This document shows, one piece after another, positions 1-64,000 of a stretch of 64,000 bases of DNA (its first letter is position 1; each line of letters begins with the position of its first letter). Source of the DNA: Psychrilyobacter piezotolerans (GTDB taxonomy: Bacteria > Fusobacteriota > Fusobacteriia > Fusobacteriales > Fusobacteriaceae); the NCBI RefSeq assembly GCF_003391055.1, contig NZ_QUAJ01000008.1, forward strand, positions 1-64,000, given 5' to 3'. Under the pieces are notes generated by a model, which was not told the origin of the DNA, did not search any database, and saw nothing but the letters and a program-made list of their open reading frames with translations. The position numbers were made by a program, and so were the translations under genes.

Positions 1-57
1 AAAAAAAGCTTTTAGGTTGTCGTTGGTAAGAATATCTTTAAGTGTAATAGTAGTCAT
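1..57 (-). CDS. 5' end of an unidentified protein, cut by the window edge
   Basis: An ATG at 57-55 on the minus strand opens a frame that stays open to the window edge and would encode 19 residues starting MTTITLKDILTNDNLK. A TATAAT-like hexamer lies directly upstream, and the terminator of the preceding lipoprotein gene ends just before it. I see no good ribosome binding site. Too short to assign a family, so this is only a plausible gene start. Confidence 0.35.
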   Translation of the reverse strand, partial: MTTITLKDILTNDNLKAFF

Positions 58-72
58 AATAGTTATTATACC

Positions 73-93
73 AAAAAACCCCCAAGATGGGGG
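73..93 (-). terminator. Rho-independent terminator of the META lipoprotein gene
   Basis: Read on the minus strand, a five-base CCCCC/GGGGG stem with a five-base loop is followed by six T, 30 bases past the stop codon of the lipoprotein gene. Confidence 0.7.
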
Positions 94-122
94 CTGGGGG
101 TTGAAGAAGCGTTAGCTTTTTT

Positions 123-575
123 TTATTTATTTTCTTCAGTTAAAACTAATATTAGTTTCCCATCACTGAAAAGTTTTAATTCTTCTCCTACAATCTCATA
201 GGATGTAACTTTTTGTAAAAGTGCAGTAAATGCATATTCCTGCTGCATGGCATCTTCAGGCCCCATCATTAAAGTAGTTCCAATTCTGCCCATACTGAGT
301 TCACTGTTATTTAATGTGTAGCTTCCGAAGTACCTGTTCACACTCCCGTTACCGTAAAACTTTCCCCCCTCAAACTTCAGATCAGCTTTTGAAGTCTCTG
401 TTACATCTTTTAATTGATCATCTGAAAGATATTTAGATAACTTCCAGGTGGTCCCTGCGAATTCTTTTTGAATAGTTTCTATCCTCACTGAATCTGATCT
501 TGTTTCCATAGGCTCATTGGCAGAACATGAGATAATAAACCCTGACAACGCTAATATTAACAATACTTTTTTCAT
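123..575 (-). CDS. META/HslJ-domain lipoprotein
   Basis: Predicted 150-residue envelope lipoprotein. The N-terminus is a basic, hydrophobic signal peptide ending in a lipobox (IISC, Cys17). The rest matches the META/HslJ pattern: a GTTWKL strand near residue 41, a predicted beta-rich body, a central TLMMGPEDAMQQEYAF segment near 100-115 and a closing LKLFSDGKLILVL strand. HslJ-type proteins are linked to envelope stress and novobiocin resistance in E. coli; here the role is unknown. It is divergent from htpX, an envelope protease, across a shared 190-bp spacer, and is monocistronic with its own terminator. The start is supported by an AGGAGG-type site upstream. Confidence 0.8.
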   Translation of the reverse strand: MKKVLLILALSGFIISCSANEPMETRSDSVRIETIQKEFAGTTWKLSKYLSDDQLKDVTETSKADLKFEGGKFYGNGSVNRYFGSYTLNNSELSMGRIGTTLMMGPEDAMQQEYAFTALLQKVTSYEIVGEELKLFSDGKLILVLTEENK

Positions 576-697
576 ATATACAGACCTCCTAATAGATAAA
601 CACTCTTTTCATTTTAAAGATTAATTTTTATTAATAAACCAAAGTGTATACATATATATACCATAAATTATAAATTATTTCTAGTTATATCTAAAGT

Positions 698-726
698 TTT
701 ACTATTTTATGGGTTTAGGTTATAAT
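698..726 (+). promoter_or_regulatory. Sigma70-type promoter of htpX
   Basis: TTTACT at 698-703 and a perfect TATAAT at 721-726 are separated by 17 bases. The htpX ribosome binding site (AAGGAGG, 755-761) and ATG (767) follow. Confidence 0.6.
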
Positions 727-766
727 ATACTGCAAACAATTATTGAATTAGATAAAGGAGGAGTTT

Positions 767-1600
767 ATGAACACAATCAAAACATTTTTATTGATGATCT
801 CTATGACATTGATCTTATTATTTATCGGAGGAGCTATCGGGGGGCGTAATGGTGCTATGTTTGCTCTGATATTTTCTTTTGGAATAAACATAATAAGCTA
901 TTGGAATAGTGATAAAATCGTACTTAGGATGTATAAAGCCCAGGAGGTAGAAAAGAACTCTGAAGTGTACTCTATAGTAAGGGAATTAGCTGAAAGAGCT
1001 GATCTTCCTATGCCGAAAGTATATATGATCAACCAGTCTCAGCCCAATGCATTTGCAACAGGTAGAAATTCAAAACATGCAGCAGTGGCAGTGACTCGTG
1101 GAATCACAGAAATTTTAGACAGAAATGAACTAAAGGGTGTTTTAGCTCATGAATTAGGTCATGTTCATAATAAGGATATATTAATTGGAACAATTGCAGC
1201 ATCCTTTGCTGGAGCCATTGCATATCTTGCTACCATGGCTAGATGGGCTGCTATATTCGGTGGAAGAGACGATGAAGATAAAAATCCGATAGCTCTGATT
1301 GGGATAGCTATATTTGCCCCAATGGCAGCAATGCTGGTTCAGATGGCAATTTCACGTACCCGTGAATATAAAGCCGACAGTTACGGAGGAAAATTAGCAG
1401 GAAATCCGCTGTATCTGGCCAATGCACTGAAAAAATTAGAGATGTGGAGTACCAGAACACCTATGGACGCCAAGCCGGCAACTGCACATATGTTTATAGT
1501 AAATCCATTGAAGGGACAGAATATGGCAAAATTATTCAGTACCCATCCATCTACAGAGGATAGGATAGCAAAATTAGAAGAACAGGCCAGACAGAGGTAA
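767..1600 (+). CDS. htpX: Membrane zinc metalloprotease HtpX
   Basis: 277 residues, the usual HtpX length. Family M48B proteases degrade misfolded inner-membrane proteins together with FtsH. Two hydrophobic segments lie at the N-terminus (about residues 5-45), followed by the zinc motif HELGH at 128-132; Glu200 in the SRTREYKAD motif is the third zinc ligand. Two further hydrophobic stretches (about 141-162 and 174-195) lie between these motifs, as in E. coli HtpX. It stands alone between its own promoter and terminator. The start is fixed by AAGGAGG six bases upstream of the ATG. Confidence 0.95.
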   Translation: MNTIKTFLLMISMTLILLFIGGAIGGRNGAMFALIFSFGINIISYWNSDKIVLRMYKAQEVEKNSEVYSIVRELAERADLPMPKVYMINQSQPNAFATGRNSKHAAVAVTRGITEILDRNELKGVLAHELGHVHNKDILIGTIAASFAGAIAYLATMARWAAIFGGRDDEDKNPIALIGIAIFAPMAAMLVQMAISRTREYKADSYGGKLAGNPLYLANALKKLEMWSTRTPMDAKPATAHMFIVNPLKGQNMAKLFSTHPSTEDRIAKLEEQARQR

Positions 1601-1645
1601 ATACTTTTAAGTCAGTTTAGAAAATTATGTAGTTTTATCTTTATT

Positions 1646-1675
1646 AAGAACGTCTTTCCAGGGCGTTCTTTTTAT
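1646..1675 (+). terminator. Terminator after htpX
   Basis: AAGAACG (1646-1652) pairs with CGTTCTT (1664-1670), followed by a T-rich tail. Confidence 0.7.
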
Positions 1676-1769
1676 TGCCTCTTTATCCTAATCATGTTAC
1701 AATTTAATCCAATAGAAAAATCAAAAGACCGGTCACGAAGAATATTAATAGTTATATAGGAGAAATAAA

Positions 1770-2663
1770 TTGAATAATAAAAAACAAAAAGGATTTCATT
1801 TGAGGAACCCCCATTCAGGAAGGTACGATTTTAAATCCCTTATAGAAGATTCTAAAGAATTAAAAAAATATATAAAAAATAATCCAAGTGGAGATAATAC
1901 CATTGATTTTGGAGATGAAAAGGCAGTTTTAGAATTAAATAGAGCTCTGTTAAAATCTTATTATGAAATTAAACATTGGGGCGTTCCGGAAGGGTTTTTA
2001 TGCCCTCCTATTCCGGGAAGAGCGGACTATATCCATCATATTTCAGACCTGGTGCTTAAATCTAAAAAGGACATTAAGGTTTTAGATATTGGAACAGGTG
2101 CAAACTGTATCTATCCCATTATTGGAAACAGGTCTTACGGGTGGAAATTTATAGCTTCAGATATCGACCCTGTTTCTGTGGAAAATGCAAAGGAAATAAT
2201 CCAAAAAAATCATTTAGGAGACAGCATAGTTATTAAGCTCCAAACCGATAAAAATAACTTTTTTAAAGGGATCATAGATGAAGAGTATGTGGATATAACT
2301 ATGTGTAACCCGCCATTTCATGCCTCTTTAAAAGAAGCCCTATCTGCCAATAAACAAAAAAGAGATAACTTAAATAAAACCAGATCCTCCAATTTAAGTG
2401 AAAAGTTAAACTTTGGAGGTCAAAAAGCAGAACTCTGGTGCAAGGGGGGAGAAATTCTATTTTTGAAAAAAATGGCCAGGGAAAGTCTTCTGTTTTCAAA
2501 AAAAGTGGGGTACTTTACTTCCCTTATATCCAAGGGGGAAAATGTAAAGCCTATGGAAAAGATCTTAAAAAAATTAGGTGCATGGGATATCAGAGTTATA
2601 GAGATGGTTCACGGGAATAAAATATCCAGAATTGTTGCCTGGACCTTTGATTCGAAAAAATAA
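1770..2663 (+). CDS. rlmF: 23S rRNA (adenine-1618-N6)-methyltransferase
   Basis: 297 residues matching RlmF (YbiN), which methylates A1618 of 23S rRNA using S-adenosylmethionine. Family marks are an N-terminal HLRNPHSGRYDF segment (10-21), the SAM-binding DIGTG at 106-110, ASDIDP at 129-134 and the N6-adenine MTase catalytic motif NPPF at 180-183. The start codon is TTG, chosen because ATAGGAGA lies just upstream and the conserved N-terminal block begins eight residues in. It is followed 51 bases later by the rhodanese gene, but no functional link is evident. Confidence 0.93.
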   Translation: MNNKKQKGFHLRNPHSGRYDFKSLIEDSKELKKYIKNNPSGDNTIDFGDEKAVLELNRALLKSYYEIKHWGVPEGFLCPPIPGRADYIHHISDLVLKSKKDIKVLDIGTGANCIYPIIGNRSYGWKFIASDIDPVSVENAKEIIQKNHLGDSIVIKLQTDKNNFFKGIIDEEYVDITMCNPPFHASLKEALSANKQKRDNLNKTRSSNLSEKLNFGGQKAELWCKGGEILFLKKMARESLLFSKKVGYFTSLISKGENVKPMEKILKKLGAWDIRVIEMVHGNKISRIVAWTFDSKK

Positions 2664-2714
2664 ATGATATAAGTTATAGAAACAGTAGATAAAAAATATA
2701 CAGGGGGATTTAAA

Positions 2715-3578
2715 ATGAAAAAAAAATTAATACTGGGAATATTTCTTTTAATGGGAATATTATCTTTTGGCGATACTTTTGTATCTACAGAATGGTTGTC
2801 TCAAAATAAGAATAATATCAAGATTATAGATGCCAGAGGAAAAGCTTATAAGTTAGGACATATCCCGGGAGCTATTGAAGTAAACTGGAAATCTCTGTCC
2901 AATATGGATGCTGAATTTGGATCTGAAAAATGGGGAACGGTATTAGAAATTGATGATTTATCAAAAAAGTTAAATGAATTAGGAATAAAGTCAACAGATG
3001 AAATTGTAGTTTATAGTAAAACACGTGGTGCCTGGGGAGAAGATGGCCGTGTATACTGGACTCTGCAAATGGCAGGATTTAAAAATCTTCATATATTAGA
3101 TGGTGGAATAGAAAAATGGAAAAGTGAAAATAGAAAGACTACAATCTCTAAAACAAAATATCCTGAAGTAACTAATTCTATAGTTAGATGGGATAACAGT
3201 AGAAATATAACAACCGATCAATTAATTCAGGAATTTAACGACTTAGTTATAATAGATACCAGAGAAGAAGATGAATATTTGGGAGCTACTAAGTTTGGCG
3301 AAGCTAGAGGCGGACACATAAAAGGAGCTGTCAATATTCCATTTAATTTGTTTTTGGAAAAAGATGGGACTCTAAAGGATTCTAAAGCCATAGAAAAAAT
3401 ACTGAAATCAAAGGGAATTGAAGATAAAGATACTGCGAAGATAGTAACTTACTGTACAGCTGGAATAAGATCTGCTCATATGCAGGTTGTTTTAGAAAAA
3501 TTAGGTTATAATGCAAGAAATTATGATCCTTCATTTTATAGATGGGCAGCTATAAAGACATTAAAATTAGAAAAATAA
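2715..3578 (+). CDS. Exported tandem-rhodanese sulfurtransferase
   Basis: 287 residues: a signal peptide (1-19, ending FGD) followed by two rhodanese domains (about 21-145 and 160-285). Only the second has the active-site loop with cysteine, CTAGIRS with Cys247; the first has serine-lysine-threonine at the equivalent loop and is presumably structural, as in other thiosulfate or mercaptopyruvate sulfurtransferases. Family activity is transfer of sulfane sulfur to cyanide or thiols; the signal peptide puts it in the periplasm. A strong site (AGGGGG) precedes the ATG. The natural acceptor cannot be read from sequence. Confidence 0.88.
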   Translation: MKKKLILGIFLLMGILSFGDTFVSTEWLSQNKNNIKIIDARGKAYKLGHIPGAIEVNWKSLSNMDAEFGSEKWGTVLEIDDLSKKLNELGIKSTDEIVVYSKTRGAWGEDGRVYWTLQMAGFKNLHILDGGIEKWKSENRKTTISKTKYPEVTNSIVRWDNSRNITTDQLIQEFNDLVIIDTREEDEYLGATKFGEARGGHIKGAVNIPFNLFLEKDGTLKDSKAIEKILKSKGIEDKDTAKIVTYCTAGIRSAHMQVVLEKLGYNARNYDPSFYRWAAIKTLKLEK

Positions 3579-3866
3579 AAAAGCAATGTAAAAGTTAAAT
3601 ATTATTAAAGAAGCTTGTTTCTTATATTTTATAAGATCAAACCTCTTTTTTTTTTACATTTTTTATGAGTTGATTTGTTTTGGCAGAGTGTTATTTTATT
3701 TATTTATTCTATAAAACATAATCATTGATTTTATTGACTTTAGTTAGGTTTAATCCCTATATAATATAAAGGATAGGAAATCGATATTCGCGTTATTTTA
3801 TTGAGAGATTAAATGATTATCTTATACATACTTTGAACGTTTTTGATTTTTTTTGAAAGAAAATGA
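3579..3866. other. AT-rich spacer between rhodanese gene and fru operon
   Basis: No gene is visible. AATGTAAAA (3585-3593) can pair with TTTTACATT (3652-3660), and an inner TCTTATA/TATAAGA hairpin lies between them before a long T run, so a weak terminator is possible. Similar AAATGATT words near 3811 and 3861 could be repressor half-sites for FruR; this is a guess. Confidence 0.4.
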
Positions 3867-3895
3867 TTGATTTATATTTGGAAGTATCATATAAT
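3867..3895 (+). promoter_or_regulatory. Promoter of the fru operon
   Basis: TTGATT at 3867-3872 and TATAAT at 3890-3895 with a 17-base spacer, 18 bases upstream of the fruR start. Confidence 0.6.
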
Positions 3896-3913
3896 GGTTG
3901 TAGGTGATGTGAA

Positions 3914-4654
3914 ATGATACAAATAAAACGAGAAGAGATAATAAAGTCAATATTAGAAATCAAAAAAACAGTAACACTGAAAGAATTAACAGAAAAATTG
4001 AAAACTTCTGAATCAACTATTAGAAGAGATTTAGCAAGGATGGAGGAAAACGGGATCCTGACAAGGGTTCATGGAGGAGCTCGTATATCCAATATCTCCT
4101 ATGAAGAGGATTTAGTTTCCAAAATCAGTCAAAATAATGAGGCTAAAGAGGATATAGCCTTTCATGCTTCCACCTATATAAAGGAAAATGACTGTGTATT
4201 TTTAGATGCTGGGACAACTACAGAATACCTTATAAAACATATGAGGTCAAAAGATGTTACTGTAGTAACCAACGGGATCCATCATATAAAGGAACTGTCT
4301 AAATACAAGATAAAAAGTTATTTTACAGGGGGAGCGTTAAAACATAAAACAGGTGCATTGATTGGAAAAGATGCACTGAAGACTATCGAAAGCTATAACT
4401 ATGATATATCATTTATAGGTTCAAATTCCATAGATATAAAAGCCGGACTGACAACTCCAGATCCAGATGAGGCCCTTATAAAAGAAAGGGTTATTCAAAA
4501 TTCTAAAGTTTCATATATATTAGCAGATCATACTAAATTTAATAAAATATCATTTTCAAAATTTGCAGATTTGAAAGATGTAAGGATAATTACAGATACC
4601 ATTATAGACGAAAGATATCACAACATAAAAACAATTGAGGAGGTCATAAAATGA
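3914..4654 (+). CDS. fruR: DeoR-family repressor of fructose genes (FruR-like)
   Basis: 246 residues, typical for DeoR sugar regulators. The N-terminal winged helix-turn-helix (about 6-58) contains the DeoR signature around TSESTIRRDLARME and HGGAR; the C-terminal sensor domain (about 75-230) carries the family's DAGTT (near 98) and TNG/TGG motifs that bind a phosphosugar. The stop overlaps the start of fruK by four bases (ATGA), so both are translated together. By family knowledge the inducer would be fructose-1-phosphate. It appears intact although the transporter gene downstream is broken. Confidence 0.88.
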   Translation: MIQIKREEIIKSILEIKKTVTLKELTEKLKTSESTIRRDLARMEENGILTRVHGGARISNISYEEDLVSKISQNNEAKEDIAFHASTYIKENDCVFLDAGTTTEYLIKHMRSKDVTVVTNGIHHIKELSKYKIKSYFTGGALKHKTGALIGKDALKTIESYNYDISFIGSNSIDIKAGLTTPDPDEALIKERVIQNSKVSYILADHTKFNKISFSKFADLKDVRIITDTIIDERYHNIKTIEEVIK

Positions 4655-5574
4655 TCTATACATTAACATTAAACCCATCTATAGACTACATAATAAATAT
4701 TGAAAAATTTGTTCCAGGTGGAATAAACCTCACAAAGTCAGAATATAAATTACCAGGGGGAAAGGGAATAAATGTAAGCCAGGTCCTAAGTAACCTGCAT
4801 ACTCCTAATACAACACTAGGATTTATAGGGGGATTTACAGGAGAATTCATAAAAAAATCTCTGGATAAAAAAAATATAAATCATGATTTTATAGAAGTCC
4901 GGGGCGACACCAGGATAAATATAAAGATGAAAGATAGCAGCAGTGAGAGCGAAATAAATGGGAATTCACCTGAGATATCAGAAGCGGCATTAAAAAACTT
5001 AAAAGAAAAATTAGGATTGTTGATATCTGGAGATACCTTAGTTCTTTCTGGCAGTGTACCAAAATCTATAAGTCCAGCTGTCTATAAAAATATCATGACC
5101 GATCTTCCTGAAGGTGTAAAAGTCATATTAGATACCAAAGGTGAGGCCCTCCTAGAAGGAATAAAGGGTAGACCATATATGATAAAACCTAATAACCACG
5201 AGTTAGGAGATATCTTTCATGTAAAGTTGGAATCTCTAGAAGATACGATCATTTACGGGAAAAAATTACTTGATTTAGGAGCTCAAAACATCATTGTTTC
5301 CATGGCTGGAGACGGTGCACTTCTTATCACTCCTGCTGCTTCATATGTAGCCCGTGCTCCAAAAGGTAAATTAGTAAATTCTGTAGGTGCAGGTGATTCC
5401 TTAGTAGCCGGCTTTACCTGTGGTGTTTATAAGGGCCTGGATATTGTAAAAGCATTTAAATTAGGTATTGCATGTGGGAGTGCATCAGCATTTTCAGAGA
5501 ATTTATGTACCGAAATAGAAGTAGATAGATTATTAAAGGAGGTGAAAATAGAACAAATTATAGATCAGCCATAA
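4651..5574 (+). CDS. fruK: 1-phosphofructokinase
   Basis: 307-residue PfkB/ribokinase-family enzyme that phosphorylates fructose-1-phosphate to fructose-1,6-bisphosphate. Visible marks are the N-terminal TLNPSIDY, the substrate loop LPGGKGINVS near 36-45 and the C-terminal anion-hole and catalytic motif VGAGDS near 245-250. ATGA overlap with fruR. A perfect AAAGGAGG sits inside its last codons (5535-5542), which reads like the remnant ribosome binding site of a lost fruA start, so the last few residues (IIDQP) may derive from the deletion junction. Probably still functional. Confidence 0.93.
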   Translation: MIYTLTLNPSIDYIINIEKFVPGGINLTKSEYKLPGGKGINVSQVLSNLHTPNTTLGFIGGFTGEFIKKSLDKKNINHDFIEVRGDTRINIKMKDSSSESEINGNSPEISEAALKNLKEKLGLLISGDTLVLSGSVPKSISPAVYKNIMTDLPEGVKVILDTKGEALLEGIKGRPYMIKPNNHELGDIFHVKLESLEDTIIYGKKLLDLGAQNIIVSMAGDGALLITPAASYVARAPKGKLVNSVGAGDSLVAGFTCGVYKGLDIVKAFKLGIACGSASAFSENLCTEIEVDRLLKEVKIEQIIDQP

Positions 5575-5583
5575 AAATTAGAG

Positions 5584-6393
5584 ATGGATAGGTTCGATGG
5601 GAAACCTGTACTTATTGTTCCTGTAAAAGACGGGATCAAGAAACCGGAAGATCTGATTAATAATGCTCCTAACTCTCCTATATATAGAGCAGATCAGAAT
5701 AAAAAATCTAATAATAGCAAAACTCATAAAAGAAGCGGATTTTATAAACATCTGATGAATGGGGTATCGAATATGCTGCCATTCGTTGTAGGAGGAGGGA
5801 TATTAATAGCTGTTTCATTTATGTTTGGAATAAAAGCCTTTGATCCTGCAGACCCACAATTTAATAAATTCGCAAAATTTCTTATGGATGTAGGTGGAGG
5901 TGGAGCATTTGCACTGATGGTTCCGATCTTAGCAGGTTTTATCGGAATGAGTATTGCTGATAGACCTGGATTCATGCCTGCCATGGTTGGTGGAATGATG
6001 GCTAATTCCAATGGAGGAGGTTTCTTAGGTGGACTCTTAGCCGGTTTTATTGGTGGTTATGTGGTAAATCTTATAAAAAAATCAACTTCTAATATGCCAG
6101 AATCTATGGAAGGTCTAAAACCGATATTAATCTTCCCTGTATTAGGATTATTTATCACAGAGGGAGCTATACCATTTGCTGCAGCAGATCCATTAAAGAT
6201 CATTCCTGCATGTATAATCGGTTCTGCCCTTGCTGGAGGATTAGCTATGTATTTTGGAACAGAATTACCTGCTCCTCATGGTGGATTATTCGTTATCCCT
6301 ATCATAACTCATCCAATGATGTATCTGTTTTCAGTAGTTACAGGTTCCCTTGCAACAGCAGGTATAATAGGAACCCTAAAAAAAGAAATATAA
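5584..6393 (+). pseudogene. fruA: Remnant of fructose PTS permease FruA (IIB tail plus deleted IIC)
   Basis: Open frame of 269 codons that is only part of a FruA enzyme II. It opens inside the last strand of the IIB domain (MDRFDGKPVLIV, then DGIKKPEDLI), so IIA and the phosphocysteine part of IIB are absent. IIC starts normally at residue 45 (HLMNGVSNMLP) through KPILIFPVLGL, then jumps straight to FITEGAIPFAA. In intact FruA about 100 residues with several membrane segments and the GGPxNKAA motif lie between those blocks. The rest of IIC is normal. With no IIA/IIB and a broken channel it should not transport fructose. Both lesions keep the frame open, so an automated pipeline may call it an intact IIC protein. 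Confidence 0.8.
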
Positions 6394-6399
6394 AAAAGT

Positions 6400-6437
6400 G
6401 TCGAGAATTAGTATTTACTAATTCTCGACTTTTCTCT
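6400..6437 (+). terminator. Strong terminator of the fru operon
   Basis: A perfect 14-base inverted repeat, GTCGAGAATTAGTA at 6400-6413 against 6416-6429, is followed by TTTTCTCTT. Confidence 0.85.
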
Positions 6438-6593
6438 TACTATTATTTGATCTTTCATAAAAAGAATAGAGAACCACCTATATATGAAGATGTTCCTTTT
6501 CAAAAAAAATATTGATTGTATAAATGCTTTGAAATTTAATTGATTATAATATATACTATATTCACAGGAAATATAATATAGGGGGACTAGAGG

Positions 6594-6713
6594 ATGAGGA
6601 AAAAGAAAAAAATCAGAATAAATAGTAATTCAGCAGTGAGAAAAGGAGGATTTCTAAAATTCATATTTTTTCCTTTATTTATATTTCTAGTTTATATGTA
6701 TTTTTTTAATTAA
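6594..6713 (+). CDS. Putative 39-aa single-span membrane peptide
   Basis: ATG at 6594 opens a 39-residue frame with a very basic N-terminus (MRKKKKIRINSN) and a hydrophobic phenylalanine-rich C-terminal span ending YFFN. A purine-rich site (GGGGGA, then AGAGG) precedes it and a TATAAT-like hexamer lies at 6545-6550. It sits alone between the fru terminator and the GGDEF gene. I do not recognise a family; composition and signals suggest a small membrane protein, but it may be chance. Confidence 0.4.
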   Translation: MRKKKKIRINSNSAVRKGGFLKFIFFPLFIFLVYMYFFN

Positions 6714-6761
6714 AATGATACTCTTTTGGAGTTTTATGGTTACAAAGAAAGGATTTATATT

Positions 6762-7832
6762 ATGAGTTTAAAGAAAAAAATGGTAAACAACGGGCCTCAT
6801 ACAGAAGAGGCCTGCAAATTAATGAGGGAAAAAAATATACTTTATTTTATAAGGGAGATAACAAAAGCTCTGCTCTCGACCAGTTCAATAGAAGAGATGT
6901 CAAAGATGGTTTACACTTTCTTAAAAGACAGCTATGGGGAATGCACCATCGGATTAGCAGTTAATTATCCTAAAGAAAAAAAAATCTCCGATTGTTTTTT
7001 CTTTGAAGAAGATAAAAGATTAGACTTTGAAGAAATTCTCTATAGCGAAGGAAGTTCCAGTAAATTATTGAAAGCGGTTTTAAATAAAAAAGAATATATC
7101 TATGAAAAAAAAAGAAAAAAAACCTCAGTTTTTATAGGCCGGATCCCTTCAACATCTTTTTTTGCCCCTTTGATAATAGAAAAAGATGTAATTGGAGCGT
7201 TTACTTTTCAAATTTATGAAAGGGATATATTTTCAATAGAGGAAATAGAGGTCTGTAGAGAGTTAATCCCCTTTATGACCATTGCTCTCAATAACTCCCT
7301 TCAAAATAAAAAAATTTTACTGGCAAATAAAATTTTGGAAAAATATTCTAAATACGATGACCTCACTGGAATCTATAACAGAAGATTCTTTTATGAATCC
7401 TTTGATAAGATCTATAGAAGATCTATTTTAGAAGATGAAAAAGTATTTCTCTTTCTCATGGATTTAAATAACTTTAAGGGGGTAAATGATAATTTTGGTC
7501 ATTTTGTAGGAGATGAAGTTCTAATAGAGGTGGCTGAAGTACTAAAAAAACTATTTTTTAACAGGGGAGAAGTTGGAAGGTATGGAGGAGATGAGTTTCT
7601 CTGTGGAATAGCTAAAGTTTCTAAAAAAACAGTGATTGAATTAGCTGAAAAAATTATAGATAAGATAGATAACCTGGATATACATTACAATAATTCCGGA
7701 GGGAAAGTCGGTATCAGTATCGGGATCTTAGAATTAAACTCAAAAAAAGACTTAAGAGATTACTTTTTACAATTAGATGAAAACCTGTATAAAGCAAAGA
7801 ATTCAACTACAAAAAAAATTTTTATCTCTTAA
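6762..7832 (+). CDS. GAF-like plus GGDEF diguanylate cyclase
   Basis: About 356 residues. Residues 20-190 form a GAF-like sensor region (no membrane segment visible), then a short coiled linker leads to a GGDEF domain from about residue 205 with DDLTGIYNRR, the metal-binding DLNNFKGVND and an intact RYGGDEF active loop. The product would be cyclic-di-GMP. The RxxD inhibitory site expected five residues before GGDEF is not seen (RGEV instead). I start at ATG 6762 because AAAGGA lies eight bases before it; a longer frame from TTG at 6726 lacks a site. It is monocistronic, with a terminator directly after it. Confidence 0.88.
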   Translation: MSLKKKMVNNGPHTEEACKLMREKNILYFIREITKALLSTSSIEEMSKMVYTFLKDSYGECTIGLAVNYPKEKKISDCFFFEEDKRLDFEEILYSEGSSSKLLKAVLNKKEYIYEKKRKKTSVFIGRIPSTSFFAPLIIEKDVIGAFTFQIYERDIFSIEEIEVCRELIPFMTIALNNSLQNKKILLANKILEKYSKYDDLTGIYNRRFFYESFDKIYRRSILEDEKVFLFLMDLNNFKGVNDNFGHFVGDEVLIEVAEVLKKLFFNRGEVGRYGGDEFLCGIAKVSKKTVIELAEKIIDKIDNLDIHYNNSGGKVGISIGILELNSKKDLRDYFLQLDENLYKAKNSTTKKIFIS

Positions 7833-7849
7833 GTTTAATGATAGCAAGG

Positions 7850-7883
7850 AAAGGCACTTAGAAAAATTCTAAGTGCCTTTTAT
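7850..7883 (+). terminator. Terminator after the GGDEF gene
   Basis: AAAGGCACTTAGAA (7850-7863) and its perfect complement (7867-7880) form a 14-bp stem followed by a short T run. Confidence 0.85.
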
Positions 7884-8208
7884 AATTTCACTCTAAATTC
7901 CAATCTTAGATGCCGCTTTATCGTTTTAACTGAGTTAATAAAATTAATTTCATTTTTATGTATATATAACATATATGAATTTTTGTTATCTGTTAAGTAT
8001 AGGATATTAGGAAGAATTTTTAAAACAAACATTTGTTTTTTTAAATTTAAAATACTATTTTTATAATACTTTATACATATTTGATAGTAATAAACTATCA
8101 ATAAAACTCATAATTACCAATATATCAATTTAATATATATATTTTTAATATAGTGAAATAACTGGTACTCTAATTGTATAAATAAAATTTTAATAGGAGG
8201 AAATACAA
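7884..8208. other. Very AT-rich spacer with no clear gene
   Basis: A minus-strand frame of 73 codons exists here but has low-complexity Ile/Tyr/Lys composition and no ribosome binding site, so I do not call it. The end of the stretch should contain the promoter of the small gene at 8209; TATAAA-like words occur near 8177. Confidence 0.4.
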
Positions 8209-8349
8209 ATGGCAAGAATTAAAAGAGCGGGAATAAATTTTTTAAAATTTTTCAAGGGGGAGGAGATCTTACCAGCGGAATTTAAAGGAGATCATGAGTT
8301 AGAAAACTTTGATAAGATACAAAACACAGAATTTTATATCAACTTCTAA
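8209..8349 (+). CDS. Putative 46-aa protein of unknown function
   Basis: ATG at 8209 with a strong site (AGGAGG, eight bases upstream) begins a 46-residue frame: a basic amphipathic N-terminus (MARIKRAGINFLKFFKG) followed by an acidic half ending FYINF. No family recognised. The strong ribosome binding site in otherwise empty DNA is the main support. Confidence 0.55.
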   Translation: MARIKRAGINFLKFFKGEEILPAEFKGDHELENFDKIQNTEFYINF

Positions 8350-8352
8350 GAA

Positions 8353-8381
8353 AAGCAACGTGACGTTGCATCCAGATAGGC
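8353..8381. repeat. Copy of a dispersed GCAACGTCAYGTTGC palindrome
   Basis: GCAACGT-G-ACGTTGC followed by ATCCAGATA. The reverse complement matches the + strand at 48205-48227 (TATCTGGATGCAACGTCA, then YGTTGC) and, more loosely, 23510-23535. Short hairpin followed by T-rich DNA on the minus strand, so it may act as a terminator. Confidence 0.5.
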
Positions 8382-8426
8382 ATAATCCAGGGTTTTATAA
8401 GCCTTTATTTATTCCATAAATTTTTA

Positions 8427-8547
8427 TCGCAAAATTCTATGTTTACGAAGTAAACTACTATCTCAAGATTCTTAGATTATGTAATAATTTCTAGAAATCT
8501 TGGTGATGCCACTTGCTGGTAGTATTTTGGTGACACCCTTGCGGGTA
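8427..8547 (+). repeat. Dispersed two-hairpin intergenic element, copy A
   Basis: Starts with TCGCAAAATTCTAT, then hairpin 1 (GTTTAC-GAA-GTAAAC), and ends with two versions of hairpin 2: TTGGTGATGCCACTTGCTGG (8500-8519) and TTTGGTGACACCCTTGCGGG (8526-8545). Related copies lie at 29686-29748 and 40442-40504. Not coding in any frame. Confidence 0.6.
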
Positions 8548-8563
8548 TAATTTCTTAGATAAT

Positions 8564-8605
8564 AAAAAAGATCGCAGATTAGTTTGAATCTGGGATCTTT
8601 TTTTA
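8564..8605 (-). terminator. Terminator of the gate-domain membrane protein gene
   Basis: AAAAAGATCGCAGATT pairs with AATCTGGGATCTTTTT across a short loop, with T runs on both strands. Nearly the same terminator recurs at 9634-9678. Confidence 0.75.
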
Positions 8606-9535
8606 TTATTTTTCTAATTCCGCTTCTACTTCTTTTATCTCATCTTTCGGCATTATCTTATTAAATATTAACGTAAATATTACCGCAAAAAATATTCTTC
8701 CCCAGAATATACCTATCATCTTAGCTCCCAAAGGGATCATTAGAAGGGTATCCTCTATAAGAGCATGGCACAGACTCATAAATACAGCCACTAGAAATAA
8801 ATCTCTCCTGTTATAATTACCTTCTCTTGTTTCTTTTATGATAAGTCCGCTGCCATAACTGATTCCCATAGTAAGACCAACTATACATGTCAGCGACAGT
8901 CCTGGATCAATACCCAGAAAAGACATTACTGGAGAGAACTTATCATTTATCCAGTCTATGACTCCTATTTTTTTTAACCCCTCCATCAAAGTTAAAAGAA
9001 TAAATATAATAACGAATATTGTTATATATTTTTTTAATTCTCCCAATATCCAGCTTGTAATTCCTGAATTTGATTCCTTCAGTGTAAATCTGAAGACTGC
9101 TGTTTCCTGGTAGATATTAAAAAATTTAAATAAAAAATTTAAACATCCTCCCGATATTACAGCACACAATACCCTTATACTTAAAATTTTCCAAGGTTTT
9201 GCTCCTGTTTCCGATATAACCTTAAGCTCTACCGGGAGGGAGTGAGCAAATAAAATTATACTGGCCACGATAGTTATCTCTGCCACTGTGAATACATTGT
9301 TTTGTACCATGGTAAATAATACTAATATTCCACCGTATATGTTAGTTATCATGGCTGTTGCCCATACAATCCCCATCTCTCCACTGAGTCCCATTATTTT
9401 CATTAATGGAGACAAAGTTTTAGAAAGGATATCTATTATTCCAAAATTACTTCCGACCTTTACTAAAATACTTATAGGCAGCATTATTTTCAGAAGCTTT
9501 AAACTTATCCTTACACTTTCTTTTAATAATTTCAT
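8606..9535 (-). CDS. Membrane protein with two gate (nucleoside-recognition) domains
   Basis: 309 residues, about eight hydrophobic segments in two similar halves (about 1-130 and 160-300), each with the gate/nucleoside-recognition domain pattern seen in SpoIIIAE, SpmA/B and CNT-type transporters. The second half carries GISYGSGLIIKE and the polar LCHALIEDTLLM segment. Substrate unknown; related proteins are annotated as nucleoside-recognition membrane proteins. Start supported by GGAGGAG upstream. It is monocistronic, with its own terminator downstream. The family call is confident, the transport role is not. Confidence 0.75.
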   Translation of the reverse strand: MKLLKESVRISLKLLKIMLPISILVKVGSNFGIIDILSKTLSPLMKIMGLSGEMGIVWATAMITNIYGGILVLFTMVQNNVFTVAEITIVASIILFAHSLPVELKVISETGAKPWKILSIRVLCAVISGGCLNFLFKFFNIYQETAVFRFTLKESNSGITSWILGELKKYITIFVIIFILLTLMEGLKKIGVIDWINDKFSPVMSFLGIDPGLSLTCIVGLTMGISYGSGLIIKETREGNYNRRDLFLVAVFMSLCHALIEDTLLMIPLGAKMIGIFWGRIFFAVIFTLIFNKIMPKDEIKEVEAELEK

Positions 9536-9633
9536 TTTTTCTTCTCCTCCATGATTAATTTCTTCTATTTAATATCATTATAAAACAAATAGGGAAAAAT
9601 GTGAAATTAAATCAAGACAGAGGAAGTTCTGTA

Positions 9634-9678
9634 ATAAAAAAGATCGCAGATTCAAATTAATCTGGGATCTTTTTTATT
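9634..9678 (-). terminator. Terminator of pflA, near-duplicate of the 8564 terminator
   Basis: AAAAAAGATCGCAGATT and AATCTGGGATCTTTTTT form the stem. Stem and flanks repeat the sequence at 8564-8605 with a different loop. Confidence 0.75.
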
Positions 9679-9702
9679 ATATTTAATTTAGAGAGGGTAT
9701 TT

Positions 9703-10434
9703 CTACCCTACATTTAATCCCTTATCTCTAAATATTTGTCTGGCAGCCTTCATATCTCCTGCAGTAGGTTCTTTAACATCTTTCAACTGATACTCAAGGT
9801 TCATCTCTTCCCACTTATGTGTTCCAAGCTGGTGAAATGGCAGTAACTCAATTTTTTCTACATTTTTTAATTTAGAAACATAGTCAGCTAATTTTTCCAA
9901 GTTTTCCTTCTTATCTGTTATTCCAGGGACAACAACATGTCTTATCCACACAGGTTTTCCTATACTATCCAGATATTCAGCAAACTTTAGAGTATTCTCT
10001 AGCTCTACCCCTGTCAGTTCCTTATATGTATCCGGGTTTATACTTTTTATATCTAACAGCACTAAGTCCACATATTCAAGTACTTCCTTTACCCTGTCAT
10101 TGAATATATAACCGGAAGTATCCACAGCAGTATGGATTCCCTCTTCTTTGGCTCTTTTAAATAAAGCTTCTATATAGTTTATCTGTACAAATGGTTCCCC
10201 GCCTGTAACTGTTAATCCGCCGCCATTTCTAAAAAACGGCTTATATTTTTTTATTTCATTTATAGTAAATTCAATGTCTCTTTCGTATTTGGCATCTTTA
10301 AGATCCCATGTATCCGGGTTATGACAATATTTACATCTTAGGGGACACCCTTGTGTAAATACAATAAATCTGATACCAGGCCCGTCTACGGTCCCGCAAC
10401 TTTCAAATGAATGTAGTTTTCCTGTTAATTTCAT
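9703..10434 (-). CDS. pflA: Pyruvate formate-lyase activating enzyme
   Basis: 243-residue radical-SAM enzyme that installs the glycyl radical on PflB. The cluster motif is CPLRCKYCHN near residue 30, with the family N-terminus LHSFESCGTVDGPGIRF and the GGEP motif (TVTGGEPFVQ) near 80. Upstream in-frame starts exist (GTG at 10452, ATG at 10443); I chose ATG 10434 because AAGGAG lies nine bases before it and homologs begin here. It follows pflB with its own promoter in the 160-bp gap, so it can be expressed with or without pflB. Cytosolic, oxygen-sensitive by family. Confidence 0.95.
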   Translation of the reverse strand: MKLTGKLHSFESCGTVDGPGIRFIVFTQGCPLRCKYCHNPDTWDLKDAKYERDIEFTINEIKKYKPFFRNGGGLTVTGGEPFVQINYIEALFKRAKEEGIHTAVDTSGYIFNDRVKEVLEYVDLVLLDIKSINPDTYKELTGVELENTLKFAEYLDSIGKPVWIRHVVVPGITDKKENLEKLADYVSKLKNVEKIELLPFHQLGTHKWEEMNLEYQLKDVKEPTAGDMKAARQIFRDKGLNVG

Positions 10435-10479
10435 CTCTTTCATCTCCTTCACTTTACCCTCTCTCCAAGGGAGAAAATT

Positions 10480-10507
10480 TATATAATTTTATTCTTTATT
10501 CTGACAA
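10480..10507 (-). promoter_or_regulatory. Possible pflA promoter
   Basis: On the minus strand TTGTCA (10507-10502) and TATATA (10485-10480) are 16 bases apart, about 45 bases before the pflA start. Confidence 0.4.
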
Positions 10508-10557
10508 CAGGTTGTTCTCTTACAACAAAGAAGAGAGGTATTATTATTATTATAACA

Positions 10558-10596
10558 TAAAAGTGGCAGTTAAAATTAATTAACTACCACTTTTTT
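10558..10596 (-). terminator. Terminator after pflB
   Basis: AAGTGGCAGTTAA and TTAACTACCACTT form a 13-bp stem (one wobble pair) with T runs on both sides, 18 bases past the pflB stop. Confidence 0.7.
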
Positions 10597-10613
10597 CAAA
10601 CTATAACTTTTTA

Positions 10614-12845
10614 TTACATAGTTGAGTTAATAGTTCTTCTTATAACATCTAATTGTTGTTCCTTAGTTAATCTAACAAAGTTAACTGCATATCCAGATAC
10701 TCTGATAGTTAATTGAGGATATAATTCAGGTCTTTCCATAGCGTCTTCTAATAATGATCTATCGAATACGTTAACGTTTAAATGCTGTCCGCCAGTTGGA
10801 GAGAAATATCCATCCATTAATGAGATTAGGTTGTTTCTTCTGATAGAATCATCTTTTCCTAAAGCTCCTGGAGTTATAGCAAATGTGTAAGAGATACCGT
10901 CATTTGCATGTTCAAATGGTAACTTTGCAACAGATGACATAGCAGCAATTGCTCCTCTTCTGTCTCTACCGTGCATAGGGTTAGCTCCTGGACCAAATGG
11001 TTCTCCAGCTCTTCTACCGTCTGGTGTATTACCTGTCTTCTTTCCGTATACTACGTTTGAAGTGATAGTTAATAATGATTGAGTAGGTCTAGCCCCTCTG
11101 TACATGTGGTGAGTTCTGATCTTGTTCATGAAGTTTTTAGTGATCATGATAGCCAATTCATCAGTTTCGTCATCGTTGTTTCCGAATGGAGTGTAATCTC
11201 CTTCGATCTCATAGTCAACTGCTAATCCTTCTTCATTTCTGATTACTTTTACCTTAGCATTTTTGATAGCTGCTAACGAGTCAGCAACGATTGAGATTCC
11301 TGCAATTCCATGAGCTTGTGTTCTGTCTATTTCTAAATCATGTAATGACATTTGGAATGCTTCGTAAGCATACTTGTCATGCATGTAATGAATTATGTTT
11401 AATGCTTTTCCATATACTTTAGATAACCATTCCATACTTTGGTCAAACTTTTCCATAACTTCGTCGAAGTCTAAGTATTCAGATGTGATAGGAGCAAATT
11501 GAGGACCTACTTGTACCCCGCTCTTCTCGTCTTTTCCACCATTGATAGCATATAATAATGCTTTTGGTAAGTTTACTCTGGCACCGAAGAATTGCATTCC
11601 TTTACCTATTTTCATAGGAGATACACAACAAGCGATTCCATAGTCATCACCAAATTGGTTTCTCATAAGATCATCATTTTCATATTGTAATGATGATGTA
11701 TCCATTGATACCTTAGCACAGAATTCCTTGAAGTTTTCTGGTAAGCTAGGTGACCATAATACTGTTAAGTTTGGCTCAGGTGCTGCACCTAAGTTATATA
11801 AAGTGTTTAATGTTCTGAATGAAGTTCTAGTTACTAAAGTTCTTCCGTCTACACCCATTCCACCAATTGATTCTGTGATCCATGTAGGATCTCCTGAGAA
11901 TAATTCATTGTATGCTGGTGGTCTTAAGAATCTTACAATTCTTAACTTCATAACGAATTGGTCGATATACTCTTGAGCCTCTTCTTCAGTGATGATTCCT
12001 TCAGCAATATCTTTTTCAATATATATATCTAAGAAAGTAGATACTCTTCCTAATGACATAGCAGCTCCATCTTGGTGCTTAGTAGCAGCAAGGTATGCGA
12101 AATATGTCCATTGGATAGCTTCCTTTGCATTTGTAGCCGGCTTAGATACATCGAATCCGTATGCATTACACATCTTGATTAAAGCTTTTAAAGATGCAAT
12201 TTGTTGTGCAACTTCTTCTCTGCTTCTGATGATATCTTCAGTCATCTCATTTGTATTTAAAGATTCCTTTTGAGCAATCTTATCTTCTATTAATCTGTCT
12301 ACACCATAAAGAGCTACTCTTCTGTAATCTCCTATGATTCTTCCTCTTCCGTATGCATCTGGTAAACCAGTGATGATTCCAGATCTTCTAGCTGCTTTGA
12401 TGTCATCTGTATAAGCTGAGAATACTCCATCATTATGAGTTATTCTATTGTTTTTGAAGAATTCAGCTGTTACTGGATCCATTTCGTACCCGTAAGATTC
12501 TAATGCGTTTTGAACAGTTCTTAATCCGCCTTTAGGGAACATTGCTCTCTTTAATGGTGCATCAGTTTGTAACCCTACAATACTTTCTAAGTCTTTCTCT
12601 ATATATCCTGCTCCATATGCTGCTACATCTGAAGGCATTTTAGTCTCTGCGTCGTAGACACCTTTTTCTATTTCTACTTTAAACATTTCTGTTAATTTAT
12701 CCCATAATTTTTTAGAGTTATCAGTAGCACCTGCTAAAAATTCATCTCCACCTTCATATGGTGTATAGTTACTTTGTATAAAATCTCTTACATTGATCTC
12801 TTCTTTCCAAAGATCTCCTTTGAAGTTATTTAAATAATTGCTCAT
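10614..12845 (-). CDS. pflB: Formate C-acetyltransferase (pyruvate formate-lyase)
   Basis: 743 residues, the standard PflB length. It converts pyruvate and CoA to acetyl-CoA and formate. The adjacent catalytic cysteines are seen in [10 protein letters not shown] (about residues 407-416) and the glycyl-radical loop RVSGYAVNF lies near the C-terminus (about 716-724). Start supported by AGGAGG. Codon use is biased to a small set of codons (for example AGA for Arg, GGA/GGT for Gly), as expected for a highly expressed gene. Activated by the PflA encoded next to it. Confidence 0.97.
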
Positions 12846-12885
12846 TTTATTCCTCCTAATTCTAAAATAGTCTTACTATGTGAAA

Positions 12886-12914
12886 AGTATAACAGTTTGA
12901 ATAAAAAAAGTCAA
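12886..12914 (-). promoter_or_regulatory. Strong promoter of pflB
   Basis: Minus strand TTGACT (12914-12909), 17-base spacer, TATACT (12891-12886), about 40 bases upstream of the start codon. Confidence 0.75.
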
Positions 12915-13224
12915 TAGTTTTTATTCATTATAATTTAACTTTTTTCATCATTATTAAGTTTGAGTTAACATCAACCTTTTACTTTGACTTACAAATTTCT
13001 CCATATTGTAACTTATAACCCGTTAAATTACAAACTTTATTTACTTTTTCACTTGTTTTTTATCGAAATCGTCGACTTATATATTTATACCGGATAAAAG
13101 GTTCGTTTTCCGAATATATTGTATCGCTTTTTTGGTGCTTGTGAAAAAAATATTTGTGATTTAAGGTTGAAAACAAAATATTAAATACTCATTTTTTAGC
13201 ATTAAAGATTAAAAAGTATTAATT
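12915..13224. other. AT-rich spacer between pflB and nrdB
   Basis: No open frame of note. It contains the upstream half of the pflB control region; I see no clear FNR-type TTGAT/ATCAA palindrome. AATACT and AGTATT near the nrdB stop could form a weak nrd terminator. Confidence 0.4.
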
Positions 13225-14271
13225 TTAGAGTTCATCCCATCCCTCTATGGAGGAACTCATATTGTACGAAGTTACATTTCCTTCAAAGAAATTAGCTTTT
13301 ACATTTCCCTCCCCCTCAGTATCTGCTAATTTTTCCAGATGTTTGTAGGGATTTTTCTCATAGTCCCTATAAAGTTTGTTCAGTCCAAGACTCCGGAGCC
13401 TTTCATTGGCCAGCCATTTAGTATAATCTTCAATGGTTTTTTCTGTGACTCCTAATATTTTCTTACCTATAATATGTTTACTCCACCTTATCTCCTGTTC
13501 CACAGCCACTTGAAACATCCCATAGATCTCCTCCTCACTGAAGTAATCTATATTTTCTTGTCTGATCTCATTTATCATATTTTGAAATAAGGCTACATGG
13601 GATAATTCGTCCCTGTTGATTAATTTTATAATATCAGAGGTTCCCATCATCTTATTCCTGCTGGCAAGCAGATAGAAGAAATTAAACCCATTATAGAAGT
13701 ACAGGGATTCCAATAAGAAGTTGGCTACCAGTACCCTGGCAAAATTTTTATTGCTGGGAGTATCTATGAAATCCTGGTAGATCTTTGCTATATACTGATT
13801 TCTTTCAAACAACACCTCATCATCTCTCCACTTATCATATATAAGGTTTCTCTTTTCCCTGGGAAGGATACTCTCTATTATATATTGATAGGACTGGGAA
13901 TGGATAGCTTCCTGATATGTCTGGATAGCTAAAATAAGATTTACCTCTGGAGCAGTAATGTAGTTTGAAATATTCGGTATATTGTTAGTTTGAATACTGT
14001 CCAGAAATACTAAAAATGACAATATCCCGTCATATGCATCTTTCTCCTCATCTACTAAACTGACATAATCATTTTTATCCTGGGTCAGATCTGTTTTTTC
14101 AGGGATCCAAAAATTTCCCATCATGGTCCTGTACAGGTTGTTTGCCCATTGATATTTAACATTGTTCAGGTTAAATATATTCGTTGTATCTCCCCCTATG
14201 ATTTTTCTCTTATCCAAGCTGTCTGTCCCACAGGGGTTAAATATTTTTTTTCTATCCACTACAGCTTTCAC
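13225..14271 (-). CDS. nrdB: Class I ribonucleotide reductase beta subunit
   Basis: 348 residues. The R2 subunit houses the dimetal centre and tyrosyl radical that start catalysis in the alpha subunit. All six metal ligands can be placed: Asp91 (LDSIQ), Glu121 and His124 (EAIHSQSY), Glu188, Glu222 and His225 (RDELSH); the radical tyrosine is Tyr128. So it is a tyrosyl-radical type rather than a Phe or Mn/Fe variant. The GTG start at 14271 overlaps the end of nrdA by 20 bases; an in-frame GTG at 14259 is the alternative and gives the family-like VDRKKIFNP start. Confidence 0.93.
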   Translation of the reverse strand: MKAVVDRKKIFNPCGTDSLDKRKIIGGDTTNIFNLNNVKYQWANNLYRTMMGNFWIPEKTDLTQDKNDYVSLVDEEKDAYDGILSFLVFLDSIQTNNIPNISNYITAPEVNLILAIQTYQEAIHSQSYQYIIESILPREKRNLIYDKWRDDEVLFERNQYIAKIYQDFIDTPSNKNFARVLVANFLLESLYFYNGFNFFYLLASRNKMMGTSDIIKLINRDELSHVALFQNMINEIRQENIDYFSEEEIYGMFQVAVEQEIRWSKHIIGKKILGVTEKTIEDYTKWLANERLRSLGLNKLYRDYEKNPYKHLEKLADTEGEGNVKANFFEGNVTSYNMSSSIEGWDEL

Positions 14272-16504
14272 ACTCCTCTTTTTCCCTTACTATATTACTG
14301 TTTTTCTGAATAGTTCTGGTATAGTATATGGACTTACACTGGGTCTTCCACGCAGTCATTATAGTGTCGTATATATCTTTAGCCTTTATATCCTTATTCA
14401 GGTCATACAGTAATTCCATCGATACACCCTGGGTGATCCATCTGGAGATCTTACTCATCACGTGAACATATTCTTTGGGATCTATTTTTTTAGCTTCACT
14501 GTAAAACCAGGATCTGTCATTTAGATGTTTCACTACCCGGGGAACTGCACCTTTTTGATTTTTTTCAATAAAAAACCTGGAAAATACCGGGTTCACAGAA
14601 GCAGTAGCACCCATCAAGAGCGATGTAGACGTATTGGGAGCCACTGCTGTAAGTTCACCATTTCTAATCCCATAGGCAGCTACCATCTCAAATACCTCTG
14701 CCCATTCATTGGCTATCTCTGAGTTATCTATATAGTATTGTTTTTCCTTTCCAAAGAAAATACCTCTATCCCAGCTAGACCCGGAAAACAACTTATACTG
14801 TCCCCTCTCCCTGGCTAAAAGAGCACTTCCTTTGAGGGTATAGAGGGCAATCTTTTCAAATAATTTATCGACCTCTTCTGCCGACTCCTCATACATAAGA
14901 TATCTGTAAGCCAGATAATCAGAGAGACCCATGGCTCCTACACCGACAGTTCTATACAGTTCATTGTGCCTGTCCGATTCCCTCAGGGGCGATTTTGTAA
15001 GCTCGATTGTATTGTCCAGGAGCCTTACAGCCAGAATACTGATCTCCTCCAACTCAATGTCTTCTATCTCTGCCAGGTTTAAAGAGAGTAAGTTGCAGGT
15101 ATGTACTTCTCCCAGTGTATTTTTAGATATTCCTATATTATCTTCTCTCGTTGCGGTAAATTTTTTCGTAGGAGAGAAATTAGAAAAACTTTCCATACAC
15201 AGGTTTCCATTACCTATCATCCCCCTATGGGGATTGTGATTCAGTCTGTTGGCCGTGTCTTTAAAAAATATATATGGCATACCTGTCTCGATCTGTGTCT
15301 TCATAATCTCCTTCAGGAGTTCACGGGCACTTATTTTTTTTACTATCTGCAGGCTTTCATCCTTTTCAAGGGTTCTATATATATCTTCGAATTCATCTCC
15401 ATATAGTTCACACAGTTCAACATCATATTTTTTCCTTACCTCATAGGGATCAAACAGGGTCCAGTTTTGGTTTTCTTCCACCCTTTTCATGAACAGATCC
15501 GATACCACTACCTGGGGATATACATCATACGACTTCCCTCTCTGATCTCCATTCTCACTCTGGAGCTCTAAAAATTGTTCCATATCTATATGCCAGGTAT
15601 CAAGGGCTACAGTCACAGCCCCTGCTCTCCTGCCCTGCTGGTTTACAGCCACTGCGGTGTCATTTATTATCTTTATCCACGGGATTACTCCTCCGCTGGC
15701 ATTTAAATATCCATTAACGACCGATCCCTTCCCCCTGATTCTGGAAAGATTTACTCCTACTCCCCCGCCGTTTTTGCTTATTTTTGCTACGGAATCCACA
15801 TTATAGAATATAGATTCTATATTATCATCTACAGCACTTATAAAGCAGGAAGCTAGATTTCCATTTGGAACCCTGAGGTTGGCCAAAATTGGTGTTGCCA
15901 GGGATATCTTTTTTTGTGACAAGACATCATAGAACTTCTTTACCTTTTCCACTCTGTCTTTTTTTTCATTGAGGGAGAGCATCATAGAGACAGCCATGAA
16001 TACCTCTTGGGGCAGTTCCCATACTTCTCCCCTGTATTTTGTTAGATATCTGTTTACAAACATATTGGCTCCAGCATAGTCATAGTTCATATCCCTGTCC
16101 GGGACCATGTGTTTATTTAACTCATTAATTTCTTTTTCTGTGTAGTCTAATAACCTGTTGTCATATAGATCATTTTTGCATAGATCGGTTATGGTCTTAT
16201 AAAAATCATTATATGCATATCCCCTGCCATGATATACTTCCCTTTCAATCTCCATCATCAGGAGTCTGCCCCCGACATTTGTCCAATGGCTGGATTCAAA
16301 GTTTGTCATAGATACAGTCAGGTTGATGAGAGATTCCTGGATCCTTTTAGTTGTGATATTTTCCTGGTAGATAGTATCTATATGGCTTTCTAATTCCACC
16401 ATATTTATATCCAGCCCCTCACAGCCTTTAATCAGTTTTTCTCTGATCTTATCTACATCTATAGGTTCCCTTACCCCATCCCTATTGATGACCATCCTAT
16501 TCAT
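14252..16504 (-). CDS. nrdA: Class I ribonucleotide reductase alpha subunit
   Basis: 750 residues. Reduces ribonucleoside diphosphates to deoxy forms. An ATP-cone regulatory domain occupies about 1-95, then the catalytic barrel with the N-x-C-x-E motif (GNLCMES, about 433-439) that carries the radical cysteine and general base, the PNTSTSLLMGATASVNP loop (about 618) and the C-terminal redox pair CESC in the last six residues that is re-reduced by the glutaredoxin-like partner. Downstream of the nrdH-like gene by one base and overlapping nrdB, so the three form one operon. Full length, no lesions. Confidence 0.95.
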   Translation of the reverse strand: MNRMVINRDGVREPIDVDKIREKLIKGCEGLDINMVELESHIDTIYQENITTKRIQESLINLTVSMTNFESSHWTNVGGRLLMMEIEREVYHGRGYAYNDFYKTITDLCKNDLYDNRLLDYTEKEINELNKHMVPDRDMNYDYAGANMFVNRYLTKYRGEVWELPQEVFMAVSMMLSLNEKKDRVEKVKKFYDVLSQKKISLATPILANLRVPNGNLASCFISAVDDNIESIFYNVDSVAKISKNGGGVGVNLSRIRGKGSVVNGYLNASGGVIPWIKIINDTAVAVNQQGRRAGAVTVALDTWHIDMEQFLELQSENGDQRGKSYDVYPQVVVSDLFMKRVEENQNWTLFDPYEVRKKYDVELCELYGDEFEDIYRTLEKDESLQIVKKISARELLKEIMKTQIETGMPYIFFKDTANRLNHNPHRGMIGNGNLCMESFSNFSPTKKFTATREDNIGISKNTLGEVHTCNLLSLNLAEIEDIELEEISILAVRLLDNTIELTKSPLRESDRHNELYRTVGVGAMGLSDYLAYRYLMYEESAEEVDKLFEKIALYTLKGSALLARERGQYKLFSGSSWDRGIFFGKEKQYYIDNSEIANEWAEVFEMVAAYGIRNGELTAVAPNTSTSLLMGATASVNPVFSRFFIEKNQKGAVPRVVKHLNDRSWFYSEAKKIDPKEYVHVMSKISRWITQGVSMELLYDLNKDIKAKDIYDTIMTAWKTQCKSIYYTRTIQKNSNIVREKEECESCSG

Positions 16505-16505
16505 A

Positions 16506-16712
16506 TTATTTTACCTCTTTTAAAAAACTATCCATGGTAAAGAATTTATTGTTGTATTCAATTATCGGGGCTGACATTATCTTAGCCTTACTGGCCACAA
16601 TCCTCAACTCTTTAATATCCTCTATATATTCAAACTCTGCACCATCATTTATTAACTTAGACTTTAATTCCTCACACTGTCTGCAATTTTCTTTTCCGTA
16701 TATTTTTATCAT
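16506..16712 (-). CDS. Small glutaredoxin-like protein (NrdH-type)
   Basis: 68 residues with a thioredoxin-fold pattern: IYGKENCRQC with a CxxC active site at about 10-13 and the cis-proline segment SAPIIEY near 47-53. Shorter than typical glutaredoxin (about 75-85) but complete. Being first in the nrd operon it most likely reduces the C-terminal cysteines of NrdA, as NrdH does for NrdE. AGGAGG precedes the ATG. Confidence 0.82.
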   Translation of the reverse strand: MIKIYGKENCRQCEELKSKLINDGAEFEYIEDIKELRIVASKAKIMSAPIIEYNNKFFTMDSFLKEVK

Positions 16713-16748
16713 TTCAAATACCTCCTGTTGTGATTATGTCTTTTTTAT

Positions 16749-16793
16749 ATACTAGATATAGTACACTATAAGTTTTACCATAGTTTTGTACAA
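16749..16793 (-). promoter_or_regulatory. nrd promoter with an NrdR-box-like palindrome
   Basis: Minus strand TTGTAC (16793-16788), 17 bases, TATAGT (16770-16765). Just downstream, at the likely transcription start, the near-palindrome ATACTAGATATAGTAC (16749-16764) resembles the NrdR box ACxCwATATATwGxGT. A second box at the usual spacing is not obvious, so the regulator assignment is tentative. Confidence 0.4.
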
Positions 16794-16827
16794 ATTACAA
16801 TTATAAAATGGTTATAAAAACATCTTT

Positions 16828-16855
16828 AAAAAACAAGGCAGGAAACTCCTACCTT
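16828..16855 (-). terminator. Terminator of the xanthine dehydrogenase operon
   Basis: AAGGCAGGA (16835-16843) pairs with TCCTACCTT (16847-16855), one wobble pair, followed on the minus strand by a run of T. The hairpin contains the stop codon of the last gene. Confidence 0.7.
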
Positions 16856-17409
16856 ATTTTTTCATATTCTTCCACGGTATCTATATCTAAAAAATCATTT
16901 CCACCAGAAAAATCTAAATATTTTACACTGTTTAAATTTTTATTTATTATTTCTTTACCGCCTGTATCACCATCTAATTTCAGGAGTTCTTCCCTGTAAA
17001 CTCTGCCAAATATCACAGGACTCTTTCGCTTCCCTGAGAGCCTGGGAACCGCTATACATCCATCCTCAGAAATATCCATTATTTTTTTTATAACCTCTCC
17101 CCTGAGAAAGGGCTGGTCCCCGGTAAAAAACATAAAATTAGAATCTGCATCTGTATTTTTTACTCCTAATTTTATACTTTCACTGATTCCATTTTGAGGG
17201 GTCATATTTATAACAGATATATAACCATATGATTCAGCCAATTTATCTACCTCATCATACTGGGTAACCACTATAACTTTGTGAAAGTTTATCCGAGACA
17301 ACTGACGGAAAAGATGTTCAACCATGGGAATATTGTCTTTTAACAGCAGGAGTTTATTTTTACCCATCCGTGAACTATACCCAGAGGCAAGGACTATAGC
17401 TGTAATCAT
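16849..17409 (-). CDS. MocA-like molybdenum cofactor nucleotidyltransferase
   Basis: 186 residues of the NTP-transferase/MobA-like fold: ASGYSSRMGKNKLLL (8-22) binds the nucleotide, and TGDQPFL near 95 is the metal-binding acidic motif. MocA adds CMP to molybdopterin to make the MCD cofactor of xanthine dehydrogenase family enzymes, which fits its place at the end of the xdh operon. The start overlaps the previous gene by four bases (ATGA). It could alternatively be a MobA-like or other sugar-nucleotide enzyme, but the context favours MocA. Confidence 0.8.
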   Translation of the reverse strand: MITAIVLASGYSSRMGKNKLLLLKDNIPMVEHLFRQLSRINFHKVIVVTQYDEVDKLAESYGYISVINMTPQNGISESIKLGVKNTDADSNFMFFTGDQPFLRGEVIKKIMDISEDGCIAVPRLSGKRKSPVIFGRVYREELLKLDGDTGGKEIINKNLNSVKYLDFSGGNDFLDIDTVEEYEKIR

Positions 17410-18089
17410 AAGATCCCCCCTGCTATTATTTCCCCATGAAATTTTTTCTCATATAGTTTAATTTTTATCTCTTCTATAATTTTTAAATTTTCCATCAAAT
17501 CTACCTTACTGAAAAATATAATCTTTTTACCCTTTGAATTTTTAAAGATCCCATCTTTTTTTATAATAATTTCAACACAGTCATCTATGGTCAGGATATC
17601 TCCTTCTTTTTTACCTGTTAATCTGCAAAATAATTCTACCCTGTGGACAATCTCTTCATCTATTGGTTTCCCTATCTGGGTGAGATCTATTACACCTATG
17701 GTTATAGTGGTATTACCACAGATAACCGGCTCGTTTTCACTCCACCCCTTAAGGGGCTTCATCCGGGAACCGTCTGCTTCTATAAAGGTATAGTCAAAAT
17801 ATTTTGTCAGACCTTCTAAATCTGCCATAGGCAGACTGGATAGTTTACCTTTATATTTAGGAGCCACCACATAAAGACTATTTTTAAGCGTAAAAGATTC
17901 TGTATCTAAAAAATTTATATCATGATAAAGATAATCATAATTTAGAGGTGTAAATATTTTGGTAGTTGTAGTCATAAGTACAGAGTTGTCTGCACTATAT
18001 TTATTGGATAGATAATTTAAAAGGGTGGTCTTCCCCCCTGCTCCTAATATGGATACCACATCTCCTTTTTTCAAATTTAAATCTATCAT
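17406..18089 (-). CDS. yqeC: YqeC-family hydroxylase accessory protein
   Basis: 227 residues. A P-loop near the N-terminus (VVSILGAGGKTTLLNYL, about 10-26), then TTTTKIFTP and an EADGSRMKPLKGW motif near 110. This matches the YqeC family found beside selenium- or molybdenum-dependent hydroxylases such as xanthine dehydrogenase, thought to help maturation. The catalytic subunit upstream shows no in-frame selenocysteine. Operon member between xdhA and the MocA-like gene. Exact reaction not known for the family. Confidence 0.8.
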   Translation of the reverse strand: MIDLNLKKGDVVSILGAGGKTTLLNYLSNKYSADNSVLMTTTTKIFTPLNYDYLYHDINFLDTESFTLKNSLYVVAPKYKGKLSSLPMADLEGLTKYFDYTFIEADGSRMKPLKGWSENEPVICGNTTITIGVIDLTQIGKPIDEEIVHRVELFCRLTGKKEGDILTIDDCVEIIIKKDGIFKNSKGKKIIFFSKVDLMENLKIIEEIKIKLYEKKFHGEIIAGGIL

Positions 18090-18130
18090 ATCTAACCTCT
18101 CTCGGCTGTCGCCACTTTATATTTTACCTT

Positions 18131-20428
18131 TTAAAATTCTGCATTCACTATCCCCATAAGTACTTTTTCCGGAGTGATAGGTAATGTCCTTATCCTTACC
18201 CCTGTAGCATTTGCTACTGCATCTGCAATGGCAGGAGCAGAAGTGTTTATAACTACCTCTCCTATGGATTTAGCACCAAATGGGCCTGTAGGTTCAAAAC
18301 TAGGTTTGAATTCTACCCTTATGTCTCCCACATCGCATCTGGATGGTATCTTATACTGCATAAATGTATCGGAGATCATCTTCCCTTTTGCGTCATACTT
18401 TATATCTTCAAACAATGCCAGCCCTATCCCCTGGGCTACTCCTCCCTCAACCTGGATTCTTGCCAGATTTGGATTTATCACTGTACCACAGTCAACTACA
18501 GCTACATAGTCTACCATTTCCACCTTACCGGTTTCCAAATCTACTTCGACTTCAGCAAACCCGGCTATAAATGGCGGTGGAGAAGTGTATCCCCCCCAGG
18601 TACCGGTAGTCATAATCTGATTCTGACCTTTATATGACACCAGTTTATATGCTATCTCATCCAAAGAGATCTCTTTTCCGTCTTTTAATAACAGTGATTC
18701 CCCGTTAAATTCGATGTCTTCCTCTGGTACATTTAAGATCTTAGAGGCCCCCTCAACTATCTTTTCCACCATGAGATTAGCGGCCTTTATAACTGCATTC
18801 CCTGTAACATAGGTTCCGCTGGATGCATAGGCACCCGGATCATATGGATTTACATCTGTATCTGTACTATTTACTATTATCTTAGATACAGGTACACCTA
18901 ATATCTCTGCTGCCATCTGGGCTACTACTGTGTCACATCCCTGCCCCATATCACTGACTCCTACTAATAACGTGTAGAACCCGTCATCATTTAATTTTAA
19001 TGTGGCAGATGCCGTATCTATTCCATGGATTCCAGATCCCTGCATAGTTACAGCCATCCCGATACCCCTGGCTTTTGTAGGTGATATCTTCTGCATAGGA
19101 TATTTTTTATCCCATCCGATCATCTCCTTCCCCCGGGTAATGCACTCATCTAAAGTACTGCTGGCCAGCTCGATAGACTTCTCTCCCACAAAACTGTTCA
19201 GAGTAGGATTTATCTCTCCCTGCTTTACCAAATTTTTCTCCCGTATCAGGCTGGGATCCATATCCAGTTTTTTAGCCAATTCATTTACCGCTGATTCCAA
19301 TGCAAAGGTACCCTGTGTGGCACCGTATCCCCTGAAAGCTCCTGCTGTAGTCATATTGGTATAAACTACCTCCCCGTAAAACCTACGGGCCTTGGCTCTG
19401 TACATAGGCAGGGTTTTTTGTCCTACAACACTGAATACAGTCCATGCATGTTCCCCGTAAGCGCCTGTATTGGACAGCCCGTGGATGTCTACGGCATTTA
19501 TAATTCCATCTTTTGTAGCTCCTAATCTTACAGTCAATTTCATCTCGTGTCTGGTAGTGGTGCAGGTATGGGTTTCCTTTCTGTTATATGCTAACTTTGC
19601 AGGTTTCCCGGTTACTTTGGTTATAAGTGCAGGATAGATCTCCATTGGAGCAGTTTGTTTACCGCCAAATCCCCCTCCTACACGGGGTTTTATAACTTTT
19701 ATCTTACTTCTGGGGATATCTAATATCTTGGATACATGTCTCCTCACATGAAATGGTATCTGGGTAGAACTGATGATATTCATCCTGTCCTGGAAGTCCA
19801 TATAGGTAACTGCTATATAATTTTCCATCATCCCGTGGATCTGTGACTGTGTATGATAGCTGTGTTCTATCACTACATCTGAATTTGCCAGTTCTTCCTC
19901 TACATCTCCTTCCACAAGGAGATCCTGGGCAGCTATATTTCTCATATGTTCATTCCCGTAGTTAAAGCTTGTATATGGTTTTTCAGTATGTATTATAGTT
20001 TTATGATCTATGGCTTTTTCAAAATCTAAGATTGGTTCTAATATTTCATAGTCTACCTTTATCAGTTTCATGGCCTTTAATACAGATTCCTCATCTTTTC
20101 CTGCAACTATCGCTACCTCATCTCCTACATATCTTACAAACTCCCCCAATATTCTCCTGTCATGGGGAGACGGTTCGGGAAAAGACTGTCCTGCTAAAGT
20201 GAACCTTTTATCAGTTACATCTTTATAGGTCAATATACACTCTATCCCCTCGATCTTAGAAGCTATAGTTGTATCTATATTTTTTATCCTGGCAAAAGCA
20301 TGGGGACTACGAAGTAATTTTACAGTGAGATAGTTATGTCCTAATGCTATATCTTCAGTATATGAGGATGCTCCCTTAATAAGCCCCATCCCATCTATCT
20401 TTTTTATTCCTTCACCAACATAGTTCAT
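18131..20428 (-). CDS. xdhA: Xanthine dehydrogenase, molybdenum-binding subunit
   Basis: 765 residues of the molybdopterin hydroxylase large subunit. Visible blocks are the N-terminal a/b hammerhead (DMxxG-like KIDGMGLIKG, then SYTEDI), the cofactor-binding GGGFGGKQ (about 251-258), AFRGYGATQ (about 363-371), the GSGIHG and GQG motifs (about 475 and 505) and the C-terminal GAKSIGEVVINTSAPAIADA with the catalytic Glu. Converts hypoxanthine or xanthine to xanthine or uric acid by family. Start is TAATG-coupled to the 2Fe-2S subunit. Substrate could be another purine or aldehyde, but the permease and riboswitch point to purines. Confidence 0.9.
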   Translation of the reverse strand: MNYVGEGIKKIDGMGLIKGASSYTEDIALGHNYLTVKLLRSPHAFARIKNIDTTIASKIEGIECILTYKDVTDKRFTLAGQSFPEPSPHDRRILGEFVRYVGDEVAIVAGKDEESVLKAMKLIKVDYEILEPILDFEKAIDHKTIIHTEKPYTSFNYGNEHMRNIAAQDLLVEGDVEEELANSDVVIEHSYHTQSQIHGMMENYIAVTYMDFQDRMNIISSTQIPFHVRRHVSKILDIPRSKIKVIKPRVGGGFGGKQTAPMEIYPALITKVTGKPAKLAYNRKETHTCTTTRHEMKLTVRLGATKDGIINAVDIHGLSNTGAYGEHAWTVFSVVGQKTLPMYRAKARRFYGEVVYTNMTTAGAFRGYGATQGTFALESAVNELAKKLDMDPSLIREKNLVKQGEINPTLNSFVGEKSIELASSTLDECITRGKEMIGWDKKYPMQKISPTKARGIGMAVTMQGSGIHGIDTASATLKLNDDGFYTLLVGVSDMGQGCDTVVAQMAAEILGVPVSKIIVNSTDTDVNPYDPGAYASSGTYVTGNAVIKAANLMVEKIVEGASKILNVPEEDIEFNGESLLLKDGKEISLDEIAYKLVSYKGQNQIMTTGTWGGYTSPPPFIAGFAEVEVDLETGKVEMVDYVAVVDCGTVINPNLARIQVEGGVAQGIGLALFEDIKYDAKGKMISDTFMQYKIPSRCDVGDIRVEFKPSFEPTGPFGAKSIGEVVINTSAPAIADAVANATGVRIRTLPITPEKVLMGIVNAEF

Positions 20429-20877
20429 TATTTTACCTCCATATATTTTTTAACTGCTCTAAGCTGTCCCATATACCCGGTACATCTGCAGAGATTTCCA
20501 GTTAAATAATGCTTTATCTCATCTATTGTAGGAGATTCCAGTTCCCTCTTCATGGCTATTACAGTAAGGGTAAACCCGGGAGAACAATACCCGCATTGAT
20601 CTGCTCCCTCACCGGTTAAAACTTCGGCAAACTTTGCTACTTCCACACTTTCTCCCTCTAAGGTAGTAATATCTTTTCCAATTCCCCTCACAGCCAGCGT
20701 TGAACAGGAAAGGGTAGGTTTACCATCCAGTAATACTGTGCACAGCCCGCAGGAACCGGTTTCACACCCCTTTCTAACATTTAGAAATCCCAGTTTTTTT
20801 AGAGCTGACTGCAGATATTCGCCCTCTTTTATCGTTACCTCTTTATTAATCCCGTTTATTTTTAATTTAATTTCCAT
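20428..20877 (-). CDS. xdhC: Xanthine dehydrogenase, 2Fe-2S subunit
   Basis: 149 residues with two 2Fe-2S clusters. The plant-type ferredoxin cluster uses CETGSCGLCTVL (about 38-49) and a later Cys in SCST; the second uses CGYCSPG and CRCTGY (about 96 and 130). Passes electrons from the Mo centre to the FAD subunit. The stop and the xdhA start share a base (TAATG). The gap to the FAD subunit gene upstream is 104 bases. Confidence 0.92.
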   Translation of the reverse strand: MEIKLKINGINKEVTIKEGEYLQSALKKLGFLNVRKGCETGSCGLCTVLLDGKPTLSCSTLAVRGIGKDITTLEGESVEVAKFAEVLTGEGADQCGYCSPGFTLTVIAMKRELESPTIDEIKHYLTGNLCRCTGYMGQLRAVKKYMEVK

Positions 20878-20981
20878 TAAAATTCATCTCCTTTTTTTGA
20901 TACAGATCACACTTATTTTAGAATCTAAGTCTTCACCGATAAAAATCCTTTAACTTAGAGTTTTCAAATCTTACTCTTTCT

Positions 20982-21761
20982 TTATTTACTTTCTAGCTCC
21001 TCGAGACATCTTCTGATCAAAACTTTTGCTATCATCTCTCTGTATTCTCCGCTGGCTCTCATATTCTTTCCAAACTTCATCTCATTTACCACGGCTTCGA
21101 TCTTTTCATCGATTTTATTATTCACTTCCTCATTACTAATTGTTTTTACCACTGCTCTTCCGGGTCTGGCTCCTACAGCTACCCTGTATTCCCCGTCCAG
21201 GTCAGATACAGCACAGTTTAAGACAGCATAGTCGCTCTTTGAATTTCTCATAGTTTTAAAAGCTGCCCTTTTCCCATCCTTTTTAATTATAATCCTTACC
21301 AGGATGTCTCTGGGGATCTTTTCCTCAGCCAGATATTCATCCAAGGATATTATTCCACCCTTATATAATTCTACCTGGGTATTAAGTGACAGCAGCGCCG
21401 TTATAAAGTCTGAAAACCCATATTTAGAAGCTACTGTAGCTCCTGCTGTAATGACAGATCTTAACTGGATACCCACTATCTCCTCCACTGATTTTGCTAT
21501 GATGCCGTCAAAATTTTCTCTCAACAGTTTATTTGTTTCAACACTCCTGAAAGTCGTCATAGGGCCTATCTCTATATTGTTTTCGTCTTCCCTGATATAA
21601 TCCAGGTCCAGATCGGACAGATCTATTCCAATATTGATGTTTTTATTTCCCAGTTTCAAAAACCCTGTCCCTCCTAAGATCACGTTATTTCTATTTTTAA
21701 CTAAAGTTTCATATCCTTCCTCTATGGACTGGGCCATTAAATGCTGTTTTATTGTAAACAT
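20982..21761 (-). CDS. xdhB: Xanthine dehydrogenase, FAD-binding subunit
   Basis: 259 residues of the CO dehydrogenase/XDH flavoprotein family. FAD-binding marks are NVILGGTGFL (about 25-34) and the TAGATVASKYGFSD loop (about 104-117, the counterpart of the family GGNIANASPA-type loop); the C-terminal domain has RASGEYR. A little shorter than E. coli XdhB (292). Delivers electrons to NAD+ or another acceptor. Downstream of the permease by about 100 bases in the same orientation. Confidence 0.88.
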   Translation of the reverse strand: MFTIKQHLMAQSIEEGYETLVKNRNNVILGGTGFLKLGNKNINIGIDLSDLDLDYIREDENNIEIGPMTTFRSVETNKLLRENFDGIIAKSVEEIVGIQLRSVITAGATVASKYGFSDFITALLSLNTQVELYKGGIISLDEYLAEEKIPRDILVRIIIKKDGKRAAFKTMRNSKSDYAVLNCAVSDLDGEYRVAVGARPGRAVVKTISNEEVNNKIDEKIEAVVNEMKFGKNMRASGEYREMIAKVLIRRCLEELESK

Positions 21762-21865
21762 AGTTTCCTCCTGTAATGATATTTTATTAGTTATTCCTAT
21801 TAATTAAATTATTTCCTTTAAAAAAACCCACCCTTTCTCTATACGAAAAAAGGCAGGTAGATATA

Positions 21866-23200
21866 TTAAGCTTGATTTAATTTACTTTCTCTAACAGTTT
21901 CTTTCTGCTTTATCTCTTTAGGCAGGATCACATTTAATATAACTGCTATTCCCGCTGATACAACTATTCCAGATCCTCCAAAGATTAATTTAAATGATTC
22001 AGGCAAATAAGTTAATGCTTCTGGAACACTTCCCATTCCAAACCCTACTCCCAAGGCCACAGCTACTATAACTGCATTCCTGCCTACTAATTTTTCTTTT
22101 GTGATCAGGTTTATCCCACTGATAGCTATCATTGCAAACAACATAACCAAACTTCCACCTATAACACTGGCAGGTATTACAGATATTAACGCTCCTATTT
22201 TCGGAATAAATGCTCCCACTATCAGGAACATAGCCCCTGTTCCTACAACAAATCTACTCATAACTCCTGTCATGGCTACTATTCCTGTATTCTGACTGAA
22301 TGAAGTAGTAGGTAAGATACTGAAAGAAGCTGCTATAACTCCTCCAAAACCATCGGCTAAAATTCCTCCGGATAACTCCTTGTCTGTTACTTCCCTGTTG
22401 GCTCCACCCATTGTTACTCCTGACATGTCTCCTACCGTTTCCACAGCTGACACTACATACATGAGCATCATTGCTAATATAGCATCCAGATGAAATTCCA
22501 GTCCATATGTAAATGGTCTAGGTACTACAAAGTAACTGGCCTGGCTTACAGCTCCGAAATCGATCTTCCCCATAAATCCTGCTATTATTATTCCTGCTGC
22601 TGTTCCAACTGCTATTGCTGCTGTTCTCCAAATACCCTTTGCAAACTGGTTAAAGATAATAACAACTATAAGTACTATCCCGCCTAATAGCAAATTTGAC
22701 AGTGATCCAAAATCTTTTGCTCCAAATCCACCAGCTAAGTTTTTTATCCCAACCGGTAATAGTGACAACCCTATAGATAAAACTACCACACCTGTTACGA
22801 TTGGCGGGAAAAACTTTCTTACTTTTCTCATGAATAATCCGATAAATGCTTCGAATAATCCCCCTACCAGGGCTGCCCCTAACACACCTTCAAATCCATA
22901 TTTCAATCCGATTGAGATAGCTACAGGTACAAATGCAAAACTTGTCCCCACAACAACCGGTAATCTGGCTCCAATAGGCCCTATTCTGTATGCCTGAATC
23001 AATGTATTTACTCCCGATACAAACATAGTACACTGGATTAAAAATGTCAATTTATCACTTGGAATTCCTATAACTCCTCCAACTATTAATATCGGTGCCA
23101 GGTTGCTCACAAACATAGCTAATATATGCTGTAATCCTAATGGTATAGCTTCCTTAAGTACTGGTACTCCATCTAAATCATATGGTGATCTATTTTTCAT
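21866..23200 (-). CDS. NCS2 xanthine/uracil-type purine permease
   Basis: 444 residues, about 14 hydrophobic segments. The NCS2 signature is present (TTSFSQNTGIVAMTGV, about 285-300), and the N-terminal LGLQHILAMFVS block is typical of the xanthine/uric acid branch (PbuX/UacT-like). Imports purine for the xanthine dehydrogenase encoded next. A longer frame runs up to 23275 but lies inside the riboswitch terminator; ATG 23200 has a perfect AGGAGG and begins the family N-terminus. Expression is governed by the purine riboswitch upstream. Confidence 0.9.
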   Translation of the reverse strand: MKNRSPYDLDGVPVLKEAIPLGLQHILAMFVSNLAPILIVGGVIGIPSDKLTFLIQCTMFVSGVNTLIQAYRIGPIGARLPVVVGTSFAFVPVAISIGLKYGFEGVLGAALVGGLFEAFIGLFMRKVRKFFPPIVTGVVVLSIGLSLLPVGIKNLAGGFGAKDFGSLSNLLLGGIVLIVVIIFNQFAKGIWRTAAIAVGTAAGIIIAGFMGKIDFGAVSQASYFVVPRPFTYGLEFHLDAILAMMLMYVVSAVETVGDMSGVTMGGANREVTDKELSGGILADGFGGVIAASFSILPTTSFSQNTGIVAMTGVMSRFVVGTGAMFLIVGAFIPKIGALISVIPASVIGGSLVMLFAMIAISGINLITKEKLVGRNAVIVAVALGVGFGMGSVPEALTYLPESFKLIFGGSGIVVSAGIAVILNVILPKEIKQKETVRESKLNQA

Positions 23201-23250
23201 TTTTTTCCTCCTAAAGTCTTTATATAACTCTAATTGTGATTCGAGTAAAC

Positions 23251-23294
23251 AAAAAATGCCTACTCCTCCCAACAAGTGAGAAAAATAGGCATTT
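23251..23294 (-). terminator. Riboswitch expression-platform terminator
   Basis: Minus strand AAATGCCTA (23294-23286) pairs with TAGGCATTT (23262-23254) followed by a T run. The 5' part of the loop contains TCACT, which can pair with AGTGA at the 3' edge of the aptamer, so terminator and antiterminator appear mutually exclusive. Confidence 0.75.
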
Positions 23295-23352
23295 AGGTTA
23301 AAAGACTCCCCTTAATGTATTAAGATAGGGTCCACCATATACTTAATTTTTT

Positions 23353-23419
23353 CACTCATAGTAGGTCGTTTACGGTGACCTGTAGAGACGCTCCTCCTTA
23401 TTAGGAGCATATACGAGTT
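23353..23419 (-). promoter_or_regulatory. Purine riboswitch aptamer, guanine type
   Basis: On the minus strand the three-way-junction pattern is complete: P1 ACTCGTA with TATGAGT, P2 GCTCCT/AGGAGC with loop AATAAGG, J2/3 GTCTCTAC, P3 AGGTC/GACCT with loop CACCGTAAAC, then J3/1 ACTATG. The GG of loop 2 and CC of loop 3 can form the kissing contact. The base equivalent to position 74 is C, which by established knowledge selects guanine/hypoxanthine over adenine. It precedes a terminator and a purine permease, so ligand should switch the operon off. Confidence 0.9.
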
Positions 23420-23432
23420 AATTTATGTGGTT

Positions 23433-23461
23433 ATAATACGATATTTATACGACAATGTCAA
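23433..23461 (-). promoter_or_regulatory. Promoter of the purine permease/xdh operon
   Basis: Minus strand perfect TTGACA (23461-23456), 17-base spacer, TATTAT (23438-23433). Transcription would begin just before the riboswitch aptamer. Confidence 0.75.
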
Positions 23462-23470
23462 GATAATAAT

Positions 23471-23504
23471 AAAAAAGCAATTAAATTCATTAAAATTTAA
23501 TTGC
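23471..23504 (-). terminator. Terminator of the HNH/ATPase transcript
   Basis: GCAATTAAAT (23477-23486) and ATTTAATTGC (23495-23504) form a 10-bp stem followed on the minus strand by TTTTTT. Confidence 0.7.
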
Positions 23505-23554
23505 CTTCTTGGATGTAACGTCACACTCCTTTTTTTATTATTTAAACATAAGTA

Positions 23555-23787
23555 GAACAATGGCTCCTACTAAGGTTGTAGAAGGGACTTCACAAAACCA
23601 TAATAAATATACTTGAAATATAAATCTTTTTTAGGTTGATTTTATATCCTTATAAAAGATTTTAATTAATATTGTGGGGGTTCAAGTGTAGAAGTATGAC
23701 CAACGCTTATCTCCTATTAAAGAACAATAGCTATTAGAGGCTTCAGGTAGTGTAGAAGGGACTGCATAAAGCCGTAATAGATATAGC
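23555..23787 (+). repeat. Pair of imperfect direct repeats in the island's flank
   Basis: GAACAAT-GGCT (23555 on) leading to GTAGAAGGGACT, then CCATAATAAATATA (ending 23611), recurs at 23722-23787 with GTAGAAGGGACT and CCGTAATAGATATA. A fragment, GTGTAGAAG, lies between at 23687. The rest of the 23507-23861 gap is AT-rich and shows no gene. Origin unknown; could mark an old insertion. Confidence 0.5.
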
Positions 23788-23861
23788 CTTTTATTTATAT
23801 ATATAAAGTAATTATATAATATCAAATACAATATGCTCATGTCTAAATTAATAACCAATCT

Positions 23862-25208
23862 TTAAATATCTATTCCAAATTCATCTAAAATATCTTTGGT
23901 TAATTTTCCTAAAGGTTCTCCTTCTTCTATTCTATGTTTATAAGGTTCTTTTACTATTTCCTTGAATGATCTTATTACCTCATTTCTTTCCTCAGACGTC
24001 AATTCAGAGAAAATATTATCTCCCAAATTTTCTATATATTTATTAGGGCTTTTTTCAATATTTTCAAGCATATTCCTTATATAGGCATTATGAGAAGTTT
24101 TATATACTTTATCTAAACCAAACATTTTAATTGTATCTATAACATTATCATGATTTTTAAACCTTATATTAAACTCTATATCAGTTCCTAAAATATTTTC
24201 TATTAAAGTTTCTGAAGTTTCAAATTTCACTCCTTTGTCATCAAAACTATTTTTATAAGGATTAATTATCTTATCATAAGTATCTTTACTTCCTTTAAAC
24301 CTGCTATTACATATCTGACAGCTAGGTATAAAATTATAAAGAGAAAGAGCTAAATATGGATATAGTGATTTAGGGTAAAAATGGTCTAAATCTGCTGTTG
24401 TTCTATCACCCTTTTCATTTATATAATTAGTTATATAATTTCGTTGACAATATGGACAAACTCTTATTCCCATTTCACTTATCAAGTCATGCCTGTAATC
24501 ATCTTTTAAATTATCATAACTAAATATTTCAGATATTGAAGTTATAAAGTTGTTATCTAAAAGTTCAGTTATTATATCGGAATAATCAAAAAGTTTTTCT
24601 TTTAAACCTTTTAATTTTTCTTTAGATTCTTTTATTGGAAGCTTTAAAAAGTCGCTATCAATATCTAGTTTTTTTAGTTTTTCTTCAAAGTTTTCCTCAT
24701 TCCATTCTTCAATTTTTAAATTTAAACCTTTTTTACCCTTTAAATTTTTATTCTTATTATAAAGGATTAAAAATAGCTCCTTTTCTTTTTTCGTTTCACA
24801 ATTTTCAAAATAATACTTTTCCCAATTGAATTCTCTAGTATTCCTTCGCAAAAAAACTCTGAGAATTTTATTTATAAATTTTTCATTTATATACTTAATA
24901 GAATAATGATTTTTCCATTCTAGGTTTATAGAGCTAATTTTTTCTTTTAATTCTTTATTTGTAATAAACTCCACTATATTAGGAGCAATTTTTTTAATAT
25001 TTTTAAATGATTTGATTGGGGTATCGTCTTCTATTGAAATTTCTTTAAAATTATTCAATATTGTCAAAAGAGTTTGTTTTTGTTCTAAATCTAAACTTTT
25101 AAAGCTTTCTTCCCAATCTAAATATTCTAGATGATCTAGCCACCATTTTTTATGTTTTTTTTCTATTTCATGCCACTTTTCTTTATCGCTAGTATCCACC
25201 TTTATCAT
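23862..25208 (-). CDS. HNH endonuclease, partner of an SMC-like ATPase (Septu-like)
   Basis: 448 residues. The first 240 are lysine-rich helices of unknown role. The HNH core follows: zinc-type CPYC at 251-254, TADLDHFYPK at 271-280 with His276 as the likely general base, and NFIPSCQICNSRFK at 292-305 with the second CxxC. This arrangement resembles the TIGR02646/PtuB type of HNH nuclease. The start overlaps the ATPase stop by four bases (ATGA), so the two are translationally coupled, as ptuA-ptuB are. Inferred role: the nuclease effector of an anti-phage system. It is longer than usual PtuB, so it may be a distinct variant. Confidence 0.75.
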   Translation of the reverse strand: MIKVDTSDKEKWHEIEKKHKKWWLDHLEYLDWEESFKSLDLEQKQTLLTILNNFKEISIEDDTPIKSFKNIKKIAPNIVEFITNKELKEKISSINLEWKNHYSIKYINEKFINKILRVFLRRNTREFNWEKYYFENCETKKEKELFLILYNKNKNLKGKKGLNLKIEEWNEENFEEKLKKLDIDSDFLKLPIKESKEKLKGLKEKLFDYSDIITELLDNNFITSISEIFSYDNLKDDYRHDLISEMGIRVCPYCQRNYITNYINEKGDRTTADLDHFYPKSLYPYLALSLYNFIPSCQICNSRFKGSKDTYDKIINPYKNSFDDKGVKFETSETLIENILGTDIEFNIRFKNHDNVIDTIKMFGLDKVYKTSHNAYIRNMLENIEKSPNKYIENLGDNIFSELTSEERNEVIRSFKEIVKEPYKHRIEEGEPLGKLTKDILDEFGIDI

Positions 25209-27081
25209 TGGTTTTCTCCCTCTAAAAATTTCTTTAAATCCTTATTACTTAAGTCATACTGATTCATGAGTCTTTTGATTATATCATTATTTTTTTCTTT
25301 TTCATTATTTAGATAATCTTCCCACATCCTCTCTAACTTATTTTTTATAAGTTTTTCACCTATTGAATCAATTATATATCTAATTTTTTTTTCATCGTCT
25401 TCAGATATATGATAAAGCTTATTTTTCTTATCTTTATCAATAGTAGGTGTCAACAAACTTACTGCCTTTTTAATTTTTTCTGTAGCAAATTCGCCAAAAG
25501 TAGAGTCTACAAAAAATGTTTCTTTATATAAATCAAAGATATTAGCTCCGAAAGTATTTATTTTATTTTTTTCTACTGTTTTTCCTAATTTTAAACAAAG
25601 AATATTATTTTTTGGTAGATCACTTGCTATAAATGGAGAGTGTGAAGTAATTATTATTTGAATTTTTTTATTTGTTGTTTTCTGAATATTATTTTTTAAA
25701 TAGATTTTTGAAAAAAAGTTATTTAAAAATTTTATTACTCTTCTCTTCCATTCAGGATGAAAACTAGTATCAAGTTCGTCTATTAAAAGTAATATATTAT
25801 CCCAATTTCCATCTAAATCTATAGTATTTGTTAAATCGGATAACCTTCCCATAAATCTAAATAGTTTTAATTCTCCAGAGCTTAATTTAACAGGCCATCG
25901 AAATTTAATTAAATTTCCTAAAAAGCAATCTATATCTTCTAAGTGAATAAAATTTTCAGTTGAGATACTTAACGCCTCTTTATTTTTTATTTCATAAGAG
26001 ATACTTTTACCGTCTATATTTAATGTATTTTCCTTTATATTATCTAAATTAATTAATTTATTAAAATAATTAATTTATTAAAATAATTAATTACATCTTC
26101 TGATTTTGTTGACGAATAAAATTTAATCGAATCAGGATTATTCATTTTCTTTTCATATTCAATAACTTGATCTTTAATTTTTTTTAAAAAGTTATCTAGC
26201 CATTCAAACAAAGAATTGGTTCCCTCTTTAAAATTTTCAATTTCAATTTCATTAAAACGGTTACTATATATATCTTCTGTTACTGCTCCAATTAGTAAAC
26301 CCCAATAATTTTTTATTGTTCTTTGCCAAAAAAAATTTTCTTTTATATCGCTTGCATTATTTAAATTCCCGATAGTCATTATATATTTATCATATATTTC
26401 CATTTTTTTTTCTACAATTCTTGTATCCTCTAAATGTATTTCTTTTTCATAATTATATTCACTTATTTCTAAGTTTATTTTTTTAATAGACTCAAGAGAA
26501 GTAATATAATCATCATATGGTAACTCACGAATAAGATCTCTATAATTACTTAAAAAGTCAATTTGTTTTTTAAAATCTTCAAATGAATATTTAACAAAAG
26601 GATAATTAGTTACTCCTTCCCTTCTATTTAATAAATATCCAGATTGCAAGTTATAATAATTTGTGTAAAAATAACTATTATAATTATCTATATCATCGGA
26701 ATAATGCACTATTTTAACTTTAAAATCTCTTTTATCTGAAATTTGAATTTCCTCGCTCTTCTCTTTTACTATTCCTTTAGAGTCTATAAGTTTTATTTTT
26801 TCATTATCTTTATAAATGTAAAAATATTTATAATTAAACTCTGCTTCTCGATTATTTTTAATTGTTGATAAAATTTCTAAAAGAGTAGATTTCCCACTAC
26901 CGTTTCCACCAAAAATACCAGTTATATTAACAATATTCTCTTCGAAAAAATTTTCTAGGTGATCTCTTTCCTCTTTAGTTAAATTACCTTCATTAAATTC
27001 AAAACAATACCTAGGACTAAAATTAAATCCTTGATTTTCTATTGTTTTATATTTTTCAACCCACAAATATAATAATTCCAA
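25205..27081 (-). pseudogene. SMC/ABC-type ATPase (PtuA-like) split by a 17-bp duplication
   Basis: Two frames encode one P-loop ATPase. 27081-26053 (342 codons) has the Walker A (GGNGSGKST, 58-66) and a helical insert. 25205 to about 26074 has the ABC signature LSSGE, Walker B (LLLIDELDTSFHP) and the H-loop TSHSPF. At 26055-26088 the 17-base unit AATTTATTAAAATAATT occurs twice in tandem; the peptide INYFNKLI is encoded once in each frame, and removing one unit joins them into one 619-residue protein. An internal ATG at 25852 might yield a useless C-terminal piece. Coupled to the HNH gene. Inferred: phase-variable or freshly inactivated defence ATPase. Confidence 0.85.
26055..26088 (-). repeat. 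17-bp tandem duplication causing a frameshift
   Basis: Two exact head-to-tail copies (26055-26071 and 26072-26088). Seventeen is two modulo three, which is exactly the shift between the two halves of the ATPase gene. Confidence 0.9.
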
Positions 27082-27180
27082 ATTTTCTCCCCCTTTATTG
27101 AATAATTAGTGCAATTATAGCATTCATTAGATTTAAATTAAACTTTTTCAAATATTTTCTCTTAAATTTCTAATATATTT

Positions 27181-27210
27181 AAAAATGGATGTCATTTTTA
27201 ACATCCATTT
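27181..27210 (-). terminator. Terminator after the KAP NTPase gene
   Basis: AAATGGATGT (27183-27192) and ACATCCATTT (27201-27210) form a 10-bp stem followed on the minus strand by TTTTT. Confidence 0.7.
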
Positions 27211-27265
27211 CGCTCTTCTAATTTTAAAACTTATATTATGAACTTTCAGTTATAGAACTAATTAC

Positions 27266-28867
27266 TTAATTTCCAGTAATAAAATTATATTTACTATCTA
27301 GGTAACCCATCAGTCCAAATTTACCTGTGTTGAACTTATAATTTAGTGGTAACGAAAGCATAAAGGTAAAATATTTTCTTTCGAATGTTTGTTCATCACA
27401 ATATAATCCACTATGAATATAATTTATTTCATTTCCATTATAAAAAATTTGTTCTCCGGTTAAAAAATTAGGATCATAATACTTTTCATTAGAATCATAA
27501 TACTGTACTCTATAGCGATATACTATTTCTTTAGATTCTTCATTCATATCATCTTTAGGTTCTTCATTCATATCATCTTTAGGTTCTTCATTTATACCAT
27601 CTTTAGGTTCTTCATTTATACCATCTTTATATTCTATTTCAGACAATACATGTTGTATTGTGCATATCATATCACTTAAAAATGATTTTCGATTAATTTC
27701 CAAACGTGTAGAAAATAAAAAATGAGGGTTTTCGTCCATGTCAAAGCTATAATTTTTTTTCAAATTTTCATCTAACCACTTTAAAAAATCATCTGCTTTC
27801 TTTTCTTTAAAGATGAAATAATATCCTAATAAGACACTAAATGTGATATTGTTTTTTTCATTATTTGCGAGAGATTTTAAAAATATTTGATATTTTCTAT
27901 ACATCATATTTATTTCCCTCGCTGTAAATGTTAAGTATAGATTATCTAAACTAGTAAAAAAAATATGTCTATTCAAAGTGTTCAAGTCTTCATAATGGCT
28001 AAAACCATTTTCTAAGTTTATTTGATATTCTAAATCTATATACTCTTCTAAATTTAATTCTGGTAATTCTAGAGATAAATCAAAAAACTTTCTAAAATAT
28101 CCTTCTCCTTTATTTACATCCCCATATAAATTTTTAACACTCTCACCCAATTGTTCCTTATTTATTAAAAATATAAAAATTAATCCCTCTACATTAAAAA
28201 TATGTTTAACTGCCTCTAATAATTCTACAGAAAAATTAGGAACACATCTATCCAACTCATCTATTATTATCACTTTTTTTCCTTGAGTTTCTTCTGTAAA
28301 AATACACTTTTCTTCCAGAGCTATTTTAAAATCTTCTAGAACTTTCTTGTATTTCTTATATTCATCTAGTGAGCTTTCGCTTACTTCGCTAAAGATTTCT
28401 TTCAGACCGTCTAGATCTTCATTTGATATTTTTAAGTGTTTTAATAGAGTGCTTATTAAAACTTTAGATCCTTCTTTTAAAACATTTTTAATTAATTTAT
28501 CAGCCTTTTCCTTTACATCTGATCCAAATTTCATTTGTTCGTTTAACTCACCAATTAAAGATTTTAAAGGTTCTTTGTGATAATCATTTTTCCAAGCATT
28601 AAAATTAAAAACTTTAATTCCTGATGTTTCTAATTTTGTTTTTAGTGCTTTAGCAAAAAAACTTTTCCCCATCCCCCAAGACGCATTTATTGATATAGTC
28701 CTTATATTATTTTCTAAAGCTTCTTCTCTCTCCATCTCTGGTAATGAACAGCCTCCTCTGTTATCTCTAGTTATCTTCTGCTCTTCAAATTCATTTTCAA
28801 TTAATTGTTTCAATTGTCCCAAAAATAATTTTCTCTCTACCGTTAATTTATCATAGTATTTTGACAC
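27266..28867 (-). CDS. KAP-family P-loop NTPase
   Basis: 533 residues. Walker A lies in SINASWGMGKSFF (GMGKS at 65-69), then VFNFNAWKND (86-95, typical KAP), and Walker B VIIIDELDRC at 199-208. The C-terminal 110 residues are unlike the family core and contain four 8-residue repeats (KDGINEEP/KDDMNEEP) near 415-446. KAP NTPases include the phage-exclusion protein PifA and are common in defence islands; no KAP membrane insert is obvious here. I start at GTG 28867 because AAGGAGG lies five bases before it; a frame from ATG 28915 lacks a site. Next to the ATPase/HNH pair, but separately terminated. Confidence 0.82.
   Translation of the reverse strand: MSKYYDKLTVERKLFLGQLKQLIENEFEEQKITRDNRGGCSLPEMEREEALENNIRTISINASWGMGKSFFAKALKTKLETSGIKVFNFNAWKNDYHKEPLKSLIGELNEQMKFGSDVKEKADKLIKNVLKEGSKVLISTLLKHLKISNEDLDGLKEIFSEVSESSLDEYKKYKKVLEDFKIALEEKCIFTEETQGKKVIIIDELDRCVPNFSVELLEAVKHIFNVEGLIFIFLINKEQLGESVKNLYGDVNKGEGYFRKFFDLSLELPELNLEEYIDLEYQINLENGFSHYEDLNTLNRHIFFTSLDNLYLTFTAREINMMYRKYQIFLKSLANNEKNNITFSVLLGYYFIFKEKKADDFLKWLDENLKKNYSFDMDENPHFLFSTRLEINRKSFLSDMICTIQHVLSEIEYKDGINEEPKDGINEEPKDDMNEEPKDDMNEESKEIVYRYRVQYYDSNEKYYDPNFLTGEQIFYNGNEINYIHSGLYCDEQTFERKYFTFMLSLPLNYKFNTGKFGLMGYLDSKYNFITGN
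27530..27625 (-). repeat. Four tandem 24-bp repeats inside the KAP gene
   Basis: Units at 27530-27553, 27554-27577, 27578-27601 and 27602-27625 differ by one to three bases and encode the repeated EEPKDxxN peptide. Copy changes would stay in frame. Confidence 0.85.
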
Positions 28868-28978
28868 TTTTCCCTCCTTTTGATTTTGTTTTTTATTGCT
28901 CGCTAAAAACAACATACTAAATGCTACATCATTTTATATATTGTTTCAATAATTTTAATCATATTTTAGAGCCAAGTT

Positions 28979-29019
28979 AAAAATAACATAGTTTCTATTT
29001 AGAAGTAATGTTATTTTTT
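28979..29019 (+). terminator. Terminator-like hairpin upstream of the KAP gene
   Basis: AAAATAACAT (28980-28989) pairs with ATGTTATTTT (29008-29017), followed by T. No intact gene reads into it from the left; it may be left over from a deleted element. Confidence 0.4.
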
Positions 29020-29053
29020 ATTCTTTCTAAAACTACTATAGGAGGTGTTTTTT

Positions 29054-29145
29054 ATGACACAATACAAAAATACTTAGAAGACAACTATACCAAAGCTACT
29101 ATTGAAGCTTACTTTAAAGGGATAACTATATTTAATGTATTTTGA
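29054..29145 (+). pseudogene. Frameshifted fragment resembling a tyrosine-recombinase N-terminus
   Basis: GGAGG then ATG at 29054 reads MTQYKNT and stops. If a CA is removed (ACACA to ACA) the frame becomes MTIQKYLEDNYTKATIEAYF, ending at a TGA at 29143-29145. That peptide looks like the SAM-like core-binding start of XerC/D or phage integrases. No catalytic domain remains. Tentative, but it would explain how the island arrived. Confidence 0.35.
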
Positions 29146-30043
29146 TAGCAGAGGTGTAATCACAAGGGGAAGTTAGGAGGGGAGTGAGAGGGTATTTTTG
29201 AATTTAAAGGTAATATTTTTTTGAAAACCTTGGATATTGAGATACACAGAAGGGGAGATAAAAAAGAAAGTTCTAAAGAGTCCCTCTTTAATACGGGTCT
29301 GTTTCTTGTCTTGACACAAGAAATAGACGAAAGAAAGTCAAGAAGGTTTATAAATGTCTTAGGAAGTAATACACGATCGTCATTGTAGGAACAGTACAGC
29401 TGAAGTTGGACGACTATAAACTTCGATCAAGGTCTTAAGCAAAAATAAATGTTTTTTTCTGAGAACCTCTATGACCTCTGTGTCTCTGTGTTGAGATTTT
29501 TTTAATTCGTGTAATTCGTGACAAAAATAAGGTTCCAAAGTTTCCATCTTTGATACGGGTTCATTTGCTTTTTTTCTGTCATATTTAAATCGCAAAAGAT
29601 ATACTGAGGAGTAGAGTAACATCTAGAAAAAGATTCTAACCAAAAATAAAATATTTTATCTGTGTAGTTCAGAGAGTTTTCTGTGTTCGCAATATTCTTA
29701 GTTTATAGAATAAACTTTAGAGATATTGGTGATGCCCATATCGGGTAGTCTCGATAGAGATCCGCGTGCTATGATTTTAATGTTTTCTTAGTGATCTTTC
29801 TAGTTATTCCTTTGTGAGCTTAGTGTAAGGAATTTGGTTTGATAATTTAGTGGGAATCTGTGTAGAAAAAAACTCCTGTGCTATAGCAGCAGAAGTTCAT
29901 AGATTGGTGGCAAATTCAAATTCAAAAAGTCAGATTTTAGTCAGCGTCAAATGTAGAAGGTTCTAAAAATGTCTTCTTAATCTAAAAGAAATTCATAATA
30001 TTCGTCACCCCGCGGGAGAGAGTGGCAACAGCCGAGAGAGGGT
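29146..30043. other. Decayed, repeat-rich intergenic DNA
   Basis: No convincing gene in about 900 bp. It holds the words TCTTTAATACGGGT (29301) and TCTTTGATACGGGT (29550), several CTCTGTGTCTCTGTGTTGA-like stretches (29474, 29657, 29685, 29812) and the two-hairpin element at 29686-29748. A minus-strand frame of 80 codons (29380-29622) is made of this repeat text and I do not call it. The pattern suggests remnants of mobile or repetitive DNA at the island boundary. Confidence 0.5.
29686..29748 (+). repeat. Dispersed two-hairpin element, copy B
   Basis: TTCGCAATATTCTTA, hairpin 1 GTTTAT-AGA-ATAAAC, then ATTGGTGATGCCCATATCGG with hairpin 2 (GCCC/GGGT). Compared with copies A and C, hairpin 1 has a compensated C-G to T-A pair change. 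Confidence 0.6.
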
Positions 30044-30080
30044 TAAAAAAAGAGTAGATGCAATTTATTCATCTACTCTT
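30044..30080 (-). terminator. Terminator of the MATE gene
   Basis: AAGAGTAGATG (30050-30060) and CATCTACTCTT (30070-30080) form an 11-bp stem with a T tail on the minus strand. Confidence 0.85.
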
Positions 30081-30087
30081 ATAACTT

Positions 30088-31521
30088 TTATTTAGTTTTT
30101 ATTTTTTTTAAATTCTGCTCCACCTCAATCTTGATACCCTGGTCTATTTTATTTTCTACCCATTCATCTTCTGGATCTTCTACCAGACTTTTAAATTCAG
30201 ATCTTTTATAGAAGTAGACGGCCACCAGCATGGCGATGATATTACTGGAAAATATAGAGTACCAGATTACTTTTTCTGTTCTGCCTATAAAATAAGGCAG
30301 TACCAGCAGGGCAGGCAGCCTGAATACCCATAGTCTCGACATGCTGAGATACATGGCTTTTTTTGTCTGTCCCACTCCCTGTAATGCTCCTGTAATTATA
30401 GGCAGGACGGCCAGCCCTATAAAACTTAAGGATATATATTTCAGGTATTCATTCCCCAGATATATGATATCTTTGTTGGTGGAGAAAAATCTAACTATAC
30501 TGCTCCCCCATATTAAAAGGGTGGCGGTACCTGCCACAGAAAAAACAGCTCCTAAGACCGAACTCTTGAATACGCACTCCCTTACCCTCTTTACATCGTT
30601 GTTTCCTATATTCTGGCCAACTATAGCTGATACAGCTCCTCCGATTCCCATGGCGGGCATCACTATGAGTCCGGTTATTCTGTTTCCAATTCCAAAGGCA
30701 GCCAGGGTCAACTGTCCGTAGGTGTGTACAAAACTATTGAGCACCACAAATCCCATGGCTATGGTAGCCTGCCCGATGGAAGCCGGGATCCCCAATTTTG
30801 TCAATTTTTTTATATAACTAAACTCCGGTTTCAGGTCTTTCAGTCTCAACCTCATGGGAGTATCCTTTATAAATAACTGATATACTATATAAAATGACAT
30901 TATACCTCTGGCAAGGAGGGTAGCTAAAGCTGCTCCCTTAATTCCCAGGTCCAGGTAGAATATAAAGATTGGATCGAGAATTATATTGATGGTCACAGAT
31001 ATAAGACTTAGAATCATAGGAGAGGTAGTATCCCCTTCCCCCTGTTTTATGGAGGAATAGACAAAACTGGCATACATAAGGGGAGCTCCACCGACTATAA
31101 GGATCAGATAGATATAAGCATTGCTGTATATTTCCCCTGCGGCTCCCATAACTTTCAATATATAGGGTGTGTTTATTATCCCGCTTACACTTAACAGTAC
31201 AGAAAAACCCATGGCAAAACTCACAAGCTGTCCTGCTATTTTTCTGGCTTCATCTATTTTTTTTGCACCTATATTCTGGGAGATCAGGGTAGTACCTGCT
31301 ATCCCTATTCCCACTCCCAGTGCCAGTTGTAAAAACACCACGGGCCAGGCTAAAGTCATAGATGCTACTTCCACCGATCCTAACTTACTCAAAAAGTATG
31401 TATCTGTCAGATTATACATGGTCTGTATAAGGTTGTTTAACATTATAGGGAGGGAAAGTAAGATTATCACCTTATACATATCCCCTTCCAATATCATCTT
31501 TCTTTTTTTCATTGTTTTCAT
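30088..31521 (-). CDS. MATE-family multidrug/sodium antiporter
   Basis: 477 residues with about 12 hydrophobic segments in two MATE repeats; the N-terminal block LPIMLNNLIQTMYNLTDTYF and the GIAGTTLISQNIGA segment are typical of the NorM/DinF-like branch. Exports cationic drugs or metabolites using Na+ or H+ by family. Charged C-terminal tail (about 450-477). GGGGTGAT precedes the start. It is followed by a strong terminator; the WYL regulator gene upstream, in the same orientation, could control it. Confidence 0.9.
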   Translation of the reverse strand: MKTMKKRKMILEGDMYKVIILLSLPIMLNNLIQTMYNLTDTYFLSKLGSVEVASMTLAWPVVFLQLALGVGIGIAGTTLISQNIGAKKIDEARKIAGQLVSFAMGFSVLLSVSGIINTPYILKVMGAAGEIYSNAYIYLILIVGGAPLMYASFVYSSIKQGEGDTTSPMILSLISVTINIILDPIFIFYLDLGIKGAALATLLARGIMSFYIVYQLFIKDTPMRLRLKDLKPEFSYIKKLTKLGIPASIGQATIAMGFVVLNSFVHTYGQLTLAAFGIGNRITGLIVMPAMGIGGAVSAIVGQNIGNNDVKRVRECVFKSSVLGAVFSVAGTATLLIWGSSIVRFFSTNKDIIYLGNEYLKYISLSFIGLAVLPIITGALQGVGQTKKAMYLSMSRLWVFRLPALLVLPYFIGRTEKVIWYSIFSSNIIAMLVAVYFYKRSEFKSLVEDPEDEWVENKIDQGIKIEVEQNLKKIKTK

Positions 31522-31698
31522 AGATCACCCCGACTATAAGCTTTTTTTAATACTATAATAGTCTACCATTAAAATTAATCCCTCTCAACACTGCTCTTTT
31601 TTATTTTAAAGGTTCATAATGTTTTATTTTTATCCCAGTAAAAACAGATAAACTATATAGATATCTTATGCTGAAAGGTTCATGTTATATGACTCTTT

Positions 31699-32538
31699 TT
31701 ATTTATATTGGGACAGGGTATCTTCCAAAAGGGCCTTTATCTTTTTCCGGAGAGACAGGGGCTCCAGGATTTCGGCTTCATTGTAAAATCTGGAAAAATA
31801 CAGGATGGCTTTTCTGTCGCTGGATTCACAGTAATAGATATCGCCCTCTATCTTGACTAAAGTTGGTTTATAATGGCTTATCCTTTTAAACCATGCCTTC
31901 CCCAGATCTGTTAATTTCACCTTTACAATATTCCCATAGGAAAGGAAGGGATCAAATTTTTTATGAACCTTCTCTATATAGTCCAGATCCAGATATCTCT
32001 TGTTTTTCCTGAATCTTATTGGGGTCACCTTGGATATCCTGGACAGATTAAAAACACCATATTCCTTTTTTTCATATATCCAGCAGAATAAAAAGTTGTT
32101 TTTTTCCTCCGATGTAACTTTAAAAAAATAGGGTTCCACAATATAATCATTGTCCATATGAGTTATTAAAATTTCCTCCTTCCTCTGGATGGATTTTTGT
32201 ATAGATTCATATTCAGAATAAAAAATCCTCCTCTCCCTCTTATAGTGGGGCTGGGATATATATGTTCTTATAAGATCCCTGAAATATTCCGATTCATTTT
32301 GTATCTTGTTTTTAGGCAGTAAGTTCTCATAGATCAGCTTGTTTTCTTTGTTTAAATTAAATTGTATTTTTTTGTTGTCCGAACTCTTCTTAAACGGGTA
32401 TTTATCCACATTGGTGTAGGAGCTGGTAAACAGTCTGTTGAAAAAACTGTTAATTTTCAGATCAAAGTTCTCTATATCCCTGAATGTTATCTCGTTGACA
32501 AAATTTGGGACGGTAAACCTTATTTTTTTATCGTTCAT
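31699..32538 (-). CDS. WYL-domain transcriptional regulator
   Basis: 279 residues. The middle (about 120-185) reads as a WYL domain (EPYFFKVTSE...FCWIYEKKEYGVFNLSRISKV), followed by a WCX-like C-terminal segment (about 205-275). The first 100 residues lack the usual winged HTH but may hold a small ribbon-helix DNA-binding element (RFTVPNF). WYL proteins sense nucleic-acid or nucleotide ligands and often regulate stress or defence genes. It lies 178 bases upstream of the MATE exporter in the same direction. GGAGG supports the start. Confidence 0.72.
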   Translation of the reverse strand: MNDKKIRFTVPNFVNEITFRDIENFDLKINSFFNRLFTSSYTNVDKYPFKKSSDNKKIQFNLNKENKLIYENLLPKNKIQNESEYFRDLIRTYISQPHYKRERRIFYSEYESIQKSIQRKEEILITHMDNDYIVEPYFFKVTSEEKNNFLFCWIYEKKEYGVFNLSRISKVTPIRFRKNKRYLDLDYIEKVHKKFDPFLSYGNIVKVKLTDLGKAWFKRISHYKPTLVKIEGDIYYCESSDRKAILYFSRFYNEAEILEPLSLRKKIKALLEDTLSQYK

Positions 32539-32662
32539 AACTTTCCTCCAATATCATTTTAATCTTTACCTAAGTATATAGTAAAAACTAACTAATTAAA
32601 AATTAAAGTCAAAAGATAAATATTCGTGTCCTCGCCGGAAAACAAAGTGAGGTGAGTAATGG

Positions 32663-32691
32663 TTGCTTTTTCTACTGAGATAGCTTATAAT
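32663..32691 (+). promoter_or_regulatory. Promoter of lepA
   Basis: TTGCTT (32663-32668), 17 bases, TATAAT (32686-32691), about 60 bases before the start codon. Confidence 0.65.
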
Positions 32692-32751
32692 AGAATGTAA
32701 AATTATAAGTTAATTTATAAAAAATTTAATATAAACATTAGGAGGAACGTT

Positions 32752-34554
32752 GTGTCACAAGAATTAAAAAGAAACTTTTCAATAATCGCACATATAGACC
32801 ATGGAAAATCTACCTTAGCTGACAGGCTTATCCAGTCAACAGGAACTGTTGCCGACAGGGATATGCAAAACCAGCTATTAGACAGTATGGACTTGGAAAA
32901 AGAGAAGGGAATAACAATAAAGGCTAATACCGTTACAATTAACTATAAAGCTAACGATGGTAAGACATACCAATTAAATTTGATCGATACACCAGGACAT
33001 GTAGACTTTATCTATGAGGTGTCCAGATCTCTGGCTGCCTGTGAGGGTGCACTATTAGTAGTAGATGCAGCCCAGGGTGTAGAAGCACAGACTTTAGCCA
33101 ATGTATACTTAGCATTAGAGCAGGACCTAGAAGTAGTCCCTGTAATCAATAAGATCGACCTGCCTGCTGCTGATGTAGAAAAGGTGAGAAATGAAATAGA
33201 AGATGTTATAGGTATTCCTGCTGATGAAGCAGTCCTTACTTCTGCTAAATCAGGTATAGGAATAGAAGACCTGTTGGAAGCTATTGTTAAATTCATCCCT
33301 GCTCCTGCAAACAGCGAAGACGGGCCTTTAAAGGCTCTTATATTCGATTCGCATTTTGACGACTATAGAGGAGTTATTACCTATGTCAGAGTTGTAGACG
33401 GAACTATTAAAAAAGGAGATAAGATAAAAATATTCTCTACCAATCATCAGTTTGATGTTCTTGAATGCGGAATATTCTCCCCTGGAATGAACCCTACAAA
33501 TATATTGACTGCAGGATCGGTAGGATATGTTATTACCGGTACAAAGTCTATCCATGATTCACAGGTAGGAGATACTGTTACCAGTGTCAAAAATCCATGT
33601 GAACGACCTTTAGAAGGTTATAGAAAAGCCCAGTCAATGGTATTTGCCGGATTATATCCGATATCTACCGATGATTATGAAGATCTGAGAGAAGCCATTG
33701 AAAAATTACAATTAAATGACGCTTCCCTTACTTTTGAACCTGAAACATCACTGGCATTGGGATTTGGATTTAGATGCGGGTTCTTGGGCCTTTTACACAT
33801 GGAGATCATCGTAGAGAGACTTAGAAGGGAATATGATATCGACCTTATATCTACTTCACCATCGGTTGAATATAGGATCCATAAAGAAAATGAACCTATG
33901 TATACTATAGACAATCCAGAGGACTTTCCTGGGGGCGGACAGGGAAAAGTAATCGTAGAAGAACCGTATATCAAGGGAAATATAATAGTTCCAAAGGACT
34001 ATGTCGGCGGAGTTATGGAATTATGCCAGTTAAAAAGAGGAGTATATGTCAGTATGAACTATATCGATGATACCCGTGCTATGATCACATATGAGATGCC
34101 CCTTGCAGAGATAGTATTAGATTTTTATGATAAATTAAAATCTAGAACCAAGGGATACGCTTCATTTGAATATGAGATGATTGGATACAGACCTGGAAAT
34201 CTGGTAAAAGTCAATATTTTGGTATCCGGTGAACCTGTAGACGCATTCTCATTTATTGCACATACAGACCATGCCCAGGCTAGAGGTAGAATAATCGTAG
34301 AAAAATTAAAAGAAATCATCCCGAGACAGCAATTTGAAATCCCTATTCAGGCTGCACTGGGGGCAAAAATAATAGCAAGAGAAACTATCAGAGCATTCAG
34401 AAAGAATGTTACGGCTAAATGTTATGGTGGAGATATATCCAGAAAGAAAAAACTATTGGAGAAACAAAAAGCCGGTAAGAAAAGAATGAAACAGATCGGT
34501 AATGTAGAGATACCTCAAGAAGCATTTATCTCAGTTTTAAAATTAAGTGACTAA
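32752..34554 (+). CDS. lepA: Elongation factor 4 (LepA) GTPase
   Basis: 600 residues, the normal LepA length. Ribosome-associated GTPase. Residues 9-30 hold the G1 motif [18 protein letters not shown] (G3) is near 78 and NKID (G4) near 132; the LepA-specific C-terminal domain ends with [22 protein letters not shown]-like basic text (broken here for length). The start is GTG with AGGAGG seven bases ahead. It is monocistronic between promoter and strong terminator. Confidence 0.97.
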
Positions 34555-34566
34555 TATAAAATTATA

Positions 34567-34598
34567 ACCAGCCGACAGATGTCGGCTGGTTTTTTTTG
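34567..34598 (+). terminator. Strong terminator of lepA
   Basis: AACCAGCCGAC and GTCGGCTGGTT form an 11-bp GC-rich stem with loop AGAT and an eight-T tail. It lies between convergent lepA and lpd and may work in both directions. Confidence 0.9.
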
Positions 34599-34615
34599 GA
34601 AACCCAGGTTGTCAA

Positions 34616-35983
34616 TTAAATATGAATTGCTCTATCCACTATTCCCAGGGCAGATTCTACAACAGCTTCAGACATTGTCGGGTGAGGATGAATAGCCCGA
34701 GTTATCTCCCTGGCAGTTCCTTCTAATTCCATGATCGTAACCATCTCGCTAATCATATCAGTTGCATGGCTTGCAACAATATGCACCCCTATCACTTCAT
34801 TATATTTTTTAGTAGCTATTATTTTTACAAACCCTTTCTCTTCCCCTTCAGCTAATGCCTTCCCATTTACAGATAGAGGAAATTTAGAAATTTTAATTTC
34901 ATTTGGATATTGTTTTTTAGCTTTACTTTCAGTGAGCCCTACTCCTGCTACTTCTGGAAATGTATAGATACAATAAGGAGCTTTATTATAATCTATTTTT
35001 TCATCCCCTCCAAACATGTTTTCCACTGCTATGACTCCTTCATGGGAAGCAACATGTGCTAATTGCATGATCCCATTGACATCCCCGGCAGCATAAACTC
35101 CATTTACACTGGTTTCCATCCTATTATTTGTTTTAATAGCTCCCCTTTCTATCTCTAAATTTAAATTTTTTATTTCTTTTAGATTAGGTACCCTTCCTAT
35201 ACAAACTAAAACTTTATCTCCTTCTAATTTTACTTTTTTTTCATTGGAAATATAGTTAATATAGCCATTTCCTATATATTTTGTATTTGCATTATAGATT
35301 ATTTCTACATTTTTTTCATCCAAAACCTCTGTAATTTCTTTAATTACATCTTTATCCAGGGCATCCAGAATTCTTCCACTTCTTTGAATTATACTAACCT
35401 TTGTCCCCAAAGTCGCAAATAGTATAGCAAATTCTACCCCTATTACTCCTCCTCCTATTATTGTTAATTTTTTAGGGATCTCTTTAATTTTTAAAATTTC
35501 TGTACTTGTCATCAGATAACCCTTTTCTAGAGCCTCTTTCGTTCCTTCTATTTCAGGAATCCTGGCATTTGACCCTGTGCATATAAGTAAATTTTTACAT
35601 ACTATTTTTTCACCATTGACTTCTACTGTATTTTTATCAATGACATTTCCCAGGCCATTAAACATATCTATTTTATTTTTTTTCAGTAAAAATTCTACTC
35701 CTGCAACAAGCTTATTTACCACTCCATCTTTTCTATTTATAACATTTTCCCAATTTATATTAAAACTTCCATCTATATCTATTCCAAATTTTTCAGCTTC
35801 TAACATGTCACTAAACAGCCTGGCTGATTTTAACATTGTTTTAGTAGGAATACACCCCACATTTAAACATACTCCTCCATATTTATTTTTTTCTATTATA
35901 GCCACTTTCATTCCCAGCTGACTGGCTTTTATACCAGCCACATAACCTCCTGGACCTCCCCCAAGAACAATTAAATCATACAT
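34616..35983 (-). CDS. lpd: Dihydrolipoyl dehydrogenase (E3)
   Basis: 455 residues. FAD-binding GGGPGGYVAG (8-17), redox-active disulfide GGVCLNVGCIPTK (36-48), NAD-binding GGGVIGVEFA (about 174-183) and the C-terminal HPHPTMSEA with the active-site His-Glu pair. Reoxidises lipoyl groups on E2 and makes NADH. Last gene of the pdh operon, starting 11 bases after pdhC with GGAGGTG. No N-terminal lipoyl domain fused, unlike some firmicute E3s. Confidence 0.95.
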   Translation of the reverse strand: MYDLIVLGGGPGGYVAGIKASQLGMKVAIIEKNKYGGVCLNVGCIPTKTMLKSARLFSDMLEAEKFGIDIDGSFNINWENVINRKDGVVNKLVAGVEFLLKKNKIDMFNGLGNVIDKNTVEVNGEKIVCKNLLICTGSNARIPEIEGTKEALEKGYLMTSTEILKIKEIPKKLTIIGGGVIGVEFAILFATLGTKVSIIQRSGRILDALDKDVIKEITEVLDEKNVEIIYNANTKYIGNGYINYISNEKKVKLEGDKVLVCIGRVPNLKEIKNLNLEIERGAIKTNNRMETSVNGVYAAGDVNGIMQLAHVASHEGVIAVENMFGGDEKIDYNKAPYCIYTFPEVAGVGLTESKAKKQYPNEIKISKFPLSVNGKALAEGEEKGFVKIIATKKYNEVIGVHIVASHATDMISEMVTIMELEGTAREITRAIHPHPTMSEAVVESALGIVDRAIHI

Positions 35984-35994
35984 ATTTTCACCTC

Positions 35995-37239
35995 CTAACT
36001 TAATAATAATAACTTTGGATTTTCCAGGTAAGATCTGACTTCTTCAATAAATCTCCCACCATCTGCTCCATCTATTATTCTGTGGTCCACTGACAGAGAT
36101 ACAGGTAGGATTGACCTTATCTGAATTTCCGAATCGATTATTACAGCCTGTTTCTTAACTCTTCCTATCCCTAGTACAGCCACTTCTGGATGTTTAATTA
36201 TAGGAGTGCCTGCCTTGGCGAATTTTCCAAAATTACTCACAGTGAATGTCCCGCCTGTTATATCTTCCATGGATAATTTTTTATCTCTGGCTCTGCTGCT
36301 CAAACCTTTTAATTTTTCGCTTATTTCAATTATACTTAAACTGGATAAATCTTTTAATACAGGAACTACCAACCCATAGTCAGTATCCACTGCCACTCCT
36401 AAATTTACCTGCTTTTTATAAACTATCTCTTCTCCGTCTATGGTGGAATTAAATACAGGATATTTCTTTATCCCTAAATAAACTGCTTTCATTATAAATG
36501 GCATATAGGTTAATTTCACCCCTATTTCTTCTGATAATTCTCCCCTTAATTTTACTAATTGTTCTAAGTCTATATCATCAAACAGGGTAGTATGAGGAAT
36601 TTCTTTTTTTGAAATACTCACAGTTTTAAAGATAGCTTTTCTTACTAGTGACATCTCTTCCCTTATATCATCACCATTTTCTAAAACTACTGATTTTGTT
36701 GTTTCTGCTTTATTATTTAAATTATGAAATTTTTGGATATCCTCTTTCATTACTCTTCCATTTAACCCGCTTCCTTCAACCTCGTTTATATCTACCTCTA
36801 AATCTTTAGCCATTCTCCTGGCTATTGGGGTTGCCAAAGACTTTCTCCTGATTACTTTCTCTTCCTTTTCTTCTGTATGAAAACCAGGGATTAATTCATT
36901 GGAAACAGTTACTTCTCCCACTACACTTGCTCCTTTTCCTTCTTCTGTTTCTGCTTCTGCTTTTTCTTTTTCTTCTGTTATAGTTTCAATAACTTCAGCA
37001 GAACTACCGTCATCTATAACAACTACTACATCTCCTACATTAATAATATCATTTATCTCAAAATTAATAGCGGTAATTATTCCCTTAGCAGGTGAAGGTA
37101 TTTCAGCATTTACTTTATCTGTTTCAACCAAAAATAAACTTTCCCCTTCTTCTACCATATCTCCAATTTTAAAAAAACAATCTAATACTTTTCCTTGGTG
37201 GATCCCTTCTCCAATATCAGCAAATTTAAACTCAAACAT
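35995..37239 (-). CDS. pdhC: Pyruvate dehydrogenase E2, dihydrolipoyl acetyltransferase
   Basis: 414 residues. One lipoyl domain (1-76) with the modified Lys in LVETDKVNAEI, a Glu/Ala-rich linker (about 80-105), an E3/E1-binding domain (about 132-168, ATPIARRMAKDL and GSGLNGRVMKEDI) and the catalytic core with HRIIDGADGGRF near the C-terminus (His active site). Transfers acetyl from lipoate to CoA. Needs lipoate, consistent with lipA in the operon and lipB nearby. Could in principle serve another 2-oxoacid, but E1 resembles PDH. Confidence 0.92.
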   Translation of the reverse strand: MFEFKFADIGEGIHQGKVLDCFFKIGDMVEEGESLFLVETDKVNAEIPSPAKGIITAINFEINDIINVGDVVVVIDDGSSAEVIETITEEKEKAEAETEEGKGASVVGEVTVSNELIPGFHTEEKEEKVIRRKSLATPIARRMAKDLEVDINEVEGSGLNGRVMKEDIQKFHNLNNKAETTKSVVLENGDDIREEMSLVRKAIFKTVSISKKEIPHTTLFDDIDLEQLVKLRGELSEEIGVKLTYMPFIMKAVYLGIKKYPVFNSTIDGEEIVYKKQVNLGVAVDTDYGLVVPVLKDLSSLSIIEISEKLKGLSSRARDKKLSMEDITGGTFTVSNFGKFAKAGTPIIKHPEVAVLGIGRVKKQAVIIDSEIQIRSILPVSLSVDHRIIDGADGGRFIEEVRSYLENPKLLLLS

Positions 37240-37258
37240 TGTCTCCCCCTATCTTTAT

Positions 37259-38236
37259 TTAATAATTTATAAGTTCTTTTACTTTTGATTTGATTTTTTC
37301 CGGATTAATCATAAAGTGTCCTTCTCCCTTTGCTAATGGTATCGTAACATCATATCCTGTTAATCTGGTAGGGGGACATTCTAAGTGTAAAAAAGCTTTT
37401 TCATTTACTATTGAGATTAATTCTGCTCCTACGCCGAATGATTTTACTGCTTCATGAACAACTAAAAATCTTCCTGTTTTCTTCACAGAATTTTCTATTG
37501 CTTCTTTATCGATTGGGGAAATAGTTCTTAAATCAATTATTTCTACACTTATTCCCTCTTCTTCTAAATCCTTTACTGCCAATTGTATTTCCGGGATCAT
37601 TGCCCCCCATCCGACTACAGTAATATCATTTCCCTCTTTTAAAATTCTTGCCTTCCCAATAGGAACTTCATAGATTTCCATGGGAACTTCCTGTTTAAAA
37701 GCTCTATATATCCTCTTTGGTTCCAAAAAAACAACCGGATCCGGATCTTTAATTGCAGAGATCATCAACCCCTTTGTATCATATGGATTTGATGGTATCA
37801 CAACTTTTAACCCTGGCGTATGAGCTAACATTGCCTCTATACTTTCAGAATGGTGTTCCAGAGCTCTTATTCCTCCACCATATGGCATTCTTACAACCAT
37901 TGGGACTGTGAATCTTCCCCTTGATCTGTTTCTATACCTGGCTCCATGGACTAACAATTGGTTTAATCCCGGGAATAGAAACCCTTGAAACTGTATTTCT
38001 AAAACCGGTTTCATACCATTTATTGCCATCCCTATTCCCGATCCTATTATCCCCGCCTCTGTTAAAGGGGAGTCAAAACATCTATCCTTTCCATACTTGG
38101 CTTGAAGTCCTTTCGTTGCCCTGAATACTCCCCCTTCAAAACCTGCATCTTCACCATAGATAACTATTTTTTCATCTTTTTCCATCATTTGATCCAAAGC
38201 CTGGTTCAGTGCCTCTATATTATTTAAAGCCTCCAT
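37259..38236 (-). CDS. pdhB: Pyruvate dehydrogenase E1 beta subunit
   Basis: 325 residues. Transketolase-like pyrimidine-binding domain with YGEDAGFEGGVFRATKGL (about 27-44) and the PxxPxD/ RTISPID segment (about 240) of the C-terminal domain. Pairs with PdhA to form the thiamine-diphosphate heterotetramer. An upstream ATG at 38251 lies inside pdhA; I use ATG 38236, which shares a base with the pdhA stop (TAATG) and has a G-rich site before it. Confidence 0.93.
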   Translation of the reverse strand: MEALNNIEALNQALDQMMEKDEKIVIYGEDAGFEGGVFRATKGLQAKYGKDRCFDSPLTEAGIIGSGIGMAINGMKPVLEIQFQGFLFPGLNQLLVHGARYRNRSRGRFTVPMVVRMPYGGGIRALEHHSESIEAMLAHTPGLKVVIPSNPYDTKGLMISAIKDPDPVVFLEPKRIYRAFKQEVPMEIYEVPIGKARILKEGNDITVVGWGAMIPEIQLAVKDLEEEGISVEIIDLRTISPIDKEAIENSVKKTGRFLVVHEAVKSFGVGAELISIVNEKAFLHLECPPTRLTGYDVTIPLAKGEGHFMINPEKIKSKVKELINY

Positions 38237-39312
38237 TAATTCCCCCCCCATTTTTTAGCTTCCTCATATTGTTCTTTTAAATTTTCTGTCATTTCTTCAT
38301 AGGTATATTTAAAAATATCTTCCAGCGGGGTTATATTCTCTTGTTCAGCCTTTTCAAATTCTTCAAATACTGTTTTTTTACATTCTTCTCTAATTGTTTT
38401 CTCATCTTTTTCAGTCAGAATTCCTCTTTCTATTAAAAAGTTTTTAGTTCTAATAATAGGATCTTTAGACATCCCATCTAAATGCTTTTCCTCACTTCTA
38501 TAGATAGTAGGATCATCTGCCGTTGTATGAGGTCCCTGTCTATAAGTTACTGCTTCAATTAAACTTGGTCCATTTCCTGATCTTGCATTCTCTACAGCTT
38601 CTTTTGTAGCAAAATACATTGCAAATATGTCATTCCCATCAACTTTTATCGATGGAATTCCTGCTGCAATCCCCTTTTGAGCTAACGTTTTTGCCTTTGT
38701 CTGGGATTCTACACCAGTACTTATAGCAAATTGGTTATTTTGAATAATAAATATTACCGGAGCATTTACTACACCTGCAAAGTTTATTCCTTCGTAAAAT
38801 TCACCCTCAGAAGTTCCCCCATCTCCTATATAAGTTACTACTACTTTATCCTCTTTAGTATATCTAAATGACATTCCAATTCCCGTTGCATGATTAAATT
38901 GACTTCCAATTGGCACTACAATAGGCAGCATATTTATATGGTCAGGAATCTTACTTCCCATTTCATTTCCACACCAGTATAAAAAAATATTTTTCATAGG
39001 TAACCCTTTATATAACCAGGCAGCATTACTTCTAAAAGCAGGAACTAACCAGTCATCGTCTCTGCATGCAGCCATAGACGCTACCTGTAACCCTTCCTGA
39101 CCCAGTGTAGGAGCAAAAGTTAACATTCTCCCCTGTCTTTGAAATTTCAATGCCCATTCGTCCTGGATCCTGGACAAAACCATACATCTATACATTTTTA
39201 GCAGTAGATCGCGATCTATATCTTTATAGTATTCTTCATTTACTATCTTTCCGGTCTTATCTAATATCTGGAATACTTTTCCTTCTAAAGGATTGTGGTT
39301 TTCAAAAATCAT
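38236..39312 (-). CDS. pdhA: Pyruvate dehydrogenase E1 alpha subunit
   Basis: 358 residues. The thiamine-diphosphate motif GDGGTSEGEFYEGINFA through IIQNNQFAIST (about 169-203; listed as two parts) is intact, followed by the phosphorylation-loop-like YRQGPHTTADD near 265. The N-terminal FQILDKTGKIVNEEYY is typical of bacterial PDH E1 alpha of the Bacillus type rather than acetoin or branched-chain E1. Decarboxylates pyruvate and acetylates E2 lipoyl groups. Starts 15 bases after lipA with GAGGGGGAG. Confidence 0.92.
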   Translation of the reverse strand: MIFENHNPLEGKVFQILDKTGKIVNEEYYKDIDRDLLLKMYRCMVLSRIQDEWALKFQRQGRMLTFAPTLGQEGLQVASMAACRDDDWLVPAFRSNAAWLYKGLPMKNIFLYWCGNEMGSKIPDHINMLPIVVPIGSQFNHATGIGMSFRYTKEDKVVVTYIGDGGTSEGEFYEGINFAGVVNAPVIFIIQNNQFAISTGVESQTKAKTLAQKGIAAGIPSIKVDGNDIFAMYFATKEAVENARSGNGPSLIEAVTYRQGPHTTADDPTIYRSEEKHLDGMSKDPIIRTKNFLIERGILTEKDEKTIREECKKTVFEEFEKAEQENITPLEDIFKYTYEEMTENLKEQYEEAKKWGGN

Positions 39313-39327
39313 AACTCCCCCTCGCTG

Positions 39328-40173
39328 CTATTTCATTAATTTTTTTATACTATCTATGGCATTATAAGAGCTTCTGATAAATCTCCCGCTCTCAACAACT
39401 GGTATCCCAATTTCTAAAGCTAGTTTCTTATACATAACAAATTTTTCATCTGTTATATACTCAGAAACTTTTATATGCTTCTCACTGGGGCGTAAATACT
39501 GTCCCATTGTCAGGATGTCGCAATTTATATCCTTTAAGTCCTCTATAGATTCCGCTAATTCATCTATGGATTCTCCAAACCCCAACATTATCCCACTTTT
39601 AGTGATTATGTTTTTATCCCTTTCTTTAACATAATTAAGTAATTCTATTGAATTTTCATAACTTCCTATGGGTTTTATCCTTTTATGCAGGTTTTCTACT
39701 GTTTCTATGTTGTGACTTATTACCTCTGGTTTAGCATCTATAACTATATCTATCAATTCTTTTTTCCCATTAAAATCAGGGATGAGTACCTCTATGGTAG
39801 CATCTGATATTCTTCTTATTTCTTCTATGGTTCTCTTAAAATGTATGGCCCCTTCATCTTCTAAATCATCCCTGGTTACAGAAGTTATTACAACATGTTT
39901 CAGTCTTATTTTCTTAACTACTTCTGCTATTTTTACAGGTTCATTTGAATTTAGGTTTTCTCCCCTTATATTTTTATCTACAGAACAAAATCTACAAGCT
40001 CTGGTGCATTTGTTCCCTAAAATCATAAATGTTGCTGTTTTTTTCCTGAAACACTCCCATTTGTTGGGGCAGTTAGCAGCTTCACAAACAGTATTTAATA
40101 AATTTTCATCTAAAAGTTTTTCCATTTCATTATCTTTATAAAATTTCTTACTAATCCACCCAGGTTTATCCAT
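39328..40173 (-). CDS. lipA: Lipoyl synthase
   Basis: 281-residue radical-SAM enzyme inserting two sulfurs into octanoyl-E2. Both clusters are visible: CEAANCPNKWECF (auxiliary cluster, about 31-43) and CTRACRFCSV (radical-SAM cluster, about 56-65); the C-terminal FIRSSYNA supplies the serine ligand of the auxiliary cluster. First gene of the pdh operon, with GGGGGA before the start. Its presence shows the complex can be lipoylated from endogenous octanoate. Confidence 0.95.
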   Translation of the reverse strand: MDKPGWISKKFYKDNEMEKLLDENLLNTVCEAANCPNKWECFRKKTATFMILGNKCTRACRFCSVDKNIRGENLNSNEPVKIAEVVKKIRLKHVVITSVTRDDLEDEGAIHFKRTIEEIRRISDATIEVLIPDFNGKKELIDIVIDAKPEVISHNIETVENLHKRIKPIGSYENSIELLNYVKERDKNIITKSGIMLGFGESIDELAESIEDLKDINCDILTMGQYLRPSEKHIKVSEYITDEKFVMYKKLALEIGIPVVESGRFIRSSYNAIDSIKKLMK

Positions 40174-40653
40174 TAGTCCCCCTTTTTTTAAATCTAATTA
40201 ACTTAGAGTTATAAACATAACTCTGTCATTGAACTTATGCAGATGCATGAGATTGTTATGAAATTACAATATCAGCATTCCTGTAACTCAAAACATACTG
40301 AGATTCTCAGAGATGCTTCAGCACTAAGAAATGAGATAAAGAGATACACAAAGGTTTTTATTGGTTAAAACCTTATTTTTGTCGCATAACTGAAACTTAA
40401 AGTTATGAATATAACTCTCTAGTTGAACTTAGTCAGATATTATCTCAATATTCTATGTTTACAAAGTAAACTAATAGTTTTTTGGTGATGCCCTTATCGG
40501 GTAGAGATCGTTTGAAATTACAAATCTCAATATTCCTGCAGATTAACTCAGATTTTTTTCTTTTTATACTGTATTTTGTATATTTTATTTTAGAATTTCT
40601 TCGTGTGTCTTAGTGTCCTCTTTTCTTTGTGTTGAAGAGTAGATCTTTTTGAT
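40174..40653. other. Repeat-bearing spacer between lipB and lipA
   Basis: 480 bp with no gene. It contains the two-hairpin element (40442-40504), a second repeated word (GAAATTACAATATCAGCATTCC at 40259 recurs imperfectly at 40514; shown here in part) and a CTTCGTGTGTCTTAGTG-type stretch (40600) like those at 29.5 kb. The pdh operon promoter should also lie here, but I could not single it out. Confidence 0.5.
40442..40504 (+). repeat. Dispersed two-hairpin element, copy C
   Basis: ATCTCAATATTCTAT, hairpin 1 GTTTAC-AAA-GTAAAC, then TTTTTTGGTGATGCCCTTAT and CGGGTAG forming hairpin 2. Closest to copy B in the second half and copy A in the first. Confidence 0.6.
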
Positions 40654-41286
40654 TTAGTTTTTATAAAATATTTTGTTAAAATTCTCTACAAATTTTTCTT
40701 TTAAAATGTCCATGTCTATCTCTATTCCTAATTTTTTAATTGAAGTCACTCCGGCATCTTTTATCCCACATGGAATTATTGAATCGAATAAACTTAAATC
40801 AATATCATTGTTTAGTGCAATTCCGTGGGTTGTCACCCATTTTTTTACATGGATACCCATGGCACAAATTTTTTCTTCTCCTACCCAAACCCCTGTGTAT
40901 CTATCTTTTCTTCCACTATCAATATTTAACTCTTTTAAAATATTAATTACTACCTCTTCTAATTTTCTTAGGTATTTATGTAAATCCTTTCCAAATCTTT
41001 CCAAATTTAAAACAGGGTAGCAGATCAACTGTCCCGGTCCATGAAGAGTTGTTTTCCCGCCTCTATTTACTTTTATGCATTTTATTCCTTTTTCATTTAG
41101 TATTTTTTTTGAAACTACCACTTCGTCACTATCTGAGGAGTGTGCAGTGGTAATCACTGGATCCACTTCCAAAAATATTAAAACACCGTCTATTTTCTTA
41201 TTATTTAACACATATTCATAAATTTCTTCCTGTTTTTTTTGTCCTTTTTCATAGGTAGTCAATCCTAAATCATGTACTTCCACCAT
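40654..41286 (-). CDS. lipB: Octanoyltransferase
   Basis: 210 residues. LipB moves octanoate from acyl-carrier protein to the E2 lipoyl lysine, the substrate step before LipA. Marks: RGGKTTLHGPGQLICYP (about 69-85) and the catalytic Lys/Cys region KICAMGIHVKKWVTTHG and IPCGI near 136-175. A TTG start at 41310 is possible; I use ATG 41286, which has AAGGAGAGG before it and gives the usual N-terminus. Same strand as the pdh operon but 480 bp upstream of lipA, so transcribed separately or by read-through. Confidence 0.92.
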   Translation of the reverse strand: MVEVHDLGLTTYEKGQKKQEEIYEYVLNNKKIDGVLIFLEVDPVITTAHSSDSDEVVVSKKILNEKGIKCIKVNRGGKTTLHGPGQLICYPVLNLERFGKDLHKYLRKLEEVVINILKELNIDSGRKDRYTGVWVGEEKICAMGIHVKKWVTTHGIALNNDIDLSLFDSIIPCGIKDAGVTSIKKLGIEIDMDILKEKFVENFNKIFYKN

Positions 41287-41459
41287 AGACCCTCTCCTTA
41301 TATATAACAAAGATATTATTATCTTATTTACAGTCAGTCAGGAATTTCCTTTAATCACAGCAATGAATTTCTACTTGCGTATGTACAAAGGTAATCTTTA
41401 AAAACAATATTTCCTAACATTTATAGTAAATTAAAGTATAAAATTATACCGATTTTATA

Positions 41460-41504
41460 TTGACACTAACTTAATAATGGAGTATAAGTATATTATTAAG
41501 TTAG
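41460..41504 (+). promoter_or_regulatory. Consensus promoter overlapped by a 13-bp inverted repeat
   Basis: TTGACA (41460-41465), 17 bases, TATAAG (41483-41488). CTAACTTAATAAT (41466-41478) fills most of the spacer and its exact complement lies at 41492-41504, so the two arms flank the -10 box. This is the layout of a TetR/MarR-type operator; the repressor is not encoded nearby. It could instead form an RNA hairpin only in part, since the first arm lies upstream of the start site. Confidence 0.65.
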
Positions 41505-41530
41505 GAATTTAAAAACAAGGAGGCGGTAAT

Positions 41531-41563
41531 GATGATGAATTTAAAAGAGGTAAGGAAAAAATA
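41531..41563 (+). CDS. Ten-codon leader-type ORF before the MFS exporter
   Basis: AAGGAGG (about 41517-41523) is followed by ATGATGATG; one of these starts MMMNLKEVRKK or a slightly shorter peptide ending at TAA (41563-41565 region). A run of A sits at its end: one extra A would extend the frame to KKIIEEFRLLQ before a stop. It is followed by a terminator, so it looks like a leader peptide or the stump of a lost gene. Limits are approximate. Confidence 0.35.
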
Positions 41564-41612
41564 ATAGAAGAGTTTAGGTTGCTTCAATAGTTATGAGTTT
41601 AAGAAATTAAAT

Positions 41613-41650
41613 TTAAGTCTATTTAGGATCCCCCTAGATAGGCTTTTTTT
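41613..41650 (+). terminator. Leader terminator before the MFS exporter
   Basis: AAGTCTATTTAGG and CCTAGATAGGCTT pair (two wobble pairs) and are followed by seven T. It lies between the tiny ORF and the exporter, so it could act as an attenuator. Confidence 0.7.
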
Positions 41651-41794
41651 ATACTTTTTTTTACTATTGATTGTGATGGAATTAAAGAAATATTAAAAAA
41701 TTTAAAACTGAAAAGTGGAAAAGGTTTATTTTTTATAAAAAATTTATAAAGAATAAAATAGGAGATTTATTGTTTAATTAACAAGGAGGCAAAC

Positions 41795-42994
41795 ATAAAA
41801 AATTTAATTATATTTTTATTAGGTCGTTTTAGTTCAATGGTAGGAACAGGTTTATTACAAATAGCTTTACCGCTATATATTTTAGATGAGACAAATTCTG
41901 TATCAAAGTTAGGAACATTTGTAGCTCTAATGGCAATACCAGCACTCTTAGCATCGCCATTTGTTGGGAGCTATGTAGAGACAAATAATAAAAAGCATAT
42001 AATGGTGATTACTGACTACATACAAGGAGTTTTATTCATTAGTTTATTCTTTATAGGCGACTTGAGCCTATTTAATTTAGGATTGATACTAACAATCTCA
42101 TTATTAATAGAAAAAATATTTGATCTGTCTACCTCTTCAATTTTTTCAAGAATTGTAGATAAAAAACTATTTGAAAAAGGAAATAGTTGCAAAAGTATAT
42201 TAGATAACACATCGTTTTTAATCAGTCCTATATTGGGGACCTTTATCTATATTAAATGGGGGCTCAGTGGAATATTTCTAGTAAATGGAGTAACTTTTTT
42301 ATTGTCAGGAACTATTGAAATATTTATTGATTATATCCATGAGGAAACTAAGATGATATCTAATAATTTTATAGAAAATTTAAAAGAAGTGATAGATTTT
42401 ATATTTTCAAATAAAAAATTAAAAAACTTTGTCATAACCATAATGTTACTCAACTTATTTATGACTCCAATGTTTGTTATAATTTTTCCATACCTTACAC
42501 TCCAAATCAATTTATTGACTAAAGCTCAATATGGAATAGGTAGTTCACTGGGTATGGCTGGAGCCATAGTAGGAGCTTCATTTATTATTTTTAAAAGCCA
42601 GAAAGCTAGAATATCAACTCTTATAAATATTGAATCAATTTTAATAATGGGAATAGGAATTTTCTCACTGATATTTTTAAGGAATATACCTTTATTTTTT
42701 ATAGTATATTCATTTTTAAGGTTTTCACTTGGAGTTATAAATACAATGGTAAATGTTCCTTTAACTTCAGGATTTCAAGAGGCAGTTCCAAAAGATATGC
42801 AGGGAAGATTTTTTGGTATAGTATTTTTTATTTCAGGACTATTAATTCCCATAGGAAACCTTGTAATAGGAGAAATATCTAAGTGGATCAGACCTCAGTT
42901 TATCATAATAATAAATTGTTTTATATTAATCTTTATAACAACAAAACTATTAGGAAAAAATGAAAATAAAAATTGGATTAAAGATATACTGTAA
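41795..42994 (+). CDS. MFS exporter (macrolide-efflux-like) with an ATA first codon
   Basis: About 400 residues, 12 hydrophobic segments, of the MFS_3-type efflux group (GRFSSMVGTGLLQIALPLYI near the N-terminus, then GSYVETNNKK in the 2-3 loop). The first ATG is at 41837, but it falls in the middle of helix 1. In the same frame a perfect AAGGAGG (41783-41789) is followed at the right distance by ATA (41795) and KNLIIFLLGRF, the normal family N-terminus. So either ATA is used as start or an ATG was mutated. Controlled by the leader described above. Substrate unknown. Confidence 0.78.
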   Translation: MKNLIIFLLGRFSSMVGTGLLQIALPLYILDETNSVSKLGTFVALMAIPALLASPFVGSYVETNNKKHIMVITDYIQGVLFISLFFIGDLSLFNLGLILTISLLIEKIFDLSTSSIFSRIVDKKLFEKGNSCKSILDNTSFLISPILGTFIYIKWGLSGIFLVNGVTFLLSGTIEIFIDYIHEETKMISNNFIENLKEVIDFIFSNKKLKNFVITIMLLNLFMTPMFVIIFPYLTLQINLLTKAQYGIGSSLGMAGAIVGASFIIFKSQKARISTLINIESILIMGIGIFSLIFLRNIPLFFIVYSFLRFSLGVINTMVNVPLTSGFQEAVPKDMQGRFFGIVFFISGLLIPIGNLVIGEISKWIRPQFIIIINCFILIFITTKLLGKNENKNWIKDIL

Positions 42995-43314
42995 AGTTGT
43001 AATTATAAATTAGGAGGAATAAATGACAGGTAGAATTATATCGGTATTTTACAAAGATAGCATATCAAGATAAGAAAAAATATTTCTAAAAACCCATCAA
43101 TTAGAACGTTAGCTTTGAACTTCAAATATGATTTTATTGAAAATCATTAACAAGGTTTGCTTTTTTAATTTCTTAGATAATAAAAAAAGGTGATTTCTAT
43201 CTTTTTAGAGGACTTCTTTTTTAAAATTGGTATTATATATCATACTGTCTCTTACCTAAATTTATTTGAGTATTATCAGCGTAGGAAAAATAAGTTACTC
43301 TGGAGGTTAAAAAT
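42995..43314. other. Spacer between the MFS gene and the nqr operon
   Basis: AGGAGG at 43013 precedes an ATG (43023) that encodes only 16 residues (MTGRIISVFYKDSISR), perhaps a stump of a lost gene. A 21-base word at 43167-43187 (TTTCTTAGATAATAAAAAA with flanks) is identical to one at 8549-8569. The nqr promoter must be here, but no hexamer pair stands out. Confidence 0.4.
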
Positions 43315-44208
43315 ATGTTTCAAAAACAAGCAGTTATGAGAAAGGTTCTTATTTCTCTTGCCCCTCTTTTAGTTTTTTCAATATTTTTATATGGTTTTAA
43401 AAGTATAGGAATTTTTATCATTACTTTTACCTTGGGTATATTTACCGAATGGTTATTCGTTCGAAAAACAAAGCAGAAAGTAAGTGAAGCTGTTCTTGTT
43501 ACTTGTTCCCTTTATGCCCTTTCTATGCCGCCCTTGGTTCCATTGTGGATTGTAGGAATTGGAATTATATTTGGAATTGCTTTTGGAAAGATGGTTTATG
43601 GTGGTTTTGGAAGAAATATTTTTAATCCAGCCATTGCAGGCAGATTGTTTATTTATATTTCTTTTCCAAATACAGTTAATCAATGGTTAAATCCAAGATC
43701 TCTTGATGGTTTTGCAGGGGCAACCCCCCTTGCAATGTTAAAGAATGGTGAACTGCCTCCCCTTTTAAATTTATTTACCGGTTTCAAGAGCGGGTCTATT
43801 GGGGAAGGGTCGATAATCCTCATTTTTATTGCTTTTGTTTATTTAATATCTACTAAAACTGCAAGTTACAGGTCATCTATTTCTACTATAATTGGATTTT
43901 TAATTATGCAGTCGATCCTTTATTTTATGAATTTAGGAGGAGCTAACCCTATTTACAGTTTATTCTCTGGAAGTATTCTGTTTCTTGCTGTATTTATGGT
44001 TACCGACCCTGTGTCTTCACCTAAAAAAAATAGTTCATTAATTTTATACGGCCTTCTCATTGGAGTCTTTACTTCACTAATCCGAACTTATTCTCTTTTT
44101 CTTGAAGGGACCAGTTTTGCCATTTTATTAGGAAATATGTTTGCTCCATTATTTGATGAAACTATTGGAAAATTAAAAGGGGGGTATAGATGGAAAAAAA
44201 TTCAATGA
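43315..44208 (+). CDS. nqrB: NQR-type complex subunit B (NqrB/RnfD family)
   Basis: 297 residues, about nine membrane spans. The flavin-attachment region reads DGFAGATPLAML near 136-147, with the threonine to which FMN is linked in NqrB/RnfD. SGSIGEGS, GGFGRNIFNPA and the C-terminal NMFAPLFDETI match NqrB better than RnfD. It lacks the first ~100 residues of Vibrio NqrB (415 aa), so it has RnfD length. First of five overlapping or tightly spaced genes. Part of a redox-driven Na+ (or H+) pump in the inner membrane. Confidence 0.85.
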   Translation: MFQKQAVMRKVLISLAPLLVFSIFLYGFKSIGIFIITFTLGIFTEWLFVRKTKQKVSEAVLVTCSLYALSMPPLVPLWIVGIGIIFGIAFGKMVYGGFGRNIFNPAIAGRLFIYISFPNTVNQWLNPRSLDGFAGATPLAMLKNGELPPLLNLFTGFKSGSIGEGSIILIFIAFVYLISTKTASYRSSISTIIGFLIMQSILYFMNLGGANPIYSLFSGSILFLAVFMVTDPVSSPKKNSSLILYGLLIGVFTSLIRTYSLFLEGTSFAILLGNMFAPLFDETIGKLKGGYRWKKIQ

Positions 44209-44792
44209 CCTATACTGCTGTTTTTTCATTTATTATTACTTTTATCCTGGTCTTTTTCCTGACTTTGACCCATCTTGGTACTAAAAATAGAGTTTCTCAA
44301 TATAACAGAAATTATGAAATTTCTTCTATTTTAAAAGCTGCCGGTGTACAGCTTACAGATCAAGGGGTTCAGGAACAATTTAAATCGATCTTTAATTTAG
44401 AACTTCCTACCAATGAAACTATGACAGCAAAAATTGATGGAAAAGATATATTGGTCAGCAAATTCTCCGGGAAAGCTCTTTGGGGTACAGTAAATGGAAT
44501 TATCGCCATGGATAAAAATTTAAAAACTATAATAGGTATAGACATTATTTCTCATAATGAAACTCCTGGTTTAGGCGGGCGGATTGAAGAGGAGTGGTTT
44601 TTGAGCCAATTTAAAGGAGAAGCTGTTAGTAAAAACAATATTAAAGTGATACAGGGTAATGGAGATGGAAATTATAATTCTAACGATGGAATCGTAGATG
44701 GAATTGTTGGAGCTACCAGAACCAGCCACTCTATAGAAGTTATGATAAATCAAAAGATAAAAAGTCTGAGAGAGGAGGCAGGGAATGAATAA
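44190..44792 (+). CDS. nqrC: NQR-type complex subunit C (NqrC/RnfG family)
   Basis: 200 residues: one N-terminal membrane anchor (about 8-28) and a periplasmic FMN domain. HNETPGLGGRI (about 118-128) is the family core and IVGATRTSHSIE (about 176-187) carries the flavinylated threonine; the usual SGAT is VGAT here. Overlaps nqrB by 19 bases. Covalent FMN would need an ApbE-type transferase, which is not in this window. Confidence 0.87.
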   Translation: MEKNSMTYTAVFSFIITFILVFFLTLTHLGTKNRVSQYNRNYEISSILKAAGVQLTDQGVQEQFKSIFNLELPTNETMTAKIDGKDILVSKFSGKALWGTVNGIIAMDKNLKTIIGIDIISHNETPGLGGRIEEEWFLSQFKGEAVSKNNIKVIQGNGDGNYNSNDGIVDGIVGATRTSHSIEVMINQKIKSLREEAGNE

Positions 44793-45390
44793 ATATAAAG
44801 ACATATTAAAGGATAATTTATGGGATGATAATCCTGTTTTTGTTCAAATCCTTGGGATTTGCTCGACATTAGCAGTTACTAATAATTTAACAAATACACT
44901 TATAATGAGTATTTCTGTAGTGTTTGTTGCTGGATTGACTAATTTTAGTGTGGCCAGCATAAAACATTTCATTCCTGGTAAAGTTCGTATGATCATACAA
45001 ACTCTTATAATTTCTTTCTTTGTTATTATAGTAGATTTATTGCTGAGAGCCTTTCTGCCAGACATCAGTAAATCTCTTGGCCCATATGTAGGTTTAATTA
45101 TTACTAATTGCATTATCATGGGAAGAGCCGAAGCTTTTGCTCGTTCAAATAAGCCTCTAATCTCTCTTTGGGATGGTTTTACAACAGGGATAGGATATAT
45201 GTGGGTTCTAATGGCTATAGCTTTTATCAGGGAATTATTTGGTTTTGGCTCACTATTTGGGATTCAAATCATGCCGGAAGGATTCAAAACTTGGACAATA
45301 ATGATTATGGCTCCAAGTGCATTTTTTATCTTAGGCGGTGTTATTTGGATAATCAATAACATAAAACTTTCAAAAGAAAGTTCAAAATAG
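44785..45390 (+). CDS. nqrD: NQR-type complex subunit D (NqrD/RnfE family)
   Basis: 201 residues, six membrane spans. ILGICSTLAVTNNL near 22-35 and TNCIIMGRAEAFA near 107-119 are the conserved cysteine-bearing helices that hold the intramembrane iron centre shared with NqrE. Overlaps nqrC by eight bases and is followed by nqrE after ten. Confidence 0.9.
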   Translation: MNKYKDILKDNLWDDNPVFVQILGICSTLAVTNNLTNTLIMSISVVFVAGLTNFSVASIKHFIPGKVRMIIQTLIISFFVIIVDLLLRAFLPDISKSLGPYVGLIITNCIIMGRAEAFARSNKPLISLWDGFTTGIGYMWVLMAIAFIRELFGFGSLFGIQIMPEGFKTWTIMIMAPSAFFILGGVIWIINNIKLSKESSK

Positions 45391-45400
45391 GAGGTTTTAC

Positions 45401-45994
45401 ATGGCACCAGATATTAATCCATTGGTTTTGTTACTCGCTTCAATACTTACCAGTAATATTTTATTAGCTAATTTCTTAGGGTTGTGCAGCTTTATATCAA
45501 TATCTAAAGATATGGATTCTGCCAACGGTCTTGGAATGTCTGTTACTGCAGTTCTGACTATTACAACTGCTATAAATTGGGTTGTATACAGATATATATT
45601 AATACCTTTTGATCTTTTATATCTCAGGTTTATTGTTTTTATCATAATTATCGCGGCTACCGTCCAGGTTTTAGAGATGGTTATCGACCGTTTTTCTCCT
45701 GCCCTTTATATGGCTTTAGGTATTTTCTTACCATTAATAACTGTTAATTGTGCTATTTTAGGAGTTGCTTTATTTATGGAGATTAGAGGTTATTCATTTC
45801 TACAGAGTATTGTTTTTGCTTTTGGTTCTGGTCTGGGATGGTGGCTTGCTATCGTTTCCTTAGCAGCTATACAAAAAAAAGTTTTAAAAGCTCCTGTCCC
45901 TGAAGGTTTAAAAGGAGCAGGAATAACCCTGATAACAATTGGGTTCATGGCCATGGCATTTATAGGGTTCTCCGGTATGCTCATAGTTCAATAA
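45401..45994 (+). CDS. nqrE: NQR-type complex subunit E (NqrE/RnfA family)
   Basis: 197 residues, six spans. LLANFLGLCSFISIS near 23-37 and TVNCAILGVALFME near 110-123 supply the two cysteines that complete the Fe centre with NqrD. AGGAGG precedes the ATG. Length and motifs are normal. Confidence 0.92.
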   Translation: MAPDINPLVLLLASILTSNILLANFLGLCSFISISKDMDSANGLGMSVTAVLTITTAINWVVYRYILIPFDLLYLRFIVFIIIIAATVQVLEMVIDRFSPALYMALGIFLPLITVNCAILGVALFMEIRGYSFLQSIVFAFGSGLGWWLAIVSLAAIQKKVLKAPVPEGLKGAGITLITIGFMAMAFIGFSGMLIVQ

Positions 45995-46002
45995 AAGGGG
46001 GA

Positions 46003-47115
46003 GTGTTTATGGAATTTTTAATTGCACCAATTATCGTTGCACTTCTTGCTAGCGCACTTGCTCTCACTATCTCTATCTTAGACAAACATGTCAATAACTA
46101 TGGAGATGTAGAAATTAATATTAATAAAGGTAAAAAAGTGCTAGATGTAAAAGGGGGAGACAAACTCCTGACAACTTTATCTTCAGAAGGAGTTTTTCTT
46201 CCCTCTGGTTGTGGAGGAAGGGGATCTTGCGGAGCTTGTAAGTGTAAAATTTCCACAGATATAGGCCCTGTCCTTCCCACTGAAAAACCTTATTTATCCA
46301 TTGAAGAAATCAATAACAATACAAGATTGGCATGCCAAATCAAGGTAAAAAAAAACCTGGATGTATATATCCCGGAAGAATTATTCAACGCCAGAGAATT
46401 CTCCGGCATTGTTGAAGAAATCAATGATTTAACCTATGATATCAAAGAAGTTATCGTATCTATAGGAGATGAGTCTATAGATTTTGTTTCTGGAAGATAT
46501 ATTCAATTAGTTGTTCCTCCATATGGAAAAATAAAAGAATCCACTCAAAGGGCTTATTCTATTTCTTCTAAACCTTCAGAAAGAAATAAGGTTGCTATGT
46601 TAATTCGGCTGGTTCCAGACGGAATAGCTACCACATGGGTTCATAAGTATATGAAAGTAGGGGATAAATTAAGATTAATAGGACCTTTTGGTGAATTTGA
46701 AAAATCAGATTGTGAATCTGTAATGATTTGTATTGCTGGAGGATCTGGTATGGCTCCATTTAAGTCTATATTCCATGACATGTTAGAAAAAGGTGAAATT
46801 GATAGAGAAGTTTGGTATTTTTTTGGAGCCAGAACTACAAAAGATTTATTTTTACTTAAAGAATTTCAAGAAATGGAAAAAAAATGGCCTAACTTTCATT
46901 TTATTCCTGCACTATCAGATTGTTCACCTGATGAGAATTGGGATGGTGAACAAGGTTTGATTACTGATGTTCTGGATAAATATTTAAAATCTAAAATTAC
47001 TCCTTCTAAACACAAGGAAGGATTTCTTTGCGGAAGTCCGGGGATGATAGGGGCTTGTATTAATGTTCTCAATGACAACGGCATAAAAGATATTTTTTAC
47101 GACAATTTTGCATAA
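46003..47115 (+). CDS. nqrF: NQR-type NADH dehydrogenase subunit F
   Basis: 370 residues: an N-terminal membrane anchor (about 5-27), a 2Fe-2S ferredoxin domain (CGGRGSCGACKC, about 70-81, fourth Cys in LACQ), an FAD domain (RAYSISS, about 185-191) and an NADH domain (IAGGSGMAPFKSI, about 246-258; C-terminal FCGSPGM-like LCGSPGM). This is the subunit that distinguishes NQR from RNF, since it oxidises NADH directly. Slightly shorter than Vibrio NqrF (408). Last complex gene; no nqrA or rnfC/rnfB follows. Confidence 0.93.
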   Translation: MFMEFLIAPIIVALLASALALTISILDKHVNNYGDVEININKGKKVLDVKGGDKLLTTLSSEGVFLPSGCGGRGSCGACKCKISTDIGPVLPTEKPYLSIEEINNNTRLACQIKVKKNLDVYIPEELFNAREFSGIVEEINDLTYDIKEVIVSIGDESIDFVSGRYIQLVVPPYGKIKESTQRAYSISSKPSERNKVAMLIRLVPDGIATTWVHKYMKVGDKLRLIGPFGEFEKSDCESVMICIAGGSGMAPFKSIFHDMLEKGEIDREVWYFFGARTTKDLFLLKEFQEMEKKWPNFHFIPALSDCSPDENWDGEQGLITDVLDKYLKSKITPSKHKEGFLCGSPGMIGACINVLNDNGIKDIFYDNFA

Positions 47116-47252
47116 AAAAATGGTTAATCTAGATTTCTGTAAATAAAAGGATAGTTGCAATTAATTATACAATTCAAGAAATAAAATAAATTTGGGTATT
47201 TTATACATTATATAGTAAACTAATATTAATCAAAATATAAGGGGGGAACTGT

Positions 47253-47510
47253 ATGAATCCAAGAGTTGATCGAATTATAAAAGAATTGTCTATGTATGAA
47301 AGAGCCGAGGAAGTGGGTACATTTTTAAAATTACACGATACTGTTATACATGAATTACACATAGAATTAGATCGTGTTTATGATACCATTGCAAAAGAAG
47401 AGGCAGAATCAGATATAAAAGAATTGGAATCATATTCAACCGAGGTCACTGATCACCATAAGAAAGAGCTGCTTCATGAGATCATTGCCTATATAGAAAA
47501 AAAAGTTTAA
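47253..47510 (+). CDS. Unknown 85-aa helical protein downstream of nqrF
   Basis: 85 residues, predicted almost fully helical and acidic, without cysteine, signal peptide or membrane span; histidines recur (HDTVIHELHIELD and TDHHKKELLHE). GGGGGGA precedes the ATG. No family recognised. It lies between nqrF and a cNMP-domain gene with 33-137-bp gaps, so co-expression with the complex is likely. The histidine/acidic pattern might bind metal, but I cannot show it. Confidence 0.7.
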   Translation: MNPRVDRIIKELSMYERAEEVGTFLKLHDTVIHELHIELDRVYDTIAKEEAESDIKELESYSTEVTDHHKKELLHEIIAYIEKKV

Positions 47511-47543
47511 AATCAAAAATGTAAGGGAGTTTTAATTATCACT

Positions 47544-48065
47544 ATGAATACAAAAAAATCTAAACCTGAAGTAACTTACAAGGAAAAACAATTGATTTTT
47601 TCTATGTTAAATAAAATATCACTCTTTGGCGGGTTGACTGCCGGAGAACTGGAATGTCTTATCCCTATGCTGACTACAGCTTCCTTTAAAAAAGGAGAGG
47701 CCGTTTTCACCCAGGGAGAATCACCAAATAATATCTTTATTATTCAAAGTGGTGAAATTAAAATTGTTAAGCAACTAGATGAAACAGAGGTAGAATTAGT
47801 TAGATTTAAGGAAGGAAATTTATTTGGTGAAACGGAACTTATTGGTATCTTCAAATATATTGCCTCTGCTATTGCTATAACAGATGTGAAATTACTTGTA
47901 TTTTCTAAATCTGCACTTTACTCCCTGCACAGCAAAAATACTAAATTATTTAGCAAGATAATTTTAAATGTTGCCCGTGAATCTTGTCGAAGAACTGCTA
48001 ATACCGATGAATATTGGTTAGGCGAATTGGCAAAATTAAGAAAAAACCACAAAGAACAGATATAA
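47544..48065 (+). CDS. Cyclic-nucleotide-binding-domain protein without HTH
   Basis: 173 residues. Residues 25-140 form a Crp-type cNMP-binding fold (SLFGGLTAGELECL, EAVFTQGESPNNIFIIQSGEIKI, shown here in parts), and the phosphate-binding cassette is FKEGNLFGETELI. The Arg that contacts the cyclic phosphate in Crp is replaced (FKYIASA), so cAMP binding is doubtful. The ~30-residue tail is too short for a winged helix, so it is probably not a transcription factor. Its place after nqrF suggests a sensor or regulator of that complex; function unknown. Confidence 0.75.
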   Translation: MNTKKSKPEVTYKEKQLIFSMLNKISLFGGLTAGELECLIPMLTTASFKKGEAVFTQGESPNNIFIIQSGEIKIVKQLDETEVELVRFKEGNLFGETELIGIFKYIASAIAITDVKLLVFSKSALYSLHSKNTKLFSKIILNVARESCRRTANTDEYWLGELAKLRKNHKEQI

Positions 48066-48097
48066 GTTACGATATATATATATATATTTTAAATATC

Positions 48098-48127
48098 AAA
48101 GTGGTAGATATCTCTACCACTTTTTTA
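48098..48127 (+). terminator. Terminator of the nqr operon
   Basis: AAAGTGGTAGA and TCTACCACTTT form an 11-bp stem with loop TATC, followed by T. Confidence 0.85.
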
Positions 48128-48204
48128 TGATTTAGGAAATTACACCAGGATTTCTGCCGGTGAATGACACTTAAAAATTATGAAATTCTAGATTATTCTT
48201 ATCT

Positions 48205-48233
48205 GGATGCAACGTCATGTTGCTTTTTTATGA
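48205..48233 (+). repeat. GCAACGTCAYGTTGC palindrome, second copy
   Basis: TATCTGGATGCAACGTCATG then TTGC and six T. Same word, inverted, at 8353-8381; a degenerate form at 23510. With its T tail it could be a terminator. Confidence 0.5.
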
Positions 48234-48263
48234 TTTTAAAAATTTAAATTAGGAGTAAAAAAA

Positions 48264-49121
48264 ATGATAAGAAAAAAAATAAAAATAACAGCCTTACTGA
48301 GCCTGGCTATCTCCATAAGCAGTTTTTCCATGGATATCTATACCCCAAAAGCCCCACCCAGCATCCCTATGTTACCTATGAAAGATGAAGTCAAAATCCA
48401 TTATTATCAGGATGTCCATACAGAAATTATTCCTAAGATCATTAAAAACCAAGATGGAATCTATGTTATCCCCACTAACCTGGGCGAAAATTTAAAAAAT
48501 AAAGGCCTTGAATTAAAACTACTGGGGGTAACCAGCCAGGGGCTCATCTCCATAATATCAAATAAAAAAATAGAGAATATAAGAGATTTGGATGGTGAGA
48601 ACATCCTAATTGGAGCTCAGGGTTCATCCCCCGATATAATTTCAAAATTCCTGTTTAAAAAAAATAATATAGCTCCTAAGATCACCTACAGATCCACTCC
48701 AGAGATAGCTAAATTGATGATCCTTCAAAAAGGCGACAATGCTGTCCTGCCTGAACCAATGGCTACCTTGGTTCTTGAAAAAAATTCTAAACTGATCAGA
48801 ACCATCGTATACAGGGACGAATGGAGAAAATTAACTTCCCTTTCTGGAATCCCCCAGGTAGGGCTCTATACAACCAGCAAATACAGTAAAACTCATTCTA
48901 AAGAGATAGAAAATTTTATAGATGAGTATAAAAAAAACCTGAAAGATCTTAAAAAAAATCCCGATGAATTTATAGACCTGGCTCAGGTTAATTTTAATAT
49001 TAATCTCAGTAAGAAAGGATATGAAGAATCTATCAAATATATGAATTTAACCCTTATCGATGGAAAAAAAGGAGATAAACTGGTAAAAGAATATATAAAA
49101 ATTTTAGGAGAGAACAGATGA
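48264..49121 (+). CDS. ABC transporter substrate-binding protein (SsuA/ThiY/NMT1-like)
   Basis: 285 residues. Signal peptide 1-22 (ends SSFSMD; no lipobox cysteine). The rest is a type II periplasmic-binding fold of the NMT1/SsuA group: VIPTNLGENLKNKG near 72, RDLDGENILIGAQGSSPD near 110-127 and MILQKGDNAVLPEP near 152-165. Such proteins bring sulfonates, thiamine precursors or nitrate to the permease; the ligand cannot be read here. ATGA overlap with the permease gene. Confidence 0.82.
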   Translation: MIRKKIKITALLSLAISISSFSMDIYTPKAPPSIPMLPMKDEVKIHYYQDVHTEIIPKIIKNQDGIYVIPTNLGENLKNKGLELKLLGVTSQGLISIISNKKIENIRDLDGENILIGAQGSSPDIISKFLFKKNNIAPKITYRSTPEIAKLMILQKGDNAVLPEPMATLVLEKNSKLIRTIVYRDEWRKLTSLSGIPQVGLYTTSKYSKTHSKEIENFIDEYKKNLKDLKKNPDEFIDLAQVNFNINLSKKGYEESIKYMNLTLIDGKKGDKLVKEYIKILGENR

Positions 49122-49840
49122 AAAAAAAATTGATTCCCATGATCATATTTTTATTTTTATGGGCCGGGATCTCAGCTAAGGTATCTCCTATAATTTTACC
49201 TTCTCCTTTACGGGTTTTCTATACCTCATTATTTTTATTGCAGAATAATTATAATGAGATCCTGATTACCCTGAGTCGGCTGGGAGCTTCCCTTATCCTG
49301 ACTTACCTTATAGGGATTTTTTTGGCTTTTGGAATAGTTTCTTCTAAAAACCTTAAGATCCTTATCCAGCCTGGATTACTTTTTATGCAGAGTACTCCTA
49401 TAATTTCATGGATTTTACTGGCATTAATCTGGTTTGACAGCAGATATATACCAATCTTCATAATTTGTATCAATGCCATCCCTATCCTGGTCTTAAATGT
49501 CGTCAGCGGGATGGAGGGGATCGATAAAAAAATATTGGAGATGGCAAGTATATATAATATTTCAAAAAAAGACCGTTTTTATAAGATACAGCTTCCTTCC
49601 CTTATCAGATTCCTTCTCCCTGCCACCGAGATCATCCTTGGGTCTTCATTTAAGGTGATCGTCATGGCAGAGGTTATCTCAAGGGTCGGCAGTGGAATTG
49701 GAAATGGTTTAAACATCGGATGGCTCAATATAGAAACAGATACAATTTTAGGATGGACCCTGATAATATATGTTCTCAGTTTCCTCATTTCAAAAACAAT
49801 TTTAACATCTTTAAAAAACAGATTCAGGAGGTACTTATGA
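49118..49840 (+). CDS. ABC transporter permease (SsuC/ThiX-like)
   Basis: 240 residues, six spans (first starts at residue 5). The EAA loop that contacts the ATPase is seen near 148-165 (EMASIYNISKKDRFYKIQLP). C-terminal SRVGSGIGNGLNIGW is typical of the taurine/sulfonate/thiamine permease branch. Overlaps the binding-protein gene by four bases and the ATPase gene by four bases. Confidence 0.87.
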   Translation: MKKKLIPMIIFLFLWAGISAKVSPIILPSPLRVFYTSLFLLQNNYNEILITLSRLGASLILTYLIGIFLAFGIVSSKNLKILIQPGLLFMQSTPIISWILLALIWFDSRYIPIFIICINAIPILVLNVVSGMEGIDKKILEMASIYNISKKDRFYKIQLPSLIRFLLPATEIILGSSFKVIVMAEVISRVGSGIGNGLNIGWLNIETDTILGWTLIIYVLSFLISKTILTSLKNRFRRYL

Positions 49841-50523
49841 TTGAATTAAAAGATCTTTCCCTCACCTTCCATGGGGAAAAAATCCTGGATAAGATCACAT
49901 ATAAATTTAAAAAAAATAAGGTCACTGCAATCTTAGGCCCCTCTGGAGGAGGGAAAACCAGCCTCTTTAATATTATCGCCGGAATAGAAATAAATCATTC
50001 GGGGGAGGTCATTAAAAATTTTGAAAATGTAGGTTATATATTCCAGGAGGACAGACTCCTCCCCTGGGAAAGTGTAAAAGAAAATTTGAATATCATTCCA
50101 GGAGCTACAGAAGAAAAAATACTTTATATCCTGGAACTTCTGCACATCCCCCACAAGGCAGACCATCTGGTTAAAAATTTAAGCGGAGGGGAAAAACAAA
50201 GGGTTGCAATAGCCCGTGCTTTTCTATACGATACAGAGTTGATACTGATGGATGAATCTTTAAAATCTCTGGATTTTTCCCTGAAAATAAAATTGATCGA
50301 TCTGATCATCTCCCTTTTGGAAAAATACTCAAAAACTCTCATCATGATAAGTCACGATATAGATGAGATCCTCCTCATGGCAGATGAAGTGATTATATTT
50401 TCTAAAAAACCAACTGTTATAGAAGAGGTTCTCACCATTGATTTCCCAAAATCTGAACGAACCCTGTCTTCCAAAGAATTGAAAATATACAAAAATAAAA
50501 TCTATGATGCGATCCTGAAATAG
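49837..50523 (+). CDS. ABC transporter ATPase (SsuB/ThiZ-like)
   Basis: 228 residues. Walker A GPSGGGKTS (about 34-42), Q-loop IFQEDRLLPW (about 74-83, the extended DRLLPW form typical of nitrate/sulfonate/taurine transporters), signature LSGGEKQR (about 120-127), Walker B LILMDESLKSLD (about 141) and H-loop ISHD. Start at ATG 49837, overlapping the permease stop (ATGA) with AGGAGG upstream; a frame upstream of this is noise inside the permease gene. Confidence 0.92.
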   Translation: MIELKDLSLTFHGEKILDKITYKFKKNKVTAILGPSGGGKTSLFNIIAGIEINHSGEVIKNFENVGYIFQEDRLLPWESVKENLNIIPGATEEKILYILELLHIPHKADHLVKNLSGGEKQRVAIARAFLYDTELILMDESLKSLDFSLKIKLIDLIISLLEKYSKTLIMISHDIDEILLMADEVIIFSKKPTVIEEVLTIDFPKSERTLSSKELKIYKNKIYDAILK

Positions 50524-50556
50524 GCCCTGCATCACTATAATTAGGAGAGTGAGTCC

Positions 50557-50835
50557 ATGCAAAACATATTAATATCATTAATCTTAGGCATTTTAATAGG
50601 TTCTACGGTGAAATTTTCCGATAAGATGAAAAAATTTAATGCAACATTTCAGCATTTAGGAGTAATTCTTTTATTGTTTGCCATTGGGATTACCATTGGG
50701 ATCAACCGGTCATTGCTCGGTAATTTAAAGGAAATAGGCGGTATTTCCCTTGTTTTTGCCGTTCTCACTTCCCTATTCAGTATCATTTTGGTATTTTTCA
50801 TGAGCAGAATAATAATTAAAGGGAGGAATAATTAA
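50557..50835 (+). CDS. lysO: LysO-type lysine exporter, N-terminal part
   Basis: 92 residues, three hydrophobic spans, matching the first part of E. coli LysO (YbjE, 299 aa): SLILGILIGS near 6-15 and LLLFAIGITIGINRSLL near 38-54. The second part is encoded by the next gene, whose start overlaps by one base, so the exporter is made as two chains. It follows the ABC ATPase by 33 bp and may share its transcript. Confidence 0.82.
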   Translation: MQNILISLILGILIGSTVKFSDKMKKFNATFQHLGVILLLFAIGITIGINRSLLGNLKEIGGISLVFAVLTSLFSIILVFFMSRIIIKGRNN

Positions 50836-51431
50836 TGACATTATCTATAGTTGCTTCTGTGATAACAGGTATTTTAGGAGGATATTTTTTCATTTCTGAA
50901 TCTTTTACCCAGCACATCGATATCCTTATAGATTCAGCACTTTATTTTTTAATATTTTGTGTAGGAATAGACATAGGATTAAATAAGCATATTTTTAAGG
51001 ATCTAAAAAAACATAGTTTAATTATTTTAATAATTCCAACTTCTATAATTGCAGGGAGTTTAATAGGAGGACTTATCACCGGCTATATCTTTCATATGCC
51101 TAAAAACTTAAGTATGGCTATTTCCTCTGGTTTCGGATGGTACAGCCTTTCCGGTATTATCCTCACACAATTGCATAGCGCGGAGATAGGCACCATAGCC
51201 TTTTTAACCAATATCTTCCGGGAACTCATCACTGTGGTTTCTATACCATTCATTGCAAAATATTTAAACGACTACACCGCTATAGCTCCTGCAGGAGCCA
51301 CTTCCATGGATTCTACACTTCCTATAATCTCTAAATACACCAACCCGGAAACCGTTGTGATAGCATTTATCAACGGAATTTTATTGTCGGGATTAGTCCC
51401 TGTCTTAGTTCCTTTTTTCTATTCTATCTAG
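50835..51431 (+). CDS. lysO: LysO-type lysine exporter, C-terminal part
   Basis: 198 residues, about six spans. The DUF340/LysO core is intact: LIFCVGIDIGLN near 37-48, SSGFGWYSLSGIIL near 96-109 (the most conserved motif), FLTNIFRELITV near 122-133 and GATSMDSTLPII near 153-164. Exports lysine or its toxic analogue in E. coli. The final third of the conserved family is complete. Because both parts are needed, loss of either would abolish export. Confidence 0.85.
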   Translation: MTLSIVASVITGILGGYFFISESFTQHIDILIDSALYFLIFCVGIDIGLNKHIFKDLKKHSLIILIIPTSIIAGSLIGGLITGYIFHMPKNLSMAISSGFGWYSLSGIILTQLHSAEIGTIAFLTNIFRELITVVSIPFIAKYLNDYTAIAPAGATSMDSTLPIISKYTNPETVVIAFINGILLSGLVPVLVPFFYSI

Positions 51432-51472
51432 GCAGGGTCAATAAAAATTAAATTTTAAAAGGAGTAATTGTG

Positions 51473-51637
51473 ATGAATCCAAGTATTATTATTGAAGGTT
51501 TTGGAATAGGAGCAGGATTCCTTTCCCCTTTATTTAAGAAAGATATAACTTGGAAAGTTTCAGACTTTGCTATAGGCTGTGTAATGCTTACAATCGCTTA
51601 TAAATTATTTGAATTTGGGGTTAATAATTATATTTAA
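51473..51637 (+). CDS. Small 54-aa hydrophobic protein of unknown function
   Basis: ATG 51473 (or GTG 51470) after AAAAGGAG starts a 54-residue protein with two moderately hydrophobic stretches (SIIIEGFGIGAGFL and FAIGCVMLTIAYKLF). No family recognised. It lies 42 bases after lysO in the same orientation and ends just before a terminator, so it is probably the last gene of that transcript. Confidence 0.62.
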   Translation: MNPSIIIEGFGIGAGFLSPLFKKDITWKVSDFAIGCVMLTIAYKLFEFGVNNYI

Positions 51638-51657
51638 AATTTATTTAAGATTAACTT

Positions 51658-51684
51658 AAGAGCACTGAAGTGTTCTTTTTTTTT
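51658..51684 (+). terminator. Terminator after the 54-aa protein gene
   Basis: AAGAGCACT and AGTGTTCTT form a nine-bp stem (one wobble) with a T tail. Confidence 0.75.
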
Positions 51685-51743
51685 GGCAAAAATCTCAAAA
51701 ATGTTATATAATGTTATCGCTACTAATAAACAGGAGGATTAAT

Positions 51744-52355
51744 ATGAAAAAACTGACGCTACTTATGATAATGGTTGCTTCTCTGACACTGACTAACGAG
51801 CTGTATGCTAAAGGCAATTCTGGAAAGGATAAACCCGAGAAAGAGAAGCCTGAAAGGGATAAACCCGAAAAACATGAAAAGAATATAAAAGCAGAAGATG
51901 CCAAAAAAAACTGGGGACAACTTAAAGATGAAGTGGGCAGTTATAACGAAGATCAACTTAAAGAATTTTTGGGTTTGGAGGAACTCAGCAAACCCATAGG
52001 AGATTATACCGACAAGGAAATAAAGGCGGCTATCAAGACTAAAAAAAGAGTCAGAAATGAGATCAGAAAGGAAATGGAAAAAAATCCTGATTTGGATTTA
52101 AGCTCACTGGAAGGATATGATCCAAATCATCCCAATGACCTGGAAAAATTGGTTCAGAAGCTGATCGGTGATTATTCTGGTGCTGAGGTAAATATAGAAA
52201 CTGTAAATGCTTTAAAGGAAGCAGGAATTAGTGATATTTCTATAAATAAAATAAAAAAATCTCTTTTAAAATATAATGAAAACCTGGATATTCCAGCAGA
52301 ATCTGCCGATGGAACAAAAACTTTCGGAGATACTGAAGAAATACAAGGAGAATAA
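51744..52355 (+). CDS. Secreted charged protein with a KPEK repeat
   Basis: 203 residues. Signal peptide 1-22 (MKKLTLLMIMVASLTLTNEL... ends YA). Next comes a low-complexity KDKPEKEKPERDKPEKHEK stretch (about 28-46), then a helical domain with EDQLKEFLGLEEL near 68-80. No known family. Start is ATG 51744 with CAGGAGG; a longer frame from 51711 has no site. Likely periplasmic or surface associated; function unknown. Confidence 0.7.
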   Translation: MKKLTLLMIMVASLTLTNELYAKGNSGKDKPEKEKPERDKPEKHEKNIKAEDAKKNWGQLKDEVGSYNEDQLKEFLGLEELSKPIGDYTDKEIKAAIKTKKRVRNEIRKEMEKNPDLDLSSLEGYDPNHPNDLEKLVQKLIGDYSGAEVNIETVNALKEAGISDISINKIKKSLLKYNENLDIPAESADGTKTFGDTEEIQGE

Positions 52356-52382
52356 TTTATATATTTCCGGATCCTGATCACC

Positions 52383-52419
52383 AAAAAAGACTCTCAGAAA
52401 AATATTCTGAGAGTCTCTT
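52383..52419. terminator. Bidirectional terminator
   Basis: AGACTCTCAGAA and TTCTGAGAGTCT form a 12-bp stem with A run to the left and T-rich tail to the right, between convergent genes. Confidence 0.85.
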
Positions 52420-52437
52420 TATTTAATCGATTTTTAC

Positions 52438-53115
52438 TTATACCACACGACCATAAGCTGAGTCTTCTGGAAAAATCTCTCCATATTTCTCATAGTTATC
52501 TATTTTTATATATTCTCCATCCCTGTATACTGCAGGCCTTACCCTTCTACTCTTAATAGCATCTATTAAATCTTTTTCAGTTTCAATATCATCCAAAAAT
52601 TTTGTACAATATTTACCTATTGCATCACTGGTATGGCAGTCACTGGCTGCCGTAGTAGCTAAATTCAATTCAATGGCACTTTCAAAGGCATTTAGATTAT
52701 TATAAGATTTTGTACTGCCGTTAAAAGTTTCGATAGCAGTAAGACCTTTTAGATTTTTCAGGTGTTTTCCGCATCCTCTGTTATTTTCCCTGAATGGATG
52801 AGCAGCAATGGTAACTCCTCCCTTGGAGTTGACTAAATCTATTAATTCCTGGGCATAAAGTTTTTCTGTAGGAATATCATCTAATCCAAATACCAATATA
52901 TCTCCTTCATGGGTTAGGATTTCAGCTCCTACAAAGATCTTGAAATCATGTTTTTTTCCATATTGAACAGCATATTCTTTAACTTTATTATTATCGTGAT
53001 CTGTAATACAGATCCCGTTGAGTCCCATGGTTTTTGCTCTTTTTACAATTTCTGAAATTTTAATGAAACTGTCATCTGAACCTTCTATACAGTGCATGTG
53101 TGTATCTATAAACAT
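52438..53115 (-). CDS. PHP-domain metal phosphoesterase
   Basis: 225 residues covering a complete PHP domain: DTHMHC (4-9), ITDHDN (37-42), GAEI (67-70), AAHPFREN (104-111) and SDCH (about 157-160), which are the four metal-binding motifs. Similar stand-alone PHP proteins cleave nucleotides or 3',5'-bisphosphates or act in histidinol-phosphate-like reactions; the substrate cannot be told. Start preceded by AAGGAG. Confidence 0.85.
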   Translation of the reverse strand: MFIDTHMHCIEGSDDSFIKISEIVKRAKTMGLNGICITDHDNNKVKEYAVQYGKKHDFKIFVGAEILTHEGDILVFGLDDIPTEKLYAQELIDLVNSKGGVTIAAHPFRENNRGCGKHLKNLKGLTAIETFNGSTKSYNNLNAFESAIELNLATTAASDCHTSDAIGKYCTKFLDDIETEKDLIDAIKSRRVRPAVYRDGEYIKIDNYEKYGEIFPEDSAYGRVV

Positions 53116-53687
53116 TTTTTTCTCCTTCTTCTAAATATGATTAGTTTTTTCTGATTTTTAACGCAATATTTATAATCTTTCTATCTTTGATCTTCCATTT
53201 TTTTCTATAAAAAAATGGTTCAATAAAAACAGGGAGTATCCTCCACATATATATTGATAATTTTTATCCGATAAAGCCCCATAACAATGGCATAAAAATA
53301 TGAATCCCTTTGGGATTTTGCCCTATAGAATTTTAAAGTTTTGTATTAAAATATAAAAGATGATCTAAGCAGAAAAAAAAGCAATAGATATAGTTTTTAA
53401 AACTATAAGAAAAGAAGTTAGGAACAGAAATATCTCTAAACCGACCTTATCTATACTATCCATTTGCAATAGATCTCGTAACTCCCGCCGGAAGTTTCAA
53501 CTAATTGTCAGTTTCATTGAAATTTTTTCATGTTTCCTCCTAAAATGTTTTTTATTAATTCATTATGTATTATTTTACAATATCTTTAAATATCATGTCA
53601 ACACTATTTTTTAAAAATTCATTATAATGTATGATATAATATTTAAATAGAGAAGTAAATTAAACCTAGCCTGTGGAGGAGAATATT
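53116..53687. other. AT-rich spacer before the 27-aa gene
   Basis: No gene seen. It has a small AATCCC-TTT-GGGATT hairpin near 53311 and, near 53629-53643, two TATAAT-like hexamers suited to drive the small gene at 53688. Confidence 0.45.
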
Positions 53688-53771
53688 TTGAGTTTAAAAA
53701 AAAGAGATTATATTAGAACAATTATCATTGGAATACTTGGTGGAATAGCTTTATTGATAGTAACGAGATAG
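53688..53771 (+). CDS. 27-aa membrane peptide, monocistronic
   Basis: TTG at 53688 with GGAGGAG upstream encodes MSLKKRDYIRTIIIGILGG and then IALLIVTR: a basic N-terminus and one transmembrane helix. A promoter-like TATAAT lies about 45 bases upstream and a strong terminator begins nine bases after the stop, so it looks like a complete small transcription unit. Could be a type I toxin-like or regulatory membrane peptide; no antisense partner identified. Confidence 0.6.
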   Translation: MSLKKRDYIRTIIIGILGGIALLIVTR

Positions 53772-53780
53772 AATATCGGA

Positions 53781-53818
53781 AAAGGGAGCAATAATTCAAA
53801 AAATTATTGCTCCCTTTT
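53781..53818 (+). terminator. Strong terminator of the 27-aa gene
   Basis: A perfect 16-bp stem starting AAAGGGAGCAATAATT (53781-53796; 53802-53817), then T. Confidence 0.9.
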
Positions 53819-53830
53819 TATATTAATTTT

Positions 53831-54051
53831 TTAATCTATCAATTCTTTTAAATTATTTTCAAAAAATCTTTTGAATCCATCTTCCATCTTGTCTTTACTT
53901 TCAGATTCATTCTTTATTTCTAAATAATATTTCCCACTTTGAATTTCTTTAGAAAGTGAATCTATTGGAAACCCTGATAATCTTTTTTCATATGGTTAAT
54001 TTTTGAATCATTAGTTGTTCCATAGAGTATTTTCATAATTCTTTTATTCAT
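53831..54051 (-). pseudogene. Frameshifted 73-aa gene of unknown function
   Basis: ATG 54051 (GGAGAAAGGA upstream) reads MNKRIMKILYGTTNDSKI, then stops after DYQGFQ. Adding one A to a six-A run restores KKRLSGFPIDSLSKEIQ and continues to ...FFENNLKELID at 53831. The start overlaps the stop of the upstream gene by eight bases. No family recognised; both halves have normal codon use, so the lesion is probably recent or a sequencing slip. Confidence 0.6.
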
Positions 54052-54229
54052 TCCTTTCTCCTGGTTCAAAATCATTTTTAAGCCATCTCATAAAATTATT
54101 ACTATGCAATAAATAAGTTTTTCTGGTATTTGCTTTTAAATATTCATTTTCTTCTGTCTTTGGAACTTCTTTTTCATACTGAGAATATAGTTCTTCTAAT
54201 TTTTTTAATAATCCTTTAGATACTTTCAT
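54044..54229 (-). CDS. Small helical protein with an integrase-like SAM fold motif
   Basis: 61 residues, no signal peptide. The C-terminal half reads KANTRKTYLLHSNNFMRWL then KNDFEPG, a pattern like the helical core-binding motif of tyrosine recombinases, here free-standing. Possibly a DNA-binding partner of the frameshifted gene overlapping its end. GGGGGAGA before the ATG. Function unknown. Confidence 0.55.
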   Translation of the reverse strand: MKVSKGLLKKLEELYSQYEKEVPKTEENEYLKANTRKTYLLHSNNFMRWLKNDFEPGERNE

Positions 54230-54500
54230 CTTCTCCCCCTAGATTATATACTTTAAGCCCGCCATACTTTATACTACAATATTTCAATAAAATCAATGTT
54301 TCCCTAGTGGTCTATAATGAATTAGAATATTGTATTTGGGAGTTGAAGTGCGGAGGAGATCTATTTTAAGTTAGAAAACATCGAAATTTTATGGACAACT
54401 GAAATAAAAAAAAATAGGGTTAAATTAACATATTCTATATTTATCAATGGATATATGTTAATATATTTGTGTTGCATAAATATAGAATTGGAGGGAATAG

Positions 54501-55451
54501 ATGATTGAGGTTTTATTACAAAACGGAACAATTAAAAAGATATCGAGTCTCGATGAACTAGACATTGATCGTTCTGAAATTTTATGTGTTAACCTGGTTG
54601 AGGCAAATGAACAAGAGATGATCAGATTATCTAAAGAATTTAAGTTTACTTTTCAACCTTTGGACAAAAGAAACGAAATAGAGATAAGTTCAAGATATGT
54701 AGAAGAAGATTCACATATATTTTTAAATTTGACCATTCCAAATTTGACTGAGCAGGAAAGAATAGAGGAAGGTTTTGTTCATATAGTAATTTTAGAAGAT
54801 CTTGTCATTTTAAACTCAAATGGTATTTCTAAAATATCTCTTATGCAAATTTTAAAAAATCGAATTTTTGATATTGATAAAAATTTTTCAGGTCAAAGAA
54901 TCTCTCTGCTTTTTTTAAGTGCTCTTACGGATTATTATGCTGATTTGATAGAATTAATATCAAAAAAAGTAAAAAAATATTTTAAGAAAGTTCTTAATCT
55001 TAAAAATATTTCTCTAGAGGAACTTGATAATCTTACTAAAATAAAGTTAGACAACATTCAACTTAAAGAGTGTTTGATAGAATTACAGAGGATTATACTG
55101 CAGCTCAAAAGAAGCCCACTCATAGATGAAAAAAATAAAAAATTTTTAATTTATGAGAATAAAGATCTGGCAGTAATAAACGGACATATCAATTATAATT
55201 TTGACAGATTAAATGATCTGAAAGAAAATATATCCAGTAAAATTGAACTGGAACAAAATCAAATAATTAAAATTTTTACTGTTGTCACAGTGTGCATTGC
55301 TCCTCCAACTTTGATCGCCGGAATTTATGGGATGAATTTTAATATTATGCCAGAATTAAACTGGAGCTTCGGGTATCCACTGTGCATTTTTCTTATGATT
55401 TTATCCATAATAATAACTCTGGCTGTACTAAAGTTAAAAAAATGGATCTAA
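54501..55451 (+). CDS. corA: CorA-family divalent cation channel
   Basis: 316 residues. Large N-terminal cytosolic domain (1-250), then two membrane helices with the signature YGMNF (GIYGMNFNIMPE, about 277-288) at the periplasmic loop. Mg2+/Co2+ channel by family; the C-terminal KLKKW tail is basic as usual. GGAGGG precedes the start. It is monocistronic. Confidence 0.92.
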   Translation: MIEVLLQNGTIKKISSLDELDIDRSEILCVNLVEANEQEMIRLSKEFKFTFQPLDKRNEIEISSRYVEEDSHIFLNLTIPNLTEQERIEEGFVHIVILEDLVILNSNGISKISLMQILKNRIFDIDKNFSGQRISLLFLSALTDYYADLIELISKKVKKYFKKVLNLKNISLEELDNLTKIKLDNIQLKECLIELQRIILQLKRSPLIDEKNKKFLIYENKDLAVINGHINYNFDRLNDLKENISSKIELEQNQIIKIFTVVTVCIAPPTLIAGIYGMNFNIMPELNWSFGYPLCIFLMILSIIITLAVLKLKKWI

Positions 55452-55542
55452 GAAATTTCTTTGAAAAATAGGTGAAGTGTTTGACGAAATGGCCCACCAT
55501 ATAGTACTATAGGTCTTAAAGATTATAATTTAGATTAAATAA

Positions 55543-55576
55543 CACTCTCATAAAAATTACAATTTTTATGAGAGTG
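55543..55576 (+). promoter_or_regulatory. Perfect 16-bp hairpin directly before the MscS-like gene
   Basis: CACTCTCATAAAAATT, two-base centre AC, then the exact complement, ending four bases before the GGAGG of the next gene. No T tail on the + strand, so it is more likely a 5' leader hairpin than a terminator; on the minus strand it also lacks one. Confidence 0.5.
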
Positions 55577-55591
55577 AATGGAGGCAAAAAT

Positions 55592-56125
55592 ATGAATATA
55601 CCATTAAAATTTTCAGAAAATATGAATATATTATTCAAACCTATAGAGAATATATTATTAAGTATTTTACTCATTGTGGTATTTTTAATTGTTAGGATGA
55701 TTTTCTATAAAGGAATTGAGAGGTTTGGAAGAAAAAAATTTCTTTCTCACGAAAGAATAAAAATAACCGAAAGATTTGTTGTTTTTTTTGTAGGAATTAT
55801 AATTTTTTCCACATTGCTACTGGTGTGGGGAGTAAAACTTAGGGAATTTTTCCTTATTATTGCTACTACCTTTACCATAATAGGTACTGCTTGTTTTGCT
55901 TCATGGTCAAATCTTAGTAATATTTCCTCTGGTGTTATTCTCTTTTTCAACTATAATATAAAACTTGGGGACAAAGTGAGAGTAGGAAGTGGAGATGATC
56001 AGATTGAAGGAGTTATACATAATATGAAGTTATTCTATGTAGAAATAATTACCATGGAGAACGAACTTGTTTTCTATCCCAATAACACAATGCTCCATCA
56101 ACCTGTAACTATTTTAAAAAATTAA
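55592..56125 (+). CDS. Short MscS-like mechanosensitive channel
   Basis: 177 residues. Three hydrophobic segments (about 20-42, 62-82, 86-112), the last being the pore helix (TFTIIGTACFASWSNLSN...), followed by the beta domain (KLGDKVRVGSGDD... to VFYPNNTML). The C-terminal alpha/beta domain of MscS (about 100 residues) is absent and the frame ends naturally, so it is a minimal form. I start at ATG 55592 with GGAGG; an earlier ATG lies within the hairpin. Confidence 0.82.
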   Translation: MNIPLKFSENMNILFKPIENILLSILLIVVFLIVRMIFYKGIERFGRKKFLSHERIKITERFVVFFVGIIIFSTLLLVWGVKLREFFLIIATTFTIIGTACFASWSNLSNISSGVILFFNYNIKLGDKVRVGSGDDQIEGVIHNMKLFYVEIITMENELVFYPNNTMLHQPVTILKN

Positions 56126-56191
56126 TATAATCTTAAATAATATAATTATAGCGGAAAGAATATTGTGACAAAAATTAAAAAAGTACCAAAT

Positions 56192-56222
56192 AAAAGGACG
56201 CTAAATTTATAGCGTCCTTTTA
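56192..56222 (+). terminator. Terminator after the MscS-like gene
   Basis: AAAAGGACGCT and AGCGTCCTTTT form an 11-bp stem with a T tail. Confidence 0.85.
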
Positions 56223-56278
56223 ATATTGATTTTATTAGTATTAGAAATGAAAGTTAAGAAAGAATTATTATGGAACTT

Positions 56279-56824
56279 TTATATGGATTTCACCTCTTTG
56301 AGTTTCCATAAAAAGGTACTTATTTTATCGATACTTTTTCGAGTATATACATCTTTATTTCCGTGACCTCTTCCACCAGTAAGATATAGAGGAGGCATCC
56401 CACTCAAATTTAAAGTTAAATAAATATTATCATTTAAATAAATAGGCCTGTTATGAGATTCTTCGCTCAATAAAATTTGCCATTGAAAAGTTTCCTTAAA
56501 TTCAGTGCCACCATGTTTTGTATACACCTCTTTGTTTTCATCACCCCTTCCACCAGTGAGCCAGCTGTTTATCATACCTTCTTTTTCATATAAGCATTTT
56601 AAAAATACAGTATTACCGGATATAATATCTCCGCTTCCAATAGAATTCGGAGTTTCCCATATTTCCCATTTATAAGTATTTATTTTTTTCGGTTCTTTTT
56701 TTTTATCGGTGGTATAAACCCCTTTATTTTCATCATCTCTACATCCGCAAAGCCACCGTCCTGAATGGCCGTCTGTTTGACTTTTAAGATATACTTTGGT
56801 TCCATATTTTAATGGTTTAGACAT
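56279..56824 (-). CDS. Three-repeat protein, probable beta-trefoil fold
   Basis: 181 residues, no signal peptide. Three units of about 55 residues each contain a VYLK-type strand, a WLxGxRxxENKxVYT core (RWLCGCRDDENKGVYT near 23-38, SWLTGGRGDENKEVYT near 86-101, LYLTGGRGHGNKDVYT near 146-161) and end with a Trp. Threefold internal repeats of this length suggest a beta-trefoil, a fold used by lectins and toxins to bind sugars or lipids. I do not recognise the family. It is monocistronic. Confidence 0.6.
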   Translation of the reverse strand: MSKPLKYGTKVYLKSQTDGHSGRWLCGCRDDENKGVYTTDKKKEPKKINTYKWEIWETPNSIGSGDIISGNTVFLKCLYEKEGMINSWLTGGRGDENKEVYTKHGGTEFKETFQWQILLSEESHNRPIYLNDNIYLTLNLSGMPPLYLTGGRGHGNKDVYTRKSIDKISTFLWKLKEVKSI

Positions 56825-56910
56825 ATTCTTCCTCCCTATTTGTAAATATTTTTTTTATTAATTGTCATTAGTTAAAATTTTTTAGGCCAAAACTCCTTTT
56901 TATGTTTTTT

Positions 56911-59439
56911 TTATATAAACAATGTTGAATAAGATTCTTCGGATTCTCCTAAAAATGCTGCTACTCCTCCATATTCTATCCCATCTATTAGTTCGTCGTG
57001 ACTAAATCCCATAATACCTACAGACATTTGACATGCTATTATCTTTCCGCCATTTTCAAGATAAGTCTTCAAAAGGGTCGGCAGGGTATCCACATTTTTA
57101 TCATGCATTACCTTCTTCATCATCATAGTTCCCATTCCACCCATATTCATATTGGATAACTTCAGCTTATTAACTCCCTTGGGCATCATCATTCCAAACA
57201 TCTTATCTATAAATGATTTATTTTTATTTGTGAAATTTTCTTTTCTAAGGGCATTTAATCCCCAGAAAGTAAAGAACATAGATACCTCTTTTCCCATGGC
57301 CAGGGCTCCGTTGGCTATGATAAACGATGCCAGTACCTTATCTAAATCCCCGGAGAACACTACCATAGTTTGTTTATTGTCGGGGTCTTTCATTATTTTA
57401 GTTCCTTGAGGAGGTAATTTTTTTAATTTTTGTATATTTGCCGTAATAACACCGTCTTCGCTATTCACACTGACCAGTTTATTTCCTGTTTTTTCAGCCC
57501 AGACCTTTATATCCTTTTTAAATCCCAAATCTGAAGCCTTAATAGAAAGGATATCCCCCTCTTTTAACCCTTCCATACTTTGTTTAGTTTTTAAAATTGG
57601 TCCTGGACACTGGAGACCACAGGCATCTATATCTATTGTTTTTATATTCCTAAAAGTCCTTTCCTCATCTACCAGCATAGTTTCATTGTCCAGAGGATGA
57701 TTTTCATGATGGATGAAATTTTCTGCTTCCTTTCCTTCAAATATTCCTATATTTGACTGGTCATGACTGGCCGGTTCCCACAATTTATATCCGCCATCTA
57801 AATTAAGTGCTTTATACCCCAAATTTACTAACATTCTATAGGCAAGATATCCTCTTAATCCGACTTGGCAATAGACTATATATGTCTTTTCCCTATCTAA
57901 TTCATCTATCCTGGTTCTTAATTCTGCCAAATCGATATGGATCCCCCCGGGAATAGCTCCTAATTCCCTCTCATCAGCAGTTCTTACATCCAGTAATTCA
58001 TAGTTTCCTGCAGCTGTCAGACTTTCTATTTCATCTATTCTGGCTACCCTGATATCCTTATTCAATATATTTTCTGCATAATATCCCAAGATATTTACCG
58101 GATCTTTAGCCGAGTTAAATGGCGGTGCATAGGCTAATTCTATTTCTTGAAGTTCAGCAACATTTATCCCTCCTTTGATAGCCGCTGCAATGACATCTAT
58201 TCTTTTATCTACACCCTTATGTCCAATTCCTTGAGCTCCCAGTATCTTCCCTTCTGGAGTAAAGATTACTTTTAATGTCAATGGAGTCGCTCCTGGATAA
58301 TATCCTGCATGGGAGTTTCTGTTTATGGTAGCTGTATAATAATCTTTACCATATACTAACCCAGACCTTTGGAGTGTTTTTTCATTTAATCCTGTAGCTC
58401 CTACTGTATAGTCAAAAGCCTTTAAGATAGAAGTTCCCATTGTTCCTTTATACGGCTGTTTATTGGGTCTGTCTAGAATGATATCTGCTACCAGTCTACC
58501 CTGTCTGTTTGCAGGCCATGCCAGTGGAATATTTATCTCCTGTCCGTTTATAAAGTGATTTACAGTGATAGCATCTCCTACAGCATAGATGTCTTTTACA
58601 GATGTTTCCATATATTCATCTACTTTTATACCGAATCTTTCATGGATTTCACATCCAGCACTTTCGGCTAGGGCTGTTTCAGGTCTTACTCCCGCTGCCA
58701 GGATGATTATTTCAGCTTTTATCTCTATTGAAGCTTCTTTTTCTCCAGCTTTTGCGATCTTAACGGTTGATGAATTTTCACCATCGATTATCTCAGTCAC
58801 TCCATGCTCCAAGAACAATTCAACTTCGTGTTCTTTCATATTTTGATGAATTTGAGCTGCTATCTCTGCATCTACCGGTGCCAATACCTGGGAGCCGAAC
58901 TCTACTACTGTAGTCTGCATATCCAATTCCACAAAATTTTCAGCTATCTCTATCCCTATAAATCCAGCTCCCACTACTACAGCTTTTTTTACATTATTAT
59001 TTTTTACATGAGCTATTATCTTATCCATATCCTTCATATTCCTGAGGATAAATGCTCTAGGAGAATCTGCACCTTTGATAGGCGGCACAAATACTTCTGC
59101 ACCTGGAGAAAGCAGAATCTTATCATAGGATTCTTCATAAGTTTTCCCGGTTTCAAGATTTTTAGCTATTATTTTTTTAGCCTCTCTATCTATCTTCTGT
59201 ATCTCTGTTTTTATCCTGACATCGATGTTAAATCTAGACCTCATTCCCTCTACGGTTTGGACCAACAGGGCGTCTCTATCCTTTATAACCCCCCCTATAT
59301 GATAGGGTAATCCGCAGTTGGCAAAGGATATATATTTCCCTCTTTCAAACATAATTATTTCATTTTCCTCGTTCAATCTTCTGAGTCTTGCAGCTGCAGA
59401 CGCACCACCAGCTACTCCGCCTACTATAAGAATTTTCAT
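56911..59439 (-). CDS. CoA-disulfide reductase/rhodanese/TusA/DsrE fusion
   Basis: 842 residues. Domain order: FAD/NAD(P)H-disulfide reductase of the CoA-disulfide/polysulfide reductase type (1-450; GGVAGGASAAARLRR, active Cys42 in FANCGLPY), rhodanese (about 460-560; Cys in YCQVGLRG), TusA-like (about 600-670; DACGLQCPGP) and DsrE/F-like (about 690-840; ACQMSVGIMG). Such fusions move and reduce sulfane sulfur with NADH. The start ATG 59439 has AAGGAG eight bases ahead. Likely cytosolic, used in sulfur or polysulfide reduction; the exact acceptor is unknown. Confidence 0.88.
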   Translation of the reverse strand: MKILIVGGVAGGASAAARLRRLNEENEIIMFERGKYISFANCGLPYHIGGVIKDRDALLVQTVEGMRSRFNIDVRIKTEIQKIDREAKKIIAKNLETGKTYEESYDKILLSPGAEVFVPPIKGADSPRAFILRNMKDMDKIIAHVKNNNVKKAVVVGAGFIGIEIAENFVELDMQTTVVEFGSQVLAPVDAEIAAQIHQNMKEHEVELFLEHGVTEIIDGENSSTVKIAKAGEKEASIEIKAEIIILAAGVRPETALAESAGCEIHERFGIKVDEYMETSVKDIYAVGDAITVNHFINGQEINIPLAWPANRQGRLVADIILDRPNKQPYKGTMGTSILKAFDYTVGATGLNEKTLQRSGLVYGKDYYTATINRNSHAGYYPGATPLTLKVIFTPEGKILGAQGIGHKGVDKRIDVIAAAIKGGINVAELQEIELAYAPPFNSAKDPVNILGYYAENILNKDIRVARIDEIESLTAAGNYELLDVRTADERELGAIPGGIHIDLAELRTRIDELDREKTYIVYCQVGLRGYLAYRMLVNLGYKALNLDGGYKLWEPASHDQSNIGIFEGKEAENFIHHENHPLDNETMLVDEERTFRNIKTIDIDACGLQCPGPILKTKQSMEGLKEGDILSIKASDLGFKKDIKVWAEKTGNKLVSVNSEDGVITANIQKLKKLPPQGTKIMKDPDNKQTMVVFSGDLDKVLASFIIANGALAMGKEVSMFFTFWGLNALRKENFTNKNKSFIDKMFGMMMPKGVNKLKLSNMNMGGMGTMMMKKVMHDKNVDTLPTLLKTYLENGGKIIACQMSVGIMGFSHDELIDGIEYGGVAAFLGESEESYSTLFI

Positions 59440-59654
59440 AAAATACACTCCTTTTGCTATTATTTAAATTGTTTTATTTATAAAATAAAAGTATTAATTT
59501 TAATATATAGATTTTTTGCTGAATTTCCTTTATTCTTTAGATATAATACCTTGTCTGTCTGTAAAATCGATGACTATTTCACCGATATTAATGGGGAAAT
59601 ATCTGCCGGTGTTTTTGGATATTTGTATTAAAACAAAGATTTTAAAAGTAAAAA

Positions 59655-59680
59655 AATAGGGTACCCTATTTAGGATATCC
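59655..59680 (-). terminator. Terminator of the Spy-like gene
   Basis: AAATAGGGTACCCTATTT palindrome followed by T on the minus strand; the neighbouring AGGATATCCT forms a second small palindrome. Confidence 0.6.
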
Positions 59681-59706
59681 TATTTTAATCTATCATCATA
59701 TTCAGT

Positions 59707-60210
59707 TTAGTAACCTCTAGTTCCATTCATCATTCCATTGCCCATATGTCTGCCATTTCCATTCATCATTCCATTGCCCATATGTCTGCCACTTCCGTCA
59801 CCCATATGTCCATTCATCCCTTTATACCCCATAGTTATTCCAAATTTATCTTCTACATTCTTTCTAAATTTCATATTATCTAATCTTTGTTTAGATTTCA
59901 TATCTGATATTTGATTATTTACTCTTTCTACGCTCTGCCAGTTTACTTTATCTTTTGATAGTAATTTTTCTAATTCTAATTGCTTAGATCTTATGTCCAA
60001 ACCTTTTTTATAGTTAGCCTCCCTTCTATCCTGCATCATATTGGTTAATTCATTCTGCTGGCTTACCGATAAATTATTCATCATTTGAGAATAGTGTGTC
60101 CCCCTTTGACTGTTGTTATTCATATTTATTTGGTTATTGTTTACAGCTGCAAATGATAATGCCGATACTATTAATAACCCTACTATAATTTTCTTTTTCA
60201 TTTTAATCAC
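59707..60210 (-). CDS. Spy/CpxP-like periplasmic protein with Met/Gly tail
   Basis: 167 residues. Signal peptide 1-22 (ends SFAA). The middle is helical with LSVSQQNELTNMMQDRREAN (about 48-67), the LTxxQ-like pattern of Spy/CpxP chaperones and metal-stress proteins. The tail (135-167) is GRHMGNGMMNGN repeated twice, encoded by two 36-bp units at 59723-59794; Met/His-rich tails often bind copper or silver. Start preceded by AGGGAG. Followed upstream by a SHOCT-domain gene in the same operon. Confidence 0.75.
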   Translation of the reverse strand: MIKMKKKIIVGLLIVSALSFAAVNNNQINMNNNSQRGTHYSQMMNNLSVSQQNELTNMMQDRREANYKKGLDIRSKQLELEKLLSKDKVNWQSVERVNNQISDMKSKQRLDNMKFRKNVEDKFGITMGYKGMNGHMGDGSGRHMGNGMMNGNGRHMGNGMMNGTRGY

Positions 60211-60224
60211 TCCCTTAATTTTTA

Positions 60225-60470
60225 TTAGTCTTTCAGTTTTTCTTTCATATTTTGATATTGTTCCCTTGTAATCTCTCCTTTAGCATATCTTTTTTTTAAG
60301 ATTTCCATGGGTGTTTCACTTTGTTTAGAGTGCCTATTTTTTCCTAAAGAACTATCTTTTAATAGAGAGACTATCAATACGGCTATTAATATCCAAAATA
60401 TAAACATAAAGATCCCTCCTCCCATAAACATAGAGTTTCCATATCCAAATCCATGCATCATTGCAATCAC
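60225..60470 (-). CDS. Small membrane protein with SHOCT domain
   Basis: 81 residues: Met/Gly-rich start (MIAMMHGFGYGNSMFMGGG), one membrane helix (about 20-40), and a SHOCT domain (EILKKRYAKGEITREQYQNM, about 56-75). SHOCT domains are short oligomerisation modules often found in metal-response or DUF genes. Translated just before the Spy-like gene (14-base gap). Start has GGATGTGATTGC upstream, only a weak site. Confidence 0.8.
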   Translation of the reverse strand: MIAMMHGFGYGNSMFMGGGIFMFIFWILIAVLIVSLLKDSSLGKNRHSKQSETPMEILKKRYAKGEITREQYQNMKEKLKD

Positions 60471-60530
60471 ATCCTTATTATCTTCTTATACTTAAGTATA
60501 GAAGATCTCTGTGAAAATTGTGTGAAGAAT

Positions 60531-60557
60531 AAAAAGAGGGGACAAATGTTGTCCCCT
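60531..60557 (-). terminator. Terminator of the aspartokinase gene
   Basis: AGGGGACAA and TTGTCCCCT form a nine-bp stem, followed on the minus strand by CTTTTT. Confidence 0.8.
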
Positions 60558-60644
60558 GATCCTTCAAATATAATCACGCTTATTCTTATTTCTTGATAGA
60601 CCTAAATTGTCCTTATATTTTTTAATATTTCATGTCTTCTCTCT

Positions 60645-61835
60645 CTAAAGGTTAAACGCTTTTGCCAGAGCAGTTACAGCTTTTTTCATATTTTTTCTAT
60701 CTATGATATAGGAGATGCTTATCTCAGATGTAGTGATCTTATAAAAATTAATGTTCTCCTCTGCAAAAACTTCAAACAAAGAACTAATAACTCCAAAGTG
60801 GCCCATTATTCCTATTCCCACCAGTGAGATCTTTATGAGTTCCCTATTTTTGGTATTCTCTATATTTGGAAGCTTTTTCATTATCTTTTTCATGGCGTTG
60901 TCAAAGAGTTCCTCCTCATTTAAGGGGCAGGTAAAGGAAAGGTTAAACCCTTTTATCTGACTTATCATATCTACGTTAACATGGGCTCTGCTCAACTCAC
61001 TGAATATATAGGCCATCTCTTGGGGACTGTGTTCAATATTCTGTATTTCTATCATAAGTATACGTTCATTTATGCTAAGGCCTGTTATTACCTTCTCCTC
61101 CATATTATCGCTCTTCTCCTTTATATTAGTTCCCGCTATTTTCCCGAGGGCCCTTCCAACATAGATTGGAACCCTAAATTTTTTCCCCAACTCGACGGCC
61201 CTTACTTCCATTATCCCTGCTCCCAACTTGGACATCTCCATCATCTCTTCATAAGATATACAATCCAATTTTTTGGCACTGCCATATACTTTGGGATCCA
61301 CAGTGTGGATCCCATTTACATCTGTATATATCTCGCACGGGCAGTTCAGGGCCGCTGACAAAGCTACTGCACTTGTATCGGATCCACCTCTTCCAAGGGT
61401 TGTTATATCCCCGTTCTTGTTTATCCCCTGGAAGCCTGCAACTATTACCAGTTTCCCATCATCTAGACTTTTTTCAATTCTTTGGGTATCGATCTTTTTT
61501 ATCCGACTCTTTGTATGAAGTCCTGTAGTTGTTATACCAGCCTGATATCCCGTATAGGATATGGCATCTATACCCTCCTCATGGAGTGCAATAGTAAGAA
61601 GTGCAATAGTTTCCTGTTCTCCTATGGAAAGAAGTCTGTCCAGCTCTCTTCTGTTGGGAGTTTTGCTGACAGATCGAGCTTTTTTTAAAAGTTCATCAGT
61701 TCTTTTCCCCATGGCCGACACCACAACTACGAGTTCCTTGCCGTTTCTTTTTAAACTGGCAATGTTTTTTGCTATTTTTTTAATCTTATTTATGCTTTCC
61801 ACGGAACTACCTCCGTATTTCTGCACTAACCTCAT
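60645..61835 (-). CDS. lysC: Aspartate kinase
   Basis: 396 residues. First step of the aspartate family pathway (Lys, Thr, Met, diaminopimelate). Kinase motif VQKYGGSSVE (4-13), GRGGSDTSAVALSAAL (about 153-168) and two C-terminal ACT domains (about 260-396). The upstream ATG at 61850 adds five residues; I use ATG 61835, where the family N-terminus begins and a run of G supplies a site. LysO and this kinase are not adjacent, but both concern lysine. Confidence 0.9.
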   Translation of the reverse strand: MRLVQKYGGSSVESINKIKKIAKNIASLKRNGKELVVVVSAMGKRTDELLKKARSVSKTPNRRELDRLLSIGEQETIALLTIALHEEGIDAISYTGYQAGITTTGLHTKSRIKKIDTQRIEKSLDDGKLVIVAGFQGINKNGDITTLGRGGSDTSAVALSAALNCPCEIYTDVNGIHTVDPKVYGSAKKLDCISYEEMMEMSKLGAGIMEVRAVELGKKFRVPIYVGRALGKIAGTNIKEKSDNMEEKVITGLSINERILMIEIQNIEHSPQEMAYIFSELSRAHVNVDMISQIKGFNLSFTCPLNEEELFDNAMKKIMKKLPNIENTKNRELIKISLVGIGIMGHFGVISSLFEVFAEENINFYKITTSEISISYIIDRKNMKKAVTALAKAFNL

Positions 61836-61936
61836 ATCTTTAACCCCCATATTTCTTTCTAATCTATAACTTACTACTCTGCAGTTCTTAATCCTTTAGT
61901 ACTTAAAAAAAATTATAAATACACTCCTGTGATTTT

Positions 61937-62710
61937 TTATGATTTTTCTTCTATAAAGGGCTGCTTCATCATGTATGAAAAGTGCTGATATTTATCTTGG
62001 GTATATCCGGGTATTCCATACTTAGGTGTAGATATATCCCCCTGGGGGTGGAAGGTTCCAAAAATTTTATCCCATAGTATCAGAAAGGATGAAAAGTTGG
62101 AGTTTGACTCCTTCCACTTTAAAGAATGATGAATCCTATGGATATAAGGAGTCACAATAAGCTTAGAAAGAAGGAGGTCCAAGCTCCGATTGATTCTTAT
62201 ATTGCTGTGATGAAAATATACATTAATATTAAATATCACATCATAAAGCAGAAGGGCTTCTACGGGTATTCCCATTAAAAGAATAAAGGGAAGCTTGAAA
62301 AGATGGCCCATGAGTACCTCAAAAAAATGAAATCTCAGAGCAGAAGAAACGTTGAGCAGCCTGTCTGTATGATGAACACTGTGAAACCGCATTAGAAAGG
62401 AAACCCTGTGAAGGAGCCGGTGCCACCAGTAGTTTACACAGTCTAAAAGTATAACTCCTAAGATAAGTTTAAATTTAGAATCAAAAGAGGTCATATTCAT
62501 AACCCCCACTTCTAAGTTCTCAAGGTATTTGGCCAGGGCATAAACTGTGAATAGTGCAAAATACCTTCCAATAAGTAAGTTAACTGCCCCAAGTCCCAGA
62601 TTACTTATGTCATGGCTCTTTCCAACAATATTCCTGCCTACCTGAGGCATTATTCTTTCCAATATAAATAACATCAGGAAAATTCCTCCCATCAATATTA
62701 ATCTTTCCAT
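61937..62710 (-). CDS. Fatty acid hydroxylase/sterol desaturase family membrane protein
   Basis: 257 residues, about four spans. The eight-histidine pattern of diiron hydroxylases is visible: HRLLH (about 101-105), HSVHH (about 114-118) and IHRIHH (about 194-199, with an intermediate H-x-x-HH). Family members use O2 to hydroxylate or desaturate lipids or ether lipids. ATG 62710 with GGGGGGA before it is preferred over 62746. An O2-dependent enzyme is notable in a likely anaerobe; a peripheral lipid substrate is possible. Confidence 0.78.
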   Translation of the reverse strand: MERLILMGGIFLMLFILERIMPQVGRNIVGKSHDISNLGLGAVNLLIGRYFALFTVYALAKYLENLEVGVMNMTSFDSKFKLILGVILLDCVNYWWHRLLHRVSFLMRFHSVHHTDRLLNVSSALRFHFFEVLMGHLFKLPFILLMGIPVEALLLYDVIFNINVYFHHSNIRINRSLDLLLSKLIVTPYIHRIHHSLKWKESNSNFSSFLILWDKIFGTFHPQGDISTPKYGIPGYTQDKYQHFSYMMKQPFIEEKS

Positions 62711-62983
62711 AGCTTCCCCCCTTTTTTCGATGTCTTTGAATATCAATTTCTGAAAATTCTATAACTATACTGTATTTTATACTCTCTATTTCCCATGCTC
62801 CTCTTTTACGGGGTCTATTTTAAAGAGAACCCTTGCCTGTCAGGATTATGTCTATTATTAATTGAGGACCTTATCCATTTATCTGGTACACCTTGAAGAG
62901 GAAAAAATATAAGACTTTCGTAAATAATATTTGAGGAGATCGAAGGTTAAAGAAGAAAATTAATAAGGATGAGGAGGAGATTT

Positions 62984-63229
62984 ATGAGAAAGATTTTGAT
63001 AGAAGGAATGGTTTGCAGCAAATGCACGGATAAAATTTAAAAAAAACTCAAATCTATCGATGGAGTGGAAGAGGTGAAGGTTCTTTTGGATGAAAAGGAG
63101 GCATATGTATCTGGAGATGTGGATGAGGAGGTTTTAAAAGCAGCCATTGAATCTGAAGGATACAAGGTTACTGCAATAGAACCTATAGAGGGAATCAAAC
63201 ACCCTGAAGAAAGAAAAGGACACTCATGA
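62984..63229 (+). pseudogene. Heavy-metal-associated (HMA) domain protein with internal stop
   Basis: 81 residues if read through. MRKILIEGMVCSKC with the copper-type CxxC (Cys11, Cys14) is followed by TDKI and a TAA at 63038-63040; the frame then continues LKSIDGVEEVKVLLDEKEA to TGA at 63229, as a normal HMA fold would. The family position is usually Glu, Lys or Arg, so a single base change to TAA is likely. GAGGAGGAG precedes the start. Probably an inactivated CopZ-like copper chaperone. Confidence 0.75.
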
Positions 63230-63240
63230 AGTGTCCTTTT
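63214..63240. terminator. Bidirectional terminator at the HMA gene end
   Basis: AAAAGGACACT and AGTGTCCTTTT form an 11-bp stem that contains the HMA stop; A and T runs on the two sides serve both strands. Confidence 0.8.
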
Positions 63241-63262
63241 AAGGTTCATTTTATTATTGACT

Positions 63263-63838
63263 TTATTTTATATTTTTAAAAGTTCCCCTTATGAAGTTGT
63301 CTCCAAAAAAGTATTTTAAAGAAATTTTTTCAAAGTTATTAACCTCAATAGTATTAAGGGTATCTCTGTTTAAATGGCAGCCCATTGCAAAGATCTTCCA
63401 TGCAGGAGTAAGGATATTTTGTAAGAAAAATAAAAAGTTCTTTTCATTTTTAATATGTTCCAGGACTAGAAGTTTTCCATTTGGCCGGCACACTCTTTTA
63501 GCTTCTTTCAATGCCTTATCAGGATCAGGAATTGTACACAGAGCCAGGGTTATCACTATAGTATCGAATGTATTATCATCAAAGGGCAGATCTTCTCCTG
63601 AAGCAGAAACTATCTCTATATTTTTCTCACCGATTTTTTTCTCAGCCTCCAGACTTAACTCCTTATCCGGCTCTACGGCTGTTACTCGATGCTTCGAATA
63701 AAATTCAAAGTTAACACCGGTTCCAGCTCCAAATTCTATAACTCTTCCTTCAATATTTTTTAGAAGGATACTTCTTTCCTTGTGCAGCATCTTTTTTTCG
63801 ACTTTACTCATTAATTTATCATATAGATAAGCCTTCAT
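63263..63838 (-). CDS. Class I SAM-dependent methyltransferase
   Basis: 191 residues. SAM-binding motif I VIEFGAGTGVNFEFY (about 34-48), motif II AVEPD (about 55-59) and ITLALCTIPDP (about 94-104), similar to UbiE/phospholipid N-methyltransferase-like enzymes. Substrate unknown. Start at ATG 63838 with AAAGGAG eight bases before; an upstream ATG at 63883 gives 15 extra residues without a site. Confidence 0.82.
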   Translation of the reverse strand: MKAYLYDKLMSKVEKKMLHKERSILLKNIEGRVIEFGAGTGVNFEFYSKHRVTAVEPDKELSLEAEKKIGEKNIEIVSASGEDLPFDDNTFDTIVITLALCTIPDPDKALKEAKRVCRPNGKLLVLEHIKNEKNFLFFLQNILTPAWKIFAMGCHLNRDTLNTIEVNNFEKISLKYFFGDNFIRGTFKNIK

Positions 63839-63913
63839 AGCCAGAACTCCTTTCCATTTTTTTCTATCAGTTGTTCCTTCCAATTTTTAAGAGTTTTTTT
63901 TAATAGCCTTCTT

Positions 63914-64000
63914 CTATTTCAGAAGCCTACCTACTGTTTTTATAAACTCTTGAATGATCTCAGGATCGTCTTTTTTTAATTTTTTAGCAACACAACTTTC
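63914..64000 (-). CDS. C-terminal end of an unidentified protein, cut by the window edge
   Basis: A frame enters from the right edge and ends at TAG (63916-63914) after 28 residues: ESCVAKKLKKDDPEIIQEF then IKTVGRLLK. It lies upstream of the methyltransferase gene in the same orientation, 75 bp apart. Too short to name. Confidence 0.5.
   Translation of the reverse strand, partial: ESCVAKKLKKDDPEIIQEFIKTVGRLLK

Follow-up and report, generated by a model that had tools for sequence, protein, structure and literature searches.

The exporter gene analysed here lies in a 64,000-nucleotide stretch of Psychrilyobacter piezotolerans contig NZ_QUAJ01000008.1 (positions 1 to 64,000), the whole of which is called the window. 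The gene is carried by a 1819-bp insert (41374..43192) between lipB and rnfD. The insert is absent from both congeneric genomes with the lipB-rnfD order (G054 and G058), in which lipB stands beside rnfD at a distance of about 250 bp, and genome G056 has neither lipB nor the exporter in the region before rnfD. According to the alignment, the borders fall at 41373/41374 and 43192/43193, with the sequence ATTTCTA at each side (41367..41373 and 43193..43199), a possible target duplication or microhomology. Besides the exporter, the sole ORF of at least 60 aa in the insert is a 64-aa antisense frame inside the exporter, and no regulator ORF was found there.

The exporter frame (41795..42994, plus strand; Pfam, NCBIfam, and alignment) follows the ribosome site AAGGAGG (41783..41789, plus strand, read directly). 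The first-pass annotation had placed an exporter downstream of a terminator, and the gene was identified as a member of MFS_1 (E 2e-24). TIGR00900 was the best NCBIfam match, its score of 198.8 bits falling short of the cut-off (319.6), and no match to a Mef model came near the cut-off of that model; the Mef(A) model, which would mark a mef(A) macrolide exporter of the kind preceded by a MefAL leader, gave 43.4 bits against 675. Relatives at E <= 1e-30 comprised four matches with 28-32% identity in two other genomes among the 61 of the family that were searched, own genome included. Plasmids yielded 223 matching records, all below 60%, the best-ranked at 32.7% (best 30 of 223). A pattern scan of the genome contig collection for a donor returned 17 stretches, none of them a relative by tblastn.

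The codon five bases past the GGAGG of the exporter is ATA (41795-41797), and the frame has no ATG, GTG or TTG between the upstream stop and the first ATG at 41837. When five exporters were aligned, the window frame, taken from 41798, was level with the first residue of one homologue and began 3 residues ahead of another, and two other homologues reach further upstream. AUA is able to start translation weakly. An arginyl-tRNA synthetase-like gene in G058 has ATT at the start position after GGAGG (L045:3030-3032), so near-cognate starts may be used in the genus.

Promoter and leader elements of the exporter

A promoter composed of TTGACA (41460-41465) and TATAAG (41483-41488) with a spacer of 17 nt was read directly on the plus strand (41460..41488). 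It is missing from the promoter-scan list because under the scan rule the sixth base of a -10 box must be T. A perfect, operator-like 13-bp inverted repeat with a spacer of 13 bp surrounds the -10 box (41466..41504, arms CTAACTTAATAAT...ATTATTAAGTTAG), and the arrangement of consensus promoter and repeat described in the first-pass annotation is therefore present at 41460-41504. A search for the repeat matched once in the window, and 100 shuffles gave no match. In total, nine perfect repeats of this arm length (13 bp), with spacers between 3 and 40, occur in the window, a count that includes two overlapping at 53780, compared to 0-2 in each of 20 shuffles; the repeat at the promoter is thus beyond chance, yet such repeats are not rare in the window. 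At 53780-53818, perfect inverted repeats are nested (AAAAGGGAGCAAT, spacer 13, and GGGAGCAATAATT, spacer 5).

Operators of the TetR/MarR type carry an inverted repeat over the -10 box, and the repeat in the window resembles them in this position. It differs from such systems in that the insert has no regulator gene and the genome has a single site. The search for further copies of the repeat near a TetR/MarR gene, which had been proposed as a check, returned no second site when up to 3 mismatches were allowed across the whole genome; being a palindrome, the single operator-like site is reported on both strands. Neither the adjacent regulator gene nor the second operator of a TetR/MarR-controlled efflux operon was found in the insert and genome searched. 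What stands of the proposed repressor control is a real and well-placed repeat; against it are the insert without a regulator ORF, the single genomic site, and the differing promoter region of the intact leaders described below. Repressor control of the exporter promoter is plausible but unsupported.

Downstream of the promoter, a strong ribosome site AAGGAGG (41517..41523, plus strand, read directly) precedes the tiny ORF MMMNLKEVRKK* (41529..41564, plus strand), both as annotated before. The ORF runs from ATG at 41529 to TAA at 41562-41564, comprises 11 codons and is followed by TAG. Read from the second ATG (41532), it becomes MMNLKEVRKK with 10 codons and TAA TAG, and the intact leaders of relatives have 10 codons and TAA TAA. 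The short leader ORF with a ribosome site upstream that characterizes ribosome-mediated transcription attenuators is thus seen in the sequence at 41517-41564. One extra A would indeed lengthen the ORF to 20 codons, but the suspicion that it is a stump left by a lost A was not borne out, since the ORFs of relatives are likewise 10 codons long and have their tandem stops at the corresponding position, and the part missing from the window lies after the ORF. A frameshifted regulator stump was rejected for the same equality of ORF length and stops; the 20-aa reading with the added A had no Pfam family match and matched the genome only at its own place.

An intrinsic terminator with a U tract (41615..41650, plus strand; scan and folding) is located between the tiny ORF and the exporter, as the first-pass annotation had it and as found in ribosome-mediated attenuators between leader ORF and gene. 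The hairpin at 41615-41645 with its T tract was the only one found in 41380-41800, compared to 0.0 +/- 0.2 in shuffles, and 41605-41652 folds at -15.9 kcal/mol (z -4.1, equalled by 0/200 shuffles); the whole window leader folds at z -0.93. The terminator belongs to a 3' segment (41569..41665, plus strand) common to the intact leaders in G054 and G058 at 80-83% identity. Within this segment, a candidate antiterminator (41579..41629, plus strand) is predicted, in which AAUAG (41586-41590) pairs with CUAUU (41619-41623) round a hairpin at 41594-41615 (-9.3 kcal/mol, z -2.3). At the gathering score, Rfam gave no match of a leader or riboswitch family to the leader, the sole match in the window being a purine riboswitch elsewhere (70 bits, 23339-23436, minus strand), ahead of a 469-aa ORF (21866-23275).

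A leader family in two congeneric genomes

A DNA search of 98 genomes of the phylum with 41375-41800 detected copies of the 3' part, 80-83% identical, in G054 and G058. Matches at E <= 0.01 were recorded in 92/98 genomes and, among the matches listed, those outside the G054 and G058 copies were taken as AT-rich chance. The two genomes contain four intact leaders, each composed of a promoter (TTAGACA...CTACAAT), a ribosome site, a 10-codon ORF ending with TAA TAA, approximately 100 nt of middle, and the 3' segment. The encoded peptides are MKNLRGSKTI, MKNLRGSSTI, and MGNLTGVDVI (twice), and ORF length and tandem stops are the same in 4/4, a regularity in keeping with ribosome-mediated attenuators. 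The earlier reading depended on conservation of the tiny ORF and hairpin in relatives, and all four leaders carry both. Their promoter region differs from that of the window. The ribosome site and start region of the window (41513-41552, 40 nt) is 82.5% identical to the corresponding part of two intact leaders; as one place in G027 matches the same stretch equally strongly, this match is weak alone, and the case for the family rests more on the order of parts.

Two intact leaders (G058 C2 and G054 C2) precede the gene of a 154-aa GNAT acetyltransferase, and two (G054 C3 and G058 C1) that of a 288-aa kinase-like protein. The best solved match of the GNAT protein aligning over about two-thirds was an aminoglycoside acetyltransferase (E 7e-4), ranked below three short ubiquitin matches (28 residues). 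The kinase-like protein, presumptively so called after the motifs D....N / FDYN in an unproven reading, had no Pfam or PDB family match of note, its AlphaFold model was of low confidence (mean pLDDT 46.6), and Foldseek returned no match below E 0.3 among the best 50 of 72, the insignificant matches in that set including aminoglycoside phosphotransferases and choline kinases. The kinase-like gene has an in-frame TAA in the G058 copy (L044, C1) and is open in the G054 copy. Both proteins were without plasmid matches and each was present in 2/98 phylum genomes at E <= 1e-10.

The arginyl-tRNA synthetase-like gene of G058 C2 (L045:2400-3060, then to 4775; argS model, 373 bits from an internal ATG) has an upstream region of its own, consisting of TTGACA at 2400, the 23-codon ORF MLIRRIRMRRRKPINPIILKWLD with 6 Arg codons, and a terminator, followed by the second ORF MLRESFRKSKLYNLIFFYNR and another terminator. 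This region is likely a double Arg-leader attenuator. Directly after the gene there is a terminator-only copy of the leader 3' end (L045:4770-4825), and the sequence past it resembles the region before the GNAT gene.

Model R1, built from six sequences (the four intact leaders, the window, and the terminator after the argS-like gene), had 11 matches in 7/98 genomes at E <= 0.01, namely, the six source sequences and five weak ones. On reading, the latter looked like ordinary terminator hairpins to which no other leader parts belong and were dropped from the family for this reason, which leaves the leader only in G054, G058, and the window. Model R2 had matches in 2/98 genomes at E <= 0.001 and no window match in the genome search; in a local search, the window scored 35 bits, not far above the 26.5 bits of the window hairpin 7846-7944. 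As R1 and R2 necessarily match the sequences from which they were built, the informative result is that no further copies were found; weak copies may be missed because these genome searches score only 36 candidates per genome with strict filters. Plasmids provided one weak 54-nt match inside a coding gene, and phages none. Exact patterns found no leader in the genome contig and viral contig collections. All these collections may lack genomes closely related to that of the window. Rfam gave five matches in L044-L047 (E 0.042 to 5), none of which reached the gathering score or lay over a leader. No description of such a leader was found in the titles and abstracts of the papers listed by literature searches.

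Leader parts are conserved to different degrees. With gap columns excluded, the four cross comparisons between leaders of unrelated genes gave 94.8-98.7% identity for the 3' segment (95-99% rounded), 82.1-93.0% for the middle, 78.5-80.0% for the part from promoter to ribosome site, 66.7% for the ORF, 48.6-61.8% after the terminator, and 49.5-71.8% upstream of the promoter. Identity between the two species is 85.6% for the GNAT gene, 97.4% for the 3' segment of its leader, and 88.9% for the middle; it is 94.3% for the kinase-like gene and 95.1 and 95.3% for its leader. The RNA is therefore better kept than the gene at the GNAT locus and equally kept at the kinase-like locus. The leader copies could also resemble one another because of exchange between them.

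In intact leaders, the stops are separated from the conserved AAGAGTTTAGG by 98, 104, 106, and 106 nt, and no such interval exists in the window, where comparison with the intact leaders puts the site of the missing 98-106 nt at 41567..41569. The window leader keeps the ribosome site, ORF, and terminator, and is without all of hairpin H1 and without the 5' arm of hairpin H2, the predicted anti-antiterminator. AAGAG is located just 3' of the stops in all four intact leaders; the right border has it in 2/4 and one-base variants of it in the other two. The exact place of the missing part is ambiguous because it is inside this AAGAG-like repeat. With AAGAG at both borders, deletion between short repeats would be the simplest reading of the comparison, loss in the window versus gain in the others being not polarised. 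The window leader is probably truncated and its switching impaired.

Predicted folding and the proposed switch

Folding of the intact leaders placed H1 right after the stop codons (z -1.7 to -2.9, 96.8% of cells paired). The long hairpin H2 had z -2.7 to -4.1 against dinucleotide shuffles in 4/4 intact copies, for a stretch chosen after folding, and 115/115 counted cells pair, compared to 28.6-55.2% when slid, for a structure drawn from one of the four; its variation is one-sided only. In the antiterminator, 96.7% of cells pair over five sequences including the window, with one compensatory pair, and its stability in intact copies is weakly above shuffles (z -1.2 to -2.0). Compensatory changes amounted to 0/33 pairs in H1, 0/29 in H2, and 1/20 in the antiterminator, counted over four intact leaders that form two similar pairs and, for the antiterminator, the window; the covariation term of RNAalifold for five leaders was unfavourable (+2.51). 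One intact leader had z -1.41 as a whole and -0.23 when it was cut before the terminator.

The 3' arm of H2 overlaps the 5' arm of the antiterminator, giving the order H1 (or pairing of the ribosome site and ORF) versus H2 versus antiterminator versus terminator. In predicted folds of transcripts cut just before the terminator 3' arm, the antiterminator appeared in 4/4 intact leaders without a ribosome, and H2 appeared instead in 8/8 when the ribosome site and ORF were masked as by a ribosome. The terminator formed in 15/15 full-length folds (five leaders, no mask and two masks), so a switch depends on the order of folding.

These folds suggest a three-state attenuator. In intact copies with a freely translated ORF, H2 would capture the antiterminator 5' arm, the terminator would form, and the gene would be off. 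If translation of the ORF were hindered, upstream sequence, either the stretch past the stop codon or the ribosome site and ORF themselves, would capture the H2 5' arm, and the antiterminator would form and the gene be read. Leader-peptide attenuation, as proposed in the first-pass annotation, is reasonable for the family given its anatomy and modelled folding, since its four intact copies, all with a ribosome site, a 10-codon ORF, and one common terminator segment, stand upstream of two resistance-like genes that are unrelated to each other. For the window copy the proposal is weakened, because the missing 98-106 nt include the predicted anti-antiterminator 5' arm. With this arm gone, the translation-coupled switch of the window would be broken or much weakened, and the exporter would be left with a terminator, a weak antiterminator, a promoter possibly controlled by a repressor, and a poor ATA start. 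Low, mostly uninduced expression of the exporter is expected.

Alternative readings and relation to known attenuators

Taken together, the window feature probably belongs, in truncated form, to a family of transcription-attenuation leaders that is specific to the lineage and serves resistance-type genes, and resides on a horizontally gained exporter unit. Alternatively, a repressor acting at the 13-bp inverted repeat could exert most of the control, with the tiny ORF and terminator as relics. The perfect repeat over the -10 box, beyond chance, and a promoter region not common to the intact leaders speak for this, and the insert, whose ORFs of at least 60 aa are the exporter and the antisense frame, and the genome, with no other site at up to 3 mismatches, speak against; we regard it as possible rather than probable. 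A comparable standing, short of probable, is given to decay of the whole unit, with a truncated leader and a lost ATG, so that the exporter is not made. The 98-106 nt gone from the leader and ATA where a start is expected fit such decay, but the frame of 399 codons from ATA is without stops, the terminator and ribosome sites are well kept, AUA can initiate weakly, and ATT likewise occupies the start position of the argS-like gene in G058.

The window leader would be complete and functional, only simpler, if stalling on the tiny ORF favoured the AAUAG/CUAUU antiterminator and the exporter were then read, as for mef(A). The R-K-K of the tiny ORF fits the Arg/Lys-x-Arg/Lys macrolide arrest motif, the exporter has matches, at scores far short of the cut-offs, among the models of Mef macrolide exporters, and the ORF, terminator, and window antiterminator (-9.3 kcal/mol, z -2.3) are retained. 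We hold this to be unlikely: AT-rich DNA readily encodes Lys/Arg-rich peptides, about 50 nt separate a ribosome on the ORF from the terminator, which is predicted with and without ribosome masks, and the ATA start points to poor expression. Still more improbable is a shared 3' segment that represents a mobile or duplicated terminator with no regulatory role. One extra terminator-only copy follows the argS-like gene of G058 (C2:1788273-1788325), as such mobility would have it, but four copies carry promoter, ribosome site, ORF, middle, and terminator as a unit ahead of genes, and the segment common with the window starts about 46 nt before the terminator stem. The truncated attenuation leader on an acquired exporter unit is the reading that we prefer.

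Among described systems, the leaders MefAL and MsrDL of mef(A)/msr(D), which act by transcription attenuation, share a very short ORF with a ribosome site and an intrinsic terminator, and mef(A) likewise encodes an MFS exporter after the terminator, as far as the account in PMC10314930 extends. In the same account, MefAL is MTASMRLR with the arrest motif +x+; the window differs by its peptide, an exporter far below the Mef(A) cut-off, and no known inducer, and the intact form of the family has a middle of about 100 nt that is missing in the window. By its description in PMC4191407, the bmrB leader of BmrC/BmrD in Bacillus subtilis is a ribosome-mediated attenuator that the family resembles, but bmrB has 53 codons with the terminator inside the ORF, whereas the ORF here has 10 codons and the switch is downstream. 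The VmlR leader, as outlined in PMC9226507, is similar in combining a uORF with transcription attenuation of a resistance gene, and differs in that the downstream protein is an ABCF factor.

More tentatively, the family may be an undescribed, exchangeable antibiotic-sensing leader of one lineage, in which a three-state RNA switch has come to precede three or more resistance genes of unrelated kinds (acetyltransferase, kinase-like, and exporter), the RNA being conserved and the 10-codon peptide varied with the gene to suit each drug. If true, the lineage would have its own attenuator family for resistance genes, in which genes unrelated to one another share a single RNA switch, conserved at the acetyltransferase to a higher degree than the coding sequence. 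The window would hold the remains of such a switch without its middle, and the comparison of intact with truncated copies would test which half of the leader senses.
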